Shown one piece after another: positions 1-64,000 of a stretch of DNA of 64,000 nucleotides. The stretch spans positions 372,001 to 436,000 of the forward strand of contig CP016093.1 in the NCBI GenBank assembly GCA_001664005.1, given 5' to 3'. Position 1 is the first letter of the stretch. Each line of letters starts with the position of its first letter. The DNA comes from Rhizobiales bacterium NRL2 (GTDB taxonomy: Bacteria; Pseudomonadota; Alphaproteobacteria; Minwuiales; Minwuiaceae). The position numbers and the translations under genes are program-made. Under the pieces are notes generated by a model that ran no database searches, was not told the DNA's origin, and saw nothing but the letters and a program-made list of their open reading frames with translations.

Positions 1-606
1 GGCGATGAAGCGCGTGCCCATGTAGGCGAGGTCGCAGCCCAGCACCTCGGCCGCGCGCAGGCCCCGCCCGTCGCCGACGCCGCCGGCCAGCACCACCGGC
101 CCGTCGAAGATGCGCCGCACGCCGCGCACGAAGGCGAAGGGGTTGGCCCAGCCGGTCTGGCCGCCCGCGCCGCCCGTCAGCAGGATCAGCCCGTCCGCGC
201 CGGCGGCGATCGCCTTCTGGGCGTGGCGCATCGAGGCGATGTCGGCCAGCACCAGCCCGCCCCAGCCATGCACCGCGTCGACGATCTTCTCCGGGCTGCC
301 GACGCTGGCGATGACCAGCGGAGGGCGATGCCTCGCCAGTACCTCCAGATCCTGCGGCAGGCGGGTATTGGTGCGGTGGACGATCAGGTTGGGCGCGATC
401 GGCGCGCTGTCCGCTCCCGTCTCCCGGCCCATGCGTTCCAGCCACTTGTCCAGTTCGTCCACGGTGCGGCAGTTGGCCGTGGGAAACGATCCGATGACCC
501 CGGCGCGGCAGGCGGCGATCACCAGTTCGGGCCCGGAGACCAGGAACATGGGCGCGGCGATCAGCGGCAGTTTCAGCCGCTCGGCGATCTCGGGAGGCAA
601 CGACAT
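1..606 (-). CDS. Nitronate monooxygenase family flavoprotein (3' end outside window)
   Basis: FMN-dependent TIM-barrel enzyme of the nitronate monooxygenase (2-nitropropane dioxygenase / FabK-like) family, which oxidises alkyl nitronates. The first 202 codons are present, starting at an ATG whose complement is 604-606, and the frame runs open off the left edge. Visible family features are the N-terminal PLIAAPMFLVSGPEL segment, GVIGSFPTANCRT, the GGAGGQTGW phosphate/FMN loop, and VVLAGGVGDGRGLRAAEVLG followed by AYMGTRFIA. It diverges from the lytic transglycosylase gene; the 95 bp between them must hold both promoters. Family assignment is firm. Substrate is not, because many members have only a weakly defined role. 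Confidence 0.88.
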   Translation of the reverse strand, partial: MSLPPEIAERLKLPLIAAPMFLVSGPELVIAACRAGVIGSFPTANCRTVDELDKWLERMGRETGADSAPIAPNLIVHRTNTRLPQDLEVLARHRPPLVIASVGSPEKIVDAVHGWGGLVLADIASMRHAQKAIAAGADGLILLTGGAGGQTGWANPFAFVRGVRRIFDGPVVLAGGVGDGRGLRAAEVLGCDLAYMGTRFIA

Positions 607-701
607 GAAAATCCTTTCCGGGCTGGCGGTCGCGACATCTTTCCCGAGCCGCCGGCCGCCGACAAGCTTGCGGTCGGCGGCGCTTCGGGTTTCATTGCGG
701 C

Positions 702-2477
702 ATGTTTGGCAGGTTGGGAATGTGGCTCGCAAGTCTCGCGCTGCTGGCGGCGGGGGCGTCGGCGGCACTGGCGGAGCCGCTGCCGCGCGTGCTTTCGGAT
801 GCCGACGCCGGACGCTATGCGCGCATCTTCGAGGCCCAGCGCCAAGGCGACTGGCGCACCGCGGACCGGCTGATCGGCGGGCTGCAGGACCGTCTGCTGC
901 TGGGCCATGTGCAGTTCCAGCGCTACATGCACCCGACCGCCTACCGCTCCGCCTATGCCGAGCTGCACCGCTGGATGAAGGCCCATGGCGACCATCCTCT
1001 GGCCGAGCGGCTGCACGCCCTGGCGCAGAAGCGGCGCATCGCCGGCTGGAAGCCGCTGCCCGGGCCGCGGGTCGCGCGGCTGGAGCTGCCGCCGGGGGTG
1101 GAGCTGCCGGCCGTGCGCCCGGCCGCCCGCGCGGAGGCCGCGGAGAGCGGCCGCACCGGTCATGACAGGGCGGTGCTGGCCCAGGTCCGGCGCAATGTGC
1201 TGCGCGACCGCATGACGGTCACCGAGAACATGCTGGACGGGCCGAGGGGGCAGGCGATGTCGCCGGCGGCGATGGCGGAGGCGCGGGCCACGCTGGCCCG
1301 GGGCCACCTGTCCAAGGCCCGTTTCGAGCGTGCGCTGAAACAGGGCGACCTGGCCCGTCAGGGCCCCGGCGGCGGCATGCGCGCCGGGTCGTTCTATGCA
1401 GGTCTGGCGCTCTGGGCCATGGGCCGGCATGCCGAATCCCACTACCGCTTCGCCGCCGCCGCCGACACGACGCCGGATCATATCGGCCACATGGGCGGGG
1501 CCGCCGACTTCTGGGCGGCGCGGGCGGCGCTGGCGGCCGGCCGCTACGCCGCCGTGGTGCCCTATCTGCGCCGGGCGGCCAGCTACAGCCGGGACATGTA
1601 CGGGCTGCTGGCCGCGCGCCAGCTTGCCGACCGCGGCGACTTCGAATGGTCGCCGCCCGGTCTCAAGGCCGCGGCGGTCGAGACGCTGATGGCCGCGAAC
1701 CCGGCGATCCGGCGGGCCATCGCCCTGACCGAAGCCGGCCAGATCGCCCGCGCCGACCTGGAGCTGCGCCGCCTGTCGCGCCGCGCGGACGCCCGCGGTT
1801 CGGCGCTGCTGATGGCGTTGTCGGCGGCGCTCGACGCCCCGGCCACGGCCTACCGCATCGCCCGCATCCGCCTGAACAGCTTCGGCGAGCGCCACGATCC
1901 GGCGCTGTTCCCGCTGCCGGACTGGCGCATCGACGAGGGGCAGCCCGTCGGCCGCGCCCTGCTGATGGCGGTGGCGCGCCGCGAATCCGGTTTCGACACC
2001 CGCGCGCGCAGCGGCCGCGGCGCCAGCGGCCTGATGCAGCTGATGCCGCGCACCGCCGACTACATCGCGCGCAAGTCCGGGCGTCCGCCGCCGGGGCGGG
2101 CGGCCCTGTTCGACGCCGAGGTGAGCCTGGAGCTGGGCCAGTCCTATCTGGCCTATCTGATGACCGCGGTGGAGCCCGACGGCAGCCTGCTGCACGTGCT
2201 GGCGGCCTACAATGCAGGGCCGGGCAATGTGCGCGAATGGCAGCGCCGCTTCGGCGACCGCGACGATCCGCTGCTGTTCCTGGAACTCATGGGGTCGCTG
2301 CAGACGCGCCTGTTCGTGCGCGACGTGCTGGCTGCCTACTGGATCTACCGCGACCGGCTGGGGTGGGAGACGCCGACGCTGGGCGAACTGGCCCAAGGGC
2401 GCTGGCCCTTCTACAGTCCGCCGCCGCGCGCCGCGGCGCCGGTCCTCATCGGAAGAGGAGGCATCGGTGCCGATTGA
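702..2477 (+). CDS. Soluble lytic murein transglycosylase (SLT domain)
   Basis: Periplasmic muramidase-like enzyme that cleaves the MurNAc-GlcNAc bond of peptidoglycan with formation of a 1,6-anhydro product. The 591-aa product starts with a signal peptide (hydrophobic stretch ending ALAEP near residue 25). An alpha-helical superhelix region follows, and the C-terminal SLT domain begins near residue 415. RRESGFD contains the predicted catalytic acid Glu428, followed by [10 protein letters not shown] and AYNAGPGNV, the classic SLT motifs. A second in-frame ATG at 720 would shorten the n-region by six residues and is equally possible. The stop overlaps the start of moaB by 11 bp, so the two are probably co-transcribed although functionally unrelated. 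Confidence 0.93.
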
Positions 2478-2994
2478 CGAGAGCCGGGACTTCGTGCCCG
2501 TGAACATCGCCGTGCTGACCGTCTCGGATACCCGCACGCCGGAAACCGACAGGTCCGGCGAAGTGCTGGTGGAGCGGCTGGAGGCGGCAGGCCACCGGCT
2601 GGCGGCGCGGTTGATCGTTGTCGACGAGCGGGCCGCGATCGCCGAACGGCTGCGGGCCTGGGCCGATGACGAGGGCGTCGACGTGGTCATCGCCACCGGC
2701 GGCACCGGGGTGACGGGCCGCGACGTGACGCCGGAGGCCCTGTCCGACGTCTGCGAAAAGGAGATCGCCGGCTTCGGCGAGCTGTTCCGCATGCTCTCCT
2801 ACGAGAAGATCGGCACCTCCACGATCCAGTCGCGCTGCGCCGCCGGCGTCGCCCGCGGCACCTACATCTTCGCCCTGCCGGGGTCGCCGGGGGCCTGCCG
2901 CGACGGCTGGGACATGATCCTGGCCACCCAGCTCGACATCCGCTTCCGTCCCTGCAACTTCGTTGAATTGCTGCCACGGCTCAGGGAAAGCTGA
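2467..2994 (+). CDS. moaB: Molybdenum cofactor biosynthesis protein B (MoaB/MogA family)
   Basis: Molybdopterin-binding protein of the MoaB/MogA fold, acting in molybdopterin adenylylation during molybdenum cofactor synthesis. I place the start at GTG 2467 because GGAGG lies just upstream (about 2456) and the family N-terminus ([20 protein letters not shown]) follows after about a dozen residues, giving 175 aa, the normal length. Diagnostic motifs are [14 protein letters not shown] (substrate loop), the [20 protein letters not shown] helix, and [13 protein letters not shown]. The gene overlaps the lytic transglycosylase stop by 11 bp, implying translational coupling. No other moa gene is in the window. 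MoaB versus MogA cannot be separated with certainty from sequence; the length favours MoaB. Confidence 0.93.
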
Positions 2995-3081
2995 ACCTTT
3001 CCGGACACAAAGGGCTTGTGCGGGGACGCGGCTCCGCGCAATTCTGCGCGGCCGGGGGGCGCATGAGTGGGTAACTTGACG

Positions 3082-4245
3082 ATGAAACGACGTCTGACGG
3101 CGGTTGCGGCCGCGGCGCTGGCGCTGCTTCCGGCGGCGGCCCTGGCCGAGCTTGACGGGCCGTACCTGGCCGGCGGTGTCCTGGGCCAGCATGTCGGCGA
3201 CCGCGAACTTTCCGGCGGCGTGGCGGGCGACCTGGAAATGGCCATCGGCGCGGGCGGACTCGCGGCCTTCGGCTACCAGTTCCGCACCGGGATACGTCTG
3301 GAGACGGAGCTGAGCTACCGCCACAACCGGGCCGACAGCTTCAACGGCGCCAACGTCAACGGCTCCTTCGGCGTCCTCGGTGGCCTCGTCAATCTGGTCT
3401 GGGAGTACGACAACGATTCCGGCATCTATCCCTATGTCGGCGGCGGCATCGGCATCGCCCAGGTTCAGGCCAATGATTTCGATTTCGGCGGCGGCCGGAC
3501 CCTGGACGACGGCGCCACCGAGTTGGCCATGCAGGGCCTGGCCGGCGTCGCCTTCGCGCTGGACCCGAATCTCTCCCTGATCGCCGAGTACCGCTATTTC
3601 CGCACCGGCGAGGCCGAATTCCGCGATTCGACCGGCGCCACCATCGACGCCAGCTATGCGGCCCACACCGCGGTACTGGGCCTGCGCTACCGCTTCGGCG
3701 AGCCGCCCAGGGCCGCCCGCGCCGCGACGAGCGTGCGCGACGCCGCAGCCGCGGCCATGCCCGCCGCCAAGGGACCGAAGGAAAGCACGGCGCCCCGGCG
3801 TCTCGCGCCCGCCCGCCCGGCGGCGGCGGTCCGGCCCAGGGCCGAACCCCTGCCCAACGCCCAGGCCCGGGCCGCAGCCAGCCTGCGCCGCTCCTATGTC
3901 GTCTTCTTCGCCCTGGACAGCGCCGAGCTGGGTCCCGAGGCGCGCGAGACGGTCGCCGAGGCCAGCGACCGCGCCCGCCAGGACGGTACGGCCGTGATCG
4001 AACTGGCCGGTCACGCCGACCGCTCCGGCGATGCCGCCTACAACCGCGCCCTGTCGGAGCGTCGCGCGCGCAACACCGCCGCCGAGATCCGCAGCCACGG
4101 CGTGCAGGCGGTGATGGACATCGAGGCGCATGGCGAGACCCAGCCTCTGGTGCCGACCGCCGACGGCGTCTACGAGCCGCGCAACCGCCGCGTCGAGATC
4201 GTCCTGCAGGGCCAGGGCGATGGCCTGAACGTCAGCCGCAACTGA
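3082..4245 (+). CDS. OmpA-like outer membrane beta-barrel protein
   Basis: Outer membrane protein combining an N-terminal beta-barrel with a C-terminal peptidoglycan-binding OmpA domain, likely tethering outer membrane to cell wall. ATG 3082 gives a classical signal peptide (MKRRLTAVAAAALALLPAAALA) and 387 aa. The barrel spans about residues 25-215, with alternating aromatic strands and a closing strand LGLRYRFGEP. A Pro/Ala/Arg-rich linker of about 65 residues follows, then the OmpA domain: VVFFALDSAEL, ELAGHADRSGDAAYNRALSERRA and EPRNRRVEI are the usual diaminopimelate-binding motifs. An upstream in-frame GTG at 3067 is less likely because it would precede the signal peptide. The gene stands alone between moaB and the LexA-box gene. 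Confidence 0.92.
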   Translation: MKRRLTAVAAAALALLPAAALAELDGPYLAGGVLGQHVGDRELSGGVAGDLEMAIGAGGLAAFGYQFRTGIRLETELSYRHNRADSFNGANVNGSFGVLGGLVNLVWEYDNDSGIYPYVGGGIGIAQVQANDFDFGGGRTLDDGATELAMQGLAGVAFALDPNLSLIAEYRYFRTGEAEFRDSTGATIDASYAAHTAVLGLRYRFGEPPRAARAATSVRDAAAAAMPAAKGPKESTAPRRLAPARPAAAVRPRAEPLPNAQARAAASLRRSYVVFFALDSAELGPEARETVAEASDRARQDGTAVIELAGHADRSGDAAYNRALSERRARNTAAEIRSHGVQAVMDIEAHGETQPLVPTADGVYEPRNRRVEIVLQGQGDGLNVSRN

Positions 4246-4261
4246 TCCGCGCCATTGCCGC

Positions 4262-4290
4262 TTGACCGCGCGGCCATGCAATGGTTCCAT
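4262..4290 (+). promoter_or_regulatory. Putative sigma-70-type promoter of the SplB-like radical SAM gene
   Basis: TTGACC (4262-4267) and TTCCAT (4285-4290) are separated by 17 bp, which would place the transcript start near 4297. The -35 is good and the -10 is weak (3 of 6). Its credibility comes from the LexA-type operator that lies directly at the predicted start point. Confidence 0.4.
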
Positions 4291-4299
4291 CCGGCGATG

Positions 4300-4314
4300 G
4301 AACAAAAAAAGAAC
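4300..4314 (+). promoter_or_regulatory. LexA box (GAAC-N7-GAAC), SOS operator
   Basis: The sequence reads GAAC, seven A residues, GAAC. On the other strand this is GTTC-N7-GTTC, the direct-repeat operator recognised by alphaproteobacterial LexA. Both half-sites are perfect. The site lies 28 bp before the chosen ATG (4342) and just downstream of the predicted -10, the expected place for a repressor. This placement also argues against the earlier in-frame ATGs at 4276 and 4297, which would put the operator at the edge of or inside the coding sequence. Confidence 0.75.
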
Positions 4315-4341
4315 AAATCCCATGACGGCCACGGCTTCGAC

Positions 4342-5430
4342 ATGTCGGCGGCGGCCGGACCGGCCCAGGCCAGGGGCCGGGGGGCGCGGTCCAACCGCTC
4401 GGGCCGCTTCGAGGCCGAGGAGCGCGTCTGGATCGACGATGGCTGGACCCCGCCCGAGGAGTGGCTGGAAGGCGGCGCGGCCGTCAGAACGACCGAGACG
4501 GAGGACGCCACCCGCACCATCATCGCCCGCAACAGCTCGCCCGACATCTCCTTCGACCGCTCCATCAACCCCTATCGCGGCTGCGAGCACGGCTGCATCT
4601 ACTGCTTCGCCCGGCCGACCCACGCCTTTCTCGGGCTCTCGCCCGGCATCGATTTCGAGACGAAGCTGCTCTACAAGCCCGAGGCCGCGCGACTGCTGGA
4701 GAAGGAATTGCGCGCGCCGGGCTACCAGTGCCGCGTCATCGCCATGGGCACCAATACCGACCCCTATCAGCCGATCGAGCGCCGGCGTCAGGTCACCCGC
4801 CAGATCCTGGAGGTGCTGGCCCGCTTCGAGCATCCGGTCGGCATCGTCACCAAGTCGGCGCTGGTGACCCGCGATCTCGACATCCTGGCGCCCATGGCGG
4901 AGAAGGGTCTGGTCAAGGTGGCGCTGTCGGTGACCACGCTGGACAAGCGGCTGGCGCGCTCCATGGAGCCCCGGGCGTCCACGCCGGAGAACCGGCTGGC
5001 GGCGATCCGGGATCTCTCACGGGCCGGGGTGCGCACCGCCGTCATGGCCGCGCCGATGATCCCGTCGCTCAACGAACCGGAGATGGAAGCGATCCTGGAG
5101 CGGGCGGCCGAGGCCGGGGCCCGGGAGGCCGGATACATCCTGCTGCGCCTGCCGCTGGAGATCGCCGACCTGTTCCGCGAATGGCTGGAGAGCGAGACCC
5201 CGAACCGGGCCGGGCGCATCATGAAGCTGATCCGGGAAATGCGCGGCGGCCGGGACTACGACGCCGCCTGGGGGCGGCGCATGTCCGGCGCCGGACCCTA
5301 TGCCGAAATGATGGCGCGCCGCTTCCGCATCGCCACCCGGCGGCTGGGCCTCAACGAGGCGAAGCTGCGGCTCGATACCTCGCGTTTCCGCAAGCCGCCG
5401 GCGCCGGGGGACCAGTTCTCGCTGCTCTGA
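4342..5430 (+). CDS. PA0069/Rv2578c-family radical SAM protein (SplB-like)
   Basis: Radical S-adenosylmethionine enzyme of the COG1533 (SplB, spore-photoproduct-lyase-like) group. The 362-aa product has the RGRGARSNRSGRFE N-terminal signature of the family and a CxxxCxxC [4Fe-4S] motif, Cys81-Cys85-Cys88, in YRGCEHGCIYCFARP. MGTNTDPYQPIER and VTKSALVTRDLDIL follow, both typical of the group. True substrate is unknown for the family; DNA-lesion repair is inferred from SplB similarity only. The start was set at ATG 4342 because a perfect LexA box precedes it and the family N-terminus begins soon after. SOS control supports a DNA-damage role here. It is monocistronic, followed by a short repeat-like hairpin before the antiporter gene. 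Confidence 0.88.
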   Translation: MSAAAGPAQARGRGARSNRSGRFEAEERVWIDDGWTPPEEWLEGGAAVRTTETEDATRTIIARNSSPDISFDRSINPYRGCEHGCIYCFARPTHAFLGLSPGIDFETKLLYKPEAARLLEKELRAPGYQCRVIAMGTNTDPYQPIERRRQVTRQILEVLARFEHPVGIVTKSALVTRDLDILAPMAEKGLVKVALSVTTLDKRLARSMEPRASTPENRLAAIRDLSRAGVRTAVMAAPMIPSLNEPEMEAILERAAEAGAREAGYILLRLPLEIADLFREWLESETPNRAGRIMKLIREMRGGRDYDAAWGRRMSGAGPYAEMMARRFRIATRRLGLNEAKLRLDTSRFRKPPAPGDQFSLL

Positions 5431-5555
5431 CGAGCGGCGCAGTCCCCATCGGGGATGACAACGAGGGGAGATGGCTGCGGCGCGCATGCCGCCGCCGCAT
5501 CGTCAGGTGCGCGTCGTCAGTGCCAATTCCGCCCGAATTGCTCTAGATTGGGGCG

Positions 5556-6938
5556 ATGCACGAACAGGAGCTGATCAATCTCGCGATCGTGGCCGTGGCC
5601 GCGCTCGCCTGCGGACTGGCGTTCAGCCGGATGCGCCAGCCCGTCGTGGTCGGCTACATCGCCGCCGGCATCGTTCTGGGGCCGTCGCTGCTGGGCGTGA
5701 TCGCCGACCGCGACGAGGTCGAGTTCATCGCCGAGCTGGGCGTTCTGATGCTGCTGTTCCTGATCGGCATGGAGCTGTCGCTGCGCAGTTTCCGCCGCGT
5801 CTGGCGCCTCGCCGTCACCGTCGCTGGCCTGCAGGTGCTGCTGGGCGTGGGCGCGGCCTGGCTGATCGGCGCGGCGTCGGGCTGGACCCCTCAGGTCGCC
5901 CTGATCGTCGGCTTCGGCCTCAGCCTGTCGTCGACCGCCGTCGCCATCAAGATCCTGGAGGACATCGGCGAACTCCGCTCCGACGTCGGCCGCCTGGCCG
6001 TCGGCGTGCTGGTGGCGCAGGACCTGGCCGTGGTGCCGATGCTGATCATCGTCTCCGAGATGGGGCGGGAGGGCGCCGGACCGGCCGACGCCGCCCTGCC
6101 GGTGATCGTCGCCGTGGCCATCCTCGTCGGCGTCGTCTTCCTGCTCAGCCGGCGCAAGCGCGAGCACCTGCCCTTCGCCCACTGGATCACCGACAACGCC
6201 GATCTCGCCGCCATGGGCGGCCTCGCGATCTGTTTCGCCGGCGCGGCGGTCAGCGGCGTGCTCGGCCTGTCGCCGGCCTATGGCGCCTTCGTCGGCGGGC
6301 TGGTGGTCGGCAACACCATCGAACGCGGCAAGATGATCACCGCGGTGCAGCCGATCCAGTCGGTGCTGCTGATGGTGTTCTTCCTCTCGATCGGCTTGCT
6401 GCTCGACCTCGGGTTCATCTATGAGAACCTCGCCGTCGTGCTGGGGCTGCTGCTGCTGGTGACCCTGACCAAGACGGCGGCGAACATCGGCATCTTCCGC
6501 ATGCTGGGCGAGCCCTGGCCCCGGGCCTGGCTGGCCGGCACGGTGATCGGCCAGGTCGGCGAGTTCTCCTTCATCCTGGTGGCTGCCGGCGCGGCGGCGG
6601 GGGTGGTCGACGGCTACAGTCGGGACCTGATGACCTCGGTGATCGTCCTCAGCCTGATCTCCAGCCCTTTCGTGCTGTTCTCCGCCCGGCGGATGGCGCG
6701 GGTGAAGTGGCGGCGCGTCAGGACCTTCGAGGATTTCCTAGGCGCGGTCTATTTCCGCGGCCGGGGGCGGCGGGCGCCGGCGGCGGCCGCGCCGCGGCCG
6801 GGGCGGGTGTCGATGACGCTGGGCGACTACAGCCGGGGCGAGGTGGACCGGCTGATGCGTCGGGTCCGGCCGAAGCGCGGGGGCGCGGACGGGGACGGGC
6901 AAGACGGTTCCGGCGGCGGAGCGGCAGGGGGAGCATGA
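5556..6938 (+). CDS. CPA2-family cation:proton antiporter (KefB/Kef-type, no RCK domain)
   Basis: Inner-membrane monovalent cation/H+ exchanger of the CPA2 superfamily. The 460 residues form about 12 hydrophobic segments. Family hallmarks are GYIAAGIVLGPSLLG, a FLIGMELSL helix, SLSSTAVAIKIL, and VLVAQDLAVVPML, whose Gln-Asp pair marks the ion-translocating helix in Kef-type transporters. GQVGEFSFIL is near the C-terminus. After the membrane part there is only a short basic tail (about residues 390-460) rich in Arg, Gly and Ala. The TrkA-N/RCK nucleotide-binding domain of full KefB/KefC is absent, so gating by glutathione adducts is unlikely. The rnhB start lies 6 bp downstream, so the two genes are probably co-transcribed. 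Confidence 0.9.
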   Translation: MHEQELINLAIVAVAALACGLAFSRMRQPVVVGYIAAGIVLGPSLLGVIADRDEVEFIAELGVLMLLFLIGMELSLRSFRRVWRLAVTVAGLQVLLGVGAAWLIGAASGWTPQVALIVGFGLSLSSTAVAIKILEDIGELRSDVGRLAVGVLVAQDLAVVPMLIIVSEMGREGAGPADAALPVIVAVAILVGVVFLLSRRKREHLPFAHWITDNADLAAMGGLAICFAGAAVSGVLGLSPAYGAFVGGLVVGNTIERGKMITAVQPIQSVLLMVFFLSIGLLLDLGFIYENLAVVLGLLLLVTLTKTAANIGIFRMLGEPWPRAWLAGTVIGQVGEFSFILVAAGAAAGVVDGYSRDLMTSVIVLSLISSPFVLFSARRMARVKWRRVRTFEDFLGAVYFRGRGRRAPAAAAPRPGRVSMTLGDYSRGEVDRLMRRVRPKRGGADGDGQDGSGGGAAGGA

Positions 6939-6944
6939 GAGAAG

Positions 6945-7559
6945 ATGGCGGCGATACCCGACCGAATGCTGGAAACTGAACGCAGCCGTCTCTGGCAGGG
7001 CCCGGTGGCCGGCGTCGACGAGGCGGGCCGCGGCCCCATCGCCGGCCCGGTGGTGGCCGCCGCCGTCATCCTGCCCGAGGACTTCATGCTGGAGGGCGTC
7101 AACGATTCCAAGCTGATCGCCCCGGCGGCGCGGGAGGCGCTGGCGCTCGCCATCCGCGCGGTCGCGGTGGTCGCCGTGGGCCAGGCCTCGGTGGAGGAGA
7201 TCGACACGCTCAACATCCTGCACGCCGCCATGCTGGCCATGCAGCGCGCGATCGAGGCCCTGCCCATGCGGCCCGCCGGGGTGCTGGTCGACGGCAACCG
7301 CCTGCCCGAGCGGCTGCCCTGTCCCGGCCTGCCGGTGATCGGCGGCGACGGCACGGAACTCGCCATCGCCGCGGCCTCCATCATCGCCAAGACCGAACGC
7401 GACCGGATCATGCGGGATCTGGGCGCGCTCTATCCCGGCTACGGCCTGGAAACCCACGCCGGCTACGCCACCGAACGGCACCGCCAGGCGGTGCAGCAAC
7501 TGGGTCCCACGCCCGCCCATCGCCGGTCATTCCGCCCCGTTCGTGACATGTTCACTTGA
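6945..7559 (+). CDS. rnhB: Ribonuclease HII
   Basis: Endoribonuclease that cleaves RNA in RNA/DNA hybrids, including single ribonucleotides misincorporated in DNA. The 204-aa product has the type 2 signature VAGVDEAGRGPIAGPVV, with active-site Asp25 and Glu26. VNDSKLI, VLVDGNRLP and AAASIIAKTERDRIM supply further conserved positions, and the C-terminal GY.T..H pattern is present (AGYATERH). Length is normal for the family. A later ATG at 6966 would also leave the domain intact. It sits 6 bp after the antiporter stop and is followed by the promoter region of ccrM. Confidence 0.95.
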   Translation: MAAIPDRMLETERSRLWQGPVAGVDEAGRGPIAGPVVAAAVILPEDFMLEGVNDSKLIAPAAREALALAIRAVAVVAVGQASVEEIDTLNILHAAMLAMQRAIEALPMRPAGVLVDGNRLPERLPCPGLPVIGGDGTELAIAAASIIAKTERDRIMRDLGALYPGYGLETHAGYATERHRQAVQQLGPTPAHRRSFRPVRDMFT

Positions 7560-7573
7560 ACAACGGGCGATAA

Positions 7574-8779
<1,206 letters not shown>

Positions 8780-8852
8780 GCGGTCCCGCCTGGCGCGCGA
8801 GGGTTGGCATGGCCGGCTCGCGCGCCTTCCGAATCCGAGAAACGGCAGAATT

Positions 8853-9075
8853 GCCTGTGCACCCATCCGCGCCACGACACCGCTCCTCCCCGGAACGGGG
8901 GCCGGGGGAGGCTCGTCAAGCCCGAGGACTTCGACAGATCAATCCTCGGTTGGATTGAATCGCCAGCAGAGCTTCGGTGTCATGCCCGCCCCCGAGCGGG
9001 CATCCGGCCAGGATCATCGACTTGCGGCGAAGCCGCTCCGGACCCCCGCACAGAGGCGGGGGTGACACGCCGAGT
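8853..9075. repeat. Dispersed palindromic repeats (families D and C) between ccrM and NAD-GDH
   Basis: This 327-bp gap between two convergent genes holds two repeat units. Unit D (8853-8940) has CCTGTGCACCCATCCGCGCC, CCCCGGAACGGGG and GTCAAGCCCGAGGAC; an almost identical copy is at 60100-60180. Unit C (8979-9075) pairs CATGCCCGC/GCGGGCAT with CCCCCGC/GCGGGGG and is copied at 42130-42223 and, more loosely, at 46571-46690. No coding potential is evident. The structures could act as bidirectional transcription barriers. Confidence 0.7.
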
Positions 9076-9106
9076 GAGCGGCGGTCCAATCAGACAGCGG
9101 AAGGGT

Positions 9107-12100
9107 CTATCCCAGCAGCCGGCCGATCTGGCGGTTGGCGAGGACGAGGCGGCCGATGTCGACGGCGCCGGCGGCCCGGACCTCGTGCATGGTCTGGTCG
9201 ATGCGGCCGAGATCGCGGCCGTACTGCGCCTCGAAGGTCTCCATCGCACCCTTCACCGTTTCGGCGTCGCCGGCGAAGGCGTTGACCGCGAGCTGGCGCT
9301 GCTGGGCGTAGGTGTCCTCGACCAGCATGTTCACGGCCTGGCGGTCCCAGGCGCTCTCCAGCATCAGATTGGCCGCCTGGGCGCGCAGCCAGTCCAGCCC
9401 CAGCCGCGCGCCGATGGCGAAATAGGTCTCGGCCACCAGCCCGATATCGCGGGCCGCGGTCTCGGCGGCGTCGACGACGTCCAGCGTCGTCGCCAGCGGC
9501 TGCAGGGCGGCGACGTCGGCGGCCAGCTTCTCGTCCACGCCCGCGGCTGCGAGATCGGTGGCGCGCTGGCGGAAGGCGGCCAGCTCCATCTCGCCCAGCT
9601 GTTCGTCCAGCCGTCCGCGCAGGTCCTGGATGGCGGGGCGGAAGCGTTCGGCGATGCGGACCCGGCCGATGGGCTGGGCGGCGTTGCGCAGGAACCACAG
9701 GCCGGCGCGCACCATCGCGTCCTGCACCATCAGCAGCATGCGCGTCTGCACCTCCGCCGGCACCTTGTTGTCGAGGGCGTCAATGGCCTCCCAGATCGGG
9801 TCGAGCCGGAAGACCTGGCGCGTTGCCATCGCGACCCGGCCGACATCCGCCGCGTCCACGCCCAGGTCGTCCTGCGCCAGCCGCGGAAAGGCCGGCCCGG
9901 CGCGGTTGACCATGAAATTGGCGATGCGGGTGGCGATGATCTCCCGGCGCAGACGATGACCCTCGATGGCGTCGGGATAGCGCTTCTGGACGGCTTCCGG
10001 GAAATAGCCGAACAGCACGTCCTCCAGTCCGTCCTCGTCAGGCAGGGCGCTGTCGAGCAGCTCCGTCTTCAGCGTCATCTTGGCGTAGGAGAGGATGACG
10101 CAGAGTTCCGGCCGGGTCAGGCCGCCGCGGCGTTCCGACAGCTCCTCGTCGTCGGGCAGGTACTCGATGTCCCGGTTGAGCAGCCCCTCCCGGGCGTAGG
10201 AGCGCATCAGCCGCCCCCAGGGGCCGTTGCCGGACCGTCCGCGCGCCTGGGCGACGGTGACCGCCTGGCCCTGGACGTAGTTGTCCTCCAGCACCAGGCC
10301 GGCGACGGCCTCGGTCATCTCCTCCAGCAGGGTGTTGCGCTGCTTGCGGGTCATGTCGCCGGCGGCCTCGACGGCGCCCAGCAGGATCTTGATGTTGACC
10401 TCGTGGTCGGAGCAGTCGACGCCCGCCGAATTGTCGATGAAGTCGGTATTGATGCGCCCGCCGTGGCTTGCGTACTCGATGCGGCCGAGCTGGGTGATGC
10501 CCAGGTTGGCGCCCTCGCCGATCACCTTGACGCGCAGTTCCCGCGCGTCGACGCGGATGGCGTCATTGGCCCGGTCGCCGGCGTCGCCGTGGCTCTCGTC
10601 CTCCGACTTCACATAGGTGCCGATGCCGCCGAACCAGAGCAGATCGGCCGGCGCGCGCAGGATCGCCTGCATCACCTGGAAGGGGGTCATCTCGGCCAGC
10701 TCCACGCCGATGGCCGCCGCCGCCTCCGGCGTCAGCTTCACCTTCTTCTCGGTCCGCGGCACGATCATCGCGCCCTTCGACAGCTTGCTCCGGTCGTAGT
10801 CGTCCCAGCTCGAGCGGCCGAGCTCGAAGACCCGTTGCCGCTCGGCGAAGCTGACGGCCGGGTCCGGATCCGGATCGATGAAGATGTGGCGGTGGTCGAA
10901 GGCCGCCAGCAGGCGGATCTGCTGCGACAGCAGCATGCCGTTGCCGAAGACGTCGCCGGACATGTCGCCGACGCCGACGACGCTGAAGGGCTCGGTCTGG
11001 ATGTCGGCGCCGATCTCCCGGAAATGGCGTTTCACGCACTCCCATGCGCCGCGGGCGGTGATGCCCATCTTCTTGTGGTCGTAGCCGGCCGCGCCGCCCG
11101 AGGCGAAGGCGTCGCCCAGCCAGAAGCCGTAGTCGATCGCCACCTGGTTGGCGTAGTCGGAGAAGGTCGCGGTGCCCTTGTCGGCGGCGACCACCAGATA
11201 GGGGTCGTCGCCATCGCGGCGGACGACGCTCTCGGGCGGGACGATCGATCCGTCGACGATGTTGTCGGTGACGTCCAGCAGCCCGGAGATGAAGCCGCGG
11301 TAGCAGGCCACGCCCTCGGCGATCTGGGCCTCCCGGTCGCCGCCCTGGGGCGGGCGCTTGGGCACGAAGCCGCCCTTGGACCCGACCGGCACGATGACGG
11401 CGTTCTTGACCATCTGGGCCTTGACCAGGCCCAGGACCTCGGTGCGGAAGTCCTCGCGCCGGTCGGACCAGCGCAGGCCGCCGCGGGCGACCAGCCCGCC
11501 GCGCAGGTGCACGCCCTCGAAGCGCGGGCTGTAGACGAAGATCTCCCGGAACGGCCGCGGCAGCGGCAGATCGTCCAGCACCTGGCTGTCGAACTTCAGC
11601 GACAGATAGGGGTTGCCGTCGACGTCCGTGCGGCGCTGGAAGAAGTTGGTCCTGAGCGTCGACTGCACGGCGTTGAGGAAGCGGCGCAGGATGCGGTCCT
11701 CGTCCAGGCTGGGCACCTTGTCCAGCAGCAGCTCGATGGATTCCCCGATGGTCTGCGCCGTTTCCTCCCGGTCGCCCGGAGAGGCCGGGTCCAGCAGGCA
11801 GTAGAACAGTTCAACGATCAGGCTGGTGACGGCGCCGTTGGTCGCCAGCGTGTCCTCCATGTAATCCTGGCTGAAGGCGATGCCCGCCTGGCGGAGGAAC
11901 TTGCAGTAGGCACGCAGCAGCACCACGTCGCGCGGCGCGATGCCCTCGGCGACGATCAGGCGGTTGAAGCCGTCATTCTCCATCTCGCCGGAGAAGATCT
12001 TGGCGAAGCCCTCCTCGAAGGCCGGCTTGAACTCGCCCAGATTCGGCTCCGCGCCGTCGGTCGTGCCCATCTCGAAGTCGTGGATCCAGCAGAACGGGTC

Positions 12101-13912
12101 GACGGGATCGCCGACCGGGTGACTCTGTTCGGAGAGCACCCACAATCCCATGTGCTCCAGCATCGGCAGCACGTCCGAGAGCGCCAGCGCCTCGCCGCGC
12201 TGGAACAGCTTCAGGCGCAGCGTGCGGTCGTCGTCCTCCAGCAGCCGGTAGAGGTTGAGGCCCATCGCGTCCTGCGCCGTCTCCTCCATGTGCTGGATGT
12301 CGATGCAGGCCATCTCGGCGCTGAACACCTCGCGGTAGGCGGCGGAGAAGGCGTGGGCGTAGCGCCGGTGCAGCACGTTGGCGCGCTCCTCGCCCCAGGC
12401 CTCGACCAGCGCATCCTTCAGCGCGTCGTCCCAGGACCGCGCGGCCTCGATCAGCCGCGCTTCCAGCGCCTCCCGGTCGACCTCGCTTGCAGTCGGGCCG
12501 CCGCCGACGATGACGTGCAGCCGCGCCAGCGCCGAATCGCCGATCTGAGTGTAGAAGGCGGAGATGCGCCCGCCGAGCTGCTCGGCCAGGATCTTCTCGA
12601 ACTTGCGGCGGAGTTCGGAATCGTAGTTTTCCCGCGGCACGTAGACCAGGCAGGAGAAGAACCGCTCGAAGCGGTCGCGGCGCAGGAACAGCTTGATCCG
12701 CGGCCGGTCCTGCAGCCCCAGAATGCCCATGGCCGTCTGGTAGAGCTCGTCTTCCGGGATCTGGAACAGCTCGTCGCGGGGGAAGGTGTCGAGCACGTTG
12801 GCCAGCGCCTTGCCCGCGTGGCCGCGGGGGTCGTAGCCGGCGCGCTCCAGCACCCGCGCGGTCTTGCGCCTCAGATAGGGAATTTCCTTCGGCGTGCGGT
12901 TGTAGGCGGCGGAGGTGAACAGGCCGACGAAGCGGCGCTCGCCGACGATCTGGCCGTCGTCGTCGAAGCGCTTGATGCCGACATAGTCCAGGTGGACCGG
13001 GCGGTGGATGGTCGAGCGCTTGTTGGTCTTGGTGACGATGATCAGTTCCGGCCGCTGCAGGAATTCGCGCACCTCCGGCGACAGCGCGGGCTCGCCGCTG
13101 GCGCGCTCCATCACGCGCCGGGCGGGGTCGCGCAGCAGGCCGAGGCCGGAGCCCGGCACGATCTCCAGGCTCTCGGTCTCCCGGCTGGCCAGGTAGTCGT
13201 ATTCCCGATAGCCGAGAAAGGTGAAGTGGTCGTCGATCATCCACTCCAGCAGCGCCCGGCCCTCATCGACGTCCTCGGCGTCCAGCGGCGGCGGATTCTC
13301 GCGCAGGTCCTCGGCCATGATCTCGGCCTGCCGCAGCATCGGCCGCCAGTCCTCGACCGCCAGGCGCACATCGTCCAGCGTCTCGCCGAGCGCCTTCTCG
13401 ATGGCCGCGAGGTCCGCCGGGTCGGAATGGGTGGAGAACTCGATCTGGATCACCGATTCGGCGATCGCGCCCTCTGCGCCGCGGTCGACGCAGCCCTGCA
13501 GCCGGCCCTCGGCGTCGCGGACGACATGCACCACCGGATGGATCAGCTCGTGGATCTGGCCGTCGAACTGGCCCAGGGCGGAGACGATCGAATCGACCAG
13601 GAACGGCATGTTGTCGTTCACCGTCTCGATGATGGTGTGGGGCGAGGACCAGCCGTGCTCGTCCAGCTTCGGATTGTAGGCCCGGACCTTGCCGGAGCCG
13701 GGCTTGCGCTGGGCCGCGAACTTCCACAGCGACAGCAGTGCGCCGTAGATATCCTCGGCGCTGCGCTCCTCCACCGCCTCGTGGATCGCGCGGTGAAGCA
13801 CCTGCGCGGCGAAGTCGGTGAGGGCCGCCGCCTCCTCGGCCGCCAGGCGATCGCGGCAGCGTTCGGTGACGGCCTGCAGCAGTTCATCCTGCGCGTCGGT
13901 CCTGGCGTCCAT
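9107..13912 (-). CDS. NAD-specific glutamate dehydrogenase, large (about 180 kDa) type
   Basis: Oxidatively deaminates glutamate to 2-oxoglutarate with NAD, feeding amino-acid carbon to the TCA cycle. The product is 1601 aa, the usual size for the large bacterial NAD-GDH class. The N-terminal half carries ACT-like regulatory regions (for example NDNMPFLVDSIVSALGQ). The catalytic core contains GGLVARGGLRWSDRREDFRTE, VKNAVIVPVGSKGGFV (substrate region), TFSDYANQVAIDYGFWLGDAFASGG and GVGDMSGDVFGNGML (dinucleotide region). I chose ATG 13912 because GGAGGG lies six bases upstream and a typical N-terminus follows; a longer upstream frame looks non-coding. It diverges from gdhA, so both major glutamate dehydrogenase types share one 260-bp promoter region. 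Confidence 0.95.
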   Translation of the reverse strand: MDARTDAQDELLQAVTERCRDRLAAEEAAALTDFAAQVLHRAIHEAVEERSAEDIYGALLSLWKFAAQRKPGSGKVRAYNPKLDEHGWSSPHTIIETVNDNMPFLVDSIVSALGQFDGQIHELIHPVVHVVRDAEGRLQGCVDRGAEGAIAESVIQIEFSTHSDPADLAAIEKALGETLDDVRLAVEDWRPMLRQAEIMAEDLRENPPPLDAEDVDEGRALLEWMIDDHFTFLGYREYDYLASRETESLEIVPGSGLGLLRDPARRVMERASGEPALSPEVREFLQRPELIIVTKTNKRSTIHRPVHLDYVGIKRFDDDGQIVGERRFVGLFTSAAYNRTPKEIPYLRRKTARVLERAGYDPRGHAGKALANVLDTFPRDELFQIPEDELYQTAMGILGLQDRPRIKLFLRRDRFERFFSCLVYVPRENYDSELRRKFEKILAEQLGGRISAFYTQIGDSALARLHVIVGGGPTASEVDREALEARLIEAARSWDDALKDALVEAWGEERANVLHRRYAHAFSAAYREVFSAEMACIDIQHMEETAQDAMGLNLYRLLEDDDRTLRLKLFQRGEALALSDVLPMLEHMGLWVLSEQSHPVGDPVDPFCWIHDFEMGTTDGAEPNLGEFKPAFEEGFAKIFSGEMENDGFNRLIVAEGIAPRDVVLLRAYCKFLRQAGIAFSQDYMEDTLATNGAVTSLIVELFYCLLDPASPGDREETAQTIGESIELLLDKVPSLDEDRILRRFLNAVQSTLRTNFFQRRTDVDGNPYLSLKFDSQVLDDLPLPRPFREIFVYSPRFEGVHLRGGLVARGGLRWSDRREDFRTEVLGLVKAQMVKNAVIVPVGSKGGFVPKRPPQGGDREAQIAEGVACYRGFISGLLDVTDNIVDGSIVPPESVVRRDGDDPYLVVAADKGTATFSDYANQVAIDYGFWLGDAFASGGAAGYDHKKMGITARGAWECVKRHFREIGADIQTEPFSVVGVGDMSGDVFGNGMLLSQQIRLLAAFDHRHIFIDPDPDPAVSFAERQRVFELGRSSWDDYDRSKLSKGAMIVPRTEKKVKLTPEAAAAIGVELAEMTPFQVMQAILRAPADLLWFGGIGTYVKSEDESHGDAGDRANDAIRVDARELRVKVIGEGANLGITQLGRIEYASHGGRINTDFIDNSAGVDCSDHEVNIKILLGAVEAAGDMTRKQRNTLLEEMTEAVAGLVLEDNYVQGQAVTVAQARGRSGNGPWGRLMRSYAREGLLNRDIEYLPDDEELSERRGGLTRPELCVILSYAKMTLKTELLDSALPDEDGLEDVLFGYFPEAVQKRYPDAIEGHRLRREIIATRIANFMVNRAGPAFPRLAQDDLGVDAADVGRVAMATRQVFRLDPIWEAIDALDNKVPAEVQTRMLLMVQDAMVRAGLWFLRNAAQPIGRVRIAERFRPAIQDLRGRLDEQLGEMELAAFRQRATDLAAAGVDEKLAADVAALQPLATTLDVVDAAETAARDIGLVAETYFAIGARLGLDWLRAQAANLMLESAWDRQAVNMLVEDTYAQQRQLAVNAFAGDAETVKGAMETFEAQYGRDLGRIDQTMHEVRAAGAVDIGRLVLANRQIGRLLG

Positions 13913-14172
13913 GGCGTCCCTCCGGTCGCTGACTGGCGGCCGCGATTGTGGCACGGACCGCACAGGGGCGAAACATTGCAGCTTTCTTCGCCTCCTTGCC
14001 TGCAAAACCGGCAGGGACACACGTGATGGAGGTTGACCGATTGTCGCAGCGGGACAACACTCCCCGGCGAAGGCTTGCGCCATGTGGGGGAATGGGGGCG
14101 GTTCGATACCCGCTGCCGCCGGGTGCAATCCCAATGGAAATCAGGGCAGGACTCGAAGGAGGGGGGACGATC

Positions 14173-15530
<1,358 letters not shown>

Positions 15531-15557
15531 CCGCAGCCGCAAACGACCGATCGGACG

Positions 15558-15599
15558 CGCCCGGTCTTCCGCGAGGGAGGCCGGGCGTTTCCTTTTTCA
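15558..15599 (+). terminator. Rho-independent terminator after gdhA
   Basis: CGCCCGGTC pairs with GGCCGGGCG (nine pairs, one G-U) around a 13-base loop, followed at once by TTTCCTTTTT. It lies 28 bp after the gdhA stop and before the converging murJ stop. Confidence 0.8.
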
Positions 15600-15610
15600 G
15601 CGAGACCTGA

Positions 15611-17173
15611 TCACCGCCCGCGCGCCAGACCTCCGAGATCGGAGGGCCGGACGAGGCGGAGGATCCAGCCGAGGCCGAAATAGACCGCCACCGCGCCGGC
15701 GACGAGGATCGCCAGCGACAGCGCCCGCCAGAACTCGCCGCCGGGCAGGTGGACGTCCAACGCGATGGCGCCGAACAGCAGCCCCGCCGCCATGACCAGT
15801 GCCGCGGCGAACATCTTCGGGATCGCCCACAACAGCCGCCGGTCGGGCTTCAGCCAGCCGCGCCGCCAGGCGAAATACGCCAGCAAGGCGGTGTTGAGCC
15901 AGGAGGCGATGGCAGTGGCCAGCGCCAGGCCGGCGTGCAGCATCGGTCCCATCAGGATCAGGTTCAGCACCACGTTCACGGCGACCGCGGCGACGGCGAT
16001 CTTCACCGGCGTCGATGTGTCCTCACGGGCAAAGAAGGCCGGGCCCAGCACCTTCACCATGACATAGGCCGGCAGGCCCCAGGCATAGGCCGAGAGCGCC
16101 CAGGCCGTGGCCGCGGTGTCGGCGGGGCTGAAGGCGCCGCGCTCGAACAGCGTACCCACCAGCACCGACGGGATCATCAGGCAGGCGGCGGCGGCGGGAA
16201 CCGAGAGCAGCAGGGCGAACTCGATGGCGCGGTTGAGGCTGAGCCGGGCGTCGTCCAGCTGCCCCGAAGCCGCCTGGCGGGAGAGCAGCGGCAGCAGCGC
16301 GGTGCCGACGGCGACGCCGACCACCCCGATCGGCAACTGGCTGATGCGGTCGGCGTAGAACAGGTACGAGATCGAGCCCTCTGGCAGGGTCGAGGCGAGG
16401 ATGATGTCGATCACCAGGTTGATCTGCACCACGCCCGCGCCCAGCGCCGCGGGCGCCATCAGAGAGACGACCCGCTTCACGCCCGGCGTCAGCCGGGGCC
16501 GGGGCAGCCTCAGCGCCAGGCCCGCCCGGTGCAGCGCGTGGAGCAGCCAGAGAAACTGTACCGCGCCGGCCACGAAGACCCCGATGGCGAGCGCGTGGCC
16601 CGCCGTCGGCACGTGTTCCACCAGCAGAAGCAGCGCCGCGATCAGGCAGAGATTGAGCAGGATCGGCGTCGCCGCGGCGGCGGCGAAGCGGCCGGTGCTG
16701 TTCAGCACGCCCTGGAAGAGCGAGACCAGGCTGATGAACAGCAGATAGGGAAAGGTGATCCGGGTCAGCTCGACCGCCAGGTCGAAGGTCGCCGGATCGT
16801 CGGTGAAGCCGGGCGCCAGGGCGATCATCGCTACCGGCATTGCCATCTGCAGCGCCGCCACCAGCAGGAACAGCACCGTCAGCAGCACCGCCGCGGTGTC
16901 TTCGGCGAACAGCCGCGCCGCCTCCCGCCCCTCCCGCGCCAGCCGACCCGAGAACAGCGGCACGAAGGCGGCGTTGAATGCGCCCTCGGCGAACAGGCGG
17001 CGGAAGAAGTTGGGCAGCTTGAAGGCGACGAAGAAGGCGTCGCCAATGGGGCCTGCGCCGACGATCGCGGCGATCAGGATGTCGCGCGCGAAGCCGGTGA
17101 TGCGGCTGATCATGGTGAAGCCGCCCACCGTGGCGGCCGCGCGCATCAGCCGGCCTGATCCCGAATCTGCCAT
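15611..17173 (-). CDS. murJ: Lipid II flippase MurJ (MviN)
   Basis: Inner-membrane MOP-superfamily transporter that flips lipid II to the periplasmic face for peptidoglycan assembly; normally essential. The 520-aa product has about 14 hydrophobic helices. It opens with the characteristic GGFTMISRITGFARDILIA and DAFFVAFKLPNFFRRLFAEGAFNAAFVPLF, which contain the conserved Arg residues of the central cavity. RIITFPYLL-like and QLPIGVVGVAVGTALLPLLSR segments, the latter carrying another family signature, follow. The start at 17173 has no strong ribosome site; an in-frame ATG 27 bp further in (MRAAATVGGF) is an alternative. It is the last gene of a minus-strand run and converges on gdhA with the gdhA terminator between them. 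Confidence 0.95.
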   Translation of the reverse strand: MADSGSGRLMRAAATVGGFTMISRITGFARDILIAAIVGAGPIGDAFFVAFKLPNFFRRLFAEGAFNAAFVPLFSGRLAREGREAARLFAEDTAAVLLTVLFLLVAALQMAMPVAMIALAPGFTDDPATFDLAVELTRITFPYLLFISLVSLFQGVLNSTGRFAAAAATPILLNLCLIAALLLLVEHVPTAGHALAIGVFVAGAVQFLWLLHALHRAGLALRLPRPRLTPGVKRVVSLMAPAALGAGVVQINLVIDIILASTLPEGSISYLFYADRISQLPIGVVGVAVGTALLPLLSRQAASGQLDDARLSLNRAIEFALLLSVPAAAACLMIPSVLVGTLFERGAFSPADTAATAWALSAYAWGLPAYVMVKVLGPAFFAREDTSTPVKIAVAAVAVNVVLNLILMGPMLHAGLALATAIASWLNTALLAYFAWRRGWLKPDRRLLWAIPKMFAAALVMAAGLLFGAIALDVHLPGGEFWRALSLAILVAGAVAVYFGLGWILRLVRPSDLGGLARGR

Positions 17174-17242
17174 TGCGAAGTCTTAGATCGGGATCCGGGC
17201 GGAAGTAAGTCCTCTCGCGAGGGACGGGACGGCGGACGTGAA

Positions 17243-17274
17243 GAAGCCCGCGCCGGGGGGCCGGCACGGGCTTC
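17243..17274 (-). terminator. Hairpin after the glycine-zipper lipoprotein gene
   Basis: GAAGCCCG and CGGGCTTC form a perfect 8-bp stem around a GC-rich 16-base loop that can itself pair. On the minus strand the stem is followed by TTCAC, so the T-tract is poor. It lies between the small lipoprotein gene and murJ and probably ends the former's transcript. Confidence 0.45.
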
Positions 17275-17402
17275 TCCGTCGCGGGAGCCGCCGTGAGGGA
17301 AAGGAGGGAACGGTGCGGCCCCCGTGGTGCTGCGGACGCGCCGGCCGGGTCCCTGCGGACCCCGCCGCGCGCCGGTATCCGGCCTTGCGGGCCGACGCCT
17401 GC

Positions 17403-17636
17403 TTATTCGAAGGCGTCGTCGTCGGAGGTGATGTAGCCCGCGCCCGCGCCGAGCGCGCCACCCAGCAGTGCGCCTGTTGCGGCGCTGCCGCCGGTGATCG
17501 CGCCGAGCGCCGCGCCGCCGGCCGCGCCCGCGGCGCCGCCGGAAAGGGTCCGCTGCTGGGTTTCGTTCATGCCTTCGCACGCGCCAAGACCCAGCATGAG
17601 GCCGATAACGCTGATGGCTCCAATCTTGCGGATCAT
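17403..17636 (-). CDS. Small glycine-zipper lipoprotein
   Basis: A 77-aa exported protein. The N-terminal MIRKIGAISVIGLMLGLGAC is a lipoprotein signal ending in the lipobox LGAC, so Cys20 should be acylated. The rest is a glycine-zipper region (AAGAAGGAALGAITGG and ATGALLGGALGAGAGY) with small residues every third or fourth position, as in YMGG/Rick_17kDa-type outer membrane lipoproteins that insert a helical hairpin. GTGGAG precedes the start. Function is unknown; members are usually considered envelope-stability factors. It lies between murJ and the Bax-like gene on the same strand, in an envelope-related group. Confidence 0.8.
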   Translation of the reverse strand: MIRKIGAISVIGLMLGLGACEGMNETQQRTLSGGAAGAAGGAALGAITGGSAATGALLGGALGAGAGYITSDDDAFE

Positions 17637-17675
17637 CGGATTAGCTCCACTTTTCTGAACTTTCTTGGCTGGAAC

Positions 17676-18518
17676 TCAGTGTACGACCGCGACCGGGGCC
17701 TCCAGCTTGGCATGGTCCAGTCGGGTCAACGCCCCACCTTCCATCGCGTACAGCACGCGGCGGACGAATGGGCTGCGTTTGAGGTGGCCACCATCCAGCA
17801 GGAGTGCAAGACGGTAGCCATCGAATCGGCGGCTGCGCCGCTGGCGGCTGCGTTCGCGCCTGAGCGCCGCGCCGTCCCTGTAGGTGTTGATGCCGTGAAT
17901 GACGTCAAGCATCGGGCTCAGCAGATCCCGGTAGTGGCTGCGCCGGGCGCCCCCCAGGGCCTGAACCGCCGACGGCGGCAGATTGGCCGGGCTGGCCAGC
18001 GAGTCGGGCGCCAGCGCCATCAGATCGTGCGCCGTCCGCTCCCGGCCCCAGTCCGTCGCCGCCGCGGCGATGGCCAGCAGCAGCGAGGGCGGCACGACGT
18101 CGAAGCGGCGGTCGAGCTGCTCCAGGTCGCGGGCGTCATATTGGCGCATCGCCTGCTCCAGCATCAGGGGATCGCTCTCCGCGCGGATCATGCTGCGCTG
18201 CAGGCTCATGATCTCGTTGGCGCGCAGCACGATGGGCAGCATCAGCGTGATGAAGGTCTTCTGGCGCTCCGCCAGACTGGCGATGCCGGCCATGTCGCGC
18301 GGCAGCCGCTCGATGAAGGTCCGGGGCACCATCTGGCGGCCGTTGCCCGCCGCGTACGGGTCATAGGACAGCCGCCGCAGACACTGGCGTGTGTCCCTGG
18401 GTGCGAAGACGTCCCCGCCGATACCGGAGCGGGCGGTGGCGTATGCCTGTTGCTCGATGATGGTCTGGTACATTGCGGCCTCGAACTGACGGGCGGGAAA
18501 TTCCGCTGCTTGCACCAT
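17676..18518 (-). CDS. Bax-like glucosaminidase-domain protein, probable catalytic Glu missing
   Basis: A 280-aa protein resembling the E. coli Bax / FlgJ N-acetylglucosaminidase-type domain. The Bax-like pattern runs from RQKTFITLMLPIVLRANEIM (about residues 86-105) through VVPPSLLLAIAAAATDWGRERTAH (141-164). In active relatives the latter reads close to PSLVLAQAALETGWG with a catalytic Glu. Here the aligned residue is Ala154 and the following TGWG is TDWG. No clear signal peptide is seen, though the start (18518) is uncertain and an ATG at about 18473 is possible. The C-terminal 60 residues are very Arg-rich (SRQRRSRRFDGYRL). Either an inactive, binding-only relative or a protein using another acid. 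Same strand as murJ and the two-component operon. Confidence 0.6.
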   Translation of the reverse strand: MVQAAEFPARQFEAAMYQTIIEQQAYATARSGIGGDVFAPRDTRQCLRRLSYDPYAAGNGRQMVPRTFIERLPRDMAGIASLAERQKTFITLMLPIVLRANEIMSLQRSMIRAESDPLMLEQAMRQYDARDLEQLDRRFDVVPPSLLLAIAAAATDWGRERTAHDLMALAPDSLASPANLPPSAVQALGGARRSHYRDLLSPMLDVIHGINTYRDGAALRRERSRQRRSRRFDGYRLALLLDGGHLKRSPFVRRVLYAMEGGALTRLDHAKLEAPVAVVH

Positions 18519-18593
18519 CGAATATCGGGCAAGGCCGGTGGCGGGTCAGCGGCGAGGCTGTGGCAAAGCTGTGGCGGCGGGTCGCGTTACGTA

Positions 18594-20057
18594 TCAGGGC
18601 CTTGCAGCGGGCAGGCGGAGCACGACGGCCAGGCCGCCCTCGTCGCCGGCTTCGGCATGGGCCGCGCCGCCCATCGCCTCCATGTTGCGGCGCACGATCC
18701 ACAGGCCCAGCCCGTCATGGCCGCCGTCGCCCGGCTCGCGGTGGCTGAAGCGGCGGTCGAAGATCTGCTCCAGCTGGCTGTCGGCGACGCCGGGGCCGGT
18801 GTCGGTGACGCGGATCTCGATCATGCCGGTCGATTCCTCGGTCATCAGCGAAAGCTCGACCCGCCCGCCCGCCGGGGTCAGGTCGAGGGCGTTCTCGACC
18901 GGATTCTCGATCGCGGTGCGCAGCAGCTCCTCGTTGCCGAGCGCCATGACGCGCCCCGGCGAGCGGACCGTGACCTCGATGCCCCGGTCCTCGGCGATGG
19001 GCCGGTAGTCGTCGGCGACCGGACGCAGCAGGCCGCCGGCGTCGACCGGGGTCAGCCGCGGCGCGACCAGGGCGGCGGCCGTCTCCTCGCTGCGCCGGAT
19101 CACCGTGATCAGATGATCCAGGCGCTCGATCGCCTTCTCGATCAGCTCGACCGAGCGCCGCCGGCGGGGATCCTCGGCCGCCATGGCCCGGAGCGGCTCC
19201 ACGGCCTGGGCGATGACACCCACGGGCGTCTTCAGGGCGTGGGCGTTCTCCTCCGACAGCCTGAGCAGGCTTTCCGCCGAACGCCGGAGATGGCTGACCA
19301 TCTGGTCGAAAGCCCGGGCGACGCCGTCCAGTTCCGGCACCCGGTTCTGGTCCAGGAAGCGGGTGCCGCCCTCGCCGCGGGCGGTGCGCCGCGCCGCGTC
19401 GGCGAAGCCGCGCAGGTCGCGGCGGAAGCTCAGGAAGACCAGCAGCACGAGGCCGACCATGATCACGTAGATCACGCCGCTGGCGATCATCTCCGGCGAT
19501 TGCCAGTAGGGTTGCGCGCCGTCGGGGCCGAAGCCGGCGAACTGCTCCCGGGTCAGGATCACCACCCAGCAGCCCTCGGGCTTCGCCAGCGGCACCACCG
19601 AGGCGATGATGCGGCGGTCGCCGGCGACCGTGTCGTAGACCTGTCCCGCCGGACCGCCCGGCCCGCAGCCGGGCCCGATGTCGGCGACCGCGCCGGTGGC
19701 CAGCAGGCGCTCGCGCTCCTGTTCCAGGTCGGCGTCGGGCAGCGCCGGCGAGGCGCCGACGAAATAGAACGCCCGGTCCGCGTCGTCGCTGGGACGGAAC
19801 AGCACCCGGACCTCGTTGCGCGGCGTGTCGAAGCGGGCCAGGTGCTTGCCCAGTTCCGGCAGTTTGGCCGGGTCCAGCGCGGTCTCGACGCCGCGCGCGA
19901 TCATCCGCCCCTGGGCGGCGACGGACTGGCGCAGCAGCGCGCTCTGTTCGGCGTCGGCGGCGCGGAGCTGCAGGTAGATGATGACCGGGGCGACGGCGAG
20001 AACCAGGGCGATGGCGGCGAGGCGCATCCACATGGAGCGCCAGATGCGGCCGCCCAC
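18594..20057 (-). CDS. Membrane sensor histidine kinase (EnvZ/ChvG-like)
   Basis: Inner-membrane sensor of a two-component system. The 487-aa product has a first helix at about residues 12-31, a periplasmic sensor region of about 160 residues containing three Cys (131, 163 and neighbours), a second helix at 192-211 and a HAMP-like linker. The phosphoacceptor His273 lies in EENAHALKTPVG. The ATPase part has NPVENALDLTP (N box), VTDTGPGV (G1) and GLGLWIV (G2). It starts four bases after the response-regulator stop, forming an operon lipoprotein - regulator - kinase. The HALKTP variant of the H box is typical of the ChvG/PhoQ-like subgroup. The signal is unknown; given neighbouring murein genes an envelope cue is plausible. 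Confidence 0.9.
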   Translation of the reverse strand: MGGRIWRSMWMRLAAIALVLAVAPVIIYLQLRAADAEQSALLRQSVAAQGRMIARGVETALDPAKLPELGKHLARFDTPRNEVRVLFRPSDDADRAFYFVGASPALPDADLEQERERLLATGAVADIGPGCGPGGPAGQVYDTVAGDRRIIASVVPLAKPEGCWVVILTREQFAGFGPDGAQPYWQSPEMIASGVIYVIMVGLVLLVFLSFRRDLRGFADAARRTARGEGGTRFLDQNRVPELDGVARAFDQMVSHLRRSAESLLRLSEENAHALKTPVGVIAQAVEPLRAMAAEDPRRRRSVELIEKAIERLDHLITVIRRSEETAAALVAPRLTPVDAGGLLRPVADDYRPIAEDRGIEVTVRSPGRVMALGNEELLRTAIENPVENALDLTPAGGRVELSLMTEESTGMIEIRVTDTGPGVADSQLEQIFDRRFSHREPGDGGHDGLGLWIVRRNMEAMGGAAHAEAGDEGGLAVVLRLPAARP

Positions 20058-20061
20058 GACC

Positions 20062-20787
20062 TTAGTCCCTTCGCCAGCGATAGCCGAATCCCGGATAGTT
20101 CTCGATCTCCTCGAAATCGGGGTCGATCGATTCGAACTTGCGCCGGATGCGCTTGATCATCGAGCGGACATTGGTGCGATAGCCGTCCTCGCCGGCGCCG
20201 GCGTGGAATCCCTCGCCGCGCACGAGGTCGTAGATCTCGCGATAGCGGCAGTCGCGCCCCGCCCGGGACGCCAGATGGCTGACGATGGCGAACTCGGCGA
20301 TGGTCAGGTCGACGCGCCGGCCGCGCCAGGCGGCGCGCGCGGATTCGGGATCCAGCGTCAGCTCGCCGATCCGCTGCGGCTGGTCCTCGGGCGCCTCCTC
20401 CTCCGCGCCGCCGCGGCGGCCGTCCACGATCAGGTCGATGCGCCGGCGCAGGATGGAGAAGCTGCGCGATTTCTCGATGAAGTCGACGGCGCCGCCGATC
20501 AGCGCCGCCTCCTCGTAGATCTGGTCGCTCAGCACCGTCAGGAAGATCACCGGGATGTCGCCGCCCCGGGCGCGGTACTGTTTCAGCACCTCGATGCCAT
20601 TCATCTTCGGCATCTTCCAGTCCAGCAGGATGAGCTGCGGCAGGGGTTCGCTCTCCAGGCCTTCGAGGGCCTCCGGGCCGTCGGGAAAGACGGCGACCTC
20701 GAAGCCGGCGTCGGCCAGGTTCTGCGCCACGGACTCACGGAACAGATCGTCGTCGTCGACGACGTAGATCAGCGCGTTCTCAGCCAT
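20062..20787 (-). CDS. OmpR-family response regulator
   Basis: DNA-binding response regulator, partner of the adjacent kinase. Receiver domain residues 1-120: acidic cluster DDDD at 11-14, phosphoacceptor Asp56 in LLDWKMP, Thr in VIFLTVLSD, and Lys in DFIEKS. The C-terminal winged-helix domain (about 140-241) contains VDLTIAEFAIVSHLASRAGR, IYDLVRGEGF, TNVRSMIKRIRRKFE and the wing NYPGFGYRW, all standard for OmpR/PhoB-type regulators. The start overlaps the upstream lipoprotein stop by 8 bp and the kinase begins 4 bp after its stop, so the three are translationally coupled. It resembles ChvI-like regulators, but target genes cannot be named. Confidence 0.92.
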   Translation of the reverse strand: MAENALIYVVDDDDLFRESVAQNLADAGFEVAVFPDGPEALEGLESEPLPQLILLDWKMPKMNGIEVLKQYRARGGDIPVIFLTVLSDQIYEEAALIGGAVDFIEKSRSFSILRRRIDLIVDGRRGGAEEEAPEDQPQRIGELTLDPESARAAWRGRRVDLTIAEFAIVSHLASRAGRDCRYREIYDLVRGEGFHAGAGEDGYRTNVRSMIKRIRRKFESIDPDFEEIENYPGFGYRWRRD

Positions 20788-21307
20788 CGGCCAGTCTCTT
20801 GCCCTCCACGCAGAATTTGTCGGGCGTCTCGCCGCCGCCCTCGTTGATGACGATCTCGTAGCTCAGCGCCTTGGTGCGGCCGCTGGCGACATCCTCGAAC
20901 AGGAACAGGTCGATGGCGCAGCCGGTCAGATCATAGCGCCAGACGCTGGCCGGCGGCTCGTTGCGGATCCGGTCGGGCTGGCCCATGGCGTCACGCAGTT
21001 CGGCTTCCGACATCCCGATCAGCTCCGGCGCCGGCCGGCGTACACGGGGCTTGGCGGCGGCGCCGGCGGGTGGCCCGGAGCCGGCGGGTGCGCGCGCCAG
21101 GCCTTCGGGCCGGGGTGTGGGCGGCGGCGGCGAGGCCGCGTCCGGTGCGCCGGCGGCTTCCTCGCTGCCCGGACGGGGCGGAATGACGCGCGTGTCCGGC
21201 GCGGGCGACGCCGTGGCGGCGCCCGAACCCGCCGGCGGCGCCTGCTGTGTGCAGGCGGCCAGCCACGCCGCCGCGATGACGACCCCGCACAAGCCGGAAA
21301 TCCGCAT
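20780..21307 (-). CDS. Lipoprotein, first gene of the two-component operon
   Basis: A 175-aa probable lipoprotein. The signal sequence ends in the lipobox LAAC (AWLAACTQQ), followed by a long low-complexity Pro/Ala/Gly linker (about residues 22-90). A C-terminal folded part contains PELIGMSEAELRDAMGQPDR and VWRYDLTGCAIDLFLFED, which recalls the SmpA/OmlA (BamE) fold. Its gene overlaps the response-regulator start by 8 bp, so it may monitor the envelope for the kinase or be an accessory sensor; that is inference. It diverges from the M23 peptidase gene across about 200 bp. No specific function is known to me. Confidence 0.8.
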   Translation of the reverse strand: MRISGLCGVVIAAAWLAACTQQAPPAGSGAATASPAPDTRVIPPRPGSEEAAGAPDAASPPPPTPRPEGLARAPAGSGPPAGAAAKPRVRRPAPELIGMSEAELRDAMGQPDRIRNEPPASVWRYDLTGCAIDLFLFEDVASGRTKALSYEIVINEGGGETPDKFCVEGKRLADG

Positions 21308-21468
21308 GTCTGCGCGAGCCCTCCGTTCCCCCTGGCGCGTACTGCACCGGGATCAGTCTACGGCCTGGGCGTCCGCCCGCAAGGCCGCTCTTGGCATGAA
21401 GTGTCGGCAGCGGTTGAGCATTTCAAGCGATTAGGGTGGAATAACCCCTTCGCGAATCAGCGCGATTG

Positions 21469-21497
21469 TTGACACTCTGCGGCGATCTGATCATTTT
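21469..21497 (+). promoter_or_regulatory. Putative sigma-70-type promoter of the M23 peptidase gene
   Basis: A perfect TTGACA (21469-21474) is followed after 17 bp by CATTTT (21492-21497). The start point would be near 21504, only nine bases before ATG 21513 but a comfortable 33 bases before the in-frame ATG at 21537. Confidence 0.45.
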
Positions 21498-21512
21498 GCG
21501 CGCTTCCGAGGG

Positions 21513-22982
21513 ATGAGCGGGACCGAAACCGAACCGATGATTGTGCAGGAACCGAGTTACCGCGGTGGACGCCGTGGCAAGCGGATTACGGTCGCCGCGT
21601 GCGCGCTTGCCGTGATTGGCGGCCTGGCCGGGCTTCTCTTCGGCATTCAGGATCCCGAGACCAAGGGCCGGGCGAACGCCGCCGTCGGCCTCGGGGCCGG
21701 CGATTCGCCGCGCCTGCTGATGAGCCAGCGCGAACGCGACATCGACGCCTTCGTGGAGCGGGTCTTCGCCCGCATGGTCGAGGACGGCGTCGCCGATCTG
21801 GACCGGCAGGCCGCCCTGACCGGTGAGGCCCTGGCGGGCCGGCGGATGGACACGGTGATCCGTCCCGGCGACACGCTGGCCAGGGCGCTGTCTTCGGCGG
21901 GCGCCGACAACGGTATCGTCCACCAGGCGGTGACGGCGCTGGGCAAGCTGACGGACCTCAGGCGCCTGAAGCCGGGCCAGGAACTGACCCTGATGTTCGA
22001 TCACGCCACCGACAAGCTGACCGAGGTGCGCCTGCGGGAGAGCGTGGAGCGCGTGGTCTACGCCCGGGCGACGCCGGACGGCGGCTTCCTGGGCGAGGAG
22101 GAGCGGCTCACTTTCGACCGGGAGCTGGTCCGCGCCCGCGGCACGATCGACGACTCGCTGTTCCTGGCCGGCCAGCGCGCGGGCGTGGAGCACGAGGTGC
22201 TGGCCGAGCTGATCCGCATGTTCAGCTTCGACGTCGACTTCCAGCGCGGCATCCACCCCGGCGACGGTTTCGAACTGACCTACGAACGCTTCGTTAACCG
22301 GGCCGGCGAGGTGATGAAGACCGGCAACATCCTGAAGGCGACGCTGGTCCGCAAGGGCTCGCCGCTGACCTATTTCCGCTACCAGCCGGAAGGCGAGCCG
22401 GGACCGGACTATTTCGACGCCCGCGGCCAGAGCGCGCGCAAGACCCTGATGCAGACGCCGATCGACGGCGCGCGCATCTCATCGGGCTTCGGCAAGCGCC
22501 GCCACCCCATCCTGGGCTACACCAAGATGCACAAGGGCACGGACTTCGCCGCCCGCGCCGGCACGCCGATCATGGCGGCCGGCGACGGCACCATCGCCCG
22601 TCTCGGCTGGAACGGCGGCTATGGCCGCTACATCCAGATCCGCCACAACGGCACCTACTCGACCGCCTATGCCCACATGAAGGGCTTCCGCAGCGGCCTG
22701 AAGAACGGCAGCCACGTCAAGCAGGGTCAGATCATCGGCTATGTCGGCACCTCGGGCCGGTCCACGGGGCCGCACCTGCACTATGAAGTGCTGAAGAACG
22801 GCCGTCAGGTGAATCCGCGCTCGATCAAGCTGCCCACCGGCGTGAAGCTGGCCGGCGCGCGGCTGGAAGCCTTCCAGGCTTTCCGGGCGGAGCTGGACGC
22901 GGAGATCGCGGCGCTGCCGTTCCTGGAGAACGAGGTCGCCGAGGTGGGCGCCGCCAGGGTGCGCACCGCCGCCGCCGACTGA
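21513..22982 (+). CDS. M23-family murein endopeptidase with membrane anchor
   Basis: Zinc metallopeptidase predicted to cut peptide cross-links in peptidoglycan, of the MepM/DipM type. The 489-aa product has a cytoplasmic basic segment (YRGGRRGKR) and one signal-anchor helix (about 26-46). A LysM/opacity-associated-protein-like region (VIRPGDTLARALSSAG, GQELTLMF) follows, then the peptidase domain from about residue 320. Metal ligands are visible in MHKGTDFAA (His, Asp) and GPHLHYEV (second His of HxH), with ISSGFGKRRHPILGY at the domain start. A GAGGG touches the first ATG, so translation may begin at 21537 instead. It is divergent from the envelope-sensing operon, and a functional link is plausible. 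Confidence 0.93.
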   Translation: MSGTETEPMIVQEPSYRGGRRGKRITVAACALAVIGGLAGLLFGIQDPETKGRANAAVGLGAGDSPRLLMSQRERDIDAFVERVFARMVEDGVADLDRQAALTGEALAGRRMDTVIRPGDTLARALSSAGADNGIVHQAVTALGKLTDLRRLKPGQELTLMFDHATDKLTEVRLRESVERVVYARATPDGGFLGEEERLTFDRELVRARGTIDDSLFLAGQRAGVEHEVLAELIRMFSFDVDFQRGIHPGDGFELTYERFVNRAGEVMKTGNILKATLVRKGSPLTYFRYQPEGEPGPDYFDARGQSARKTLMQTPIDGARISSGFGKRRHPILGYTKMHKGTDFAARAGTPIMAAGDGTIARLGWNGGYGRYIQIRHNGTYSTAYAHMKGFRSGLKNGSHVKQGQIIGYVGTSGRSTGPHLHYEVLKNGRQVNPRSIKLPTGVKLAGARLEAFQAFRAELDAEIAALPFLENEVAEVGAARVRTAAAD

Positions 22983-23071
22983 GGCGCCTGCGCGCTTCCG
23001 CGCGTCCGCTTCCTCCAGGCTGATGCCCGCATCCGAAAGCAACGCGTCGGCGATCGCCTCCGCCGCGCGCG

Positions 23072-23743
23072 TCACTCGAGCGGCGACAACCCCTCCAGCA
23101 TCGTCTCCGCTTCGTCGAAGCCCGGACCGTCGGCCATGCCGGGGCGGCCGAGGGCAGCGACGGCGAGGAACCGTTCACCCACCGGCCGCACGGCGAGCCC
23201 GCCCTGCATGGGGTCGCTCCCGTCGGGTTCGGCGAGACAGATGTCGAGGCCGACGGAGCCGGCGCTGGCGCGCGGATGGACGCATTCCACGATCAGTCCG
23301 CGCTCCTCGGCCGCGCCCTGGACGATTTCCTCCACGGGCACGCCGGTCACCGACCCGGGGCGGTCCTGCATCATGCGGAACATGCCGCGGAACATGTCGA
23401 ACTGGACCCGCGCCGACTGCCGGGCGGGCAGGGGCTCGCCGCCGCCCAGCAGCGTTCCGGCCAGGCGCATGGCGAAGTTCTCGGGCTGGGCGCCGGCGCG
23501 GATGGCGTTGAGCGCGACGCAGTCGAGGAAGACCGCCCTGGGCTCGAAGCGCCGCTCCGTGCCGGCCATCATCCGGGGCCAGAGCGCCCAGCGCTCGAGC
23601 TCCTCGGCTTCGGCGCGGCAGAAGCCCGGTCCGGCGTCGATCGCGTAGCCCTGGCCCCCGAGCGTGAACGCGGCGCGCCGCTCCTGCGTCAGCGCCGGCG
23701 CGGCCATTACGGCGAGCACGATGACGATCGGGATAAGACGCAT
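23072..23743 (-). CDS. Secreted hypothetical protein
   Basis: A 223-aa exported protein that I do not recognise. ATG 23743 follows GGAGG seven bases upstream and opens a signal peptide (RLIPIVIVLAVMAAPALTQ). The mature part has cysteines at FCRAEAEE, LDCVAL, VECVHP and DICLAE, which could form two periplasmic disulfides. Met-rich FDMFRGMFRMM lies in the middle. No catalytic motif is evident. It ends against the M23 peptidase gene (89 bp, convergent) and begins 65 bp after the two small genes near 24 kb on the same strand, so it may be the third gene of that transcript. Confidence 0.75.
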   Translation of the reverse strand: MRLIPIVIVLAVMAAPALTQERRAAFTLGGQGYAIDAGPGFCRAEAEELERWALWPRMMAGTERRFEPRAVFLDCVALNAIRAGAQPENFAMRLAGTLLGGGEPLPARQSARVQFDMFRGMFRMMQDRPGSVTGVPVEEIVQGAAEERGLIVECVHPRASAGSVGLDICLAEPDGSDPMQGGLAVRPVGERFLAVAALGRPGMADGPGFDEAETMLEGLSPLE

Positions 23744-23808
23744 GGACGGACCTCCGGGGCGCAACGGTGCTGCGGTTTCAGATGGGGTGCGCCGGGCCGG
23801 GGTAAAGG

Positions 23809-24009
23809 TCAGCCGCCGCCGGCCGCGGCGATTGCGGCGTCGTAGCGCCGGACCAGATCGGCCAGCCGGTCGAAGGCGGTGCGGCTGAACCAGAGGCGCG
23901 GGCCGTCCGCCGGTTCCAGTGTGACCTGGCCGTCGGAGAGGATGACCGACAGGGCGCGCTCCTCGTCCTCGATGCGGGCGAAGAGTTCCAGCATCAGCGC
24001 ATCCGCCAT
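23809..24009 (-). CDS. Small hypothetical protein (66 aa)
   Basis: A short acidic protein (MADALMLELFARIEDEERAL...) with predicted amphipathic helices at both ends and a central VILSDGQVTLEPADG beta-like stretch, ending in Gly-rich AAAGGG. It starts one base after the stop of the 87-aa gene, a spacing that strongly implies co-translation. The shared upstream promoter and tight packing support a real gene. I know no family for it. Confidence 0.6.
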   Translation of the reverse strand: MADALMLELFARIEDEERALSVILSDGQVTLEPADGPRLWFSRTAFDRLADLVRRYDAAIAAAGGG

Positions 24010-24010
24010 C

Positions 24011-24274
24011 TCAGCGCCGGGCCGCGAGGTCGATCAGGTCGGCGCGCAGATTGCGAACTGCACGCGAAGCGCGGCGTTCCTCGATCTCCGCCTCGATCGG
24101 GTCGGCGAGGGGGAAGAAGGCGTCGTCCAGGGCCTGCTCCACGGCGATGCGGAGTTCCTCGCGGCCGTCGGCGTCCAGATCGGAGGCGGCGACGGGCGGC
24201 GCCATCGCTTCCAGGATCGCCATGCGCTGGGCCGAAAGCCGCGCGCGCTCCTCCAGCAGGTCGCCGAGATCCAT
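24011..24274 (-). CDS. Small hypothetical protein (87 aa)
   Basis: An almost wholly helical, charged protein. An N-terminal heptad-like stretch (DLLEERARLSAQRMAILEAM), a middle segment rich in acidic residues, and a C-terminal EAEIEERRASRAVRNLRADL coiled-coil-like helix are seen. GGAGG sits just upstream of ATG 24274, and the best-looking promoter in the window lies at 24307-24334. It is coupled to the 66-aa gene downstream. A coiled-coil partner or anti-sigma/toxin-type role is possible but unsupported; function unknown. Confidence 0.65.
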   Translation of the reverse strand: MDLGDLLEERARLSAQRMAILEAMAPPVAASDLDADGREELRIAVEQALDDAFFPLADPIEAEIEERRASRAVRNLRADLIDLAARR

Positions 24275-24306
24275 GGTCCGCCTCCACGTGGTCAGATGCA
24301 GGCGGC

Positions 24307-24334
24307 ATTATCGGTAAAAATACACTTATGTCAA
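24307..24334 (-). promoter_or_regulatory. Strong consensus sigma-70-type promoter for the small-gene operon
   Basis: On the minus strand, TTGACA (24329-24334) and GATAAT (24307-24312) are 16 bp apart; this is 11 of 12 consensus positions in an unusually AT-rich patch for this genome. The predicted start near 24300 gives a leader of about 26 bases with GGAGG before ATG 24274. It sits just past the stop of the cyclase gene (24338). Confidence 0.7.
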
Positions 24335-24337
24335 GCT

Positions 24338-25114
24338 TCAGCCGTCGAGGATGGCGACCGCGCGCGTCCAGCCGGCCGAGGCCGCCTTGATCTTCACCGG
24401 GAAGCAGCAGATCGTGAAGCCTTTCCCGGGCAGCGCCTCCAGATTGTGCAGCTTTTCGAGGTGGCAGTAGCCGATGTCGCGGCCGGCCTTGTGGCCCTCC
24501 CAGATTACCGACGGGTCGTTCTCGGCGGCGTATTTCTCCGCCGTGTAGACGAAGGGCGCGTCCCACGACCAGGCATCGGTACCGGTGACGCGCACGCCGC
24601 GCTCCAGCAGGTACATGGTCGCCTCGTAGCCCATGCCGCAGCCGGTCTCGACATAGCGGTCGGAGCCATAGGCGCCGCCTGCGGCGGTGTTGACCACGAC
24701 GATGTCGAGGGGCTGCAGTTCGTGGCCGATGCGCTGCAGCTCGGCCTCGACGTCGGCGGCGGTGACGACATAGCCGTCGCCGAAATGACGGAAGTCCAGC
24801 TTCACCCCGGGCTGCATGAACCAGTCCAGCGGCACCTCGTCGATGGTGATGGCGCGCTCGCCGCGGTTCATGGTCGAGGCGAAATGATAGGGCGCGTCCA
24901 GATGGGTGCCGTTGTGGGTGATCAGTTCCACCCGCTCCACCGCCCAGGCCTCGCCGCCGGGCAGGTCTTCCGGCTTCAGGCCGGGGAAGAAGGGCAGCAT
25001 CTGGGCCAGCGACATCTGGTGGTCGACATAGGTGATCTTCGGCCCGAAGGGCTGCGGGTCAGAGACGACGTCGTTCTCCAGCGGCATGGAAATATCGACA
25101 ATCTGGCGGCCCAT
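24338..25114 (-). CDS. Cyclase family protein (kynurenine formamidase-like)
   Basis: Metal-dependent hydrolase of the Cyclase/kynurenine formamidase fold (PF04199). The 258-aa product contains [14 protein letters not shown], matching the HxGTHxDxPxHF metal-binding signature, and [20 protein letters not shown] in the core. ATG 25114 is preceded by GGGAGG, and a longer frame upstream has no ribosome site. Family members include arylformamidases, isatin hydrolases and enzymes of polyketide-like or aromatic breakdown; the substrate here cannot be read from the sequence. It is divergent from the P1 peptidase gene. Confidence 0.85.
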
Positions 25115-25194
25115 GGCGGTCCTCCCTTGTGTTGATCCCTCCATCCTAGTTCTCTCCCATACATCATGCATCGGCAGAGAAGCGGGAGCGGAAC

Positions 25195-26178
25195 ATGGCG
25201 AAACCGGGGGCGCGGAACCTGATCACGGACGTGCCGGGCCTGACGGTGGGCAACGCCGAAGACGCCCGGGCGCTGACGGGGGTGACCGTGGTGCTGCCGG
25301 AGCGGCCGGCGGTGGCCGCGGCCGACGTGCGCGGCGGCGGCCCCGGCACGCGGGAGATCCAGGTCATGGACCCGGCGAACCTGGTCGACGTGGTTCACGC
25401 CATCTGCCTGTCGGGCGGTTCGGCCTTCGGCCTCGACGCCGCCGGCGGGGTCATGGCGCGTCTGGCGACGCGCGGCGTCGGTTTCCCCGTCGCCGGCCAA
25501 GTGGTCCCCATCGTGCCGGCGGCGATCCTGTTCGACCTGCCGCTCGGCGACAAGAACTGGGGCGAGGATCCGCCCTACCGCGAGCTGGGCAAGCAGGCGG
25601 TCGAGAACGCCGGGGCCGGTTTCGCGCTGGGCAATGCCGGCGCCGGCATGGGGGCCACCGCCGGGCCGCTGAAGGGCGGGCTGGGCAGCGCCTCGCTCGT
25701 CCTGGACGACGGGATCACGGTGGGCGCGCTGGTCGCGGCCAACCCGACCGGCCACACGGTGATGGCCGACGGGCGCACATTCTGGGCCTGGGCGCTGGAG
25801 CGCGACGGCGAGTTCGGCGGCAATCCGCCGCCCGGGCGCGGCGCGGCCGACGATCCGGGCGCGGTGACCTCGGCCGCCGGGGCCAATACCACCATCGCCG
25901 TGGTGGCGACCGACGCGAAGCTGAACCAGGGCCAGGCGCAGCGCATGGCGATCATGGCGCAGGACGGCCTCGCCCGCGCCATCCGCCCGGTGCACACGCC
26001 CTTCGACGGCGATACGGTCTTCGCGCTGTCGGTGGGCGAGCGCCCGGTCGGCGGGCCGGCGGACATCGCCCGCATCGGCCAGGCCGCCGCCGACTGCCTC
26101 GCCCGCGCCGTGGCCCGCGCCGTCTGGCTGGCCGAGGACGCCGGCGGCGTGCGCTGCTACCGCTCCACGCGAGGCTGA
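25195..26178 (+). CDS. P1-family peptidase (DmpA/NylC-like, self-cleaving)
   Basis: Ntn-type hydrolase of the DmpA / nylon-oligomer-hydrolase family, which matures by autocleavage and acts as aminopeptidase, D-esterase or amidase. The 327-aa product has [31 protein letters not shown], the conserved [18 protein letters not shown] and the predicted processing region [15 protein letters not shown]. By analogy with NylC the chain would split before Thr232. No signal peptide is seen. It diverges from the cyclase gene over 80 bp. Substrate unknown; the nearby cyclase and amidase suggest amide catabolism, but that is only context. Confidence 0.88.
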
Positions 26179-26215
26179 CAGAACGTCTCACTCATCGATG
26201 GAAATACCTGACTCC

Positions 26216-26290
26216 GTCGCCCTTGGACTTGATCCAAGGGCCCAGCGAAGCAAAGGACTGGGTCCTGGGGTCAAGCCCCAGGACGTCAGT
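26216..26290. repeat. Dispersed palindromic repeat (family D-like)
   Basis: CCTTGGACTTGATCCAAGG and TCCTGGGGTCAAGCCCCAGGA are two adjacent near-perfect palindromes separated by about 25 bp. The GTCAAGCCC(C/G)AGGACGTC end matches the copies at 8853-8940 and 60073-60182. It lies between two convergent genes. Confidence 0.65.
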
Positions 26291-26315
26291 TGGCTGGATC
26301 ACGTCGCGGACCGCA

Positions 26316-27416
26316 CTACCCCGCGGCGCGGTCGAAGCCCTGCAGGCGCGCGGCGTCGGCGCGCACGGCCTCGGGGCCGCCCAGCAGCTGGCGGTTCAGC
26401 CCGATGCGCTTGAACCAGTAGTGCAGGCCCATCAGGTCGGTGAACCCCATGCCGCCATGCACCTCGGTGGCGGTGCGGGCGACGAAGGTCCCGACCTCGG
26501 CCATGTGCGACTTGGCCAGCGCCGCCATCAGCGGGAATTCGTCCGGTTCGGCTTCGGCCGCATGGGCGGCGTACCAGATCAGCGAGCGGCAGGGCTCCAG
26601 CCGGGCCGCCATTTCCGCGCACATGTGCTTGACCGCCTGGAAGGAGCCGATGGTGCGCCCGAACTGCTCGCGCTCCTTCGCGTAGTCCACCGCCTTCTCG
26701 ATCATGCGTTCCGCCGCGCCGAGGCTGTCGGCGGCGAGCAGCACGCGGCCGGCGGCGACCATGCGCCGCGTGGCGGCGGACGCGTCATTGCCGCCCGTGA
26801 GCGCTTCCCCGGCGACGCCCTCGAAGACCAGCTCCGCCACGGGCCGCGTGCGGTCGATGGTGGGCATGGGATTGACCGAAAGCCCGGCGGCGTCGCGGGC
26901 GACGAGATGCAGGCCGCGGTCCCGGTCGGCGGTGATGAAGTGGGTGGCCGTATCGGGCTCCAGGGCGAAGAGTGCCTTGCCGGTGAGCCCTGCCGGTCCC
27001 GCCGTGACGCCCGCCCTTTCCCGCGCGCCGGCGGCTTCCGAGACCGCGATGCCGAAGCGCGCCTCGCCCGAAGCCAGCTTCGGCAGCCACTCGGCCTGCT
27101 GCGCCTCGCTCCCGGCGTCCTGCAGCGCGATGGCGGCCAGCGCGGCCTGCGCCATGAAGCCGGCGGGCGCGGCGTGGCGGCCCAGCTGCTCCTGCATCAG
27201 CGCCGCCTCCAGCAGGCCAAGCCCCTCGCCGCCATGGGCTTCGGGGACCATGATCCCGGCCAGTCCGAGCTCATCCAGTCCCGCGGCGATCTCGGCGCGC
27301 ACCGAAGCGTCGCCGTCCGCGGCCAGCCGCACGCGTTCCAGCGCCGCCGCCGTGCCCAGAAAGCGGCCGACGCTCTCCTGCAGCAGGCGCTGGTCCTCCG
27401 ACAGTCCGAACTCCAT
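26316..27416 (-). CDS. Acyl-CoA dehydrogenase, short form
   Basis: Flavoprotein of the acyl-CoA dehydrogenase superfamily, predicted to introduce an alpha-beta double bond into an acyl-CoA. At 366 aa it is shorter and more divergent than the other three in the window. [20 protein letters not shown] opens the N-terminal helical domain, and [24 protein letters not shown] marks the C-terminal domain. The C-terminus reads [20 protein letters not shown], without the usual GTNE/GSNE glutamate. Such subunits are often one half of heteromeric enzymes of the steroid/FadE26-29 type, so a partner may be needed. ATG 27416 follows a G-rich ribosome site. It diverges from the class III ADH gene. Confidence 0.87.
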
Positions 27417-27542
27417 CCCGGTGTCCCCCTTGCCTGCGCCGACCAACCCCGCTCCGGCGCCTGCCGCGTCCTGCCCCCATGGACAGGATTACCCCGCAAC
27501 AATAGCATCCGGTCAGATCGGGTCGACAGGAGGAGCGGGATC

Positions 27543-28655
<1,113 letters not shown>

Positions 28656-28666
28656 GGCGTCCCGAC

Positions 28667-28890
28667 GTCATGCCCGCCGCCGGATGACGGGCGGGCATCG
28701 GGCGGCGGCGATACGCCGAAGTCCTTCGTCGCCCTCTTTGCGCGTCCTGGGTCCGGCGAAGCCCCCGGAACATAGTCCGGGGCAGGCTCCGCCTGGTACC
28801 CACGCTTGGGCATCGACACATGCAGCCGCGCTGCCGGAAAGGCTCAGGCATGGGTCCCGCGCCGCCGCTCCCGCGGCGCGCAGGACTCGG
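28667..28890. repeat. Dispersed palindromic repeats (families C and B)
   Basis: ATGCCCGCC/GGCGGGCAT (28673-28696 region) is a family C hairpin. From 28745 to 28890 is a family B unit containing CCGGGGCAGGCTCC and CTCAGGCATGGGTCCC (28843-28858), the latter also present at 57735-57750 and, with one change, at 31461-31476. Most of this 246-bp gap between convergent genes is repeat sequence, with no coding evidence. Confidence 0.65.
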
Positions 28891-28901
28891 CGGTTTCTGC
28901 C

Positions 28902-29501
28902 CTACGCCTTCAGCCGCGCGTCGAGCAGCGGCAGGCGGTCCTGGCCGAAATACATGTCGTCGCCGTCGACGAACATGGTGGGCGAGCCGAAGCCGCCGCG
29001 GTCGACGACTTCCTGAGTGTACTGTTTCAGCCGGTCCTTGATGCCCTGATCGTTCGCGCGGGCGACGATCGAATCCGCGTCGAGCCCGACCGCCTTCGCG
29101 CAGCCGGCGATGACATCGTCCCGGGCGATGTCCAGGTCGCGGCCCCAGTAAGCGTCGCAGATCTCCAGCGCGAAGGGCTCGGCCTGGCCGTCGTCCAGCG
29201 CGGCGATGCAGGCGCGCATGGGCTTCACCGCGTTGACCGGGAAGATGGTGGGCCAGTTGATGGCGACGCCGTGATAGCGCGCCCAGTCCATGAGGTCCTT
29301 GCGCATGTAGCGGTATTTCGGGTGTTCCGGGTTGGCCCGGTTCTCGTAGACCTGCTGGTTGACCTGGTTGAAGACCCCGCCGACCAGGATCGGCCGCCAG
29401 ATCAGCTCCGCACCCCGCGCGCGGGCGATGTCGCCCACCTTCGCGATGCAGAGATAGGTCCAGGGCGACGAGCAGTCGAAATAGACCTCGAGTCGAGCCA
29501 T
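28902..29501 (-). CDS. 2-hydroxychromene-2-carboxylate isomerase / DsbA-like kappa-GST family
   Basis: Glutathione-dependent isomerase of the thioredoxin-like kappa GST/HCCA isomerase family, which in naphthalene breakdown converts 2-hydroxychromene-2-carboxylate to its open form. The 199-aa product begins LEVYFDCSSPWTYLCIAKV, where the Ser-Ser-Pro-Trp at the active site replaces the thioredoxin CxxC. RPILVGGVFNQVN and GGFGSPTMFVDGDDMYFGQDRL with the conserved cis-Pro follow. GGGGGAGG lies before ATG 29501. It is divergent from the AMP-ligase gene; together they suggest an aromatic or cyclic acid pathway, but the actual substrate is not certain since family members are broadly annotated. Confidence 0.88.
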   Translation of the reverse strand: MARLEVYFDCSSPWTYLCIAKVGDIARARGAELIWRPILVGGVFNQVNQQVYENRANPEHPKYRYMRKDLMDWARYHGVAINWPTIFPVNAVKPMRACIAALDDGQAEPFALEICDAYWGRDLDIARDDVIAGCAKAVGLDADSIVARANDQGIKDRLKQYTQEVVDRGGFGSPTMFVDGDDMYFGQDRLPLLDARLKA

Positions 29502-29574
29502 GGCGATCCTCCCCCTTTTTCGCCGCGTATCCGGCGTTATTGTAGCGGCCAGTTCCAGGGGGAGGAAAGCGAAC

Positions 29575-31122
29575 ATGCATCCAGGCGTCCAGGCGGCGGA
29601 AAGGCCCGACAAGCCGGCCTTCATCATGGCCTCGACCGGCGAGGAAGTGACCTACGACATGCTGAACCGGCGCTCGAACCAGGGCGCGCACTTCTTCCGC
29701 TCCATCGGCCTGCAGCACGGCGACGCGATCGCGATCTGCATGGAGAACAACCGCCACTTCCTGGAGATCTGCTGGGCCGCGCACCGCGCCGGGCTCTACT
29801 ACGCCTGCACGTCGAGCTATCTGACCGCGCCGGAGGTGGCCTACATCGTCAACGACTGCAACGCGCAGCTTTTCCTCTCGTCGGCCTACAAGGCCGATGT
29901 GGCGAAGGACGTGCCCGCGCTGACCCCGGCGGTGAAGACCTGCATGATGGTGGGCGAGCCGATCGACGGGTTCGGGAGCTGGGACGAGGCCATCGCCGGC
30001 ATGCCCGAGACGCCGATCGCCGACGAGTGGGAAGGCCACGACATGCTCTACTCGTCCGGCACGACGGGCCGGCCCAAGGGCATCAAGATCGACATGGAGG
30101 ACCGCAAGCTGGGCGAGGTGCGCCCGTCCATGCAGGCGATCATGGCACTCTACGGCGTCGGGCCGGAGACGACCTATCTCTCGCCGGCGCCGCTCTATCA
30201 CGCGGCGCCCTTGCGCTACAACATGCTGATGACCCGCATCGGCGCGACCTCCATCATCATGGAGCGCTTCGATCCCGAGCGCGCGCTGCAGCTGATCGAG
30301 AAATACCGCTGCACCCACAGCCAGTGGGTGCCGACCATGTTCGTGCGCTTCATGAAGCTGCCCGAGGAAGTGCGGGCGAAATACGACGTCTCCTCCATGA
30401 AGGTTGCCATCCACGCCGCCGCGCCCTGTCCCGTCGAGGTCAAGCAGGCGATGATGAAATGGTGGGGGCCGGTCATCTACGAGTACTATGCCGGCACCGA
30501 GGGCTCGGGTTATGTCGCCGCCGACCCGCAGGAATGGCTCGCCCATCCGGGCACCGTCGGCCGCCCCATCGTCGGCGAGATCAGGATCGTCGACCAGGAC
30601 AATCCCGAGATCGAGCTGCCCCGGGGCGAGATCGGCCAGATCTACTTCGCCAACGGGCCGGCCTTCAGCTACCACAACGATCCGAAGAAGACTGCGGAGA
30701 GCCGCAACGCCAGGGGCTGGTCGACGCTGGGCGACATCGGCTATCTCGACGAGGATGGCTTCCTCTACCTCACCGACCGCAAGGCCTTCATGATCATTTC
30801 CGGCGGGGTGAACATCTATCCCCAGGAGATCGAGGACCGGCTGATCCTGCACCCCGACGTGATGGACGCGGCCGTGGTCGGCGTGCCCGACCCGGAATTC
30901 GGCGAGGCGGTGAAGGGCGTGGTGCAGCTCAGGGAGCCGGGCCATGCTTCGGACGGGATGGCCGACAAGCTGATCCGGTGGTGCCGGCAGGAACTCAGCG
31001 CCATCAAGACGCCAAAATCCATCGACTTCATGGACGAACTGCCCCGGCACCCCAATGGCAAGCTCTACAAGCGCCTGCTCAAGGACCGCTACTGGGGCAA
31101 CAAGGAAAGCCGGATCGTCTGA
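29575..31122 (+). CDS. Acyl-CoA synthetase / AMP-dependent ligase
   Basis: ANL-superfamily enzyme that activates a carboxylic acid to its CoA thioester through an acyl-AMP. The 515-aa product shows the AMP-binding loop YSSGTTGRPKGIKID (about residue 158), YYAGTEGSG (A5 core) and GWSTLGDIGYLDEDGFLYLTDRKAFMIISGGVNIYPQEIE (A7-A8 hinge). The catalytic Lys region is HPNGKLYKRLL. ATG 29575 has GGGGGAGG nine bases upstream. Fatty-acid, bile-acid or aromatic acids are all possible substrates; the closest general look is the FadD3/FadD17-like group. It lies divergent from the isomerase and near two acyl-CoA dehydrogenases. Confidence 0.9.
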   Translation: MHPGVQAAERPDKPAFIMASTGEEVTYDMLNRRSNQGAHFFRSIGLQHGDAIAICMENNRHFLEICWAAHRAGLYYACTSSYLTAPEVAYIVNDCNAQLFLSSAYKADVAKDVPALTPAVKTCMMVGEPIDGFGSWDEAIAGMPETPIADEWEGHDMLYSSGTTGRPKGIKIDMEDRKLGEVRPSMQAIMALYGVGPETTYLSPAPLYHAAPLRYNMLMTRIGATSIIMERFDPERALQLIEKYRCTHSQWVPTMFVRFMKLPEEVRAKYDVSSMKVAIHAAAPCPVEVKQAMMKWWGPVIYEYYAGTEGSGYVAADPQEWLAHPGTVGRPIVGEIRIVDQDNPEIELPRGEIGQIYFANGPAFSYHNDPKKTAESRNARGWSTLGDIGYLDEDGFLYLTDRKAFMIISGGVNIYPQEIEDRLILHPDVMDAAVVGVPDPEFGEAVKGVVQLREPGHASDGMADKLIRWCRQELSAIKTPKSIDFMDELPRHPNGKLYKRLLKDRYWGNKESRIV

Positions 31123-31135
31123 GGGGGCACCGACC

Positions 31136-31520
31136 GTGACGTCATCCCCGATGGCGCCGGCGCCACTCGGGGATCGCGCGAAGCCGGCTGCCGGCGTCCC
31201 ACCGCGGCCCGATGCCCGCGCGCCTGCGGCGGCGGGCATGACATCGATGAAGGGCCGCTGCGCCTGCGGAGCGCATCCCCCACGAGGTTATGTGTGGATG
31301 CATCCCCCACCCCGGCCCTCCCCCTTCTCGAAGGGGGAGGGTGGGCCGCGTCAGCGGGTCGGGAGGGGGTGGCCGTGAAACCGCGTCTTGCGCGCCGCAC
31401 CAGCGGCGTCGCGGGACCCATGCCTGAGCCTTTCCGGGCGAGCGGCGTTCAGCGGATACGCTCAGGCATGGATCCCGGATCGGACCTCCGGTCCGTCCAG
31501 GACTCGGTGGTGGAAACGGG
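31136..31520. repeat. Cluster of dispersed repeats (families E, C, A, B) in a 488-bp gap
   Basis: The gap 31123-31610 contains four elements in a row. E: 31141-31183, ATCCCCGA.GGCGC...GCGCC.CTCGGGGAT. C-like: GATGCCCGC...GCGGGCATGACAT (31209-31243). A: 31300-31372 with core CCCTCCCCCTT-CTCG-AAGGGGGAGGG (31316-31341). B: 31411-31480 with GGGACCCATGCCTGAGCC and, inverted, CTCAGGCATGGATCCC. No credible gene is present on either strand. Confidence 0.75.
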
Positions 31521-31610
31521 TCCATCCAACATTGGATTGCGCGAACCGAGGTACGCATAGCCGTATCAGTGCGACAATCGCCGGGACGCCATGTCCCCGG
31601 AGGCCCGCCC

Positions 31611-32084
31611 ATGTTCGTGAAACCGTGCTCGGCGCCGCTGGTGCCCTTCGCCGCGCCGGCGGGGCCGGGGCTGTGGCTCGTCGTGTTTCTCGACCCGCCG
31701 GAGCCGGGGCCGGACGATCCCCTGCCCAACCGTCTGCTGGCGCGGGCGCTGCGCCTGCTCCGGCCCGGCTTCCGCCACGTGCTGGCAATCTCTCCCGTCG
31801 TGGGCGCGGGCGATCCGGGGCGCGGCTGGCTGGTCTGCAATCCCGGCGCGCGGGCGCTGGGTCTCGGCGTCGCGCCGCCCCATGAGACACTGAGAGTGCT
31901 GAGCCGGCTGGTGCGGCAGGGCCGCGCCCGCTGCGTCGCCGTCACGGCTCGGGAACCGGCGCGCATGCAGCCGCGCGGTCTGTTCACCTGCGTGCAGATC
32001 GTGGCCCATCTGATCGGGGTTCCCTGCCATCCCTTCGCCACGCCCCGCGGCCTGTGGCGGCGAATTGCGGCCATGCGCGCTTGA
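31611..32084 (+). CDS. Conserved hypothetical protein (157 aa)
   Basis: ATG 31611 is chosen because GGAGG sits eight bases upstream. The protein is compact, with a hydrophobic core (GLWLVVFLDPP, FRHVLAISPVV) and a C-terminal segment RGLFTCVQIVAHLIGVPCHPFATPRGLWRRI. That Thr-Cys-Val helix plus TPrxLWR pattern recalls small hypothetical proteins I associate with alphaproteobacterial and phage genomes, but no function is known to me. It has only four or five cysteines and no signal peptide. It is followed by the MFS gene after 40 bp, possibly in the same transcript. Confidence 0.6.
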   Translation: MFVKPCSAPLVPFAAPAGPGLWLVVFLDPPEPGPDDPLPNRLLARALRLLRPGFRHVLAISPVVGAGDPGRGWLVCNPGARALGLGVAPPHETLRVLSRLVRQGRARCVAVTAREPARMQPRGLFTCVQIVAHLIGVPCHPFATPRGLWRRIAAMRA

Positions 32085-32124
32085 GAGGTGACGGAAGGCG
32101 TCCGCCGCACCATGATCCGGCCCC

Positions 32125-33348
32125 ATGAGCGACGCCGCCCCACCTCTGCAGGGCCATTCCGCCGGATCGCGCCGCGGCTGGGTGGTGACCGCGTGCTGCT
32201 TCCTGATGGCGATCTTCGGCTGGGGCACGGTGTTCTACGGCCACGGCCTCTACATCTCGGCGCTGAAGGCCGAGCACGGCTGGAGCACGGCGCAGATCTC
32301 CGGCGCCATCACCTTCTTCTGGGTCGTCGGCACGCCGATGACGCTGACCGTCGGCGCCCTGATCGACCGCTTCGGCCCGCGGCTGGTGACCGCCGCAGGT
32401 TCGGCGTTCGTGGGCGCCAGCGTCATCGGTCTCGGCCAGGTCAGCGAGCTCTGGCACGTCTATCTGTGTTTCGCGGTGATGGCTCTGGGCTACCCGGCGG
32501 TGGGCGCGCTGGGCATCAGCGCGACGCTCTCGGGCTGGTTCGACCGCCGCCTGCCGGTCGCCATGTCCTTCGCGCTGACCGGCGCCAGCGTCGGCGCCAT
32601 GGTGGTGGTGCCGCTGATGGCGCGGATGACCGCGTCGGACGGCTTCACCCATGCCGCGACCGTGATGGGCGGGCTGACCATCGCCGTCGTCGTGCCGATG
32701 ACCCTGATCTTCATGTCCCGCCCGGCGACGGCCCCGCCCGCCGCCGGCAGCATCACGGCGCTGGCCCATATCGGGGCGACGGCGCGCAGCCGCCTGTTCT
32801 GGACCATCACGGCGGCGAGCTGCATCAGCCTGATGGCGCAGGTCGGCTTCCTGGCTCACCAGATCCCGATCCTGGAGGAGCGGCTGACCCGGACCGACGC
32901 CGCGGACGCCGTCGCCGTGACCGCCGCCGCCGGAATCATCGGCCGCTTCGGCGTCGGCTTCCTGGCCGAACGCTTCGACCTCCGCCTCGTCGCCGTCATC
33001 TCCTATGCCCTGCAGGCGCTGGGCATCGCCATTCTGGCGCTGGCCGAGGGGCCGGCGGTGATCTACGCCGCCTGCGCGGTTTCCGGCTTCGTCGTCGGCT
33101 GTCTGGTCATCCTGCCGCCCTTGCTGGTCCGCCGCTGGTTCGGACCGGCGGGCTACGGCAAGAGCTACGGCCTGCTGGCGGTCTTCGCCTATTTCTTCCA
33201 GGGGCTGGGGCCGGGCTCGGTCGGGCTGCTGCACGACGCGATGGGCGGCTACGGCGCCTCGCTCTGGTACATGGTGGCGCTGCTGGGCGTGGCGATCGTG
33301 GTGATCACCCGTCTCGGTCCGCCGCCGCCCGACGCAGCCGGTCGTTGA
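32125..33348 (+). CDS. MFS transporter
   Basis: Twelve-helix major facilitator superfamily permease, 407 aa. Visible landmarks are GWGTVFYGHGLYISALKAEHGWS in helix 1 and the following loop, ALIDRFGPRL (motif A between helices 2 and 3), and GIIGRFGVGFLAERFDLRL, the matching loop between helices 8 and 9. It resembles the monocarboxylate/oxalate-formate antiporter branch (OFA-like). Substrate cannot be read from the sequence. Its 3' end overlaps the convergent tsaC gene by 44 bp, so no terminator fits between them. Confidence 0.88.
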   Translation: MSDAAPPLQGHSAGSRRGWVVTACCFLMAIFGWGTVFYGHGLYISALKAEHGWSTAQISGAITFFWVVGTPMTLTVGALIDRFGPRLVTAAGSAFVGASVIGLGQVSELWHVYLCFAVMALGYPAVGALGISATLSGWFDRRLPVAMSFALTGASVGAMVVVPLMARMTASDGFTHAATVMGGLTIAVVVPMTLIFMSRPATAPPAAGSITALAHIGATARSRLFWTITAASCISLMAQVGFLAHQIPILEERLTRTDAADAVAVTAAAGIIGRFGVGFLAERFDLRLVAVISYALQALGIAILALAEGPAVIYAACAVSGFVVGCLVILPPLLVRRWFGPAGYGKSYGLLAVFAYFFQGLGPGSVGLLHDAMGGYGASLWYMVALLGVAIVVITRLGPPPPDAAGR

Positions 33349-34255
33349 CCGCGCGGCCGAGCCCCGTCTCGGGGATCGGCATCACCGCCAGCGTCCGGCC
33401 GTCGTCGCCGTCCAGTTCGTGCAGCATGCGGAACAGGTTCGCCGCCGCCTCGCCCAGGTCGCCGGAGGGGCTGAGATTGGGTCCGGGCGGAGCCTCGGGG
33501 CCGAAACCCAGCAGGATCTCGCCGTCGCGCGCCGCCGCCGCATTCAACCGGATGGGCCGCTTCGGGGCGTAATGGCTGGCCAGCATGCCGGGGCTCCGGG
33601 GCGCCGCCGGATCGCTCTCCGGCAGGGCCAGCGGGCCCGCCACGTCCTCGATCTCTTCCGCCGTCACGCCGCCGGGCCGGAGCAGCACGGCGCGGCCGTC
33701 GAAGACGCCGACCACTGTGGATTCCAGGCCCACCGCACAGGGTCCGCCGTTGAGGATGTACGCGACCTTCTCCCCCAGCCCTTCGGCGACGTGGCGCGCT
33801 TCGGTGGGACTGAGCCGGCCGGAGGGATTGGCCGAGGGCGCGGCGACCGGCACGCCGGCGGCGCGGAGCAGGGTCCGGGCCAGACCGTGGGCGGGCACGC
33901 GGACCGCCAGCGTCTCCAGTCCCGCCGAACAGAGCAGGGAGACCGGGCAGTCCGGCCGCCGGGGCAGGACGAGGGTCAGCGCGCCGGGCCAGAACGCCCG
34001 CGCCAGCCGGCGCGCGAGATCGTCGAATTCCACCAGCGCCTCGGCGGCGGCGAGATCGGGGACATGGACGATCAGCGGATTGAAGCCGGGACGGCCCTTG
34101 GCCTCGAAGATCGCGGCGACGGCGCGGTCGTCGGTGGCGTCGGCGCCCAGGCCGTAAACGGTCTCGGTCGGGAACGCGACCAGCCGGCCCTCGTGCAGGG
34201 CGCGGGCGCAGGTTTCCAGGTTCTCGGGCGTGGGCTCCAGCAGCATCGCCGCCAT
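33305..34255 (-). CDS. L-threonylcarbamoyladenylate synthase (Sua5 type)
   Basis: Makes threonylcarbamoyl-AMP from Thr, bicarbonate and ATP, the first step of the t6A37 modification of ANN-decoding tRNAs; usually essential. The 316-aa product is the long Sua5 form. The YrdC domain (about 1-205) has VAFPTETVYGLGADA, KGRPGFNPLIVHV, FWPGALTLVLPR and PSANPSGRLSPT. It is followed by the linker SPGMLASHYAPKRP and a C-terminal Sua5 domain. Start at 34255 or an in-frame ATG at 34246. It overlaps the convergent MFS gene by 44 bp and sits 34 bp after the acyl-CoA dehydrogenase stop on the same strand. Confidence 0.93.
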   Translation of the reverse strand: MAAMLLEPTPENLETCARALHEGRLVAFPTETVYGLGADATDDRAVAAIFEAKGRPGFNPLIVHVPDLAAAEALVEFDDLARRLARAFWPGALTLVLPRRPDCPVSLLCSAGLETLAVRVPAHGLARTLLRAAGVPVAAPSANPSGRLSPTEARHVAEGLGEKVAYILNGGPCAVGLESTVVGVFDGRAVLLRPGGVTAEEIEDVAGPLALPESDPAAPRSPGMLASHYAPKRPIRLNAAAARDGEILLGFGPEAPPGPNLSPSGDLGEAAANLFRMLHELDGDDGRTLAVMPIPETGLGRAVNDRLRRAAADRDG

Positions 34256-34289
34256 GTGCCGCCGCCGCGCCGCCGGGTCAAGCGCGGCG

Positions 34290-35582
34290 TCAGATCACGT
34301 CGTCGATGTGCTCCAGCGCCTCGGCGAACTTCTCCTCCGCCTCCGCCTGCAGCTTCGGCACGTGATAGCTGGGGAAGAGCGTGTTGGAGGGGCTGTAGCC
34401 GCGCAGCAACTGGCGGGCGACGGTGACCTTGTGGACCTCCGACGGCCCGTCGGCCAGGCCCATGTGGAAGCTCTGCAGCACCTGGTCGGCGAAGGGCATC
34501 TCCGACGAAATGCCGATCGAGCCGTGGATGTAGAGCGCCCGGGTGGCGATGTCGTGCAGCACCTTCGGCATCTCCGCCTTCACCGCGGCGATGTCCTTGC
34601 GCACCTGCATGTAGTCCTTGTAGCGGTCGATCCGCCAGGCGGTGCGCAGCACGAACAGCCGGAACTGCTCCATCTGGATCCAGGCGTCGGCGATCTTCTC
34701 CTGCACCATCTGCTTGTCGCCCAGCTTCTCGCCCTTGGTCTCGCGGGAGACGGCGCGTTCGCACATCATGTCGAACAGCATCTTCACCCGGCCCAGCGTG
34801 CGCATGGCGTGGTGGATGCGCCCGCCGCCGAGACGGACCTGGGCCACCTTGAAGGCCTCGCCGCGCCTGCCCAGCAGGTGGTCCTTCGGCACGCGGACGT
34901 CGGTGTAGCGGACGTAGGCGTGGCTGCCTTCCTTCTCGGTGGCGAAGCCGACATTGCGGACGATCTCCACGCCCGGCGTGTCCTTCGGCACGATGAACAT
35001 GGACATGCGGTCCACCGTGGGCCGGTCCGGGTCGGTCACGGCCATGACGATCAGGAAGCTGGCCCAGCGCGCGTTGGAGCTGAACCACTTCTCGCCGTTG
35101 ATCACCCATTCGTCGCCGTCGAGTTCGGCCTTGGTGGTGAAGACCCCCGGGTCCGCGCCGCCCTGGGGCTCGGTCATGGAAAAGCAGGAGACGATCTCGT
35201 TGGCCAGCAGCGGCTCGAGAAAGGCCTTCTTCTGCGCCGGCGTGCCGAAATGGGCCAGGATCTCGGCATTGCCGGTGTCCGGCGCCTGACAGCCGAAGAC
35301 CACCGGGCCGAAGCGGGTGCGGCCCAGGATCTCGTTCATCAGCGCCAGCTTGACCTGACCGAAACCCTGCCCGCCGAGATCCGGGCCCAGATGACAGGCC
35401 CACAGGCCGCGGTCCTTCACCTGCTGCTGCAGGGGCCGCACCAGCGCGATGTTCCGCGGGTTGGTGATGTCGTAGGGGCTGCCCAGCACGTGGTCCAGCG
35501 GCTCCACCTCGCGGCGGACGAAGTCGTCCATCCAGTCGAGCGCGTCCTGAAACTCCGGATCGGTCTCGAAATCCCACGCCAT
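34290..35582 (-). CDS. Acyl-CoA dehydrogenase (ACAD11-like)
   Basis: FAD-dependent dehydrogenase of long or branched acyl-CoAs, 430 aa. N-terminal domain DPEFQDALDWMDDFVRREVEPLD; FAD/substrate middle domain with CFSMTEPQGGADPG and WVINGEKWFSSNARWA; C-terminal domain with GRIHHAMRTLGRVKMLFDMMCERAVSR and the tail FHMGLADGPSEVHKVTVARQLLRGY. The latter is typical of the ACAD10/11-like group. Gene order with tsaC downstream is probably incidental. The upstream 169 bp leads to the divergent LysM gene. Confidence 0.92.
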   Translation of the reverse strand: MAWDFETDPEFQDALDWMDDFVRREVEPLDHVLGSPYDITNPRNIALVRPLQQQVKDRGLWACHLGPDLGGQGFGQVKLALMNEILGRTRFGPVVFGCQAPDTGNAEILAHFGTPAQKKAFLEPLLANEIVSCFSMTEPQGGADPGVFTTKAELDGDEWVINGEKWFSSNARWASFLIVMAVTDPDRPTVDRMSMFIVPKDTPGVEIVRNVGFATEKEGSHAYVRYTDVRVPKDHLLGRRGEAFKVAQVRLGGGRIHHAMRTLGRVKMLFDMMCERAVSRETKGEKLGDKQMVQEKIADAWIQMEQFRLFVLRTAWRIDRYKDYMQVRKDIAAVKAEMPKVLHDIATRALYIHGSIGISSEMPFADQVLQSFHMGLADGPSEVHKVTVARQLLRGYSPSNTLFPSYHVPKLQAEAEEKFAEALEHIDDVI

Positions 35583-35751
35583 GTCGCATTCCTCCCCTGT
35601 CGCTGCGGCGCCGGCAGCCTAGCAAGGCGGCCGGGCAGGCGTCACCTGCGCCGCGCGAATGGCCGCACCGCGGCGTTTGTTGAAAGGGCGCAATGGCATG
35701 CGCAGGTGTGTCGCGACGTCATCGGACCACGAAAAGAACAAGGAGCATCCC

Positions 35752-37326
35752 ATGACTCACCGTCCGTTTCTCTTTCTCGCCTCGCTGGGCGCCGGCGCGA
35801 TGCTCGCCGGCGCGGCGACGGCGCACAGCGGCCAGTGCGGCGGGTCCTACGAGATCCAGTCCGGCGACACGCTCTACGAGGTGACGCAGAAATGCCGCAT
35901 CGGCCTCAGCCGCATCATGGAGCTGAACCCGGCCATCGATCCGCGCGCCCTGTCCATCGGGCAATCGGTCCGCCTCAAGGCCGAGGGCCATGTCCACGGC
36001 CAGGCCGGCCGCGATGAAGACGGCGGCGGCGACGACCGGCAGGCCTCGGACGGCGGCAATCTGAATCCCGATCCGGCCCCCGGCGCGCGGGGCTCCTACC
36101 GCGTCGAGACCGGCGACACCGCCTATGGCATCGCCCAGCGGCTCGGAATCTCGCTGATGGAGCTGCTGAACGCCAATGAAGGCGTCAATCCCCTCGCGCT
36201 AGCGGTCGGCGAGGTGCTCGAAGTCCCGACCGGCGACCGCTCCGCCGGCTTTTCCATCGAACCGCACAGCGGTCCCGCGGGCGCCGATGTGGCCGTGCGC
36301 GCTCACAATCTCCGTCCCGATGACTGGGTGACCGTCGGCGTCGGTCCGGCGTCCTCGGAATGGGAGGCCCTCGACCAGGCACAGACCTCGTCCACCGGCC
36401 GGCTGCGCACCTCCGTCGAGGTGCCCGACTGGGCCGATCCGGGCGACGTGCTGACCTTCGTCGTCGACACCGACCGCGGCGTGACCCTGAAGTCCGGCGA
36501 CTTCCGCGTGGTCCGCGCCGGGGACGCGGACGAGCGCGACCGCATGACCCTGAGAGGCCGTGTGCGCGACGGCGTCGAGTGTCCGGTGCTGCGGACGCCC
36601 GATGGCGATGTCTGGTCGCTGACCGGCGCCGACGCGAACTTCACTGCCGGCGAGTATGTCGAGGTGAAGGGCCGCCGCGCCGACATGTCCTTCTGCCAGC
36701 AGGGCGAGGGCACGGTCGACGTCTCCAGCATCCGGGAGGTCTCGCCCCCGGAGGACGATGACGACCGCGCGCGGATGACGCTGGAAGGCCGCGTCGCCCA
36801 GGGGCCGGAATGCCATACGCTGAAGACGCCGGACGGCGACATCTGGTCCATCGTCAGCGACGGCATTCCCTTCACCAACGGCGAATATGTCGAGGTGAAG
36901 GGCCGCCGCGCCGACATGTCCTTCTGCCAGCGCGGCGTCGGGACCCTTGAGGTCACCGGGATCGACGAGATCGCGCCGCCGCGGGACGATGACGGCAACC
37001 GCGACGCCGGCCTGCTGGACCGCGCGTTCGTGACCGGCCCGTGGACCGCGAAGGGCAGCGACTGCTCCCGGCCCGACTTCGACGTCACCCGCTATCCCGG
37101 CGGCGGCCTGGCCGTGGAAACCAGCGTCGACGGGCGTGCGCGCACCGGCGACGTGGCGCTGTACGACGACGCGTCCTTCGTCTTCGACCAGGGCGGCGGC
37201 CGCTTCGAGATCGAGAGCCGCGGCGAGGGCGAACTCGCCGTGATCCCGACCGAGCGCGACAACAGCCGCTTCGGCGGGCTCGACCTCGGCGCCGACGGCG
37301 TCGTCTTCGTCAAGTGCCCGGCCTAG
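35752..37326 (+). CDS. Secreted LysM-domain protein with duplicated beta domain
   Basis: A 524-aa exported peptidoglycan- or glycan-binding protein. ATG 35752 follows AAGGAG and opens a signal peptide ending GAATA-HSG. Two LysM domains follow: SYEIQSGDTLYEVTQKCRIG (about 28-75) and SYRVETGDTAYGIAQRLG (about 115-160). After an Ig-like segment (about 165-255) come two tandem 77-residue units (about 262-338 and 339-415), each ending YVEVKGRRADMSFCQ. An acidic linker and a C-terminal domain (FVTGPWTAKGSDCSRP...) with paired cysteines complete it. No catalytic domain is recognisable, so a wall-attached structural or regulatory role is inferred. Divergent from an acyl-CoA dehydrogenase. Confidence 0.85.
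   Translation: MTHRPFLFLASLGAGAMLAGAATAHSGQCGGSYEIQSGDTLYEVTQKCRIGLSRIMELNPAIDPRALSIGQSVRLKAEGHVHGQAGRDEDGGGDDRQASDGGNLNPDPAPGARGSYRVETGDTAYGIAQRLGISLMELLNANEGVNPLALAVGEVLEVPTGDRSAGFSIEPHSGPAGADVAVRAHNLRPDDWVTVGVGPASSEWEALDQAQTSSTGRLRTSVEVPDWADPGDVLTFVVDTDRGVTLKSGDFRVVRAGDADERDRMTLRGRVRDGVECPVLRTPDGDVWSLTGADANFTAGEYVEVKGRRADMSFCQQGEGTVDVSSIREVSPPEDDDDRARMTLEGRVAQGPECHTLKTPDGDIWSIVSDGIPFTNGEYVEVKGRRADMSFCQRGVGTLEVTGIDEIAPPRDDDGNRDAGLLDRAFVTGPWTAKGSDCSRPDFDVTRYPGGGLAVETSVDGRARTGDVALYDDASFVFDQGGGRFEIESRGEGELAVIPTERDNSRFGGLDLGADGVVFVKCPA
36655..36931 (+). repeat. Intragenic duplication in the LysM gene
   Basis: Two copies of a 46-bp stretch, 36655-36700 and 36886-36931, are identical base for base and 231 bp (77 codons) apart. 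The flanking parts of the repeat units are clearly related but diverged. This marks a tandem domain duplication with one segment kept or converted to identity. Confidence 0.85.
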
Positions 37327-37363
37327 GCTGAAACAACGTCCACACGCGGGCTGCCAGCGCGCC

Positions 37364-37438
37364 GATCCCCCACCCTGCCCTCCCCCTTGGTCAAGGGGGA
37401 GGGTGGCTCCCGCTTCAGCGGGAGCGGGAGGGGTTGAG
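37364..37438. repeat. Dispersed palindromic repeat (family A)
   Basis: The core CCCTCCCCCTT-GGTC-AAGGGGGAGGG (37378-37403) is preceded by ATCCCCCACCCTG and followed by TCCCGCTTCAGCGGGA, a second hairpin. The arrangement matches 59956-60028 and 31300-31372. It lies between convergent genes and may end transcription from both sides. Confidence 0.7.
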
Positions 37439-37471
37439 CCGGCGCATCCCTTCGGTGTCACGCTTGTCGGC

Positions 37472-38062
37472 TCAGACGACCACCCTGTTCACATGGTCGA
37501 TGCGCGCGCCGCCGCCGCCGAACAGCGTGATCGATGTCAGCGAGAGCGGCGCGATGTCGAAGGCGACGGCGGAAGATGCATCTGCATTCATCGCCATGGC
37601 CAGGGCCGCGCGGATGACGCCGCCATGGGCGACGACGGCAAGGCGCCGGTCCGCATGGGTTTCCGCCAGGCCGGCGATGGCCGGCCGGACGCGCTCCAGC
37701 AGGTCGGCGAAGCTCTCGCCGGCCGGCGGGCGGAAGCCGGCAATGCCCTTGGCGTCGAGGCCCGGCGGCATGGATGCATCTGCATATGCCCGGCCGTCCC
37801 AGTCGCCGAAGTCCTGCTCCGCGAGGGCCTCGACGACACGGGGCGCATGTTCGGGAAACAGCGCCCCGGCGGTCTCCCGGGCGCGGCGCAGCGGGCTGGT
37901 CACGGCAAGATCGATGTCGCTGCATGCATCCCAGAGCGGCCCCAGATCGGCCGGTGCAGGCAGGACGGCGTGGGGGTCGCTCCGCCGGCCCATCCAGCGG
38001 CCCTCGGCGCCGGCGGACGGCGCGTGGCGGATCCAGAGGAAGCGGGTCGCCGTTCCGCTCAA
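37472..38062 (-). CDS. Histidine phosphatase family protein (phosphoglycerate-mutase-like)
   Basis: Branch-1 histidine phosphatase of the CobC/PhoE type, 196 aa. FLWIRHAPS carries the catalytic RHA(P) in place of the usual RHG. SPLRRARETA, EQDFGDWDGR and VVAHGGVIRAAL supply the remaining active-site residues. I place the start at TTG 38062, whose TTGA overlaps the stop of the upstream serine hydrolase gene; no ATG or GTG fits before the conserved N-terminal strand. Other frames further upstream are internal to the neighbour. Function could be in cobalamin salvage (alpha-ribazole phosphatase) or general phosphate release. The physiological substrate is undetermined. Confidence 0.85.
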   Translation of the reverse strand: MSGTATRFLWIRHAPSAGAEGRWMGRRSDPHAVLPAPADLGPLWDACSDIDLAVTSPLRRARETAGALFPEHAPRVVEALAEQDFGDWDGRAYADASMPPGLDAKGIAGFRPPAGESFADLLERVRPAIAGLAETHADRRLAVVAHGGVIRAALAMAMNADASSAVAFDIAPLSLTSITLFGGGGARIDHVNRVVV

Positions 38063-39276
38063 TCGGCGAGCGCCTGATAGACGAGCGCGCGCAGTTCCTT
38101 GCGCAGGGGATAGAAGCTCGACGGCATCAGCTGGGTGAGAAAGACCACTGTCATGTCCTCGACCGGGTCCGCCCAGAACACGGTGCTCGCCATGCCGCCC
38201 CAGCCGTGGTCGCCGGGGCTGCCCAGGTTCTTCGACAGGGCCGGCTCCAGCATCACCGCGAAGCCCAGGCCGAAGCCGATGCCCTCGTAGGAAACCTCCG
38301 AGAAGACCGGCTGGCCGTTGGCCGCCAGGTCGCCGCGCAGGTGGTTGGAGGCCATGAAGCGCATGGTTCGCGGCCCCAGCAGCCGACCCGCATCGCATTC
38401 GCCCCGGCGGCGGACCATGTCGGCGAAACGGCAATAGTCGCCGAGCGTCGTCATCAGGCCGCCGCCGCCGGAAAAGGTGCGGACGTTGGCGGCGCGGTAG
38501 ACCGAGCGCTCGGCCGTGTCGGCGAGCTTCAGGGACAGGTCCTCGTTGGGCGTGTAGAGCTCGGCGAAGCGGTCCAGCTTGTCGTCGGGCACCGAGAACT
38601 CGGTGTCGGACATGCCGAGCGGATCAAGGATGCGCTCGCGCAGGAACAGGTCCAGCGGCTGGCCGGAAATCACTTCGACCAGCCGGCCGGCGACGTCGGT
38701 GGAGACGCCGTAGTTCCAGCGCGCGCCGGGCTGGAAGGCGAGCGGCAGCTCGGCCAGGCGCTTCACTTCCGCTTCCAGGCTCTCGGCCTTCGGGCCGAAG
38801 GCCAGCTTGCGCGCCTCGTAGGCGTCGCCCAGCACGCCGCCCTGGAAACCGTAGGTGAAGCCGGACATGTGGGTCAGCAGATGATGGATGGTCTGCGGCG
38901 TGCGGCAGTCCTCGACCTGATCGATCGACGTCGCTCCGGGCTTCAGGACCTTCAGATCCTTCAGTTCCGGCAGGTATGCGGCCACGGGGTCGTCGAGGTG
39001 GAACAGCCCTTCCTCGAACAGCATCATCAGCGCCACCGAGGTGATCGGCTTGGACATGGAGTAGGCGCGGACAATGGTGTCCTCCGTCCAGGGCGCCGCC
39101 GTCGCCACGTTGCGCAGGCCCGTCCCGCCCTGCCAGGCGACCTCGCCGCGGCGGGTCACGGCGACCGAACAGCCCGGCAGCCGGCCCTTGTCGACCCAGC
39201 GGGCCATCCACGGGCCCAGCCGGTCCAGCCGGCCGGCGTCGAATCCCAGCCGCGCGCCCTCGTTGATCGTCTCCAT
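38059..39276 (-). CDS. Serine hydrolase of the class C beta-lactamase / esterase family
   Basis: Penicillin-binding-protein-like serine hydrolase (PF00144), often an esterase rather than a true beta-lactamase. The 405-aa product has the SxxK motif Ser73-x-x-Lys76 in AYSMSKPITS. A Tyr motif follows (RWNYGVSTDVAG, where the third position is Val rather than Asn, an esterase-like variant), and then SPGDHGWGGMASTVFWADP near the C-terminus. No signal peptide is visible, which argues for a cytoplasmic esterase. The stop overlaps the TTG start of the histidine phosphatase gene. ATG 39276 is preceded by AGGAGGGG at a slightly long spacing. Confidence 0.88.
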   Translation of the reverse strand: METINEGARLGFDAGRLDRLGPWMARWVDKGRLPGCSVAVTRRGEVAWQGGTGLRNVATAAPWTEDTIVRAYSMSKPITSVALMMLFEEGLFHLDDPVAAYLPELKDLKVLKPGATSIDQVEDCRTPQTIHHLLTHMSGFTYGFQGGVLGDAYEARKLAFGPKAESLEAEVKRLAELPLAFQPGARWNYGVSTDVAGRLVEVISGQPLDLFLRERILDPLGMSDTEFSVPDDKLDRFAELYTPNEDLSLKLADTAERSVYRAANVRTFSGGGGLMTTLGDYCRFADMVRRRGECDAGRLLGPRTMRFMASNHLRGDLAANGQPVFSEVSYEGIGFGLGFAVMLEPALSKNLGSPGDHGWGGMASTVFWADPVEDMTVVFLTQLMPSSFYPLRKELRALVYQALAD

Positions 39277-39359
39277 CGCCCCTGTCCCCTCCTGTCGCTC
39301 CGGTCCGCACGCTCTATAGCAGGCGCGACGCGCGACCGGAACGGGGTGGACCGATCCGC

Positions 39360-39400
39360 CGCCCTGTCCCTCCCCCTTGGCCAGGGGGGGAGGATGGATG
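39360..39400. repeat. Dispersed palindromic repeat (family A)
   Basis: CCCTCCCCCTT-GGCC-AGGGGGGGAGG (39368-39393) is a family A core with one imperfect arm. Here it lies in a divergent intergenic region, unlike most copies. Confidence 0.6.
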
Positions 39401-39515
39401 CGCGCAAGCGGAACCGGGAGGGGGATGCCGGATGGCAGGGCGGCGCAGGCGTCTGTTGCAGCGGTTCGGCGGCGTCGCCTAAGCTGTCGCCCATCTTCCG
39501 CGCATCGGGGCACGC

Positions 39516-41384
39516 ATGACGACCGACCAGGTCCTTCTCTTCTCGCTCTTCGCCGTCATTCTGGGGATGCTGCTGTGGGGACGGCTGCGCCATGATCTGG
39601 TGGCGGCCGGCGGCCTGCTGATCGGTGTCGTCCTCGGCCTGGTGCCCCAGGACGAGGCCTTCAGCGGCTTCTCCAATCCGGCCGTGATCATCGTTGCCCT
39701 GGTGCTGATCGCCTCGCGCGCCTTCGAGAATTCCGGCGTGCTCGGCCTGCTGGCCCGGCTCGCAATCCGCGAGAACCGCTCGGCGGGGGCGCATATCACG
39801 ATCTTCGGCGGCGTCGCCGCGGCGCTGTCGGCGGTGATCAACAACGTCGCCGCCCTGGCCATGCTGATGCCGCTGGACGTCCAGGCCGCGCGCAAGGCCG
39901 GGCGGCCGCCCGGCCAGACGCTGATGCCGCTCTCCTTCGCCACCATCCTGGGCGGCATGGTCACGCTGATCGGCACGCCGCCCAACATCATTGCCTCCGC
40001 GGTCCGCGAGCAGCAGCTCGGCGAGCCCTATTCCATGTTCGATTTCGCGCCCGTCGGCGCGGCTGTGGCGGTCGCCGGCGTGCTGTTCGTGGCCCTTGTC
40101 GGCTGGCGGCTGGTGCCGCGGCGCGAGGACAGGCCGGGGGAGATCGACCCGGCCTCCTTCCTGGCGGAGCTGCTGGTCCCCGAGGATTCGCGGCTGGACG
40201 GCCGTGTCGGGGTCGAACTGGACGAGGAAGCCGAAGAGGCGGATGTCCGTCTCGTCGGCCTCATACGCGACGGCGAGACCCATCGCGGCGCGGTCCGCGC
40301 CCTGCGTATCCGGGCGGGCGACCGGCTGGTGGTGGAGGGCTCGACCGACGCAATCGCCGCCTTCATCAAGCTCTCCGATCTGCAGAAGGCCGAGATCGAC
40401 GACAGCGAGGAGGCCGGCAAGGACGCCGATGAATCCGCCGGGCCGGACGCCCGGAAGAACGGCGAGGACGGAGACGGCGGCGAGGCCAGCGAGACCGAGG
40501 AGGAGAAGGAGGACAAGCCGGTGGCGCGCGGCCCGGAGATCATCGAGACGGTCGTGCGGGCCGATTCGCGTCTCGTGGGGCAGACCGCGACCTCGATCAG
40601 CATGCGCCAGCGCTACGGCATCACCCTGCTCGGCATTGCCCGCGCCGGCACGGTAACGCGGGAGGGGATCAGCCGGCGCACCATCGAGGCCGGCGACGAA
40701 CTGCTGATCACCGGCCGTCAGGCCGGCCTCACGCTGACCCTCGACCAGCTCGGCCTCGTCGCCGTCAACCGCATCAGCGTCGCCGGTTTCAAGCCCTTCA
40801 ATGCGGCGCTCGCGGTGGGGCTGTTCGCCGGCGCGATCGCCGTGGCGACCGCGGGGCTGCTGTCCTTCACCGTGGCCATCGCCATCGCCGTCGCCGGTTA
40901 CGCGGCCTTCGGCCTGGTCCCGGCCAGGGAGTTCTACAGCCGCATCGAGTGGCCGGTCGTGGTCATGCTCGCCTGCCTGCTGCCGCTCGGCGCGGCCTTC
41001 GAGAACGTCGGCGGCACGGCGCTGATCGCGAACTCGATCGCCGGCTGGACCGAGGGCCATTCGGCCGTTCTCGCCCTGGTCGCGATCATGGTGGTGACGC
41101 TGACGCTGTCGGACGTGCTCAACAACGTCGCCACCATGGTGATCACCGGGCCCATCGCCATCGATCTCGCCCTGCGGCTGGAGGTCAATCCGGACACCTT
41201 CCTGATGGGGGTGGCGATCTCCGCCTCCTGCGCCTTCCTCACGCCCATCGGGCACAAGAACAACACGCTGATCATGGGGCCGGGCGGATTCCGCTTCTCC
41301 GACTACTGGCGGATGGGCCTGCCGCTGGAGGTCGTCGTCCTCGCCGTCTCGGTGCCGATGCTGCTGATCGTCTGGCCGTTGTAG
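39516..41384 (+). CDS. SLC13/DASS-family permease with two TrkA-C domains
   Basis: Inner-membrane transporter of the divalent anion:sodium symporter superfamily (sulfate, dicarboxylate or similar), 622 aa. Two membrane halves (about 1-210 and 430-622) carry the paired motifs SAVINNVAALAMLMPL with TLIGTPPNIIAS, and LSDVLNNVATMVITGP with LTPIGHKNNTLIMGPGG. Between them lie two RCK_C/TrkA-C domains. The linker between the two regulatory domains (about residues 295-335) is an extended acidic low-complexity stretch of Asp, Glu, Gly and Ala, longer than usual. Such RCK_C-bearing permeases are thought to be gated by ligand binding. It is followed 14 bp later by the amidotransferase gene. Confidence 0.88.
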   Translation: MTTDQVLLFSLFAVILGMLLWGRLRHDLVAAGGLLIGVVLGLVPQDEAFSGFSNPAVIIVALVLIASRAFENSGVLGLLARLAIRENRSAGAHITIFGGVAAALSAVINNVAALAMLMPLDVQAARKAGRPPGQTLMPLSFATILGGMVTLIGTPPNIIASAVREQQLGEPYSMFDFAPVGAAVAVAGVLFVALVGWRLVPRREDRPGEIDPASFLAELLVPEDSRLDGRVGVELDEEAEEADVRLVGLIRDGETHRGAVRALRIRAGDRLVVEGSTDAIAAFIKLSDLQKAEIDDSEEAGKDADESAGPDARKNGEDGDGGEASETEEEKEDKPVARGPEIIETVVRADSRLVGQTATSISMRQRYGITLLGIARAGTVTREGISRRTIEAGDELLITGRQAGLTLTLDQLGLVAVNRISVAGFKPFNAALAVGLFAGAIAVATAGLLSFTVAIAIAVAGYAAFGLVPAREFYSRIEWPVVVMLACLLPLGAAFENVGGTALIANSIAGWTEGHSAVLALVAIMVVTLTLSDVLNNVATMVITGPIAIDLALRLEVNPDTFLMGVAISASCAFLTPIGHKNNTLIMGPGGFRFSDYWRMGLPLEVVVLAVSVPMLLIVWPL

Positions 41385-41398
41385 GGACGGGAAGAGCG

Positions 41399-42103
41399 AT
41401 GCGGATCGGCATTCTGGAGGCGGGACTGGTCCACGACGACCTGGTGGACGTGTACGGCGACTTTCCGGCCATGTTCCGGCGCTGGCTGACGCCGCATCTG
41501 CCGGCGGCGGACTTCCGGACCTGGTCGGTCATCCGCGGGGATTGGCCGGACGGACCCCGCGACTGCGACGCCTGGGTGCATACGGGCTCCCGCTTCGGCG
41601 TCTATGACGACGAGCCCTGGATCGCGCCGCTGAAGGATTTCATCCGCGCCGCCGCCGAAGCCGGCGTGCCGCAGCTCGGCATCTGCTTCGGCCATCAGCT
41701 CGCCGCCGAGGCCCTGGGCGGGCGGGCGGAGAAGTCGCCGAAGGGCTGGGGCGCGGGACTGCACCGCTACCGCATCGCACTGGACGGGGCGGAGCGGGAA
41801 TTTCCCATGATCGTCAGCCACCAGGACCAGGTGACCGCCGTGCCGCCGGGGGCGCGGGCGCTTGGCGGCAACGACCATTGCCCCTTCGGCGTGCTCGAAT
41901 ACCGGGACGTCCCGATCCTCACGGCCCAGTTCCATCCGGAGTTCAACCGCGCCTTCAGCGCCGCGCTGATCCGGCTCCGGGCGGGATCCTCGATCCCCGA
42001 GAGGGTGGCCGCGCCGGCGCTGGCTTCGCTGGCGACGCCGCCGGCGAACGCCGAGGCCGGGCGCTGGATGGCGGGCTGGCTGAAGGCGAAGCTGGAGGGC
42101 TGA
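41399..42103 (+). CDS. Class I glutamine amidotransferase
   Basis: Stand-alone triad glutamine amidotransferase similar to GMP synthase-type GATase domains (often annotated as gamma-glutamyl-gamma-aminobutyrate hydrolase-like), 234 aa. The catalytic triad is visible: Cys96 in LGICFGHQ, and His179 with Glu181 in QFHPEF. MRIGILEAG starts the Rossmann-like core. GGGAAG precedes ATG 41399, 14 bp after the permease stop, so these two form an operon. No synthase partner domain is fused or adjacent; substrate unknown. Confidence 0.88.
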   Translation: MRIGILEAGLVHDDLVDVYGDFPAMFRRWLTPHLPAADFRTWSVIRGDWPDGPRDCDAWVHTGSRFGVYDDEPWIAPLKDFIRAAAEAGVPQLGICFGHQLAAEALGGRAEKSPKGWGAGLHRYRIALDGAEREFPMIVSHQDQVTAVPPGARALGGNDHCPFGVLEYRDVPILTAQFHPEFNRAFSAALIRLRAGSSIPERVAAPALASLATPPANAEAGRWMAGWLKAKLEG

Positions 42104-42118
42104 GCGAGGGACGGCGTT

Positions 42119-42223
42119 CAGAAATCCTTGTCATGCCCGCCTCGTGCGGGCATCCGGGCGAAGTGTCGACTCGCGGCGCGGCCGCTCCGGACCCCCGCAC
42201 GGGGGCGGGGGTGACCCATCAGT
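42119..42223. repeat. Dispersed palindromic repeats (family C) between convergent genes
   Basis: CATGCCCGC-CTCGT-GCGGGCATCCGG and CCGGACCCCCGCACGGGGGCGGGGGTGACC repeat the arrangement at 8979-9075 with the same spacing and the shared word GCCGCTCCGGACCCCCGCAC. Lies between the amidotransferase stop and the serB stop. Confidence 0.7.
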
Positions 42224-42239
42224 GAGCAACGTCCGGCCC

Positions 42240-43100
42240 TCAAAGCCCCATGAAGCGCAGAACGGCGGTCAGGTCGGCATGGTCGATGCGCGCGTCGGCG
42301 GCCTTTGCGGTCACGGGCTTGGCGCGCCAGGCGACGCCGAGTCCGGCCTTGACGATCATGCCGAGATCGTTGGCCCCGTCGCCGATGGCGACCGCCTGCT
42401 CCGGGCCGATGCCCAGCTTCGCGCAGATCTCGTCCAGCGCCTCGATCTTGGCCTGGCGGCCCAGAATCGGCTGCGTGACCTCGCCGGTCAGCACGCCGTC
42501 CTCGAAGATCAGCGTGTTGGCGCGGTTCTCGTCGAAGCCGCAGAGTTCGGCGACGCGGCGGGTGAAGTAGGTGAAGCCGCCGGAGACCAGGGCGCAGTGC
42601 ATGCCGGCCGCGCGGCAGCCGGCGATCAGCTCCCGCGCGCCGGGGCTGAGGCGCACGCGCTCGTCGAAGCACTGCTGCAGGGCGCTTTCCTTCAGGCCTT
42701 CCATCAGGCGCACCCGCTCGGTCAGCGCGCCCTCGAAGTCGATGTCGCCGCGCATGGCCCGCTCGGTGATCGCGACCACCGCGTCGCGCACTCCGGCGAA
42801 GTCGGCCAGTTCGTCGATGCATTCGACCGTGATCATGGTCGAATCCATGTCGGCGATGAGCAGTCTCTTGTTTCCCTGCATGTCCGCCGGCTGCACGCAG
42901 ATGTCGATCGCATCGCCCTCCAGCGCGCGGTCCACCCGGTCGCGCAGCTCGGCGTGATTGTCCCAGTCGAAGCGCAGGTGCCGGACGCCGCCGGCGCCCT
43001 CTGCCATGGCGGCGGCGGGCAGTACCGCGTCCAGCGCGGTCAGCGCGTGCTCAGGGATTTCTTGACCGGGCGCGGCGACGAGCGTCAGAACCGTCTGCAT
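42240..43100 (-). CDS. serB: Phosphoserine phosphatase
   Basis: HAD-family phosphatase catalysing the last step of serine synthesis. The 286-aa product has an N-terminal ACT-like region (about 1-75) and the HAD core: DMDST with nucleophile Asp84 and acid Asp86, ALVSGGFTYF (motif II Ser), KIEALDEICA (Lys) and AIGDGANDLGMI (motif III). The start ATG (complement 43098-43100) has GGAG eight bases upstream. It overlaps by two bases with the ATG of the oppositely oriented miaA gene in the palindrome CATG. The promoter must therefore lie within miaA. Confidence 0.94.
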   Translation of the reverse strand: MQTVLTLVAAPGQEIPEHALTALDAVLPAAAMAEGAGGVRHLRFDWDNHAELRDRVDRALEGDAIDICVQPADMQGNKRLLIADMDSTMITVECIDELADFAGVRDAVVAITERAMRGDIDFEGALTERVRLMEGLKESALQQCFDERVRLSPGARELIAGCRAAGMHCALVSGGFTYFTRRVAELCGFDENRANTLIFEDGVLTGEVTQPILGRQAKIEALDEICAKLGIGPEQAVAIGDGANDLGMIVKAGLGVAWRAKPVTAKAADARIDHADLTAVLRFMGL

Positions 43101-44067
43101 GAACGAGTCTCCGGAGCGGAAGCAGGGGGGGAACGAGGCCCTGCTGATACTCGGCCCGACGGCCAGCGGCAAGTCCGCGCTGGCGCTGGCCGCCGCGCAG
43201 GATTTCGGCGGGGTCGTGATCAATGCCGATTCCATGCAGGTCTACCGCGACCTCAGGATCATTACTGCGCGGCCTGACGAGCGGGCGCTGGCCGCCGCGC
43301 CGCATCGGCTCTACGGCTTTCTCGACGCGGCGGAGATCTGTTCGGCGGTGCGCTGGGCCGAACTGGCCGCCGGGGAGGTGCGCGCCGCCCGCGCGGCGGG
43401 ACGTCTGCCCATTATCGTCGGCGGTTCCGGGCTCTATGTCCGCGCCCTGCTGGAAGGCTTCTCGCCGATCCCCGACATCGATCCTGCACACCGCAAGGCG
43501 GCGGCGGCGAAACTGGCCGAACTGGGCGGCGAGCGTTTCCGCGCCGAACTGGCCGGGGTCGACGCGGCGTCGGCGGCGCGGCTGCATGCGGGCGACAGCC
43601 AGCGGCTGATCCGCGCCTGGGAGGTCTGGCTGGGCACCGGCCGGCCGCTTTCCGAATGGCAGATGCTGCCGCCGGAGCCGCCGCCGCTGGATCCGGACCT
43701 GCTGAAGGTCGTCCTGCTGCCCGACCGGAAGATGCTCTACGAACGCTGCGACGCCCGCTTCGGCGAAATGCTGGCGCAGGGCGCCATGGCGGAGGTCCGC
43801 GCCCTGGCGGCGCGCCGCCTGGACCCGGATCTGCCCGCCATGAAGGCGCTGGGCGTGCCGCAGCTCATCGCCGCCGACCGGGGCGAGATCGGACTGGAGA
43901 CTGCCGCCGCGGAAGCCCGCACCCTGACCCGCCGCTACGCGAAGCGGCAGGTGACATGGCTCAGGCATCAGATAATTTCCGACATCACCCATGACGCGCA
44001 ACATATGGAAAGAATGAAGGCCGATATCTTTCCGAAAATAAGCGAATTCCTGTTGACCCGTTCCTGA
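43099..44067 (+). CDS. miaA: tRNA dimethylallyltransferase
   Basis: Transfers a dimethylallyl group to A37 of tRNAs reading UNN codons (i6A synthesis). The 322-aa product has the P-loop ILGPTASGKSALAL (residues 17-30), INADSMQVYRDL, the conserved TARP(D/S)ER-like TARPDERALAAAPHRLYGF, IIVGGSGLYVRALLEG and the C-terminal KRQVTWLRH. ATG 43099 is the only ATG before the P-loop. It shares two bases with the serB start codon on the other strand, and no good ribosome site precedes it, so translation may depend on a very short leader or another start codon. The likely ilvB promoter lies over its last codons. Confidence 0.93.
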   Translation: MNESPERKQGGNEALLILGPTASGKSALALAAAQDFGGVVINADSMQVYRDLRIITARPDERALAAAPHRLYGFLDAAEICSAVRWAELAAGEVRAARAAGRLPIIVGGSGLYVRALLEGFSPIPDIDPAHRKAAAAKLAELGGERFRAELAGVDAASAARLHAGDSQRLIRAWEVWLGTGRPLSEWQMLPPEPPPLDPDLLKVVLLPDRKMLYERCDARFGEMLAQGAMAEVRALAARRLDPDLPAMKALGVPQLIAADRGEIGLETAAAEARTLTRRYAKRQVTWLRHQIISDITHDAQHMERMKADIFPKISEFLLTRS

Positions 44068-44081
44068 CCCTGCCCTATGGT
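44053..44081 (+). promoter_or_regulatory. Putative sigma-70-type promoter for the ilv cluster
   Basis: TTGACC (44053-44058) and TATGGT (44076-44081) are 17 bp apart, with the -35 inside the last codons of miaA. The transcript would begin near 44088, giving a leader of about 130 nt before ilvB. Confidence 0.5.
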
Positions 44082-44132
44082 CCGCCGGCCCTCTCCGGGG
44101 GACCGGCCTTTCCGGCTGCCAGCGCGGATTTT

Positions 44133-44184
44133 CCGCCGCCGGCGGGCGGTCAATTCGCGGCCGCCCCGGCGGGGCGTTTCGTTT
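44133..44184 (+). promoter_or_regulatory. Possible transcription attenuator before ilvB
   Basis: Four segments can pair in mutually exclusive ways: CCGCC (44133-44137) with GGCGG (44145-44149); GGGCGG (44144-44149) with CCGCCC (44161-44166); or CGCCCC (44162-44167) with GGGGCG (44171-44176), the last followed by TTTCGTTT like an intrinsic terminator. This is the 1:2 / 2:3 / 3:4 logic of an amino-acid attenuator. No short Ile/Val/Leu-rich leader peptide is seen, and GC-rich DNA makes chance pairing common. Confidence 0.4.
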
Positions 44185-44219
44185 GTGAACCCGAGACGCA
44201 AGACAGATGGGACAGACCA

Positions 44220-45986
44220 ATGTCGACCAAGACGATGACCGGCGCTGAAATACTGATCAAGGCACTCGTCGATCAGGGCGTGGACACGGTATTCGGATAT
44301 CCGGGCGGCGCGGTACTACCCATCTATGATGCGCTGTTCCAGCAGAACTCCATTCGCCACATCCTGGTCCGTCAGGAGGGCGGCGCGGTGCACGCGGCCG
44401 AGGGCTATGCGCGCTCGACCGGCAAGCCGGGCGTCGTGCTCGTCACTTCCGGCCCCGGGGCGACAAATGCCGTCACCGGCCTGACCGACGCGCTGATGGA
44501 CTCCATCCCCGTCGTCTGCCTGACCGGTCAGGTGGCGACGCACATGATCGGCAACGACGCCTTCCAGGAGTGCGACACCACCGGCATCACCCGGCCCTGC
44601 ACCAAGCACAACTACCTGGTGAAATCGACGGACGACCTGGCGCGCGTGGTCCATGAGGGCTTCTATGTCGCCACCAACGGCCGTCCCGGCCCGGTGGTCA
44701 TCGACATCCCGAAGGACGTCCAGATCGACACCGGCGCCTATTCCGGCCCCGATCAGGTCAGGCACAAGTCCTACCGCCCGAAGGTCAAGGGCGATCTGGA
44801 GGCGATCCGCAAGGCGGTCGACCTGATCGCCAAGGCGGAGCGGCCGATCTTCTATACCGGCGGCGGGGTCATCAATTCGGGGCCGAAGGCGTCGATGCTG
44901 CTGACCCAGTTCGCGCGCCAGACCGGTTATCCGGTGACCTCCACGCTGATGGGGCTCGGCGCCTATCCGTCCGCGGATCCGCAGTTCCTGGGCATGCTGG
45001 GCATGCACGGGGCCTACGAAGCCAACATGGCGATGCACGACTGCGACGTCATGATCTGCGTCGGCGCGCGCTTCGACGACCGGGTGACGGGCCGCCTCGA
45101 CGCCTTCTCGCCCAATTCGAAGAAGATCCACATCGACATCGACCCCTCCTCGATCAACAAGAACGTGGCGGTCGACGTGCCGATCATCGGCGACGTGGCC
45201 CACGTGCTGGAGGACATGATGCGGGTCTGGAAGGCCGGGGCGCGTCAGGCCGACAGGAAGCGGCTGGCGCCCTGGTGGGCGGACATCGAACGCTGGCGCG
45301 GCCGCAACGGCTTCGCCTATGCGGAGACGGCGGACATCATCAAGCCGCAGCGGGCGATCCAGGCGCTCTACGAGAAGACGAAGGACCGCGATCCGATCAT
45401 CTCCACCGAGGTCGGCCAGCACCAGATGTGGGCGGCGCAGTTCTTCGGTTTCCAGCAGCCCAACCGCTGGCTCACCTCGGGCGGGCTGGGGACCATGGGC
45501 TACGGTCTGCCCGCCGCCATGGGCGCGCAGGTGGCGCATCCCGGCCGGCTCTGCATCGACATCGCCGGCGAGGCCTCGATCCTGATGAACATCCAGGAGA
45601 TGTCGACGCTGGCGCAGTACCGGCTGCCGGTGAAGATCTTCATCCTCAACAACCAGTGGATGGGGATGGTCCGCCAGTGGCAGGAACTGCTGCACGGCAA
45701 GCGCTATTCCGAGAGCTATGTCGACAGCCTGCCGGACTTCGTGAAGCTGGCCGACGCCTTCGGCGCCGTCGGGCTGATCGCCGAAAAGCCGGACGATCTG
45801 GACGGCGTCATCGACGAGATGCTGGCCGTGGACCGGCCGGTGATCGCCGACATCCGCGTGGACCGGGAGGAGAACTGCTTCCCGATGGTGCCTTCGGGCG
45901 CCGCCCACAACGAGATGATCCTGGGCAACGAGGCCAATTCGGAGGATTCGCCGAAGGTGACGGACAAGGGCTTCGCCCTGGTCTGA
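44220..45986 (+). CDS. ilvB: Acetolactate synthase, large (catalytic) subunit
   Basis: ThDP-dependent acetohydroxyacid synthase, first common step of Val, Leu and Ile synthesis; also called ilvI. The 588-aa product has the PYR-domain Glu53 in VRQEGGAVHAAEGYAR, GPGATNAVTGLTDA, FAD-binding middle domain (GARFDDRVTGRL), and the PP domain with GGLGTMGYGLPAAMGAQ. The metal-binding motif reads DIAGEASILMN, so Glu451 stands where Asp is usual, followed by NNQWMGMVRQWQ. It heads the order ilvB-ilvH-ilvC. A hairpin and T-rich run precede it, suggesting attenuation. Confidence 0.95.
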   Translation: MSTKTMTGAEILIKALVDQGVDTVFGYPGGAVLPIYDALFQQNSIRHILVRQEGGAVHAAEGYARSTGKPGVVLVTSGPGATNAVTGLTDALMDSIPVVCLTGQVATHMIGNDAFQECDTTGITRPCTKHNYLVKSTDDLARVVHEGFYVATNGRPGPVVIDIPKDVQIDTGAYSGPDQVRHKSYRPKVKGDLEAIRKAVDLIAKAERPIFYTGGGVINSGPKASMLLTQFARQTGYPVTSTLMGLGAYPSADPQFLGMLGMHGAYEANMAMHDCDVMICVGARFDDRVTGRLDAFSPNSKKIHIDIDPSSINKNVAVDVPIIGDVAHVLEDMMRVWKAGARQADRKRLAPWWADIERWRGRNGFAYAETADIIKPQRAIQALYEKTKDRDPIISTEVGQHQMWAAQFFGFQQPNRWLTSGGLGTMGYGLPAAMGAQVAHPGRLCIDIAGEASILMNIQEMSTLAQYRLPVKIFILNNQWMGMVRQWQELLHGKRYSESYVDSLPDFVKLADAFGAVGLIAEKPDDLDGVIDEMLAVDRPVIADIRVDREENCFPMVPSGAAHNEMILGNEANSEDSPKVTDKGFALV

Positions 45987-46018
45987 GCCCTTCGTCACCC
46001 CGACATTCCGAAGGAGGG

Positions 46019-46046
46019 GCGGACCTGGCCCGGCCGGGTCCGCGGG
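46019..46046 (+). other. Hairpin in the ilvB-ilvH gap
   Basis: GCGGACC and GGTCCGC form a perfect 7-bp stem around a 10-base GC loop directly before the ilvH ribosome site. It could tune ilvH translation or protect the upstream mRNA end. No T-tract follows, so it is not a terminator. Confidence 0.4.
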
Positions 46047-46050
46047 AAGC

Positions 46051-46557
46051 ATGCACGATACAGTCGAAACCCACACCATCGCCGTCCTCGTCGACAACGA
46101 GGCCGGCGTCCTGGCGCGCGTGATCGGTCTCTTTTCCGGCCGCGGCTACAACATCGAGAGCCTGACCGTCTCCGAGGTCGACCGGGAGAACAACCTCTCC
46201 CGCATCAACGTCGTCACCTCGGGCACGCCCATGGTGATCGAGCAGATCAAGGCGCAGCTCGACCGTCTGGTGCCGGTGCACCGGGTGGCCGACCTGACCG
46301 TGGACGGGGAGCACATCGAGCGCGAGCTGGCGCTGCTGAAGGTGCGCTGTTCGGGCGAGAAGCGCGTCGAGTCGCTGCGCATCGCCGACATCTTCAAGGC
46401 CAAGGCGGTGGACGCCACCGACCGCAGCTTCGTGTTCGAGATCACCGGCTCGACGAAGAAGATCGACGCCTTCGCCGACCTGATGCGGCCGCTCGGTCTG
46501 ATCGACATCAGCCGCACCGGCATCGCCGCCATCAGCCGCGGCCCGGACGAACTTTGA
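46051..46557 (+). CDS. ilvH: Acetolactate synthase, small (regulatory) subunit
   Basis: Regulatory subunit that activates the catalytic subunit and confers valine feedback inhibition. The 168-aa product has an N-terminal ACT domain, TIAVLVDNEAGVLARVIGLFSGRGYNIESLTVS (about residues 8-40), the Val-binding site region, then HRVADLT and the C-terminal ALLKVRCSGEKRVESLRIADIFKAKAVD domain. It follows ilvB after 64 bp; a hairpin lies in the gap. The gene is also known as ilvN in some species; 168 aa is closer to the IlvH length. Confidence 0.95.
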   Translation: MHDTVETHTIAVLVDNEAGVLARVIGLFSGRGYNIESLTVSEVDRENNLSRINVVTSGTPMVIEQIKAQLDRLVPVHRVADLTVDGEHIERELALLKVRCSGEKRVESLRIADIFKAKAVDATDRSFVFEITGSTKKIDAFADLMRPLGLIDISRTGIAAISRGPDEL

Positions 46558-46570
46558 GGAGCAACTGACC

Positions 46571-47774
<1,204 letters not shown>

Positions 47775-47783
47775 GTCCGAGCA

Positions 47784-47836
47784 GGCGGGATGGGGATGGC
47801 TGGGCCGGCCATCCCGCCGTCTTTCATATTTCTCTT
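47784..47836 (+). terminator. Rho-independent terminator after ilvC
   Basis: GGCGGGATGG (47784-47793) and CCATCCCGCC (47809-47818) form a perfect 10-bp stem with a 15-base loop, followed by GTCTTTCATATTTCTCTT. It sits 9 bp after the ilvC stop and ends the ilv cluster. Confidence 0.85.
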
Positions 47837-48049
47837 ATCCCGTGGGTTGGATCGGCCGGCACGGGGCGCGGCACCGTATTTCGAAAGAAGGCGCGCAGGC
47901 CGACCGGCCCATCCCCTGCGCGCCGACCTGTCCGGCCGGCCGGCGGGCCTTCTGACTCGTTGAGCCGGTGGATCAACCCACCGGACCATCCGTCTCCCTG
48001 ACCCTTCACTTTCTCCGACGAGAGAGGGTGTTTCCGCTCAAGCAATCCG

Positions 48050-48260
48050 GACCTCGCGCGTCCGGCGCGGCGCGTCAGCGCCGACGCGGGACCCATGCCT
48101 GAGCATCTCCGGCATCGGAGTTCCGGCGGCCATACTCTGGCGTGGGTCCCGGGCTGAGCCTGCCCCGGACCATGATCCGGGGGCTGAAGCCAGCCGGCCC
48201 CAGGACTCTGGATATGGCTTGTCTTGAGCCTTGCGGCGCGAGCCGGGACCCCGCGACCTC
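48050..48260. repeat. Dispersed repeats (family B) in a 582-bp gap
   Basis: The gap between ilvC and the small membrane-protein gene (47775-48356) contains the ilvC terminator, a T-rich stretch, and a family B unit at 48061-48190. Its GCGCGTCAGCGCCGACGCGGGACCCATGCCTGAGC start also occurs at 48813-48848, and it ends in CCCCGGACCATGATCCGGGG. A partial GCGAGCCGGGACCCCGCGACC follows at 48238-48258. The remainder shows no credible gene. Confidence 0.65.
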
Positions 48261-48356
48261 CTTGCCACATGCGTGAACGGACCATGAACGAAGCTGGACG
48301 CCAGGTAGCGTTCATGTTTCAATATTCACGGAAAAGATGTGTTCACGGAGGCGGTG

Positions 48357-48770
48357 ATGGAAGGGATGTCGATCTGGATCTGGGTGCCGGTCGTGGCGTT
48401 GATCGGAGTCGCGGTGGTCGCGGTGGCGACGGAACGCTCCGGCCAGCGCATGCCGCGGGCCGCGTTCTTCGGGCTGACCGTGGCGGCGTGGATCGTCGGG
48501 GGGCTGCTCGAGCGATTGGCCGAACATGCCGCTGTGCACTGGGCGCCGGGCGTGGCCCTGACCGTCACCATCGTCTCGCTGCTGCTGATGGCGGTGGTGG
48601 GCTGGTTCTATTTCCGCATTGCCGCGCGGCGCAGCCGGGACGCCATCGGCAGCCGGGCGCTGGCCTTCGCCATGGCCGTGCCGGTGATCGGCCTGCTGGC
48701 GATGCTCACGCTGTTCTTCTGGCCCAGCCAGGCCGAGGATCCGCCGGATCCGCACGGGGTCTTCGTCTGA
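48357..48770 (+). CDS. Hypothetical four-helix membrane protein (137 aa)
   Basis: ATG 48357 is preferred over a GTG at 48339 because GGAGG lies six bases upstream. The product has four hydrophobic segments: IWIWVPVVALIGVAVVAVA, RAAFFGLTVAAWIVGGLLERL, VALTVTIVSLLLMAVVGWFYF and ALAFAMAVPVIGLLAMLTLFF. Short polar loops with Arg clusters separate them (AARRSRD). It ends in an acidic tail PSQAEDPPDPHG. I recognise no family. It is isolated, with repeats on both sides. Confidence 0.65.
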   Translation: MEGMSIWIWVPVVALIGVAVVAVATERSGQRMPRAAFFGLTVAAWIVGGLLERLAEHAAVHWAPGVALTVTIVSLLLMAVVGWFYFRIAARRSRDAIGSRALAFAMAVPVIGLLAMLTLFFWPSQAEDPPDPHGVFV

Positions 48771-48804
48771 CCCGGAAGGACGCGCGGGAATACGAACCTC
48801 ATGA

Positions 48805-48984
48805 GTCCTGCGCGGCGCGTCAGCGCCGGCGCGGGACCCATGCCTGAGCCGTTCCTGGGCGCGGGAGCGCTGGAGCCCTTCTTCGCCCGATCCCCGAGTG
48901 GCGCGAGCGCCGTCGGGGATGACGTCAACTGGACGGATGGGTCGATCCCCCGCCCCGACCCTCCCCCTTGGCCAAGGGGGAGGG
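48805..48984. repeat. Dispersed repeats (families B, E and A) between convergent genes
   Basis: Three elements in a row: B (48813-48860, GCGGGACCCATGCCTGAGCC), E (48889-48926, the reverse complement of the copy at 31138-31176), and A (48959-48984, CCCTCCCCCTT-GGCC-AAGGGGGAGGG). The gap separates the small membrane-protein gene from an oppositely oriented acyl-CoA dehydrogenase. Confidence 0.75.
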
Positions 48985-49012
48985 AGAACGCTTCGATCAA
49001 ACGGTGTCGGCC

Positions 49013-50221
49013 CTAAAGCCCCAGCACCAGCTTGGCCATGATGTTGCGCTGGACCTCGTTGGAACCGCCATAGATCGTCGCGGCGCGGTGGTTGAGGTGC
49101 GAGGGCAGGGCGGTCATGGCGTGGTCCGGGCCGAGGGTCGGCGCGTTGGAGCCGACATTGCGCGCCGGCTTCTGGTCCGGCCAGGCGTAGTAGCCCACGG
49201 CCTCCGCGGTCAGCCCTGCAGCCTTCTGCAGCGTCTCCGAGCCCACCACCTTCATCATCGAGGAGGCGGGGCCGGGCTGGCGGCCCGCCGCCAGGTCGCA
49301 GAGTATCTGCTTCTCCACGTGCTCCAGCGCGATGATGTCGCATTCGGCGTCGGCGATGCGGTGGCGGAAGCCCGGATCGTCGATCAGCCGGCCGCCGTCA
49401 TCGCCGCGCTCGGCCGCCGCGACCCGCTTCAGGTGTGCGATATGCGCGTGCAGCCCGGGGCTGTAGGTGTCGCCGCCGCGCTCGAACTCCAGCAGGTACT
49501 TGGCCACCGTCCAGCCCTCGTTCTCCGGGCCGACGCGGTTGGCCACCGGCACGCGCACGTCCTCGAAGAAGACCTGGTTCACGTCATGATCGCCCGACAT
49601 CAGGATGATCGGTTCCACCGTGATCCCCGGCGCGTCGAAATCGTCGATCAGGACGAAGCTGATGCCCTCCTGCGGCTTGCCCTCGTTCGAGGTGCGCACC
49701 AGGCAGAACATGCGGTTGGCGTGGTGGGCGAAGGTGGTCCAGATCTTGGAGCCGTTGATGACGTAGTCGTCGCCGTCGCGCACCGCGCGCGTCTTCAGGC
49801 TGGCGAGGTCTGAGCCCGAGCCCGGCTCGGAATAGCCCTGGCACCAGACGTCCTCGCCCGAGAGAATGCGCGGCAGGTACTTCTGCTTCTGTTCGTCCGT
49901 GCCGTATTTCATCACCACGGGGCCCACCATGCGCGTGCCCATGATGGAGAAGGCCGGGGCGCTGGCGGCGGCGGATTCGACGTCGAAGATGTAACGCTGG
50001 ATCGCCGACCAGCCGGGCCCGCCATATTCCTTCGGCCAGGCCGGGGCCGACCAGCCGCGCTTCGCCAGGGTCTCGAACCAGCGCTGGCCGTATTCGAACT
50101 CGGCGAACGGCCCGCAGGTCAGCCGCCCGGCCTCCCGCATCTCCTCGGTCAGGTTCTCGCGCAGAAACGCCCGCACCTCGTCGCGGAAGGCCCGGTCCTC
50201 CGGTGTCAGTGTCAGATCCAT
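49013..50221 (-). CDS. Acyl-CoA dehydrogenase
   Basis: FAD-dependent acyl-CoA dehydrogenase of 402 aa, FadE-like. MDLTLTPEDRAFRDEVRAFL starts the helical domain; APAWPKEYGGPGWSAIQRYIF, GYSEPGSGSDLASLKTRAVRDGDDYVINGSKIWTTFAHHANRMF (FAD/substrate loop) and the C-terminal TIYGGSNEVQRNIMAKLVLGL follow. ATG 50221 is the first in-frame ATG at the family N-terminus. The start lies 67 bp from the divergent amidase start. Chain-length preference cannot be read; members of this type are often used for branched or cyclic acids. Confidence 0.92.
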   Translation of the reverse strand: MDLTLTPEDRAFRDEVRAFLRENLTEEMREAGRLTCGPFAEFEYGQRWFETLAKRGWSAPAWPKEYGGPGWSAIQRYIFDVESAAASAPAFSIMGTRMVGPVVMKYGTDEQKQKYLPRILSGEDVWCQGYSEPGSGSDLASLKTRAVRDGDDYVINGSKIWTTFAHHANRMFCLVRTSNEGKPQEGISFVLIDDFDAPGITVEPIILMSGDHDVNQVFFEDVRVPVANRVGPENEGWTVAKYLLEFERGGDTYSPGLHAHIAHLKRVAAAERGDDGGRLIDDPGFRHRIADAECDIIALEHVEKQILCDLAAGRQPGPASSMMKVVGSETLQKAAGLTAEAVGYYAWPDQKPARNVGSNAPTLGPDHAMTALPSHLNHRAATIYGGSNEVQRNIMAKLVLGL

Positions 50222-50288
50222 GATGTTGTTCTCCCCAAGCGTCCGCCTATTGTACCGGGCAGGCGGCATTCAGGGGAAGGGGGCGCGC

Positions 50289-51632
50289 ATGCTCGAGACA
50301 GGATTGGCCGCGCTGGCCGAAGCGCTGGCGGCGGGGCGGACGACGAGCGCGGCGCTGACCGACCGGGCCCTGGCGGCGAGCGCCGAGGGCGAGGGGCCGA
50401 CGGCGTTCATGCAGGTATATGCCGACCGCGCCCGGGCCGAGGCGGCGGCCCTCGACGGGTTGCGCAAGGCGGGGCGGGAGGCCAGGCCCTTCGCCGGCAT
50501 TCCGATCTCGATCAAGGACCTGTTCGACGAGGCCGGCCACGTCACCACCGCCGGCTCGAAGGCGCTGGCCGACGCGGCGCCTGCGAACCTGGATGCGCCC
50601 ATCGTCGACCGGTTGCGGCGCGCGGGCTTCGTCATCACCGGCCGCACGGTGATGACCGAGTTCGCCTATTCGGGGCTCGGGCTCAACCCGCATTACGGCA
50701 CGCCCGCCGCGCCCTGGGACCGGGCCACGGGCCGCATTCCCGGCGGCTCCACCTCGGGCGGGGCGGTGAGCGTCGCCGATCGCATGGCCGCGGCCACCAT
50801 CGGCACAGACACCGGCGGCTCCTGCCGCATCCCCGCGGCCTTCTGCGGCATCACCGGCTTCAAGCCGACCATGGCGCGGATCCCGCGCGCCGGCGCGACG
50901 CCGCTCTCGCATTCGCTGGATTCAGTCGGCCCGCTGGGCAACTCGGTCGGCTGCTGCGCCATTCTGGACGACATCATGGCGGGCGGCCCCGGCGCGGGGG
51001 CGATGGCGCGGCCGGCGGGCGGGCTCAGGCTGGCGACCATGACCAACTACGTCACCGCCGACATGGACGAAACGGTCGCCGCCGGCTGGGACGCGGCGCT
51101 GAAGCGGCTCCGCGACGCTGGCGCGGCGGTGGTGGAGGCGGCCTTCCCCGAGATCGACGCCCTGCCCGCGCTCAACGCCGCCGGCGGCTTCGCCGCCGCC
51201 GACGCCTGGGCCTGGCACCGGACGCTGATCGCCGACAAGGGCGGGCTCTACGACCCCCGCGTGATCTCCCGGATCGAGCGGGGCGCGATGATCTCGGCGG
51301 CCGACTATATCGACCTGATGCACGCGCGCAGCGCCATGCAGGCGGCCAGCGCCCAGTCCATGGGCGGCTTCGACGCCGTGCTGATGCCGACGGTGCCCAT
51401 CGTGCCGCCGCCCTTCGCGGCCTTCGAGGACGACGAGAGCTATGCGCGCCTCAACCTGCTCTGCCTGCGCAACCCGTCGGTCGGCAACTTCCTCGACCGC
51501 CCGTCGATCAGCCTGCCCTGTCACGAACCGGACGAGGCCCCGGTCGGGCTGATGCTGATGGGCCACAACGGCCTGGACCGGGAACTGTTCGACATCGCCG
51601 CCGGGGTGGAGAAGGTGCTGGGGCGGAGCTGA
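50289..51632 (+). CDS. Amidase (amidase signature family)
   Basis: Ser-cisSer-Lys hydrolase of the amidase signature family, 447 aa, acting on carboxamides; related to GatA but not part of a gatCAB set here. The triad is visible: Lys76 in GIPISIKDLFDEAG, cis-Ser154 in IPGGSTSGGAVSVA, and nucleophile Ser178 in TIGTDTGGSCRIPAAFCG. ATG 50289 is preceded by a G-rich ribosome site; a GatA role is unlikely because no gatB/gatC is near. It diverges from an acyl-CoA dehydrogenase. Substrate unknown. Confidence 0.92.
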   Translation: MLETGLAALAEALAAGRTTSAALTDRALAASAEGEGPTAFMQVYADRARAEAAALDGLRKAGREARPFAGIPISIKDLFDEAGHVTTAGSKALADAAPANLDAPIVDRLRRAGFVITGRTVMTEFAYSGLGLNPHYGTPAAPWDRATGRIPGGSTSGGAVSVADRMAAATIGTDTGGSCRIPAAFCGITGFKPTMARIPRAGATPLSHSLDSVGPLGNSVGCCAILDDIMAGGPGAGAMARPAGGLRLATMTNYVTADMDETVAAGWDAALKRLRDAGAAVVEAAFPEIDALPALNAAGGFAAADAWAWHRTLIADKGGLYDPRVISRIERGAMISAADYIDLMHARSAMQAASAQSMGGFDAVLMPTVPIVPPPFAAFEDDESYARLNLLCLRNPSVGNFLDRPSISLPCHEPDEAPVGLMLMGHNGLDRELFDIAAGVEKVLGRS

Positions 51633-51633
51633 G

Positions 51634-51740
51634 GTCCCGGGTCTCCGCTGCGCTCCGCCCGGGATGACACCAGGGGCGCCGCGCATCGGGGTGTCATCCC
51701 GGCCAAGCCGAACGGCGTGAGGCGCGAGCCGGGACCCGGA
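51634..51740. repeat. Dispersed repeat (family F)
   Basis: GGTCCCGGGTCTCCGCTGCGCTCCGCCCGGGATGACACC is followed by GGTGTCATCCCGGCC...GCGAGCCGGGACCC, so the two halves form a large interrupted inverted repeat. It lies between the amidase and the DUF427 gene, and the GCGAGCCGGGACCC end also appears at 48238-48251. Confidence 0.6.
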
Positions 51741-51827
51741 CTGCAGAACCAACCCCCTTGCCCCTCTCGACCTGCCGTGCGGCTGCGCTACCATTCCGGC
51801 AGGATATCCATTCCGGGAGAGCGAGCC

Positions 51828-52589
51828 ATGGCCGACACCGCGCCGCACCGCGTCAGCACCGAGCCCTGCTGCAAGCGCATCCGCGTCGAGTTCAACGGCG
51901 AGACCGTCGCCGACACCACCGGCGCGATCTACCTCTACGAACCGCCGATCCCGCCGGTCTACTACGTGCCCCTGGAGGACATCCGGGCGGAGTTCCTGCA
52001 CCGCTCCGAACATTCGACCCACTGCCCGTTCAAGGGCGATGCGGTCTACTGGGACGTCGTGGTGGGCGACAAGCGCGCGGAGAACGCCGTCTGGTCCTAC
52101 CCGGAGCCGATCAGCGCGGTGCCGGAGCTGGCCGGCTACGGCGCCTTCTACTGGAAGAAGATGGACCGCTGGTTCGAGGAGGACGAGCAGATCTTCGTCC
52201 ATCCGCGCGACCCGCATGTCCGCGTCGACGTCCTGCCGTCCTCGCGCACGGTCGAGGTTTCGCTGGACGGCGAGACACTGGCGAAGACGAACCGCGCCCA
52301 GTTCCTGTTCGAGACCGGCCTGCCGACGCGCCACTACATTCCCCGCGAGGACGTCACCGCAGCGCTGACGCCGTCGAACCGGCGCACGGCCTGCCCCTAC
52401 AAGGGCGAGGCGAGCTATTACCATGTCGATGTCGGCGGGGTCCGGTACGAGGACCTGGTCTGGAGCTACGAGAGCCCGGTCCGGGAGGCGGCGCCGATCC
52501 GCGGCCTGCTCTGCTTCTTCAACGAAAAGGTCGACATTGCCGTCGACGGCAAGACCGAGGCGCGGCCCGAGACGAAATTCGCCAAGTGA
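51828..52589 (+). CDS. Double-DUF427 domain protein
   Basis: A 253-aa cytoplasmic protein made of two DUF427 (PF04248) domains in tandem. Each has the same order: RVEFNGETVADT...LYEPPIPPVYYVPLEDI...HCPFKGDAVYWDV (about 18-85), then VEVSLDGETLAKT...FETGLPTRHYIPREDV...CPYKGEASYYHV (about 142-210). The repeated CP(F/Y)KG and YY(H/D)V motifs are typical. The family is widespread but its biochemistry is unresolved. GGGAGA precedes ATG 51828. It is followed 63 bp later by an acyl-CoA dehydrogenase on the same strand, a possible operon. Confidence 0.88.
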   Translation: MADTAPHRVSTEPCCKRIRVEFNGETVADTTGAIYLYEPPIPPVYYVPLEDIRAEFLHRSEHSTHCPFKGDAVYWDVVVGDKRAENAVWSYPEPISAVPELAGYGAFYWKKMDRWFEEDEQIFVHPRDPHVRVDVLPSSRTVEVSLDGETLAKTNRAQFLFETGLPTRHYIPREDVTAALTPSNRRTACPYKGEASYYHVDVGGVRYEDLVWSYESPVREAAPIRGLLCFFNEKVDIAVDGKTEARPETKFAK

Positions 52590-52652
52590 CGCTCCCGGCG
52601 CCTGCGCTATAACGGGACGCACGAGACCACGCCATACCGGGGAGAAATGACG

Positions 52653-53792
52653 ATGGGCCAGCCGCGCGAGCTGTTCACCGAGGATCACGAGATCTTCCGC
52701 CGCTCCATGCACAGGTTCCTGGCCGAGGAACTGGCGCCGCGCCACGAGAAGTGGGAGGAGCAGGGCTATGTCGACCGCGACGCCTGGGAGCGCGCGGGCG
52801 AACTGGGCTTCCTGTGCATGTCCATGCCGGAGGAATACGGCGGATCGGGCGCGGACAAGCTCTATTCGATGATCCTGTTCGAGGAAGTGCAGAAGCTGAA
52901 TCTGACCGGGCTCGGCTTCGGCCTGCACAACGAGATCGTCGCCCCCTACATCCTGCGCTACGGCTCCGACGAGCAGAAGAAGCGCTACCTGCCGAAGATG
53001 GCGAGCGGCGAGATGATCGGCGCCATCGCCATGTCGGAGCCGGGCACGGGCTCCGACCTGCAGGGCGTCAAGACCACGGCGCTGAAGGACGGCAACGAGC
53101 TGGTGGTCAACGGCCAGAAGACCTTCATCACCAATGGCTGGCACGCCGACGTGGTCATCGTCGTCGCCAAGACCGACCCGAGCATGGGCGCCAAGGGCAC
53201 CTCGCTGGTCATGCTGGAGCGCGGCGACGAGGGCTTCGACAAGGGCCGGCGGCTGAAGAAGCTGGGGCTGAAGGCGCAGGACACCTCGGAGCTGTTCTTC
53301 GACAATGTCCGCATTCCCGCCGACCGAATCCTCGGCGAGGAGGGCAAGGGCTTCCAGTACCTGATGCAGGAACTGGCCTGGGAGCGGCTGCAGGTGGCCA
53401 TCTCGGCCGCCCAGGCGATCGAGACCGCGCTGGACCTGACCGTCGAGTACTGCAAGGAGCGCAAGGCCTTCGGCCAGCCGCTGATCGAGTTCCAGAACAC
53501 CCGCTTCAAGCTGGCCGAGGTGAAGACTCACGCCCGCGTCGCCCGCGCCTTTGTCGACGACTGCATGGCGAAGCTGCTGCGCGAGGAACTCGACGCCGAG
53601 ACCGCGTCGATGGCCAAGTGGTGGACCTCGGACATGCAGAACCGGATGATCGACGAGTGCCTGCAGCTCTTCGGCGGCTACGGCTTCATGACCGAGTACC
53701 CGATCAGCCGCATGTACGCCGACGCCCGCGTGCAGCGCATCTACGCCGGCACCAACGAGATCATGAAGGAGATCATCGCCCGCGGTCTGTGA
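52653..53792 (+). CDS. Acyl-CoA dehydrogenase (long-chain/isovaleryl-like)
   Basis: Canonical acyl-CoA dehydrogenase of 379 aa. I prefer ATG 52653 over the overlapping ATG 52647 because GGGGAG lies eight bases from the former and only two from the latter. Motifs: MPEEYGGSGADKLY, AIAMSEPGTGSDLQG (FAD/substrate loop), KTFITNGWHADVVIV, CKERKAFGQPLIEFQNTRFKLAEV, QLFGGYGFMTEYPISRMYADARVQRIYAGTNEIMKEII. The closest general type is LCAD/FadE-like rather than isovaleryl-specific. It follows the DUF427 gene on the same strand. Confidence 0.93.
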   Translation: MGQPRELFTEDHEIFRRSMHRFLAEELAPRHEKWEEQGYVDRDAWERAGELGFLCMSMPEEYGGSGADKLYSMILFEEVQKLNLTGLGFGLHNEIVAPYILRYGSDEQKKRYLPKMASGEMIGAIAMSEPGTGSDLQGVKTTALKDGNELVVNGQKTFITNGWHADVVIVVAKTDPSMGAKGTSLVMLERGDEGFDKGRRLKKLGLKAQDTSELFFDNVRIPADRILGEEGKGFQYLMQELAWERLQVAISAAQAIETALDLTVEYCKERKAFGQPLIEFQNTRFKLAEVKTHARVARAFVDDCMAKLLREELDAETASMAKWWTSDMQNRMIDECLQLFGGYGFMTEYPISRMYADARVQRIYAGTNEIMKEIIARGL

Positions 53793-53934
53793 CCCCGGCG
53801 GCCGCCGCTCCGGGGGCGGGGCGGACGACGTTCCGCCGCCGGAACCGCGCGGCGCCCATGCGGCTTCTTCACGTGTCCTCAACCGCTTCATGGTTTAAGG
53901 GTCAACCACCGTTACCCTTTCGTCGCGAGTCCGT

Positions 53935-54903
53935 GTGACCGACAAGTTCAATTCGCTGCCCGACAATGTGCGCGGCGCGCTCTGGCTGCTGATGGCCGGC
54001 GTGTTCCTGTCCGCCATGGGCGTGTTCATCAAGCTGGCGAGCCAGGAACTGCACCCGTTCCAGGTCGCCTTCTTCCGCGCCTTCTTCGGCCTGCTGGTGA
54101 TCCTGCCCTTCGCGCTCCGCACCGGCCTGTCCGGCGTCCGCACCACCCGCCCGGGCATGCACCTGGTGCGCGGGCTGATCGGCGGCGTGGTGCTGCTCGC
54201 CATGTTCTACTCGGTCGCGCACCTGCCGCTGGCCGACGTCACGGCGCTCAGCTTCACCAAGCCGCTGTTCCTGATCCCGCTGGCGGTGCTGTTCCTGGGG
54301 GAGACGATCCGGCTCCGGCGCACCGTCGCCACCATCGTCGGCTTCGGCGGCGTCATCGTCATGCTCCGGCCCGGCGGGGAGACCGATCCGGTGGCCTTCA
54401 TCGCCCTGGCGGCGGCGGCGCTGGTCGCGGTGATCACGATCTTCATCAAGATCCTCTCGCGCACGGATTCGCCGAACACCATGGTGTTCTGGTCCAGCCT
54501 GATCCTCAGCGTTGTGACGCTGGGGCCGGCGCTGGTCTACTGGCGCATGCCCAGCCTGGACGTCTTCCTGATGCTGGTGGCGCTGGCGGTCTGCGGCACC
54601 ATCGGCCAGTCTATGCTGATCCGCGGCTACTCGGCCGGCGAGGCGACCGCGGTGACGCCGTTCGACTACAGCCGCCTGATCTACGCCGGGGTCGCCGGCT
54701 TCCTGGTGTTCGGCGAGATCCCGGATCTGTGGACCGTCGCCGGCGCGCTGATCATCGTGGCGTCGACCATCTACATCGCCCGCCGCGAGGCCCGTCTGAA
54801 ACCGGGCTCGCGCCCGACGACCGCGACCTTCGACGGGCCGGCCGGCGGCTCGTCGCCGGAGACGGTGCGCGAGGGACCGCCCCAGGCCGCCCGCGGCGGC
54901 TGA
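53935..54903 (+). CDS. DMT-superfamily transporter (two EamA domains)
   Basis: Ten-helix drug/metabolite exporter, 322 aa, GTG start at 53935. Each half is an EamA repeat: WLLMAGVFLSAMGVFIKLAS...FQVAFFRAFFGLLVILPFALRTG and ITIFIKILSRTDSPNTMVFWSSLILSVVT. It ends PFDYSRLIYAGVAGFLVFGEIPDLWTVAGALIIV, typical of the RhaT/RarD-like branch. A polar 35-residue C-terminal tail follows. The last helix is complete 15 bp before the convergent histidine kinase stop, so the two transcripts collide. Substrate unknown; members export amino acids or purines. Confidence 0.88.
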   Translation: MTDKFNSLPDNVRGALWLLMAGVFLSAMGVFIKLASQELHPFQVAFFRAFFGLLVILPFALRTGLSGVRTTRPGMHLVRGLIGGVVLLAMFYSVAHLPLADVTALSFTKPLFLIPLAVLFLGETIRLRRTVATIVGFGGVIVMLRPGGETDPVAFIALAAAALVAVITIFIKILSRTDSPNTMVFWSSLILSVVTLGPALVYWRMPSLDVFLMLVALAVCGTIGQSMLIRGYSAGEATAVTPFDYSRLIYAGVAGFLVFGEIPDLWTVAGALIIVASTIYIARREARLKPGSRPTTATFDGPAGGSSPETVREGPPQAARGG

Positions 54904-54918
54904 CGGCGGCCTCTGCGT

Positions 54919-56535
54919 TCAGGCGCTGTGGGCGGCTGTCTGGCCGCGTTCGCCCGACCCGGCCTCGGCGGCGGGCAGGCCGACCCGCACCGTCGTGCCG
55001 GCGCCCAGCCGGCTCTCCAGCCGCAGCGAGCCGCCCATCAGTACCGCCAGCCTTTGCGCCAGCGGCAGCCCCAGCCCCGTGCCGCGCAGCTTGCCGTCGG
55101 AGATGGCGTCGACCTGCACGAAAGGCTCCAGGACTCGCGGGATGTCGGTCTCGCCGATGCCGATGCCGTTGTCGCTGATGGCGATCTCGATCGCCGCGGG
55201 GCCGGTGCGGGTGATGGCGCAACGCACGCGGCCGCCCTCGGACGTGAATTTCAGGGCGTTGTTGAGAAGGTTCACCAGGATCTGGCGCACCGCCTTGGCG
55301 TCGCCCTGCCCCGTCTTCGCGTCGTCGTCGGCGGTCCAGCTCAGCTCGATGCCCTTCTCTTCGGCCAGATGGCCGACAAGGCGGATGGCCTGGCGGGTCA
55401 GGTCCTCCAGGTCGAGCGGTTCCGAGCGGAGTTCCAGCTTGCCGGCCTCGATCCTGGAGAGGTCCAGCAGATCGTCGACCAGCGAGAGCAGATGCGCGCC
55501 CGACTCGCGGATGTCGCCTGCATATTCCAGATAGCGCGGATTGCCGACCGGGCCGAGATACTGGTTCCTGATGATATCGGAGAAGCCGATGACGGCGTTG
55601 AGCGGCGTGCGCAGCTCGTGACTCATGCCGGCGAGGAAATCGGACTTCATGCGATTGGCCGCTTCGGCCGCGGCGCGGGCCTCGGTCAGCTGGCGCGCAT
55701 GAACACCCACCTGCCGGGCGAAGACGAACCCGATGACTGCCAGCACGCAGGCGAAGACCGTCAGGCCGATGATCGCGGCCGGAATCATGCGCCGGCCGGG
55801 CAGGGCCGGACGCCAGATCAGGTAGGGATCGGCGCCGGCGCCGTAGTGGGCGAGAGGGATGGAGGTCTCGGCGCCTTTCGCCGGCTGCGGGGAAATGCGC
55901 ATGTTCCGGACCAGGTTGGCAGTCTCCAGGCTCGCCAGCATCTCTTCGTCCACGAGACGGGAGAACAAGAGCACGTGGTCGGTGCTGTAGTCGTTCTCGG
56001 CGTCGTAGCTGGTCATCCTGAGCGCCGCCGTCATCGACAGCGCGTCGTCCTCGTAGGTGAAGCCGGCGGCGGGTTCGGGCTCGGCGTTGTCCGCGCTCGC
56101 CCGGGCGGCCCGCGCCAGCGTCATCCGGTCCGGTCCGGGGGCCGCCGCCGCGGCCGGATCCTGACGCACGCCGGCGGTCACGCGCAGCACGGTGCGGTCC
56201 TGACCGTCCACCACCTGGACGACGTCGATGCCGCCCTGACGGTGGAGATATTCGCCGAACTCGCTGTCGATCCATTCCGGGTCGAAGTCGTGGACGATGT
56301 TCGCGACCGCCTGATCCCAGTAGCCGTAGTCGAGCAGGAGCACGTTCAGCTCCCGCATCCGGCGGTCGATGTCGCCGCGCACGAGGCTTTCGGAGATGGT
56401 TCGGGAATTGCGGTCCTGGATGTGGATCAGCAGGAAGGACAGCGTGACCGCGACGGCCAGGGTGATCGTGCTCAGCGCGAAGAACCAGATGGAGAGCGAG
56501 CGAACCGAGCCTCTCCTCCACGATGCCAGTGGCAT
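54919..56535 (-). CDS. CHASE4-domain sensor histidine kinase (PleC/DivJ-like core)
   Basis: A 538-aa inner-membrane histidine kinase with no adjacent response regulator. Helix 1 (about 15-36), periplasmic CHASE4 sensor (about 55-210) with the diagnostic [14 protein letters not shown] and [14 protein letters not shown], and helix 2 (about 250-272) come first. The dimerisation domain has His306 in [20 protein letters not shown], and the ATPase has [15 protein letters not shown] and [12 protein letters not shown]. The segment after the H box, [38 protein letters not shown], is the PleC/DivJ-type pattern. ATG 56535 is the first at the N-terminal basic segment. It faces the SDR gene divergently over 283 bp. 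Confidence 0.9.
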
Positions 56536-56818
56536 GATCCGATTCCGATGCTGTCCACACCATCCGGGCGCGGTCTCTGGATGGCTTCGCGCCGCGCCCT
56601 GTGGCTCCGATCCCCCTGAAACCGGTTCTACCGGCCCGAACGTTGAGATTGCGTTACGACCGCGCGCTTTTACGCGGCGGCGGATCATTCCGCAAGGGAA
56701 CTCGGCCCGGATGCGGTCGGGCCCCTCGAACGGCGGGGTTTGCGCGCCCCGGCGACTTGTGATTAATGACGGCGACCATTCCAGACAGCGGCGCCGTCCC
56801 GGCGCGGGGGGAGAGACA

Positions 56819-57580
56819 ATGAAACTGAAGGGTGCAGCGGTCGTCGTCACGGGCGGCGCTTCCGGTCTTGGCGGCGCCACGGCGCGCGAGCTGGCTTCCG
56901 CCGGCGCGAAGGTGACGATCTTCGATCTCAACGAGGATCTGGGCAACAAGATCGCCGGCGAGATCGGCGGCGTGTTCGCGAAGTGCAATGTCGCCGACGA
57001 GGCCTCCGCCGAGGCCGCGTTCAAGACCGCCAGCGATGCCCACGGACCCTGCCGCGTGCTGATCAACTGCGCCGGCATCGGCACCGCGACCAAGACCACC
57101 TCGAAAGGCACGCCGCATCCGCTCGACGCCTTCAGGAAGGTGATCGACGTCAACCTGATCGGCACCTTCAACTGCATCCGTCTGGCCGCCACCGAGATGG
57201 CGGCGGGCGAGCCGGACGACAACGGCGACCGGGGCGTCATCGTCAACACCGCGTCGGTCGCGGCCTTCGACGGCCAGATCGGCCAGGCGGCCTATTCGGC
57301 CTCGAAGGGCGGCATCGTCGGCATGACGCTGCCGATCGCGCGCGACCTGATGAATGACGGCATCCGCGTCTGCACCATCGCGCCGGGCCTGTTCATGACG
57401 CCGCTGCTGGCCAGCCTGCCGGACAACGTCAAGGACGCGCTGGCCGCCTCCGTGCCGTTCCCGAAGCGCCTCGGCGATCCGTCGGAATACGCGCACATGG
57501 CCCGCACCATCATCGAGAACCAGATGCTGAACGGCGAGACCATCCGTCTGGACGGCGCCATCCGCATGGCGCCGCGGTAG
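56819..57580 (+). CDS. Short-chain dehydrogenase (3-hydroxyacyl-CoA dehydrogenase type II-like)
   Basis: NAD-dependent SDR of 253 aa, close to HSD17B10-type 3-hydroxyacyl-CoA dehydrogenases of beta-oxidation and isoleucine breakdown. [16 protein letters not shown] (cofactor loop), FDLNEDLG with Asp36 for NAD, NCAG, Ser146 in [14 protein letters not shown], and YSASKGG with Tyr159 and Lys163 are all present. APGLFMTP and [26 protein letters not shown] follow. GGGGGGAG precedes ATG 56819. It lies between two paralogous histidine kinases pointing inward and outward from it, and fits the acyl-CoA catabolism theme of the window. Confidence 0.92.
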
Positions 57581-57600
57581 CTCCTTCAAACATTTGATCA

Positions 57601-57790
57601 CCGCATTCTCCCTCCCCCTTGATGGGGGAGGGTCGGCGTGGCTGCACCAGAGCACCCGGCGTCCCGGGACCGGCGGAGCCGGGGCCCGGGACCCACGCCT
57701 GAGCCTTTCCGCCGGATAGGCGCGGCCGGATCTGCTCAGGCATGGGTCCCGAGCCGACCCTGCGGTTCGCTCAGGACTCGGCGGTGTCGA
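57601..57790. repeat. Dispersed repeats (families A and B) between convergent genes
   Basis: Family A core CCCTCCCCCTT-G-ATGGGGGAGGG (57610-57632) is followed by a family B unit. Its GGGACCCACGCCTGAGCC (57688-57705) is inverted as CTCAGGCATGGGTCCCG (57735-57751) to give a long interrupted palindrome like that at 31411-31480. Confidence 0.7.
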
Positions 57791-57837
57791 CCGGTTCAAT
57801 CGGCCATCCGGGTCGTTCAGCCGTCCGGGCGCGCCGC

Positions 57838-59082
<1,245 letters not shown>

Positions 59083-59143
59083 AGCTACTCGCCCATCCTT
59101 AAGCCCGCGTAAACCACGCCGCAGATTCCGGCCTCCTTTCGTA

Positions 59144-59171
59144 TTGTCACAGGAAGACGGCGCTCTATGTG
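59144..59171 (+). promoter_or_regulatory. Putative promoter of the peroxiredoxin gene
   Basis: TTGTCA (59144-59149) and TATGTG (59166-59171) are 16 bp apart, about 40 bp before ATG 59214, in a locally AT-rich stretch. Both boxes are moderate matches. Confidence 0.4.
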
Positions 59172-59213
59172 TTAAACTTCGGAATTCACACATCATGAAC
59201 GTGGAGGAACGCG

Positions 59214-59876
59214 ATGGGCCTGCGCATTGGCGAGGAAGCCCCCGACTTCAAGCAGAACTCGACCGAGGGCGAGATCAGCTTTCACGACTGGATCGGCGAC
59301 AGCTGGGCGGTGCTGTTCTCCCATCCGAAGGACTTCACGCCCGTCTGCACCACCGAGCTCGGCGCGGCGGCGCGGCTGAAGCCGGAATTCGACAAACGCA
59401 ACGTCAAGCTGATCGGCCTCAGCGTGGATTCGGTCGACGACCACATGGCCTGGTCGAAGGACATCGCGGAGACCCAGGGCACGGCGCCCAACTTCCCGAT
59501 GCTGGGCGACGAGGACATGAAGGTCGCCAAGCTCTACGACATGATCCACCCGGAAGCCTCCGGGCCGGCGAAGGGCCGTACGGCCGCCGACAACCAGACC
59601 ATCCGTTCCGTCTACGTCATCGGCCCCGACAAGAAGGTGAAGCTGATACTGACCTATCCCATGGCGACGGGGCGGAACTTCGCGGAGATCCTGCGGGTCA
59701 TCGATTCCATGCAGCTGACGGCGAAGCACCAGGTCGCGACCCCGGTGGACTGGAAGTCCGGCGAGGACTGCATCATCGTCCCCGCGGTATCCGACGAGGC
59801 GGCGAAGGACAAGTTCCCCGACGGCTGGAAGACGGTGAAGCCCTATCTGCGCTACGTGAAGCAGCCGCAGGGCTGA
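59214..59876 (+). CDS. 1-Cys peroxiredoxin (Prx6 family)
   Basis: Thiol peroxidase that reduces H2O2 and alkyl peroxides through a single peroxidatic cysteine. The 220-aa product has HPKDFTPVCTTELG with Cys45 and the conserved Thr/Arg environment (PEASGPAKGRTAADNQTIRSVYVI). The long C-terminal domain containing TPVDWKSGEDCIIVP marks the Prx6/AhpE-like 1-Cys type. Cys at EDC is unlikely to be a resolving residue. GGAGGAAC precedes ATG 59214. It diverges from the PAS kinase and converges on the CysQ-like gene across a repeat-filled gap. Confidence 0.95.
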   Translation: MGLRIGEEAPDFKQNSTEGEISFHDWIGDSWAVLFSHPKDFTPVCTTELGAAARLKPEFDKRNVKLIGLSVDSVDDHMAWSKDIAETQGTAPNFPMLGDEDMKVAKLYDMIHPEASGPAKGRTAADNQTIRSVYVIGPDKKVKLILTYPMATGRNFAEILRVIDSMQLTAKHQVATPVDWKSGEDCIIVPAVSDEAAKDKFPDGWKTVKPYLRYVKQPQG

Positions 59877-59955
59877 ACGCCGCGACTGGCGGGCGCGCCT
59901 GTGCGGCGCAATCCGGCGGTTGAACGATCCTGCCGCCCCTGGTTCCCGGGGGAAG

Positions 59956-60182
59956 CGCATCCCCCACCCTGCCCTCCCCCTTCCCGAAGGGGGAGGGTGG
60001 CCCGCGTCAGCGCGTCGTGAGGGGGTGGTTCGCAGCCTGGAGCATTCCACTGCTTGATTGAGCCACCCGATGTTGTTGCCCTCGGACTCGATCCGAGGGC
60101 CTGTGCACCTATCCGCGCCGCGACACAGGTCCTCCCCGGAACGGGGTCCGGGGCAGGCTCGTCAAGCCCGAGGACGTCAACG
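59956..60182. repeat. Dispersed repeats (families A and D) in a 331-bp gap
   Basis: Family A core CCCTCCCCCTT-CCCG-AAGGGGGAGGG (59972-59997) with the usual flanks ATCCCCCACCCTG and GCGTCAGCGCGTCG. Family D at 60073-60182: CCCTCGGACTCGATCCGAGGG, CCTGTGCACCTATCCGCGCC, CCCCGGAACGGGG and CTCGTCAAGCCCGAGGACGTC; about 80 bp of it is nearly identical to 8853-8936. The gap lies between the convergent peroxiredoxin and CysQ-like genes and shows no gene. Confidence 0.75.
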
Positions 60183-60207
60183 GAAATCGATCTACTCAAG
60201 GATTGCG

Positions 60208-60990
60208 CTAAGCCAGCACGCGCAGTAGTTCGTCGTGCAGGTTCGGGCCCGAGGCGATGACGTTGGGGTGGCGCGGACGCTCCTGATTGTAGCGGAAGGT
60301 CAGGTCCTTCGTGGTGGTGCAGCGCGCGCCGGCCTCGGTCAGGATCAGGTCGGCGGCGGCGATATCCCAGTCGTGCTTGCCGGCCATGGAGATCGCCGCG
60401 TCGAAGCGCCCGCAGGCCACCAGCGCCATGCGGTAGGCGATGGAGTTCATCCAGGTGCACTTCATGTCGTCGCCATGTTTCGGCCAGTCGAAATAGGTCA
60501 TGTTGCGCCGGGCGGTGAGGAAGTGCGCCTCGCCGGCGTCGTGCTGCTCGGAAGGGCGGATGCGGCGGCCGTTGAGGCGCGCCCCGCCGCCCAGTGCGGC
60601 CTCGAAGAATTCGTCCTTGGCCGGATTGTAGACGGCGCCGAGGATGGGCAGGCCGTCCTCGACCAGGGCGACGCAGACGGTGAACTCGGGCACGCGGCGC
60701 ATGAAGGCGCGGGTGCCGTCGATCGGATCGGCGATCCAGACCCTGCGCTTCTCCAGCCGGCCGAGATCGTCGGCGGTCTCCTCGGAGAGCCAGCCATAAT
60801 CGGGCCGGGCCGCGGTCAGTTTCGTGCGCAACAGGTCGTCGACGGCGATGTCGGCCTCGGTGACCGGGTTGTCGCCGCCCTTGTCCCAGGTCTTGAGATC
60901 GGTATCGAAGAATTCGAGCGCCAGCGCGCCGGCCTGGCGGACCGTCGACATCAGCAGGCTGTGATCGGCCCGTAGTTCCCGGTTGCTCAC
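60208..60990 (-). CDS. 3'(2'),5'-bisphosphate nucleotidase / inositol monophosphatase family (CysQ-like)
   Basis: Mg-dependent, Li-sensitive phosphatase fold; CysQ hydrolyses PAP produced in sulfate assimilation, and the same fold covers inositol-1-phosphatases. The 260-aa product has the metal motif WIADPIDGTRAF and WDIAAADLILTEAGA. An upstream Glu lies in LSEETADD. The start is GTG 60990, five bases after the pmbA stop; the next ATG (60952) would remove conserved N-terminal residues. It ends against a repeat cluster. CysQ versus a general inositol phosphatase cannot be decided from these motifs alone. Confidence 0.88.
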   Translation of the reverse strand: MSNRELRADHSLLMSTVRQAGALALEFFDTDLKTWDKGGDNPVTEADIAVDDLLRTKLTAARPDYGWLSEETADDLGRLEKRRVWIADPIDGTRAFMRRVPEFTVCVALVEDGLPILGAVYNPAKDEFFEAALGGGARLNGRRIRPSEQHDAGEAHFLTARRNMTYFDWPKHGDDMKCTWMNSIAYRMALVACGRFDAAISMAGKHDWDIAAADLILTEAGARCTTTKDLTFRYNQERPRHPNVIASGPNLHDELLRVLA

Positions 60991-60995
60991 GCGCG

Positions 60996-62363
60996 TCAGT
61001 TCCCGGCCACGGTCATGCCGTCGATGCGGACGGTGGGCGCGTTGGCGCCATAGCGGAAGACCAGGTCGCTGGCGGGCCGGAGCTTCAGGAACATGTCCTT
61101 CAGATTGCCGGCGACCGTCATTTCCGAGACCGGGAAGCCGATCCGGCCGTTCTCGATCCAGAACCCGGCGGCGCCCCGGCTGTAGTCGCCGGTGACCCCG
61201 TTGACGCCGAACCCGATCAGCTCGGTGACGTAGAAGCCTTCGGCGATGTCGGCGATCAGTTCCTCGGGCGAGAGCGCGCCCGGCTCCAGATAGAGATTGC
61301 TCGGTCCCGGCGACGGTGAGCTTCCCGCACCGCGGCCCGCGTGGCCGGTGGTCTGCAGGCCGAGCTGGCGCGCCGTGGCGCTGTCCAGCATCCAGGTCTT
61401 GAGCACCCCGTCCTCGATCAGGTCGGTGCGGCGGACCGCTACGCCCTCCCCGTCCACGGGGCGGGAGCGCAGGCCGCGCGGGCGCAGGGGATCGTCCACC
61501 ACGCGGATGCCCTCGGCGAAGACCCGTTCGCCCATGCGGTTCTTCAGGAACGAGGTGCCGCGGGCGATCGCCGTGCCGTTGATGGCGGCGGCGAAGTGAC
61601 CCAGCAGGCCGTTGGCCACGCGCGGGTCGAAGACCACGGGCAGCTTGTTGGAGCCCATCTTGCGGGAGCCGACCCGGCGCACCGTGTTCAGCGCCGCCTG
61701 CCGGCCGACCGCCTCGGGGCTCGCCAGATCCGCGAAATGGCGCGCCGAGGAGAAATCGTAGTCGCGCTCCATGTGGCCCTGCGCATCCTCGGCGATGACC
61801 GAGCACGACACCGAATGGCTGGAGGTGGTGTAGCTGGCGGCGAAGGGCCGGTCGCCACCGCGGATGGCGAGCGCCATGCGCGTGCGGGCCATGCCGGCGC
61901 TGCCGCCCTCCGATTGCTTGACGCCGTCGACGGCCAGCGCCGCCTCCTCGGCCGCGCGGGCGCGCTGGATCAACTGCTCGGGATCGGGGTCGGGATGGTC
62001 GTCCAGGTCGAGGTCGGGGACCTCGGCGGCGTAGAGCGCGCTGTCGGCCAGCCCGCACCACTTGTCGTCCGGGCTGACGGCGGCCATGGCGTTGGCGCGC
62101 TCGGCCAGTTCGTCGAGCATGGCCGGTTTCAGGTCGGTCGAGGCGACGGTCGCCTGCTTCTTGCCCCGGATCACGCGCAGGCCGACGTCGCGGCTTTCGG
62201 AACGCTCCAGGTCTTCGGGCTTGCCCATGCGCCAGGAGGCGCCGACGGAATCGCTCTGGATCATCACCGCGTCGGCGGCGTCGGCCCCGTGGGCCAGCGC
62301 CCGTTTCAGCAGGTCATCCAGCAGTTCGAGGGCGTCGTCGGCGGTGCGGGCGGTGTCGGGCAT
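60996..62363 (-). CDS. pmbA: TldD/PmbA family protein (PmbA)
   Basis: Partner subunit of the TldD/TldE peptidase that processes modified peptides such as microcin B17 or CcdA. The 455-aa product has DVGLRVIRGKKQATVASTD (N-terminal domain) and SSSHSVSCSVIAED-like TTSSHSVSCSVIAEDAQ. The conserved NKLPVVFDPRVANGLLGHFAAAINGTAIARGTSFLKNRMGE lies in the middle, and the C-terminal LYLEPG...GFYVTELIGFGVNGVTGDYSRGAAGFWIENG follows. PmbA lacks the HExxxH of TldD, as here. No tldD is nearby. The following CysQ-like gene starts five bases after its stop. Confidence 0.94.
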   Translation of the reverse strand: MPDTARTADDALELLDDLLKRALAHGADAADAVMIQSDSVGASWRMGKPEDLERSESRDVGLRVIRGKKQATVASTDLKPAMLDELAERANAMAAVSPDDKWCGLADSALYAAEVPDLDLDDHPDPDPEQLIQRARAAEEAALAVDGVKQSEGGSAGMARTRMALAIRGGDRPFAASYTTSSHSVSCSVIAEDAQGHMERDYDFSSARHFADLASPEAVGRQAALNTVRRVGSRKMGSNKLPVVFDPRVANGLLGHFAAAINGTAIARGTSFLKNRMGERVFAEGIRVVDDPLRPRGLRSRPVDGEGVAVRRTDLIEDGVLKTWMLDSATARQLGLQTTGHAGRGAGSSPSPGPSNLYLEPGALSPEELIADIAEGFYVTELIGFGVNGVTGDYSRGAAGFWIENGRIGFPVSEMTVAGNLKDMFLKLRPASDLVFRYGANAPTVRIDGMTVAGN

Positions 62364-62471
62364 GAAGATCCTGATTGCGTGGAGGTCGGGGGAACGCGGC
62401 GCGCGGCGCCAGAATACACGTCCATCATCTAGTGTCGGAACCGGGCTGCGTTCAAGAGCGGAAGCCGGAGA

Positions 62472-62500
62472 CCTCCCTTACCCTTCGCCAGGGGGAGGCG
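62472..62500. repeat. Degenerate family A repeat
   Basis: CCTCCCTTACCCTTCGCCAGGGGGAGG is a decayed copy of the family A hairpin between the NUDIX stop and the pmbA start, in the untranslated 178-bp region. Confidence 0.4.
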
Positions 62501-62541
62501 GATCAAGGGGACGGGTCTTGACGGTCAACGCCCCGCCCCCG

Positions 62542-63186
62542 CTATTTCCAGGCGAAGACCGGCTGTTCGTAGTGGGCGACGCGGGTGGGGCGGCCGTGCA
62601 GCGCCGCCTCCCGGAACTGGTAGAGCACGGCGGCGGTCGGCGCGTGGATCAGGTTGTCCATCAGCGGCAGACGGATCACCGGCCGGTCGCTTTCGGGAAT
62701 TTCCACGAACTGCGGCGAGTCCTTCCGGTCCAGGTCGGCCAGCGGCAGCATGTGCAGCTCCTGCACCTCCGCCGGGTTGAGCGTGAAGGCCGGGCGCTCC
62801 CCCGCCCAGGCCACGACCGGCGCAATGCAGTAGCCCGAGCGGGTGACGTAATCGTCGAGCCGGCCGAGGACGTCCGCATCGGGAATGTGCAGGCCGATTT
62901 CCTCCCGCACCTCGCGCAGCGCCGCCTCGATCACGCTCTCGCCGGGGTCGATCCGGCCCCCGGGCAGGGCCCATTGCCCCTTGTGGCTGGAAAGCTTCGA
63001 GGAGCGGCGGGTGATGACGAAGCAGGGGATGCCGTCATCGTCATGGGTGATGAGACAGGCGACCGCGGCGCGCTTGGCCGGCTCCCGGTTCGGCGGCGTC
63101 CGCTCGAAGCTCGCCAGGTTGCGGGCCGCGTGCTCGCGCAGGCGGCCGGTGGCGGCCGCGTCCATCCAGCTTGATTTCAAATGCAT
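62542..63186 (-). CDS. NUDIX hydrolase (CoA-pyrophosphatase-like)
   Basis: NUDIX-fold pyrophosphohydrolase of 214 aa. The NUDIX box GGRIDPGESVIEAALREVREEIGLHI matches GX5EX7REUXEEXGU exactly. FVITRRSSKLSSHKGQWALPGG immediately before it is the UPF0035/CoA-pyrophosphatase-type leader. ATG 63186 is taken as start, 49 bp from the divergent dapB ATG; an internal ATG 21 bp later (MDAAATGR) is an alternative. Likely substrate is CoA or a related nucleotide, which would fit the CoA-rich metabolism of the region. Confidence 0.9.
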   Translation of the reverse strand: MHLKSSWMDAAATGRLREHAARNLASFERTPPNREPAKRAAVACLITHDDDGIPCFVITRRSSKLSSHKGQWALPGGRIDPGESVIEAALREVREEIGLHIPDADVLGRLDDYVTRSGYCIAPVVAWAGERPAFTLNPAEVQELHMLPLADLDRKDSPQFVEIPESDRPVIRLPLMDNLIHAPTAAVLYQFREAALHGRPTRVAHYEQPVFAWK

Positions 63187-63235
63187 GGCCGTGAGTTTAT
63201 GGCCTTTCACGTCAGGGCGGAAGCCGGAGGGAAGC

Positions 63236-64000
63236 ATGAGGATCGCAATTGCGGGCGCCGCCGGGCGCATGGGACGGATGCTGCTGAAGCAGGTCAGCGA
63301 AACCGAGGGCGCGGAAATCGCCGGCGGGCTGGAGGCGAAGGGCGGCGGCGCGGTGGGCCAGGACCTCGGCCGGCTGGCTGGCCTCGAGCCGATCGGCATC
63401 GCGGTTTCCGACGACCCGGCCGCGGTTTTCGGCGCCGCCGACGTGGTCATCGACTTCACCGTGCCCGAGGCGACGGTCGCCAACGCGAAGGCCGCCGCCG
63501 CGGCCGGCTGTGCGCTGGTGATCGGCACCACGGGACTGTCGAAGGACCAGCAGGCCGAGATCGAACGCGCGGCCGAAAGGGTCGCCGTGGTCCAGGCCGG
63601 CAACATGTCGCTCGGCGTCAACCTGCTGATGCAGACCGCGAAGCAGGTCGCCGCCGCCCTCGGCCTCGACTGGGACGTGGAGGTGGTGGAGATGCATCAC
63701 CGCTGGAAGATCGACGCGCCGTCCGGCACCGCGCTGATGCTGGGCAAGGCCGCCGCCGAGGGCCGGGGCCAGGACCACGACAGGGTCGCCGTGGGCGGGC
63801 GTTACGGTCATACCGGCGCGCGGGAGAAGGGCCAGATCGGCTATGCGGCGCTGCGCGGCGGCAATGTCGTCGGCGAGCACTCGATCGTCTTCGCCACCGA
63901 CAACGAGCGGGTCACCCTCAGCCACACGGCGACCGACCGCGCCATCTTCGCCGCCGGCGCGGTGCGGGCCGCGATGTGGACCAAAGGGCGCCCGCCCGGC
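63236..64000 (+). CDS. dapB: 4-hydroxy-tetrahydrodipicolinate reductase (3' end outside window)
   Basis: Lysine and diaminopimelate biosynthesis enzyme that reduces hydroxytetrahydrodipicolinate with NAD(P)H. The first 255 codons are present and the frame stays open off the right edge; the family is about 265-270 aa, so only a few residues are missing. IAIAGAAGRMGRM (Rossmann), VIDFTVPEATVANA, GTTGLS, APNMSLG-like AGNMSLGVNLLMQ and the signature EMHHRWKIDAPSGTALMLG with its catalytic His and Lys are visible. GGAGG precedes ATG 63236. Divergent from the NUDIX gene. It supplies diaminopimelate for the murein network represented elsewhere in the window. Confidence 0.95.
   Translation, partial: MRIAIAGAAGRMGRMLLKQVSETEGAEIAGGLEAKGGGAVGQDLGRLAGLEPIGIAVSDDPAAVFGAADVVIDFTVPEATVANAKAAAAAGCALVIGTTGLSKDQQAEIERAAERVAVVQAGNMSLGVNLLMQTAKQVAAALGLDWDVEVVEMHHRWKIDAPSGTALMLGKAAAEGRGQDHDRVAVGGRYGHTGAREKGQIGYAALRGGNVVGEHSIVFATDNERVTLSHTATDRAIFAAGAVRAAMWTKGRPPG

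Follow-up and report, generated by a model that had tools for sequence, protein, structure and literature searches.

The serB and miaA genes in the stretch of DNA analysed here (64,000 nucleotides in length, hereafter called the window), which is part of a genome comprising a single contig of 4.70 Mb (4,700,671 bases), form a divergent overlapping pair, with two genuine genes overlapping at their 5' coding ends. Both start codons are contained in the tetranucleotide CATG at positions 43098-43101 (C43098, A43099, T43100, G43101), a feature without strand polarity, with the ATG of miaA located at 43099-43101 on the plus strand and the ATG of serB at 43100-43098 on the minus strand. This junction is found in all seven species of the genus examined and represents a well-supported new example of a rare arrangement that is already known. 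As to how the two genes are expressed, we favour, with a probability of about 0.52, a reading in which miaA is leaderless and transcribed from within serB, whereas serB is transcribed from within miaA, such that the two promoters face each other.

The minus-strand gene serB (42240-43100) codes for a phosphoserine phosphatase of 286 amino acids plus stop, and the plus-strand gene miaA (43099-44067) for a tRNA dimethylallyltransferase of 322 amino acids plus stop. Both products score above the curated cut-offs of their families (TIGR00338 with 222.7 bits against 144.15 for SerB; TIGR00174 with 225.1 bits against 148.65 for MiaA). Among the named genomes listed, which may omit very near relatives, Nisaea denitrificans provides the best match to MiaA (57% identity), which suggests that the DNA comes from an alphaproteobacterium. 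Downstream of miaA, the window contains ilvB, ilvN and ilvC. The initial annotation had described serB and miaA as head-to-head genes with overlapping start codons and no intergenic DNA at their 5' ends. The sequence confirms the arrangement and bears out the lack of a spacer, since bases 43099-43100 are coding in both genes.

The window's miaA reading frame opens at 43066 and offers, ahead of the P-loop, a single codon of the ATG, GTG or TTG type, namely the ATG at 43099. The fused ATG is 54, 54, 57, 57, 57, 66 and 78 nt away from the P-loop in the seven species, and all of these lengths are multiples of three, as expected if this stretch is translated in the miaA frame. An earlier suggestion that miaA may start at a non-ATG codon is not supported, because the window has neither GTG nor TTG between the upstream stop codon and the P-loop and all seven species retain the frame set by the ATG. 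The serB frame remains open further upstream in the window and includes the potential start codons TTG 43172, TTG 43223 and ATG 43235. In the congener locus L082, it opens only 12 nt ahead of the same ATG, with no start codon in between; we therefore consider the upstream extension non-conserved and rejected a start at 43235. The first SerB strand (VLTLV) begins three codons past the serB ATG. A second serB ATG, whose use would leave a gap of 4 nt, is found two codons further on in five of the seven species, but the spacing of 7-8 nt from the Shine-Dalgarno-like sequence, as judged by eye, favours the first ATG in these cases. Our start-comparison script took the second ATG in these five congeners and, as a result, printed the fused ATG as +4.

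To place the junction in its phylogenetic context, we compared nine genomes of the family, representing the seven species of the genus plus two other genera. CATG joins the two starts in each of the seven species, whereas the starts are 26-47 nt apart and the overlap is absent in the two other genera (26 or 44 nt at locus L088, depending on the choice of the serB start, and 47 nt at locus L089). Conservation of the overlap in relatives, a matter raised in the initial annotation, thus extends across the genus but not to the rest of the family sample. On a larger scale, serB and miaA are divergent neighbours at 91 of 134 loci, a proportion that does not derive from a random sample, since 80 of the loci were picked for their likeness to this MiaA and near-duplicates as well as cut contigs were included. 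After omission of 25 of the 91 adjacent loci, which could not be resolved, from the start comparison, 49 of the 59 resolved outgroup loci lacked a fusion of the miaA and serB start codons. The potential counter-evidence named earlier, relatives with separate starts, is thus half present: both of the other genera have such starts and most of these loci lack the fusion, so that the overlap is a trait of this genus rather than of the gene pair at large. Candidates for a fused ATG were detected at 10 of the 59 resolved outgroup loci, and also at L078 and L113 in the 134-locus table (the start-comparison table gives a wrong serB start for L078). A hand estimate, which considers that the serB ATG must be preceded by a C and that one frame in three is suitable, puts this frequency near chance, so that we do not claim many independent origins. 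At the Magnetovibrio loci L004 and L010, the serB and miaA ATGs also share one CATG, and a ribosome-site-like sequence precedes miaA there. The head-to-head order of serB and miaA is thus widespread and often tight, while the conserved fusion belongs to this genus.

The genes next to the junction were compared in stretches of ~20-40 kb fetched around miaA from each genome. Among the six congeners, ilvB is present in all and ilvN and ilvC in five, the stretch from the sixth beginning at a contig end. One congener (G004) matches many of the flanking window genes between 37403 and 63621 in its stretch around miaA. The matches in the other five are limited to serB, ilvB and mostly ilvN/ilvC, plus just one other tested window gene, found in G003. 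Judging from these gene contents, the serB-miaA-ilv block seems to have been kept together while its surroundings changed. Between miaA and ilvB, the window contains a G+C-rich hairpin followed by a T-rich stretch (44162-44189), which is also seen in G004; in the other five congeners, the 127 nt that follow miaA do not contain it. It could possibly act as an attenuator or terminator of ilvBNC.

Within its own genome, the arrangement stands alone in the portion surveyed. Among 158 divergent pairs identified in 1,256,000 of the 4,700,671 bases (1033 called genes), serB/miaA is the only one with overlapping starts; three other pairs are separated by 21-50 nt, and the remaining 154 are further apart. 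Genes were called with a simple codon-usage script for open reading frames of at least 60 amino acids, and the same single overlapping pair was obtained with and without Shine-Dalgarno weighting.

Five species of the genus (G001, G002, G003, G005 and G006) have another head-to-head pair that is fused through CATG. It combines a gene that we take to be LOG-like, based on its N-terminus, with one that codes for a small protein whose N-terminus is signal-like (loci L167, L168, L169, L170 and L171; also L140 8181 and L142 8896). The count covers these five species, the script having given no such start in G000 and G004. A ribosome-site-like GGAGA, as read in L170, precedes only one of the two genes. 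Use of the longest-ORF starts yielded four other pairs with a spacing of -2, among which only L140 and L142 looked genuine. Start fusion may thus recur in the genus.

The two genes of the junction differ in their ribosome sites. In the window, a Shine-Dalgarno-like GGAG (43109-43112, minus strand) lies 8 nt before the serB ATG within miaA codons 4-5, a location that follows from the lack of intergenic DNA. A comparable site is found 7-8 nt ahead of the serB ATG, again inside miaA, in all seven species, with GAGG- or AAGGG-type sequences occupying the same place in the congeners. These congener sites were identified by eye, because the script scored the second serB ATG in five congeners and printed none. 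For miaA, neither the script nor inspection of the sequences revealed a Shine-Dalgarno motif ahead of its fused start codon, and this applies to all seven species. The earlier observation of a ribosome site for serB only can thus be generalized to the whole genus sample.

The candidate promoter elements are located in the first codons of the respective opposite gene. For miaA, a potential -35 element, TTGACC, is found at 43062-43067 on the plus strand, inside serB codons 12-13 (GGT, CAA). TTGAC occurs at this position in all seven species and, in the window, is situated 37 nt before the miaA ATG, which is the spacing expected for a leaderless mRNA. The glutamine codon involved (Q13) is CAA in all seven species, even though CAA accounts for only 4-9% of the glutamine codons in the genus, and the T preceding it is kept although the corresponding amino acid is glycine in two species and arginine in five. 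A weak candidate -10 element, TCAGAA or CAGAAC (43085-43091, plus strand), lies 7-8 nt before the ATG. It is a poor match to TATAAT, and its AAC coincides with serB codon 4 (V4), which is GTT in all seven species, with GTT making up 4-10% of the valine codons in this G+C-rich genus. For serB, a potential -10 element, TATCAG (43144-43149, minus strand), faces the gene from within miaA codons 16-17 (CTG ATA). The isoleucine codon I17 is ATA in all seven species, although ATA makes up just 1-3% of isoleucine codons across the genus; of 57 outgroup loci, two have ATA at this place. At a distance of 17 nt from this -10 element, the miaA P-loop codons include a conserved candidate weak -35 element, TTGCCG (43167-43172, minus strand). 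It constitutes weak evidence, since the amino acid sequence of the P-loop largely dictates it, and TTG(A/C)C falls at the P-loop place 44 times in 57 outgroup loci (a set from which two near-duplicates were omitted). In the same set, four TTGAC motifs lie in the 20-nt bin that covers nucleotides 21-40 inside serB, compared with 0-2 in other bins, a difference that is suggestive only. The proposal of the initial annotation that each promoter resides in the coding region of the opposite gene thus gains indirect support from the conserved rare codons, whereas a sigma-70 consensus scan of positions 42900-43400 was negative for promoters on both strands.

The retention of rare codons was analysed across both genes, with a codon classified as rare at a usage of <10% and only those columns considered in which all seven species share the amino acid. 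At these columns, the window contains 22 rare codons, seven of which are identical in all seven species: V4 and Q13 in serB and I17, F311, K313, I314 and L319 in miaA. Retention thus affects 3/3 rare codons at the junction and 4/4 in the last 12 codons of miaA, compared with 0/15 elsewhere. For the junction versus the remainder (3/3 vs 0/15), we calculated a probability of 1/816 by hand, for a grouping made after seeing the data. When all miaA codons at conserved columns are considered, 10/15 are identical in all seven species at positions 1-30, 8/35 at positions 31-90 and 23/102 beyond. The codons kept at the end of miaA (F311, K313, I314 and L319) coincide with a likely ilvB promoter, TTGACC-N17-TATGGT (window positions 44053-44081), which begins within miaA, and a TTGACC-N17-TATGGT or TATGTT site before ilvB is present in all seven species. 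Although itself deduced from its motifs, this site likely provides an internal example of promoter-linked codon retention. The hexamer TTGACC, seen at the junction, thus recurs as the -35 element of the best promoter candidate nearby.

The pattern of conserved codons could alternatively reflect selection for weak 5' mRNA folding or a general 5'-end effect, with the promoters located elsewhere, an explanation that we regard as a serious but clearly less probable one. In line with this notion, all three junction rare codons have a higher A+T content than the usual synonymous choices, and the control genes ilvB, ilvN and ilvC keep 4/10 of the rare codons among their first 35 positions in every species compared. 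Further cases are found among other neighbouring genes (4-7 species compared), where rare codons identical in all species mostly number 0-3 per gene, some of them near the start. Part of the retention may therefore be a general effect. Against this explanation, all three junction codons are kept, but no other rare codon in serB or in miaA before codon 311, and the T before CAA13 persists despite the change of the encoded amino acid.

Somewhat less probable still is the possibility that miaA is translated without a Shine-Dalgarno motif from a longer mRNA, whose promoter would lie deeper in serB or upstream of it. The lack of a good -10 element ahead of the miaA ATG argues in its favour, as does the finding that genes without a detected Shine-Dalgarno motif are common in this genome (387 of the 1033 genes called in 1.256 Mb). 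However, the conserved TTGAC would then have no role, nor would the rare codons GTT4 and CAA13, and a search of the first 300 nt of serB in all seven species yielded no other plus-strand TTGAC. Tests of the leaderless reading itself gave mixed results. Genes with TTGAC 35-39 nt before their start lacked a Shine-Dalgarno motif in 4/4 cases in 456 kb of the genome, but this association was not clearly repeated in 800 kb of fresh sequence, where the motif was absent in 1/3 cases (5/7 overall); when starts were chosen without regard to the Shine-Dalgarno motif, it was absent in 2/3 cases of the fresh set (6/7 overall). In the window, the initial 45 nt of miaA show no unusual lack of structure (48th percentile, compared with the 46th to 99th in the congeners), and mRNA folding lends no clear support. 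A search of positions 42000-47000 against Rfam returned just two weak, sub-threshold and irrelevant matches. The idea that miaA may be leaderless, already put forward in the initial annotation, is therefore supported indirectly by the lack of a Shine-Dalgarno motif in all seven species and the spacing of TTGAC, while the weak -10 element and the empty sigma-70 scan speak against it.

If the junction is indeed expressed from facing promoters, the miaA promoter would be contained in the first 13 codons of serB, and its transcript would begin at or within ~2 nt of the ATG. The resulting leaderless mRNA would not need a Shine-Dalgarno motif. The serB promoter, in turn, would be located in miaA codons 16-25 and produce a leader of ~37 nt, which carries the serB Shine-Dalgarno motif within miaA codons 4-6. 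The two promoters would face each other, and the 5' ends of the two transcripts would show complementarity over ~40 nt. Facing or bidirectional promoters, with one short region transcribed from both strands, are known in bacteria. The junction resembles them in its candidate transcription from both strands, but differs in that each candidate promoter would sit among the first codons of the gene opposite to it and would serve a protein gene.

It is tempting to speculate about regulation between serB and miaA, because facing promoters and complementary 5' ends would follow from the arrangement we favour and miaA precedes ilvBNC, with ilvB retained in 6/6 and ilvN and ilvC in 5/6 congeners. A mutual antisense or transcription-interference switch connecting serine synthesis, tRNA modification and branched-chain amino acid synthesis is nevertheless improbable, given that both genes have ordinary household functions, for which a low and constant level of expression would presumably suffice. 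We consider it equally improbable that the junction is a nested unit, in which a palindromic CATG starts both genes, the promoters and the serB ribosome site occupy synonymous positions of the gene on the other strand, and polymerases that face each other, together with complementary mRNA ends, allow either serine synthesis or tRNA modification/ilvBNC to be expressed, but not both. Least credible of all is a start-codon artefact, with the true start of one gene lying elsewhere: although one survey judged all 75 divergent overlaps of >60 nt to be mispredicted starts (PMC2478687) and a second serB ATG exists in five species, the lack of another miaA start in the window, the frame kept from the ATG to the P-loop in all seven species and the Shine-Dalgarno spacing in the two-ATG species argue against it.

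Divergent overlaps have been described as the rarest overlap class, with 457 cases, or ~1% of the overlaps counted (PMC2478687). Their under-representation has been ascribed to the need for upstream regulatory elements, and an increase in such overlaps has been noted for Caulobacter (PMC2174442). Like the pairs covered by these surveys, serB and miaA lie on opposite strands and overlap at their 5' ends, but they share only two bases, have support for both starts and are kept in seven species. In the portions of the two surveys drawn on here, overlaps are treated statistically, with no single pair dissected in the way presented for serB/miaA. Leaderless mRNAs are common in alphaproteobacteria, as exemplified by 375 such mRNAs in Caulobacter (PMC4117421) and 192 transcription starts located exactly at the start codon in Bradyrhizobium (PMC4842269). 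In common with these mapped mRNAs, miaA lacks a Shine-Dalgarno motif and has a candidate promoter aimed at its ATG; unlike theirs, its transcript start is a prediction from sequence, and the candidate promoter would lie inside another gene. Searches of an open-access paper library yielded no description of the serB/miaA pair or of the mechanism considered here.

The rarity of divergent genes with overlapping starts has been attributed to the requirement of every gene for signals ahead of its start. The serB/miaA pair provides a clean and conserved example, in which these signals have seemingly been packed into the opposite gene and are legible as rare synonymous codons. It represents a natural test of how transcription and leaderless translation operate with no space between genes.
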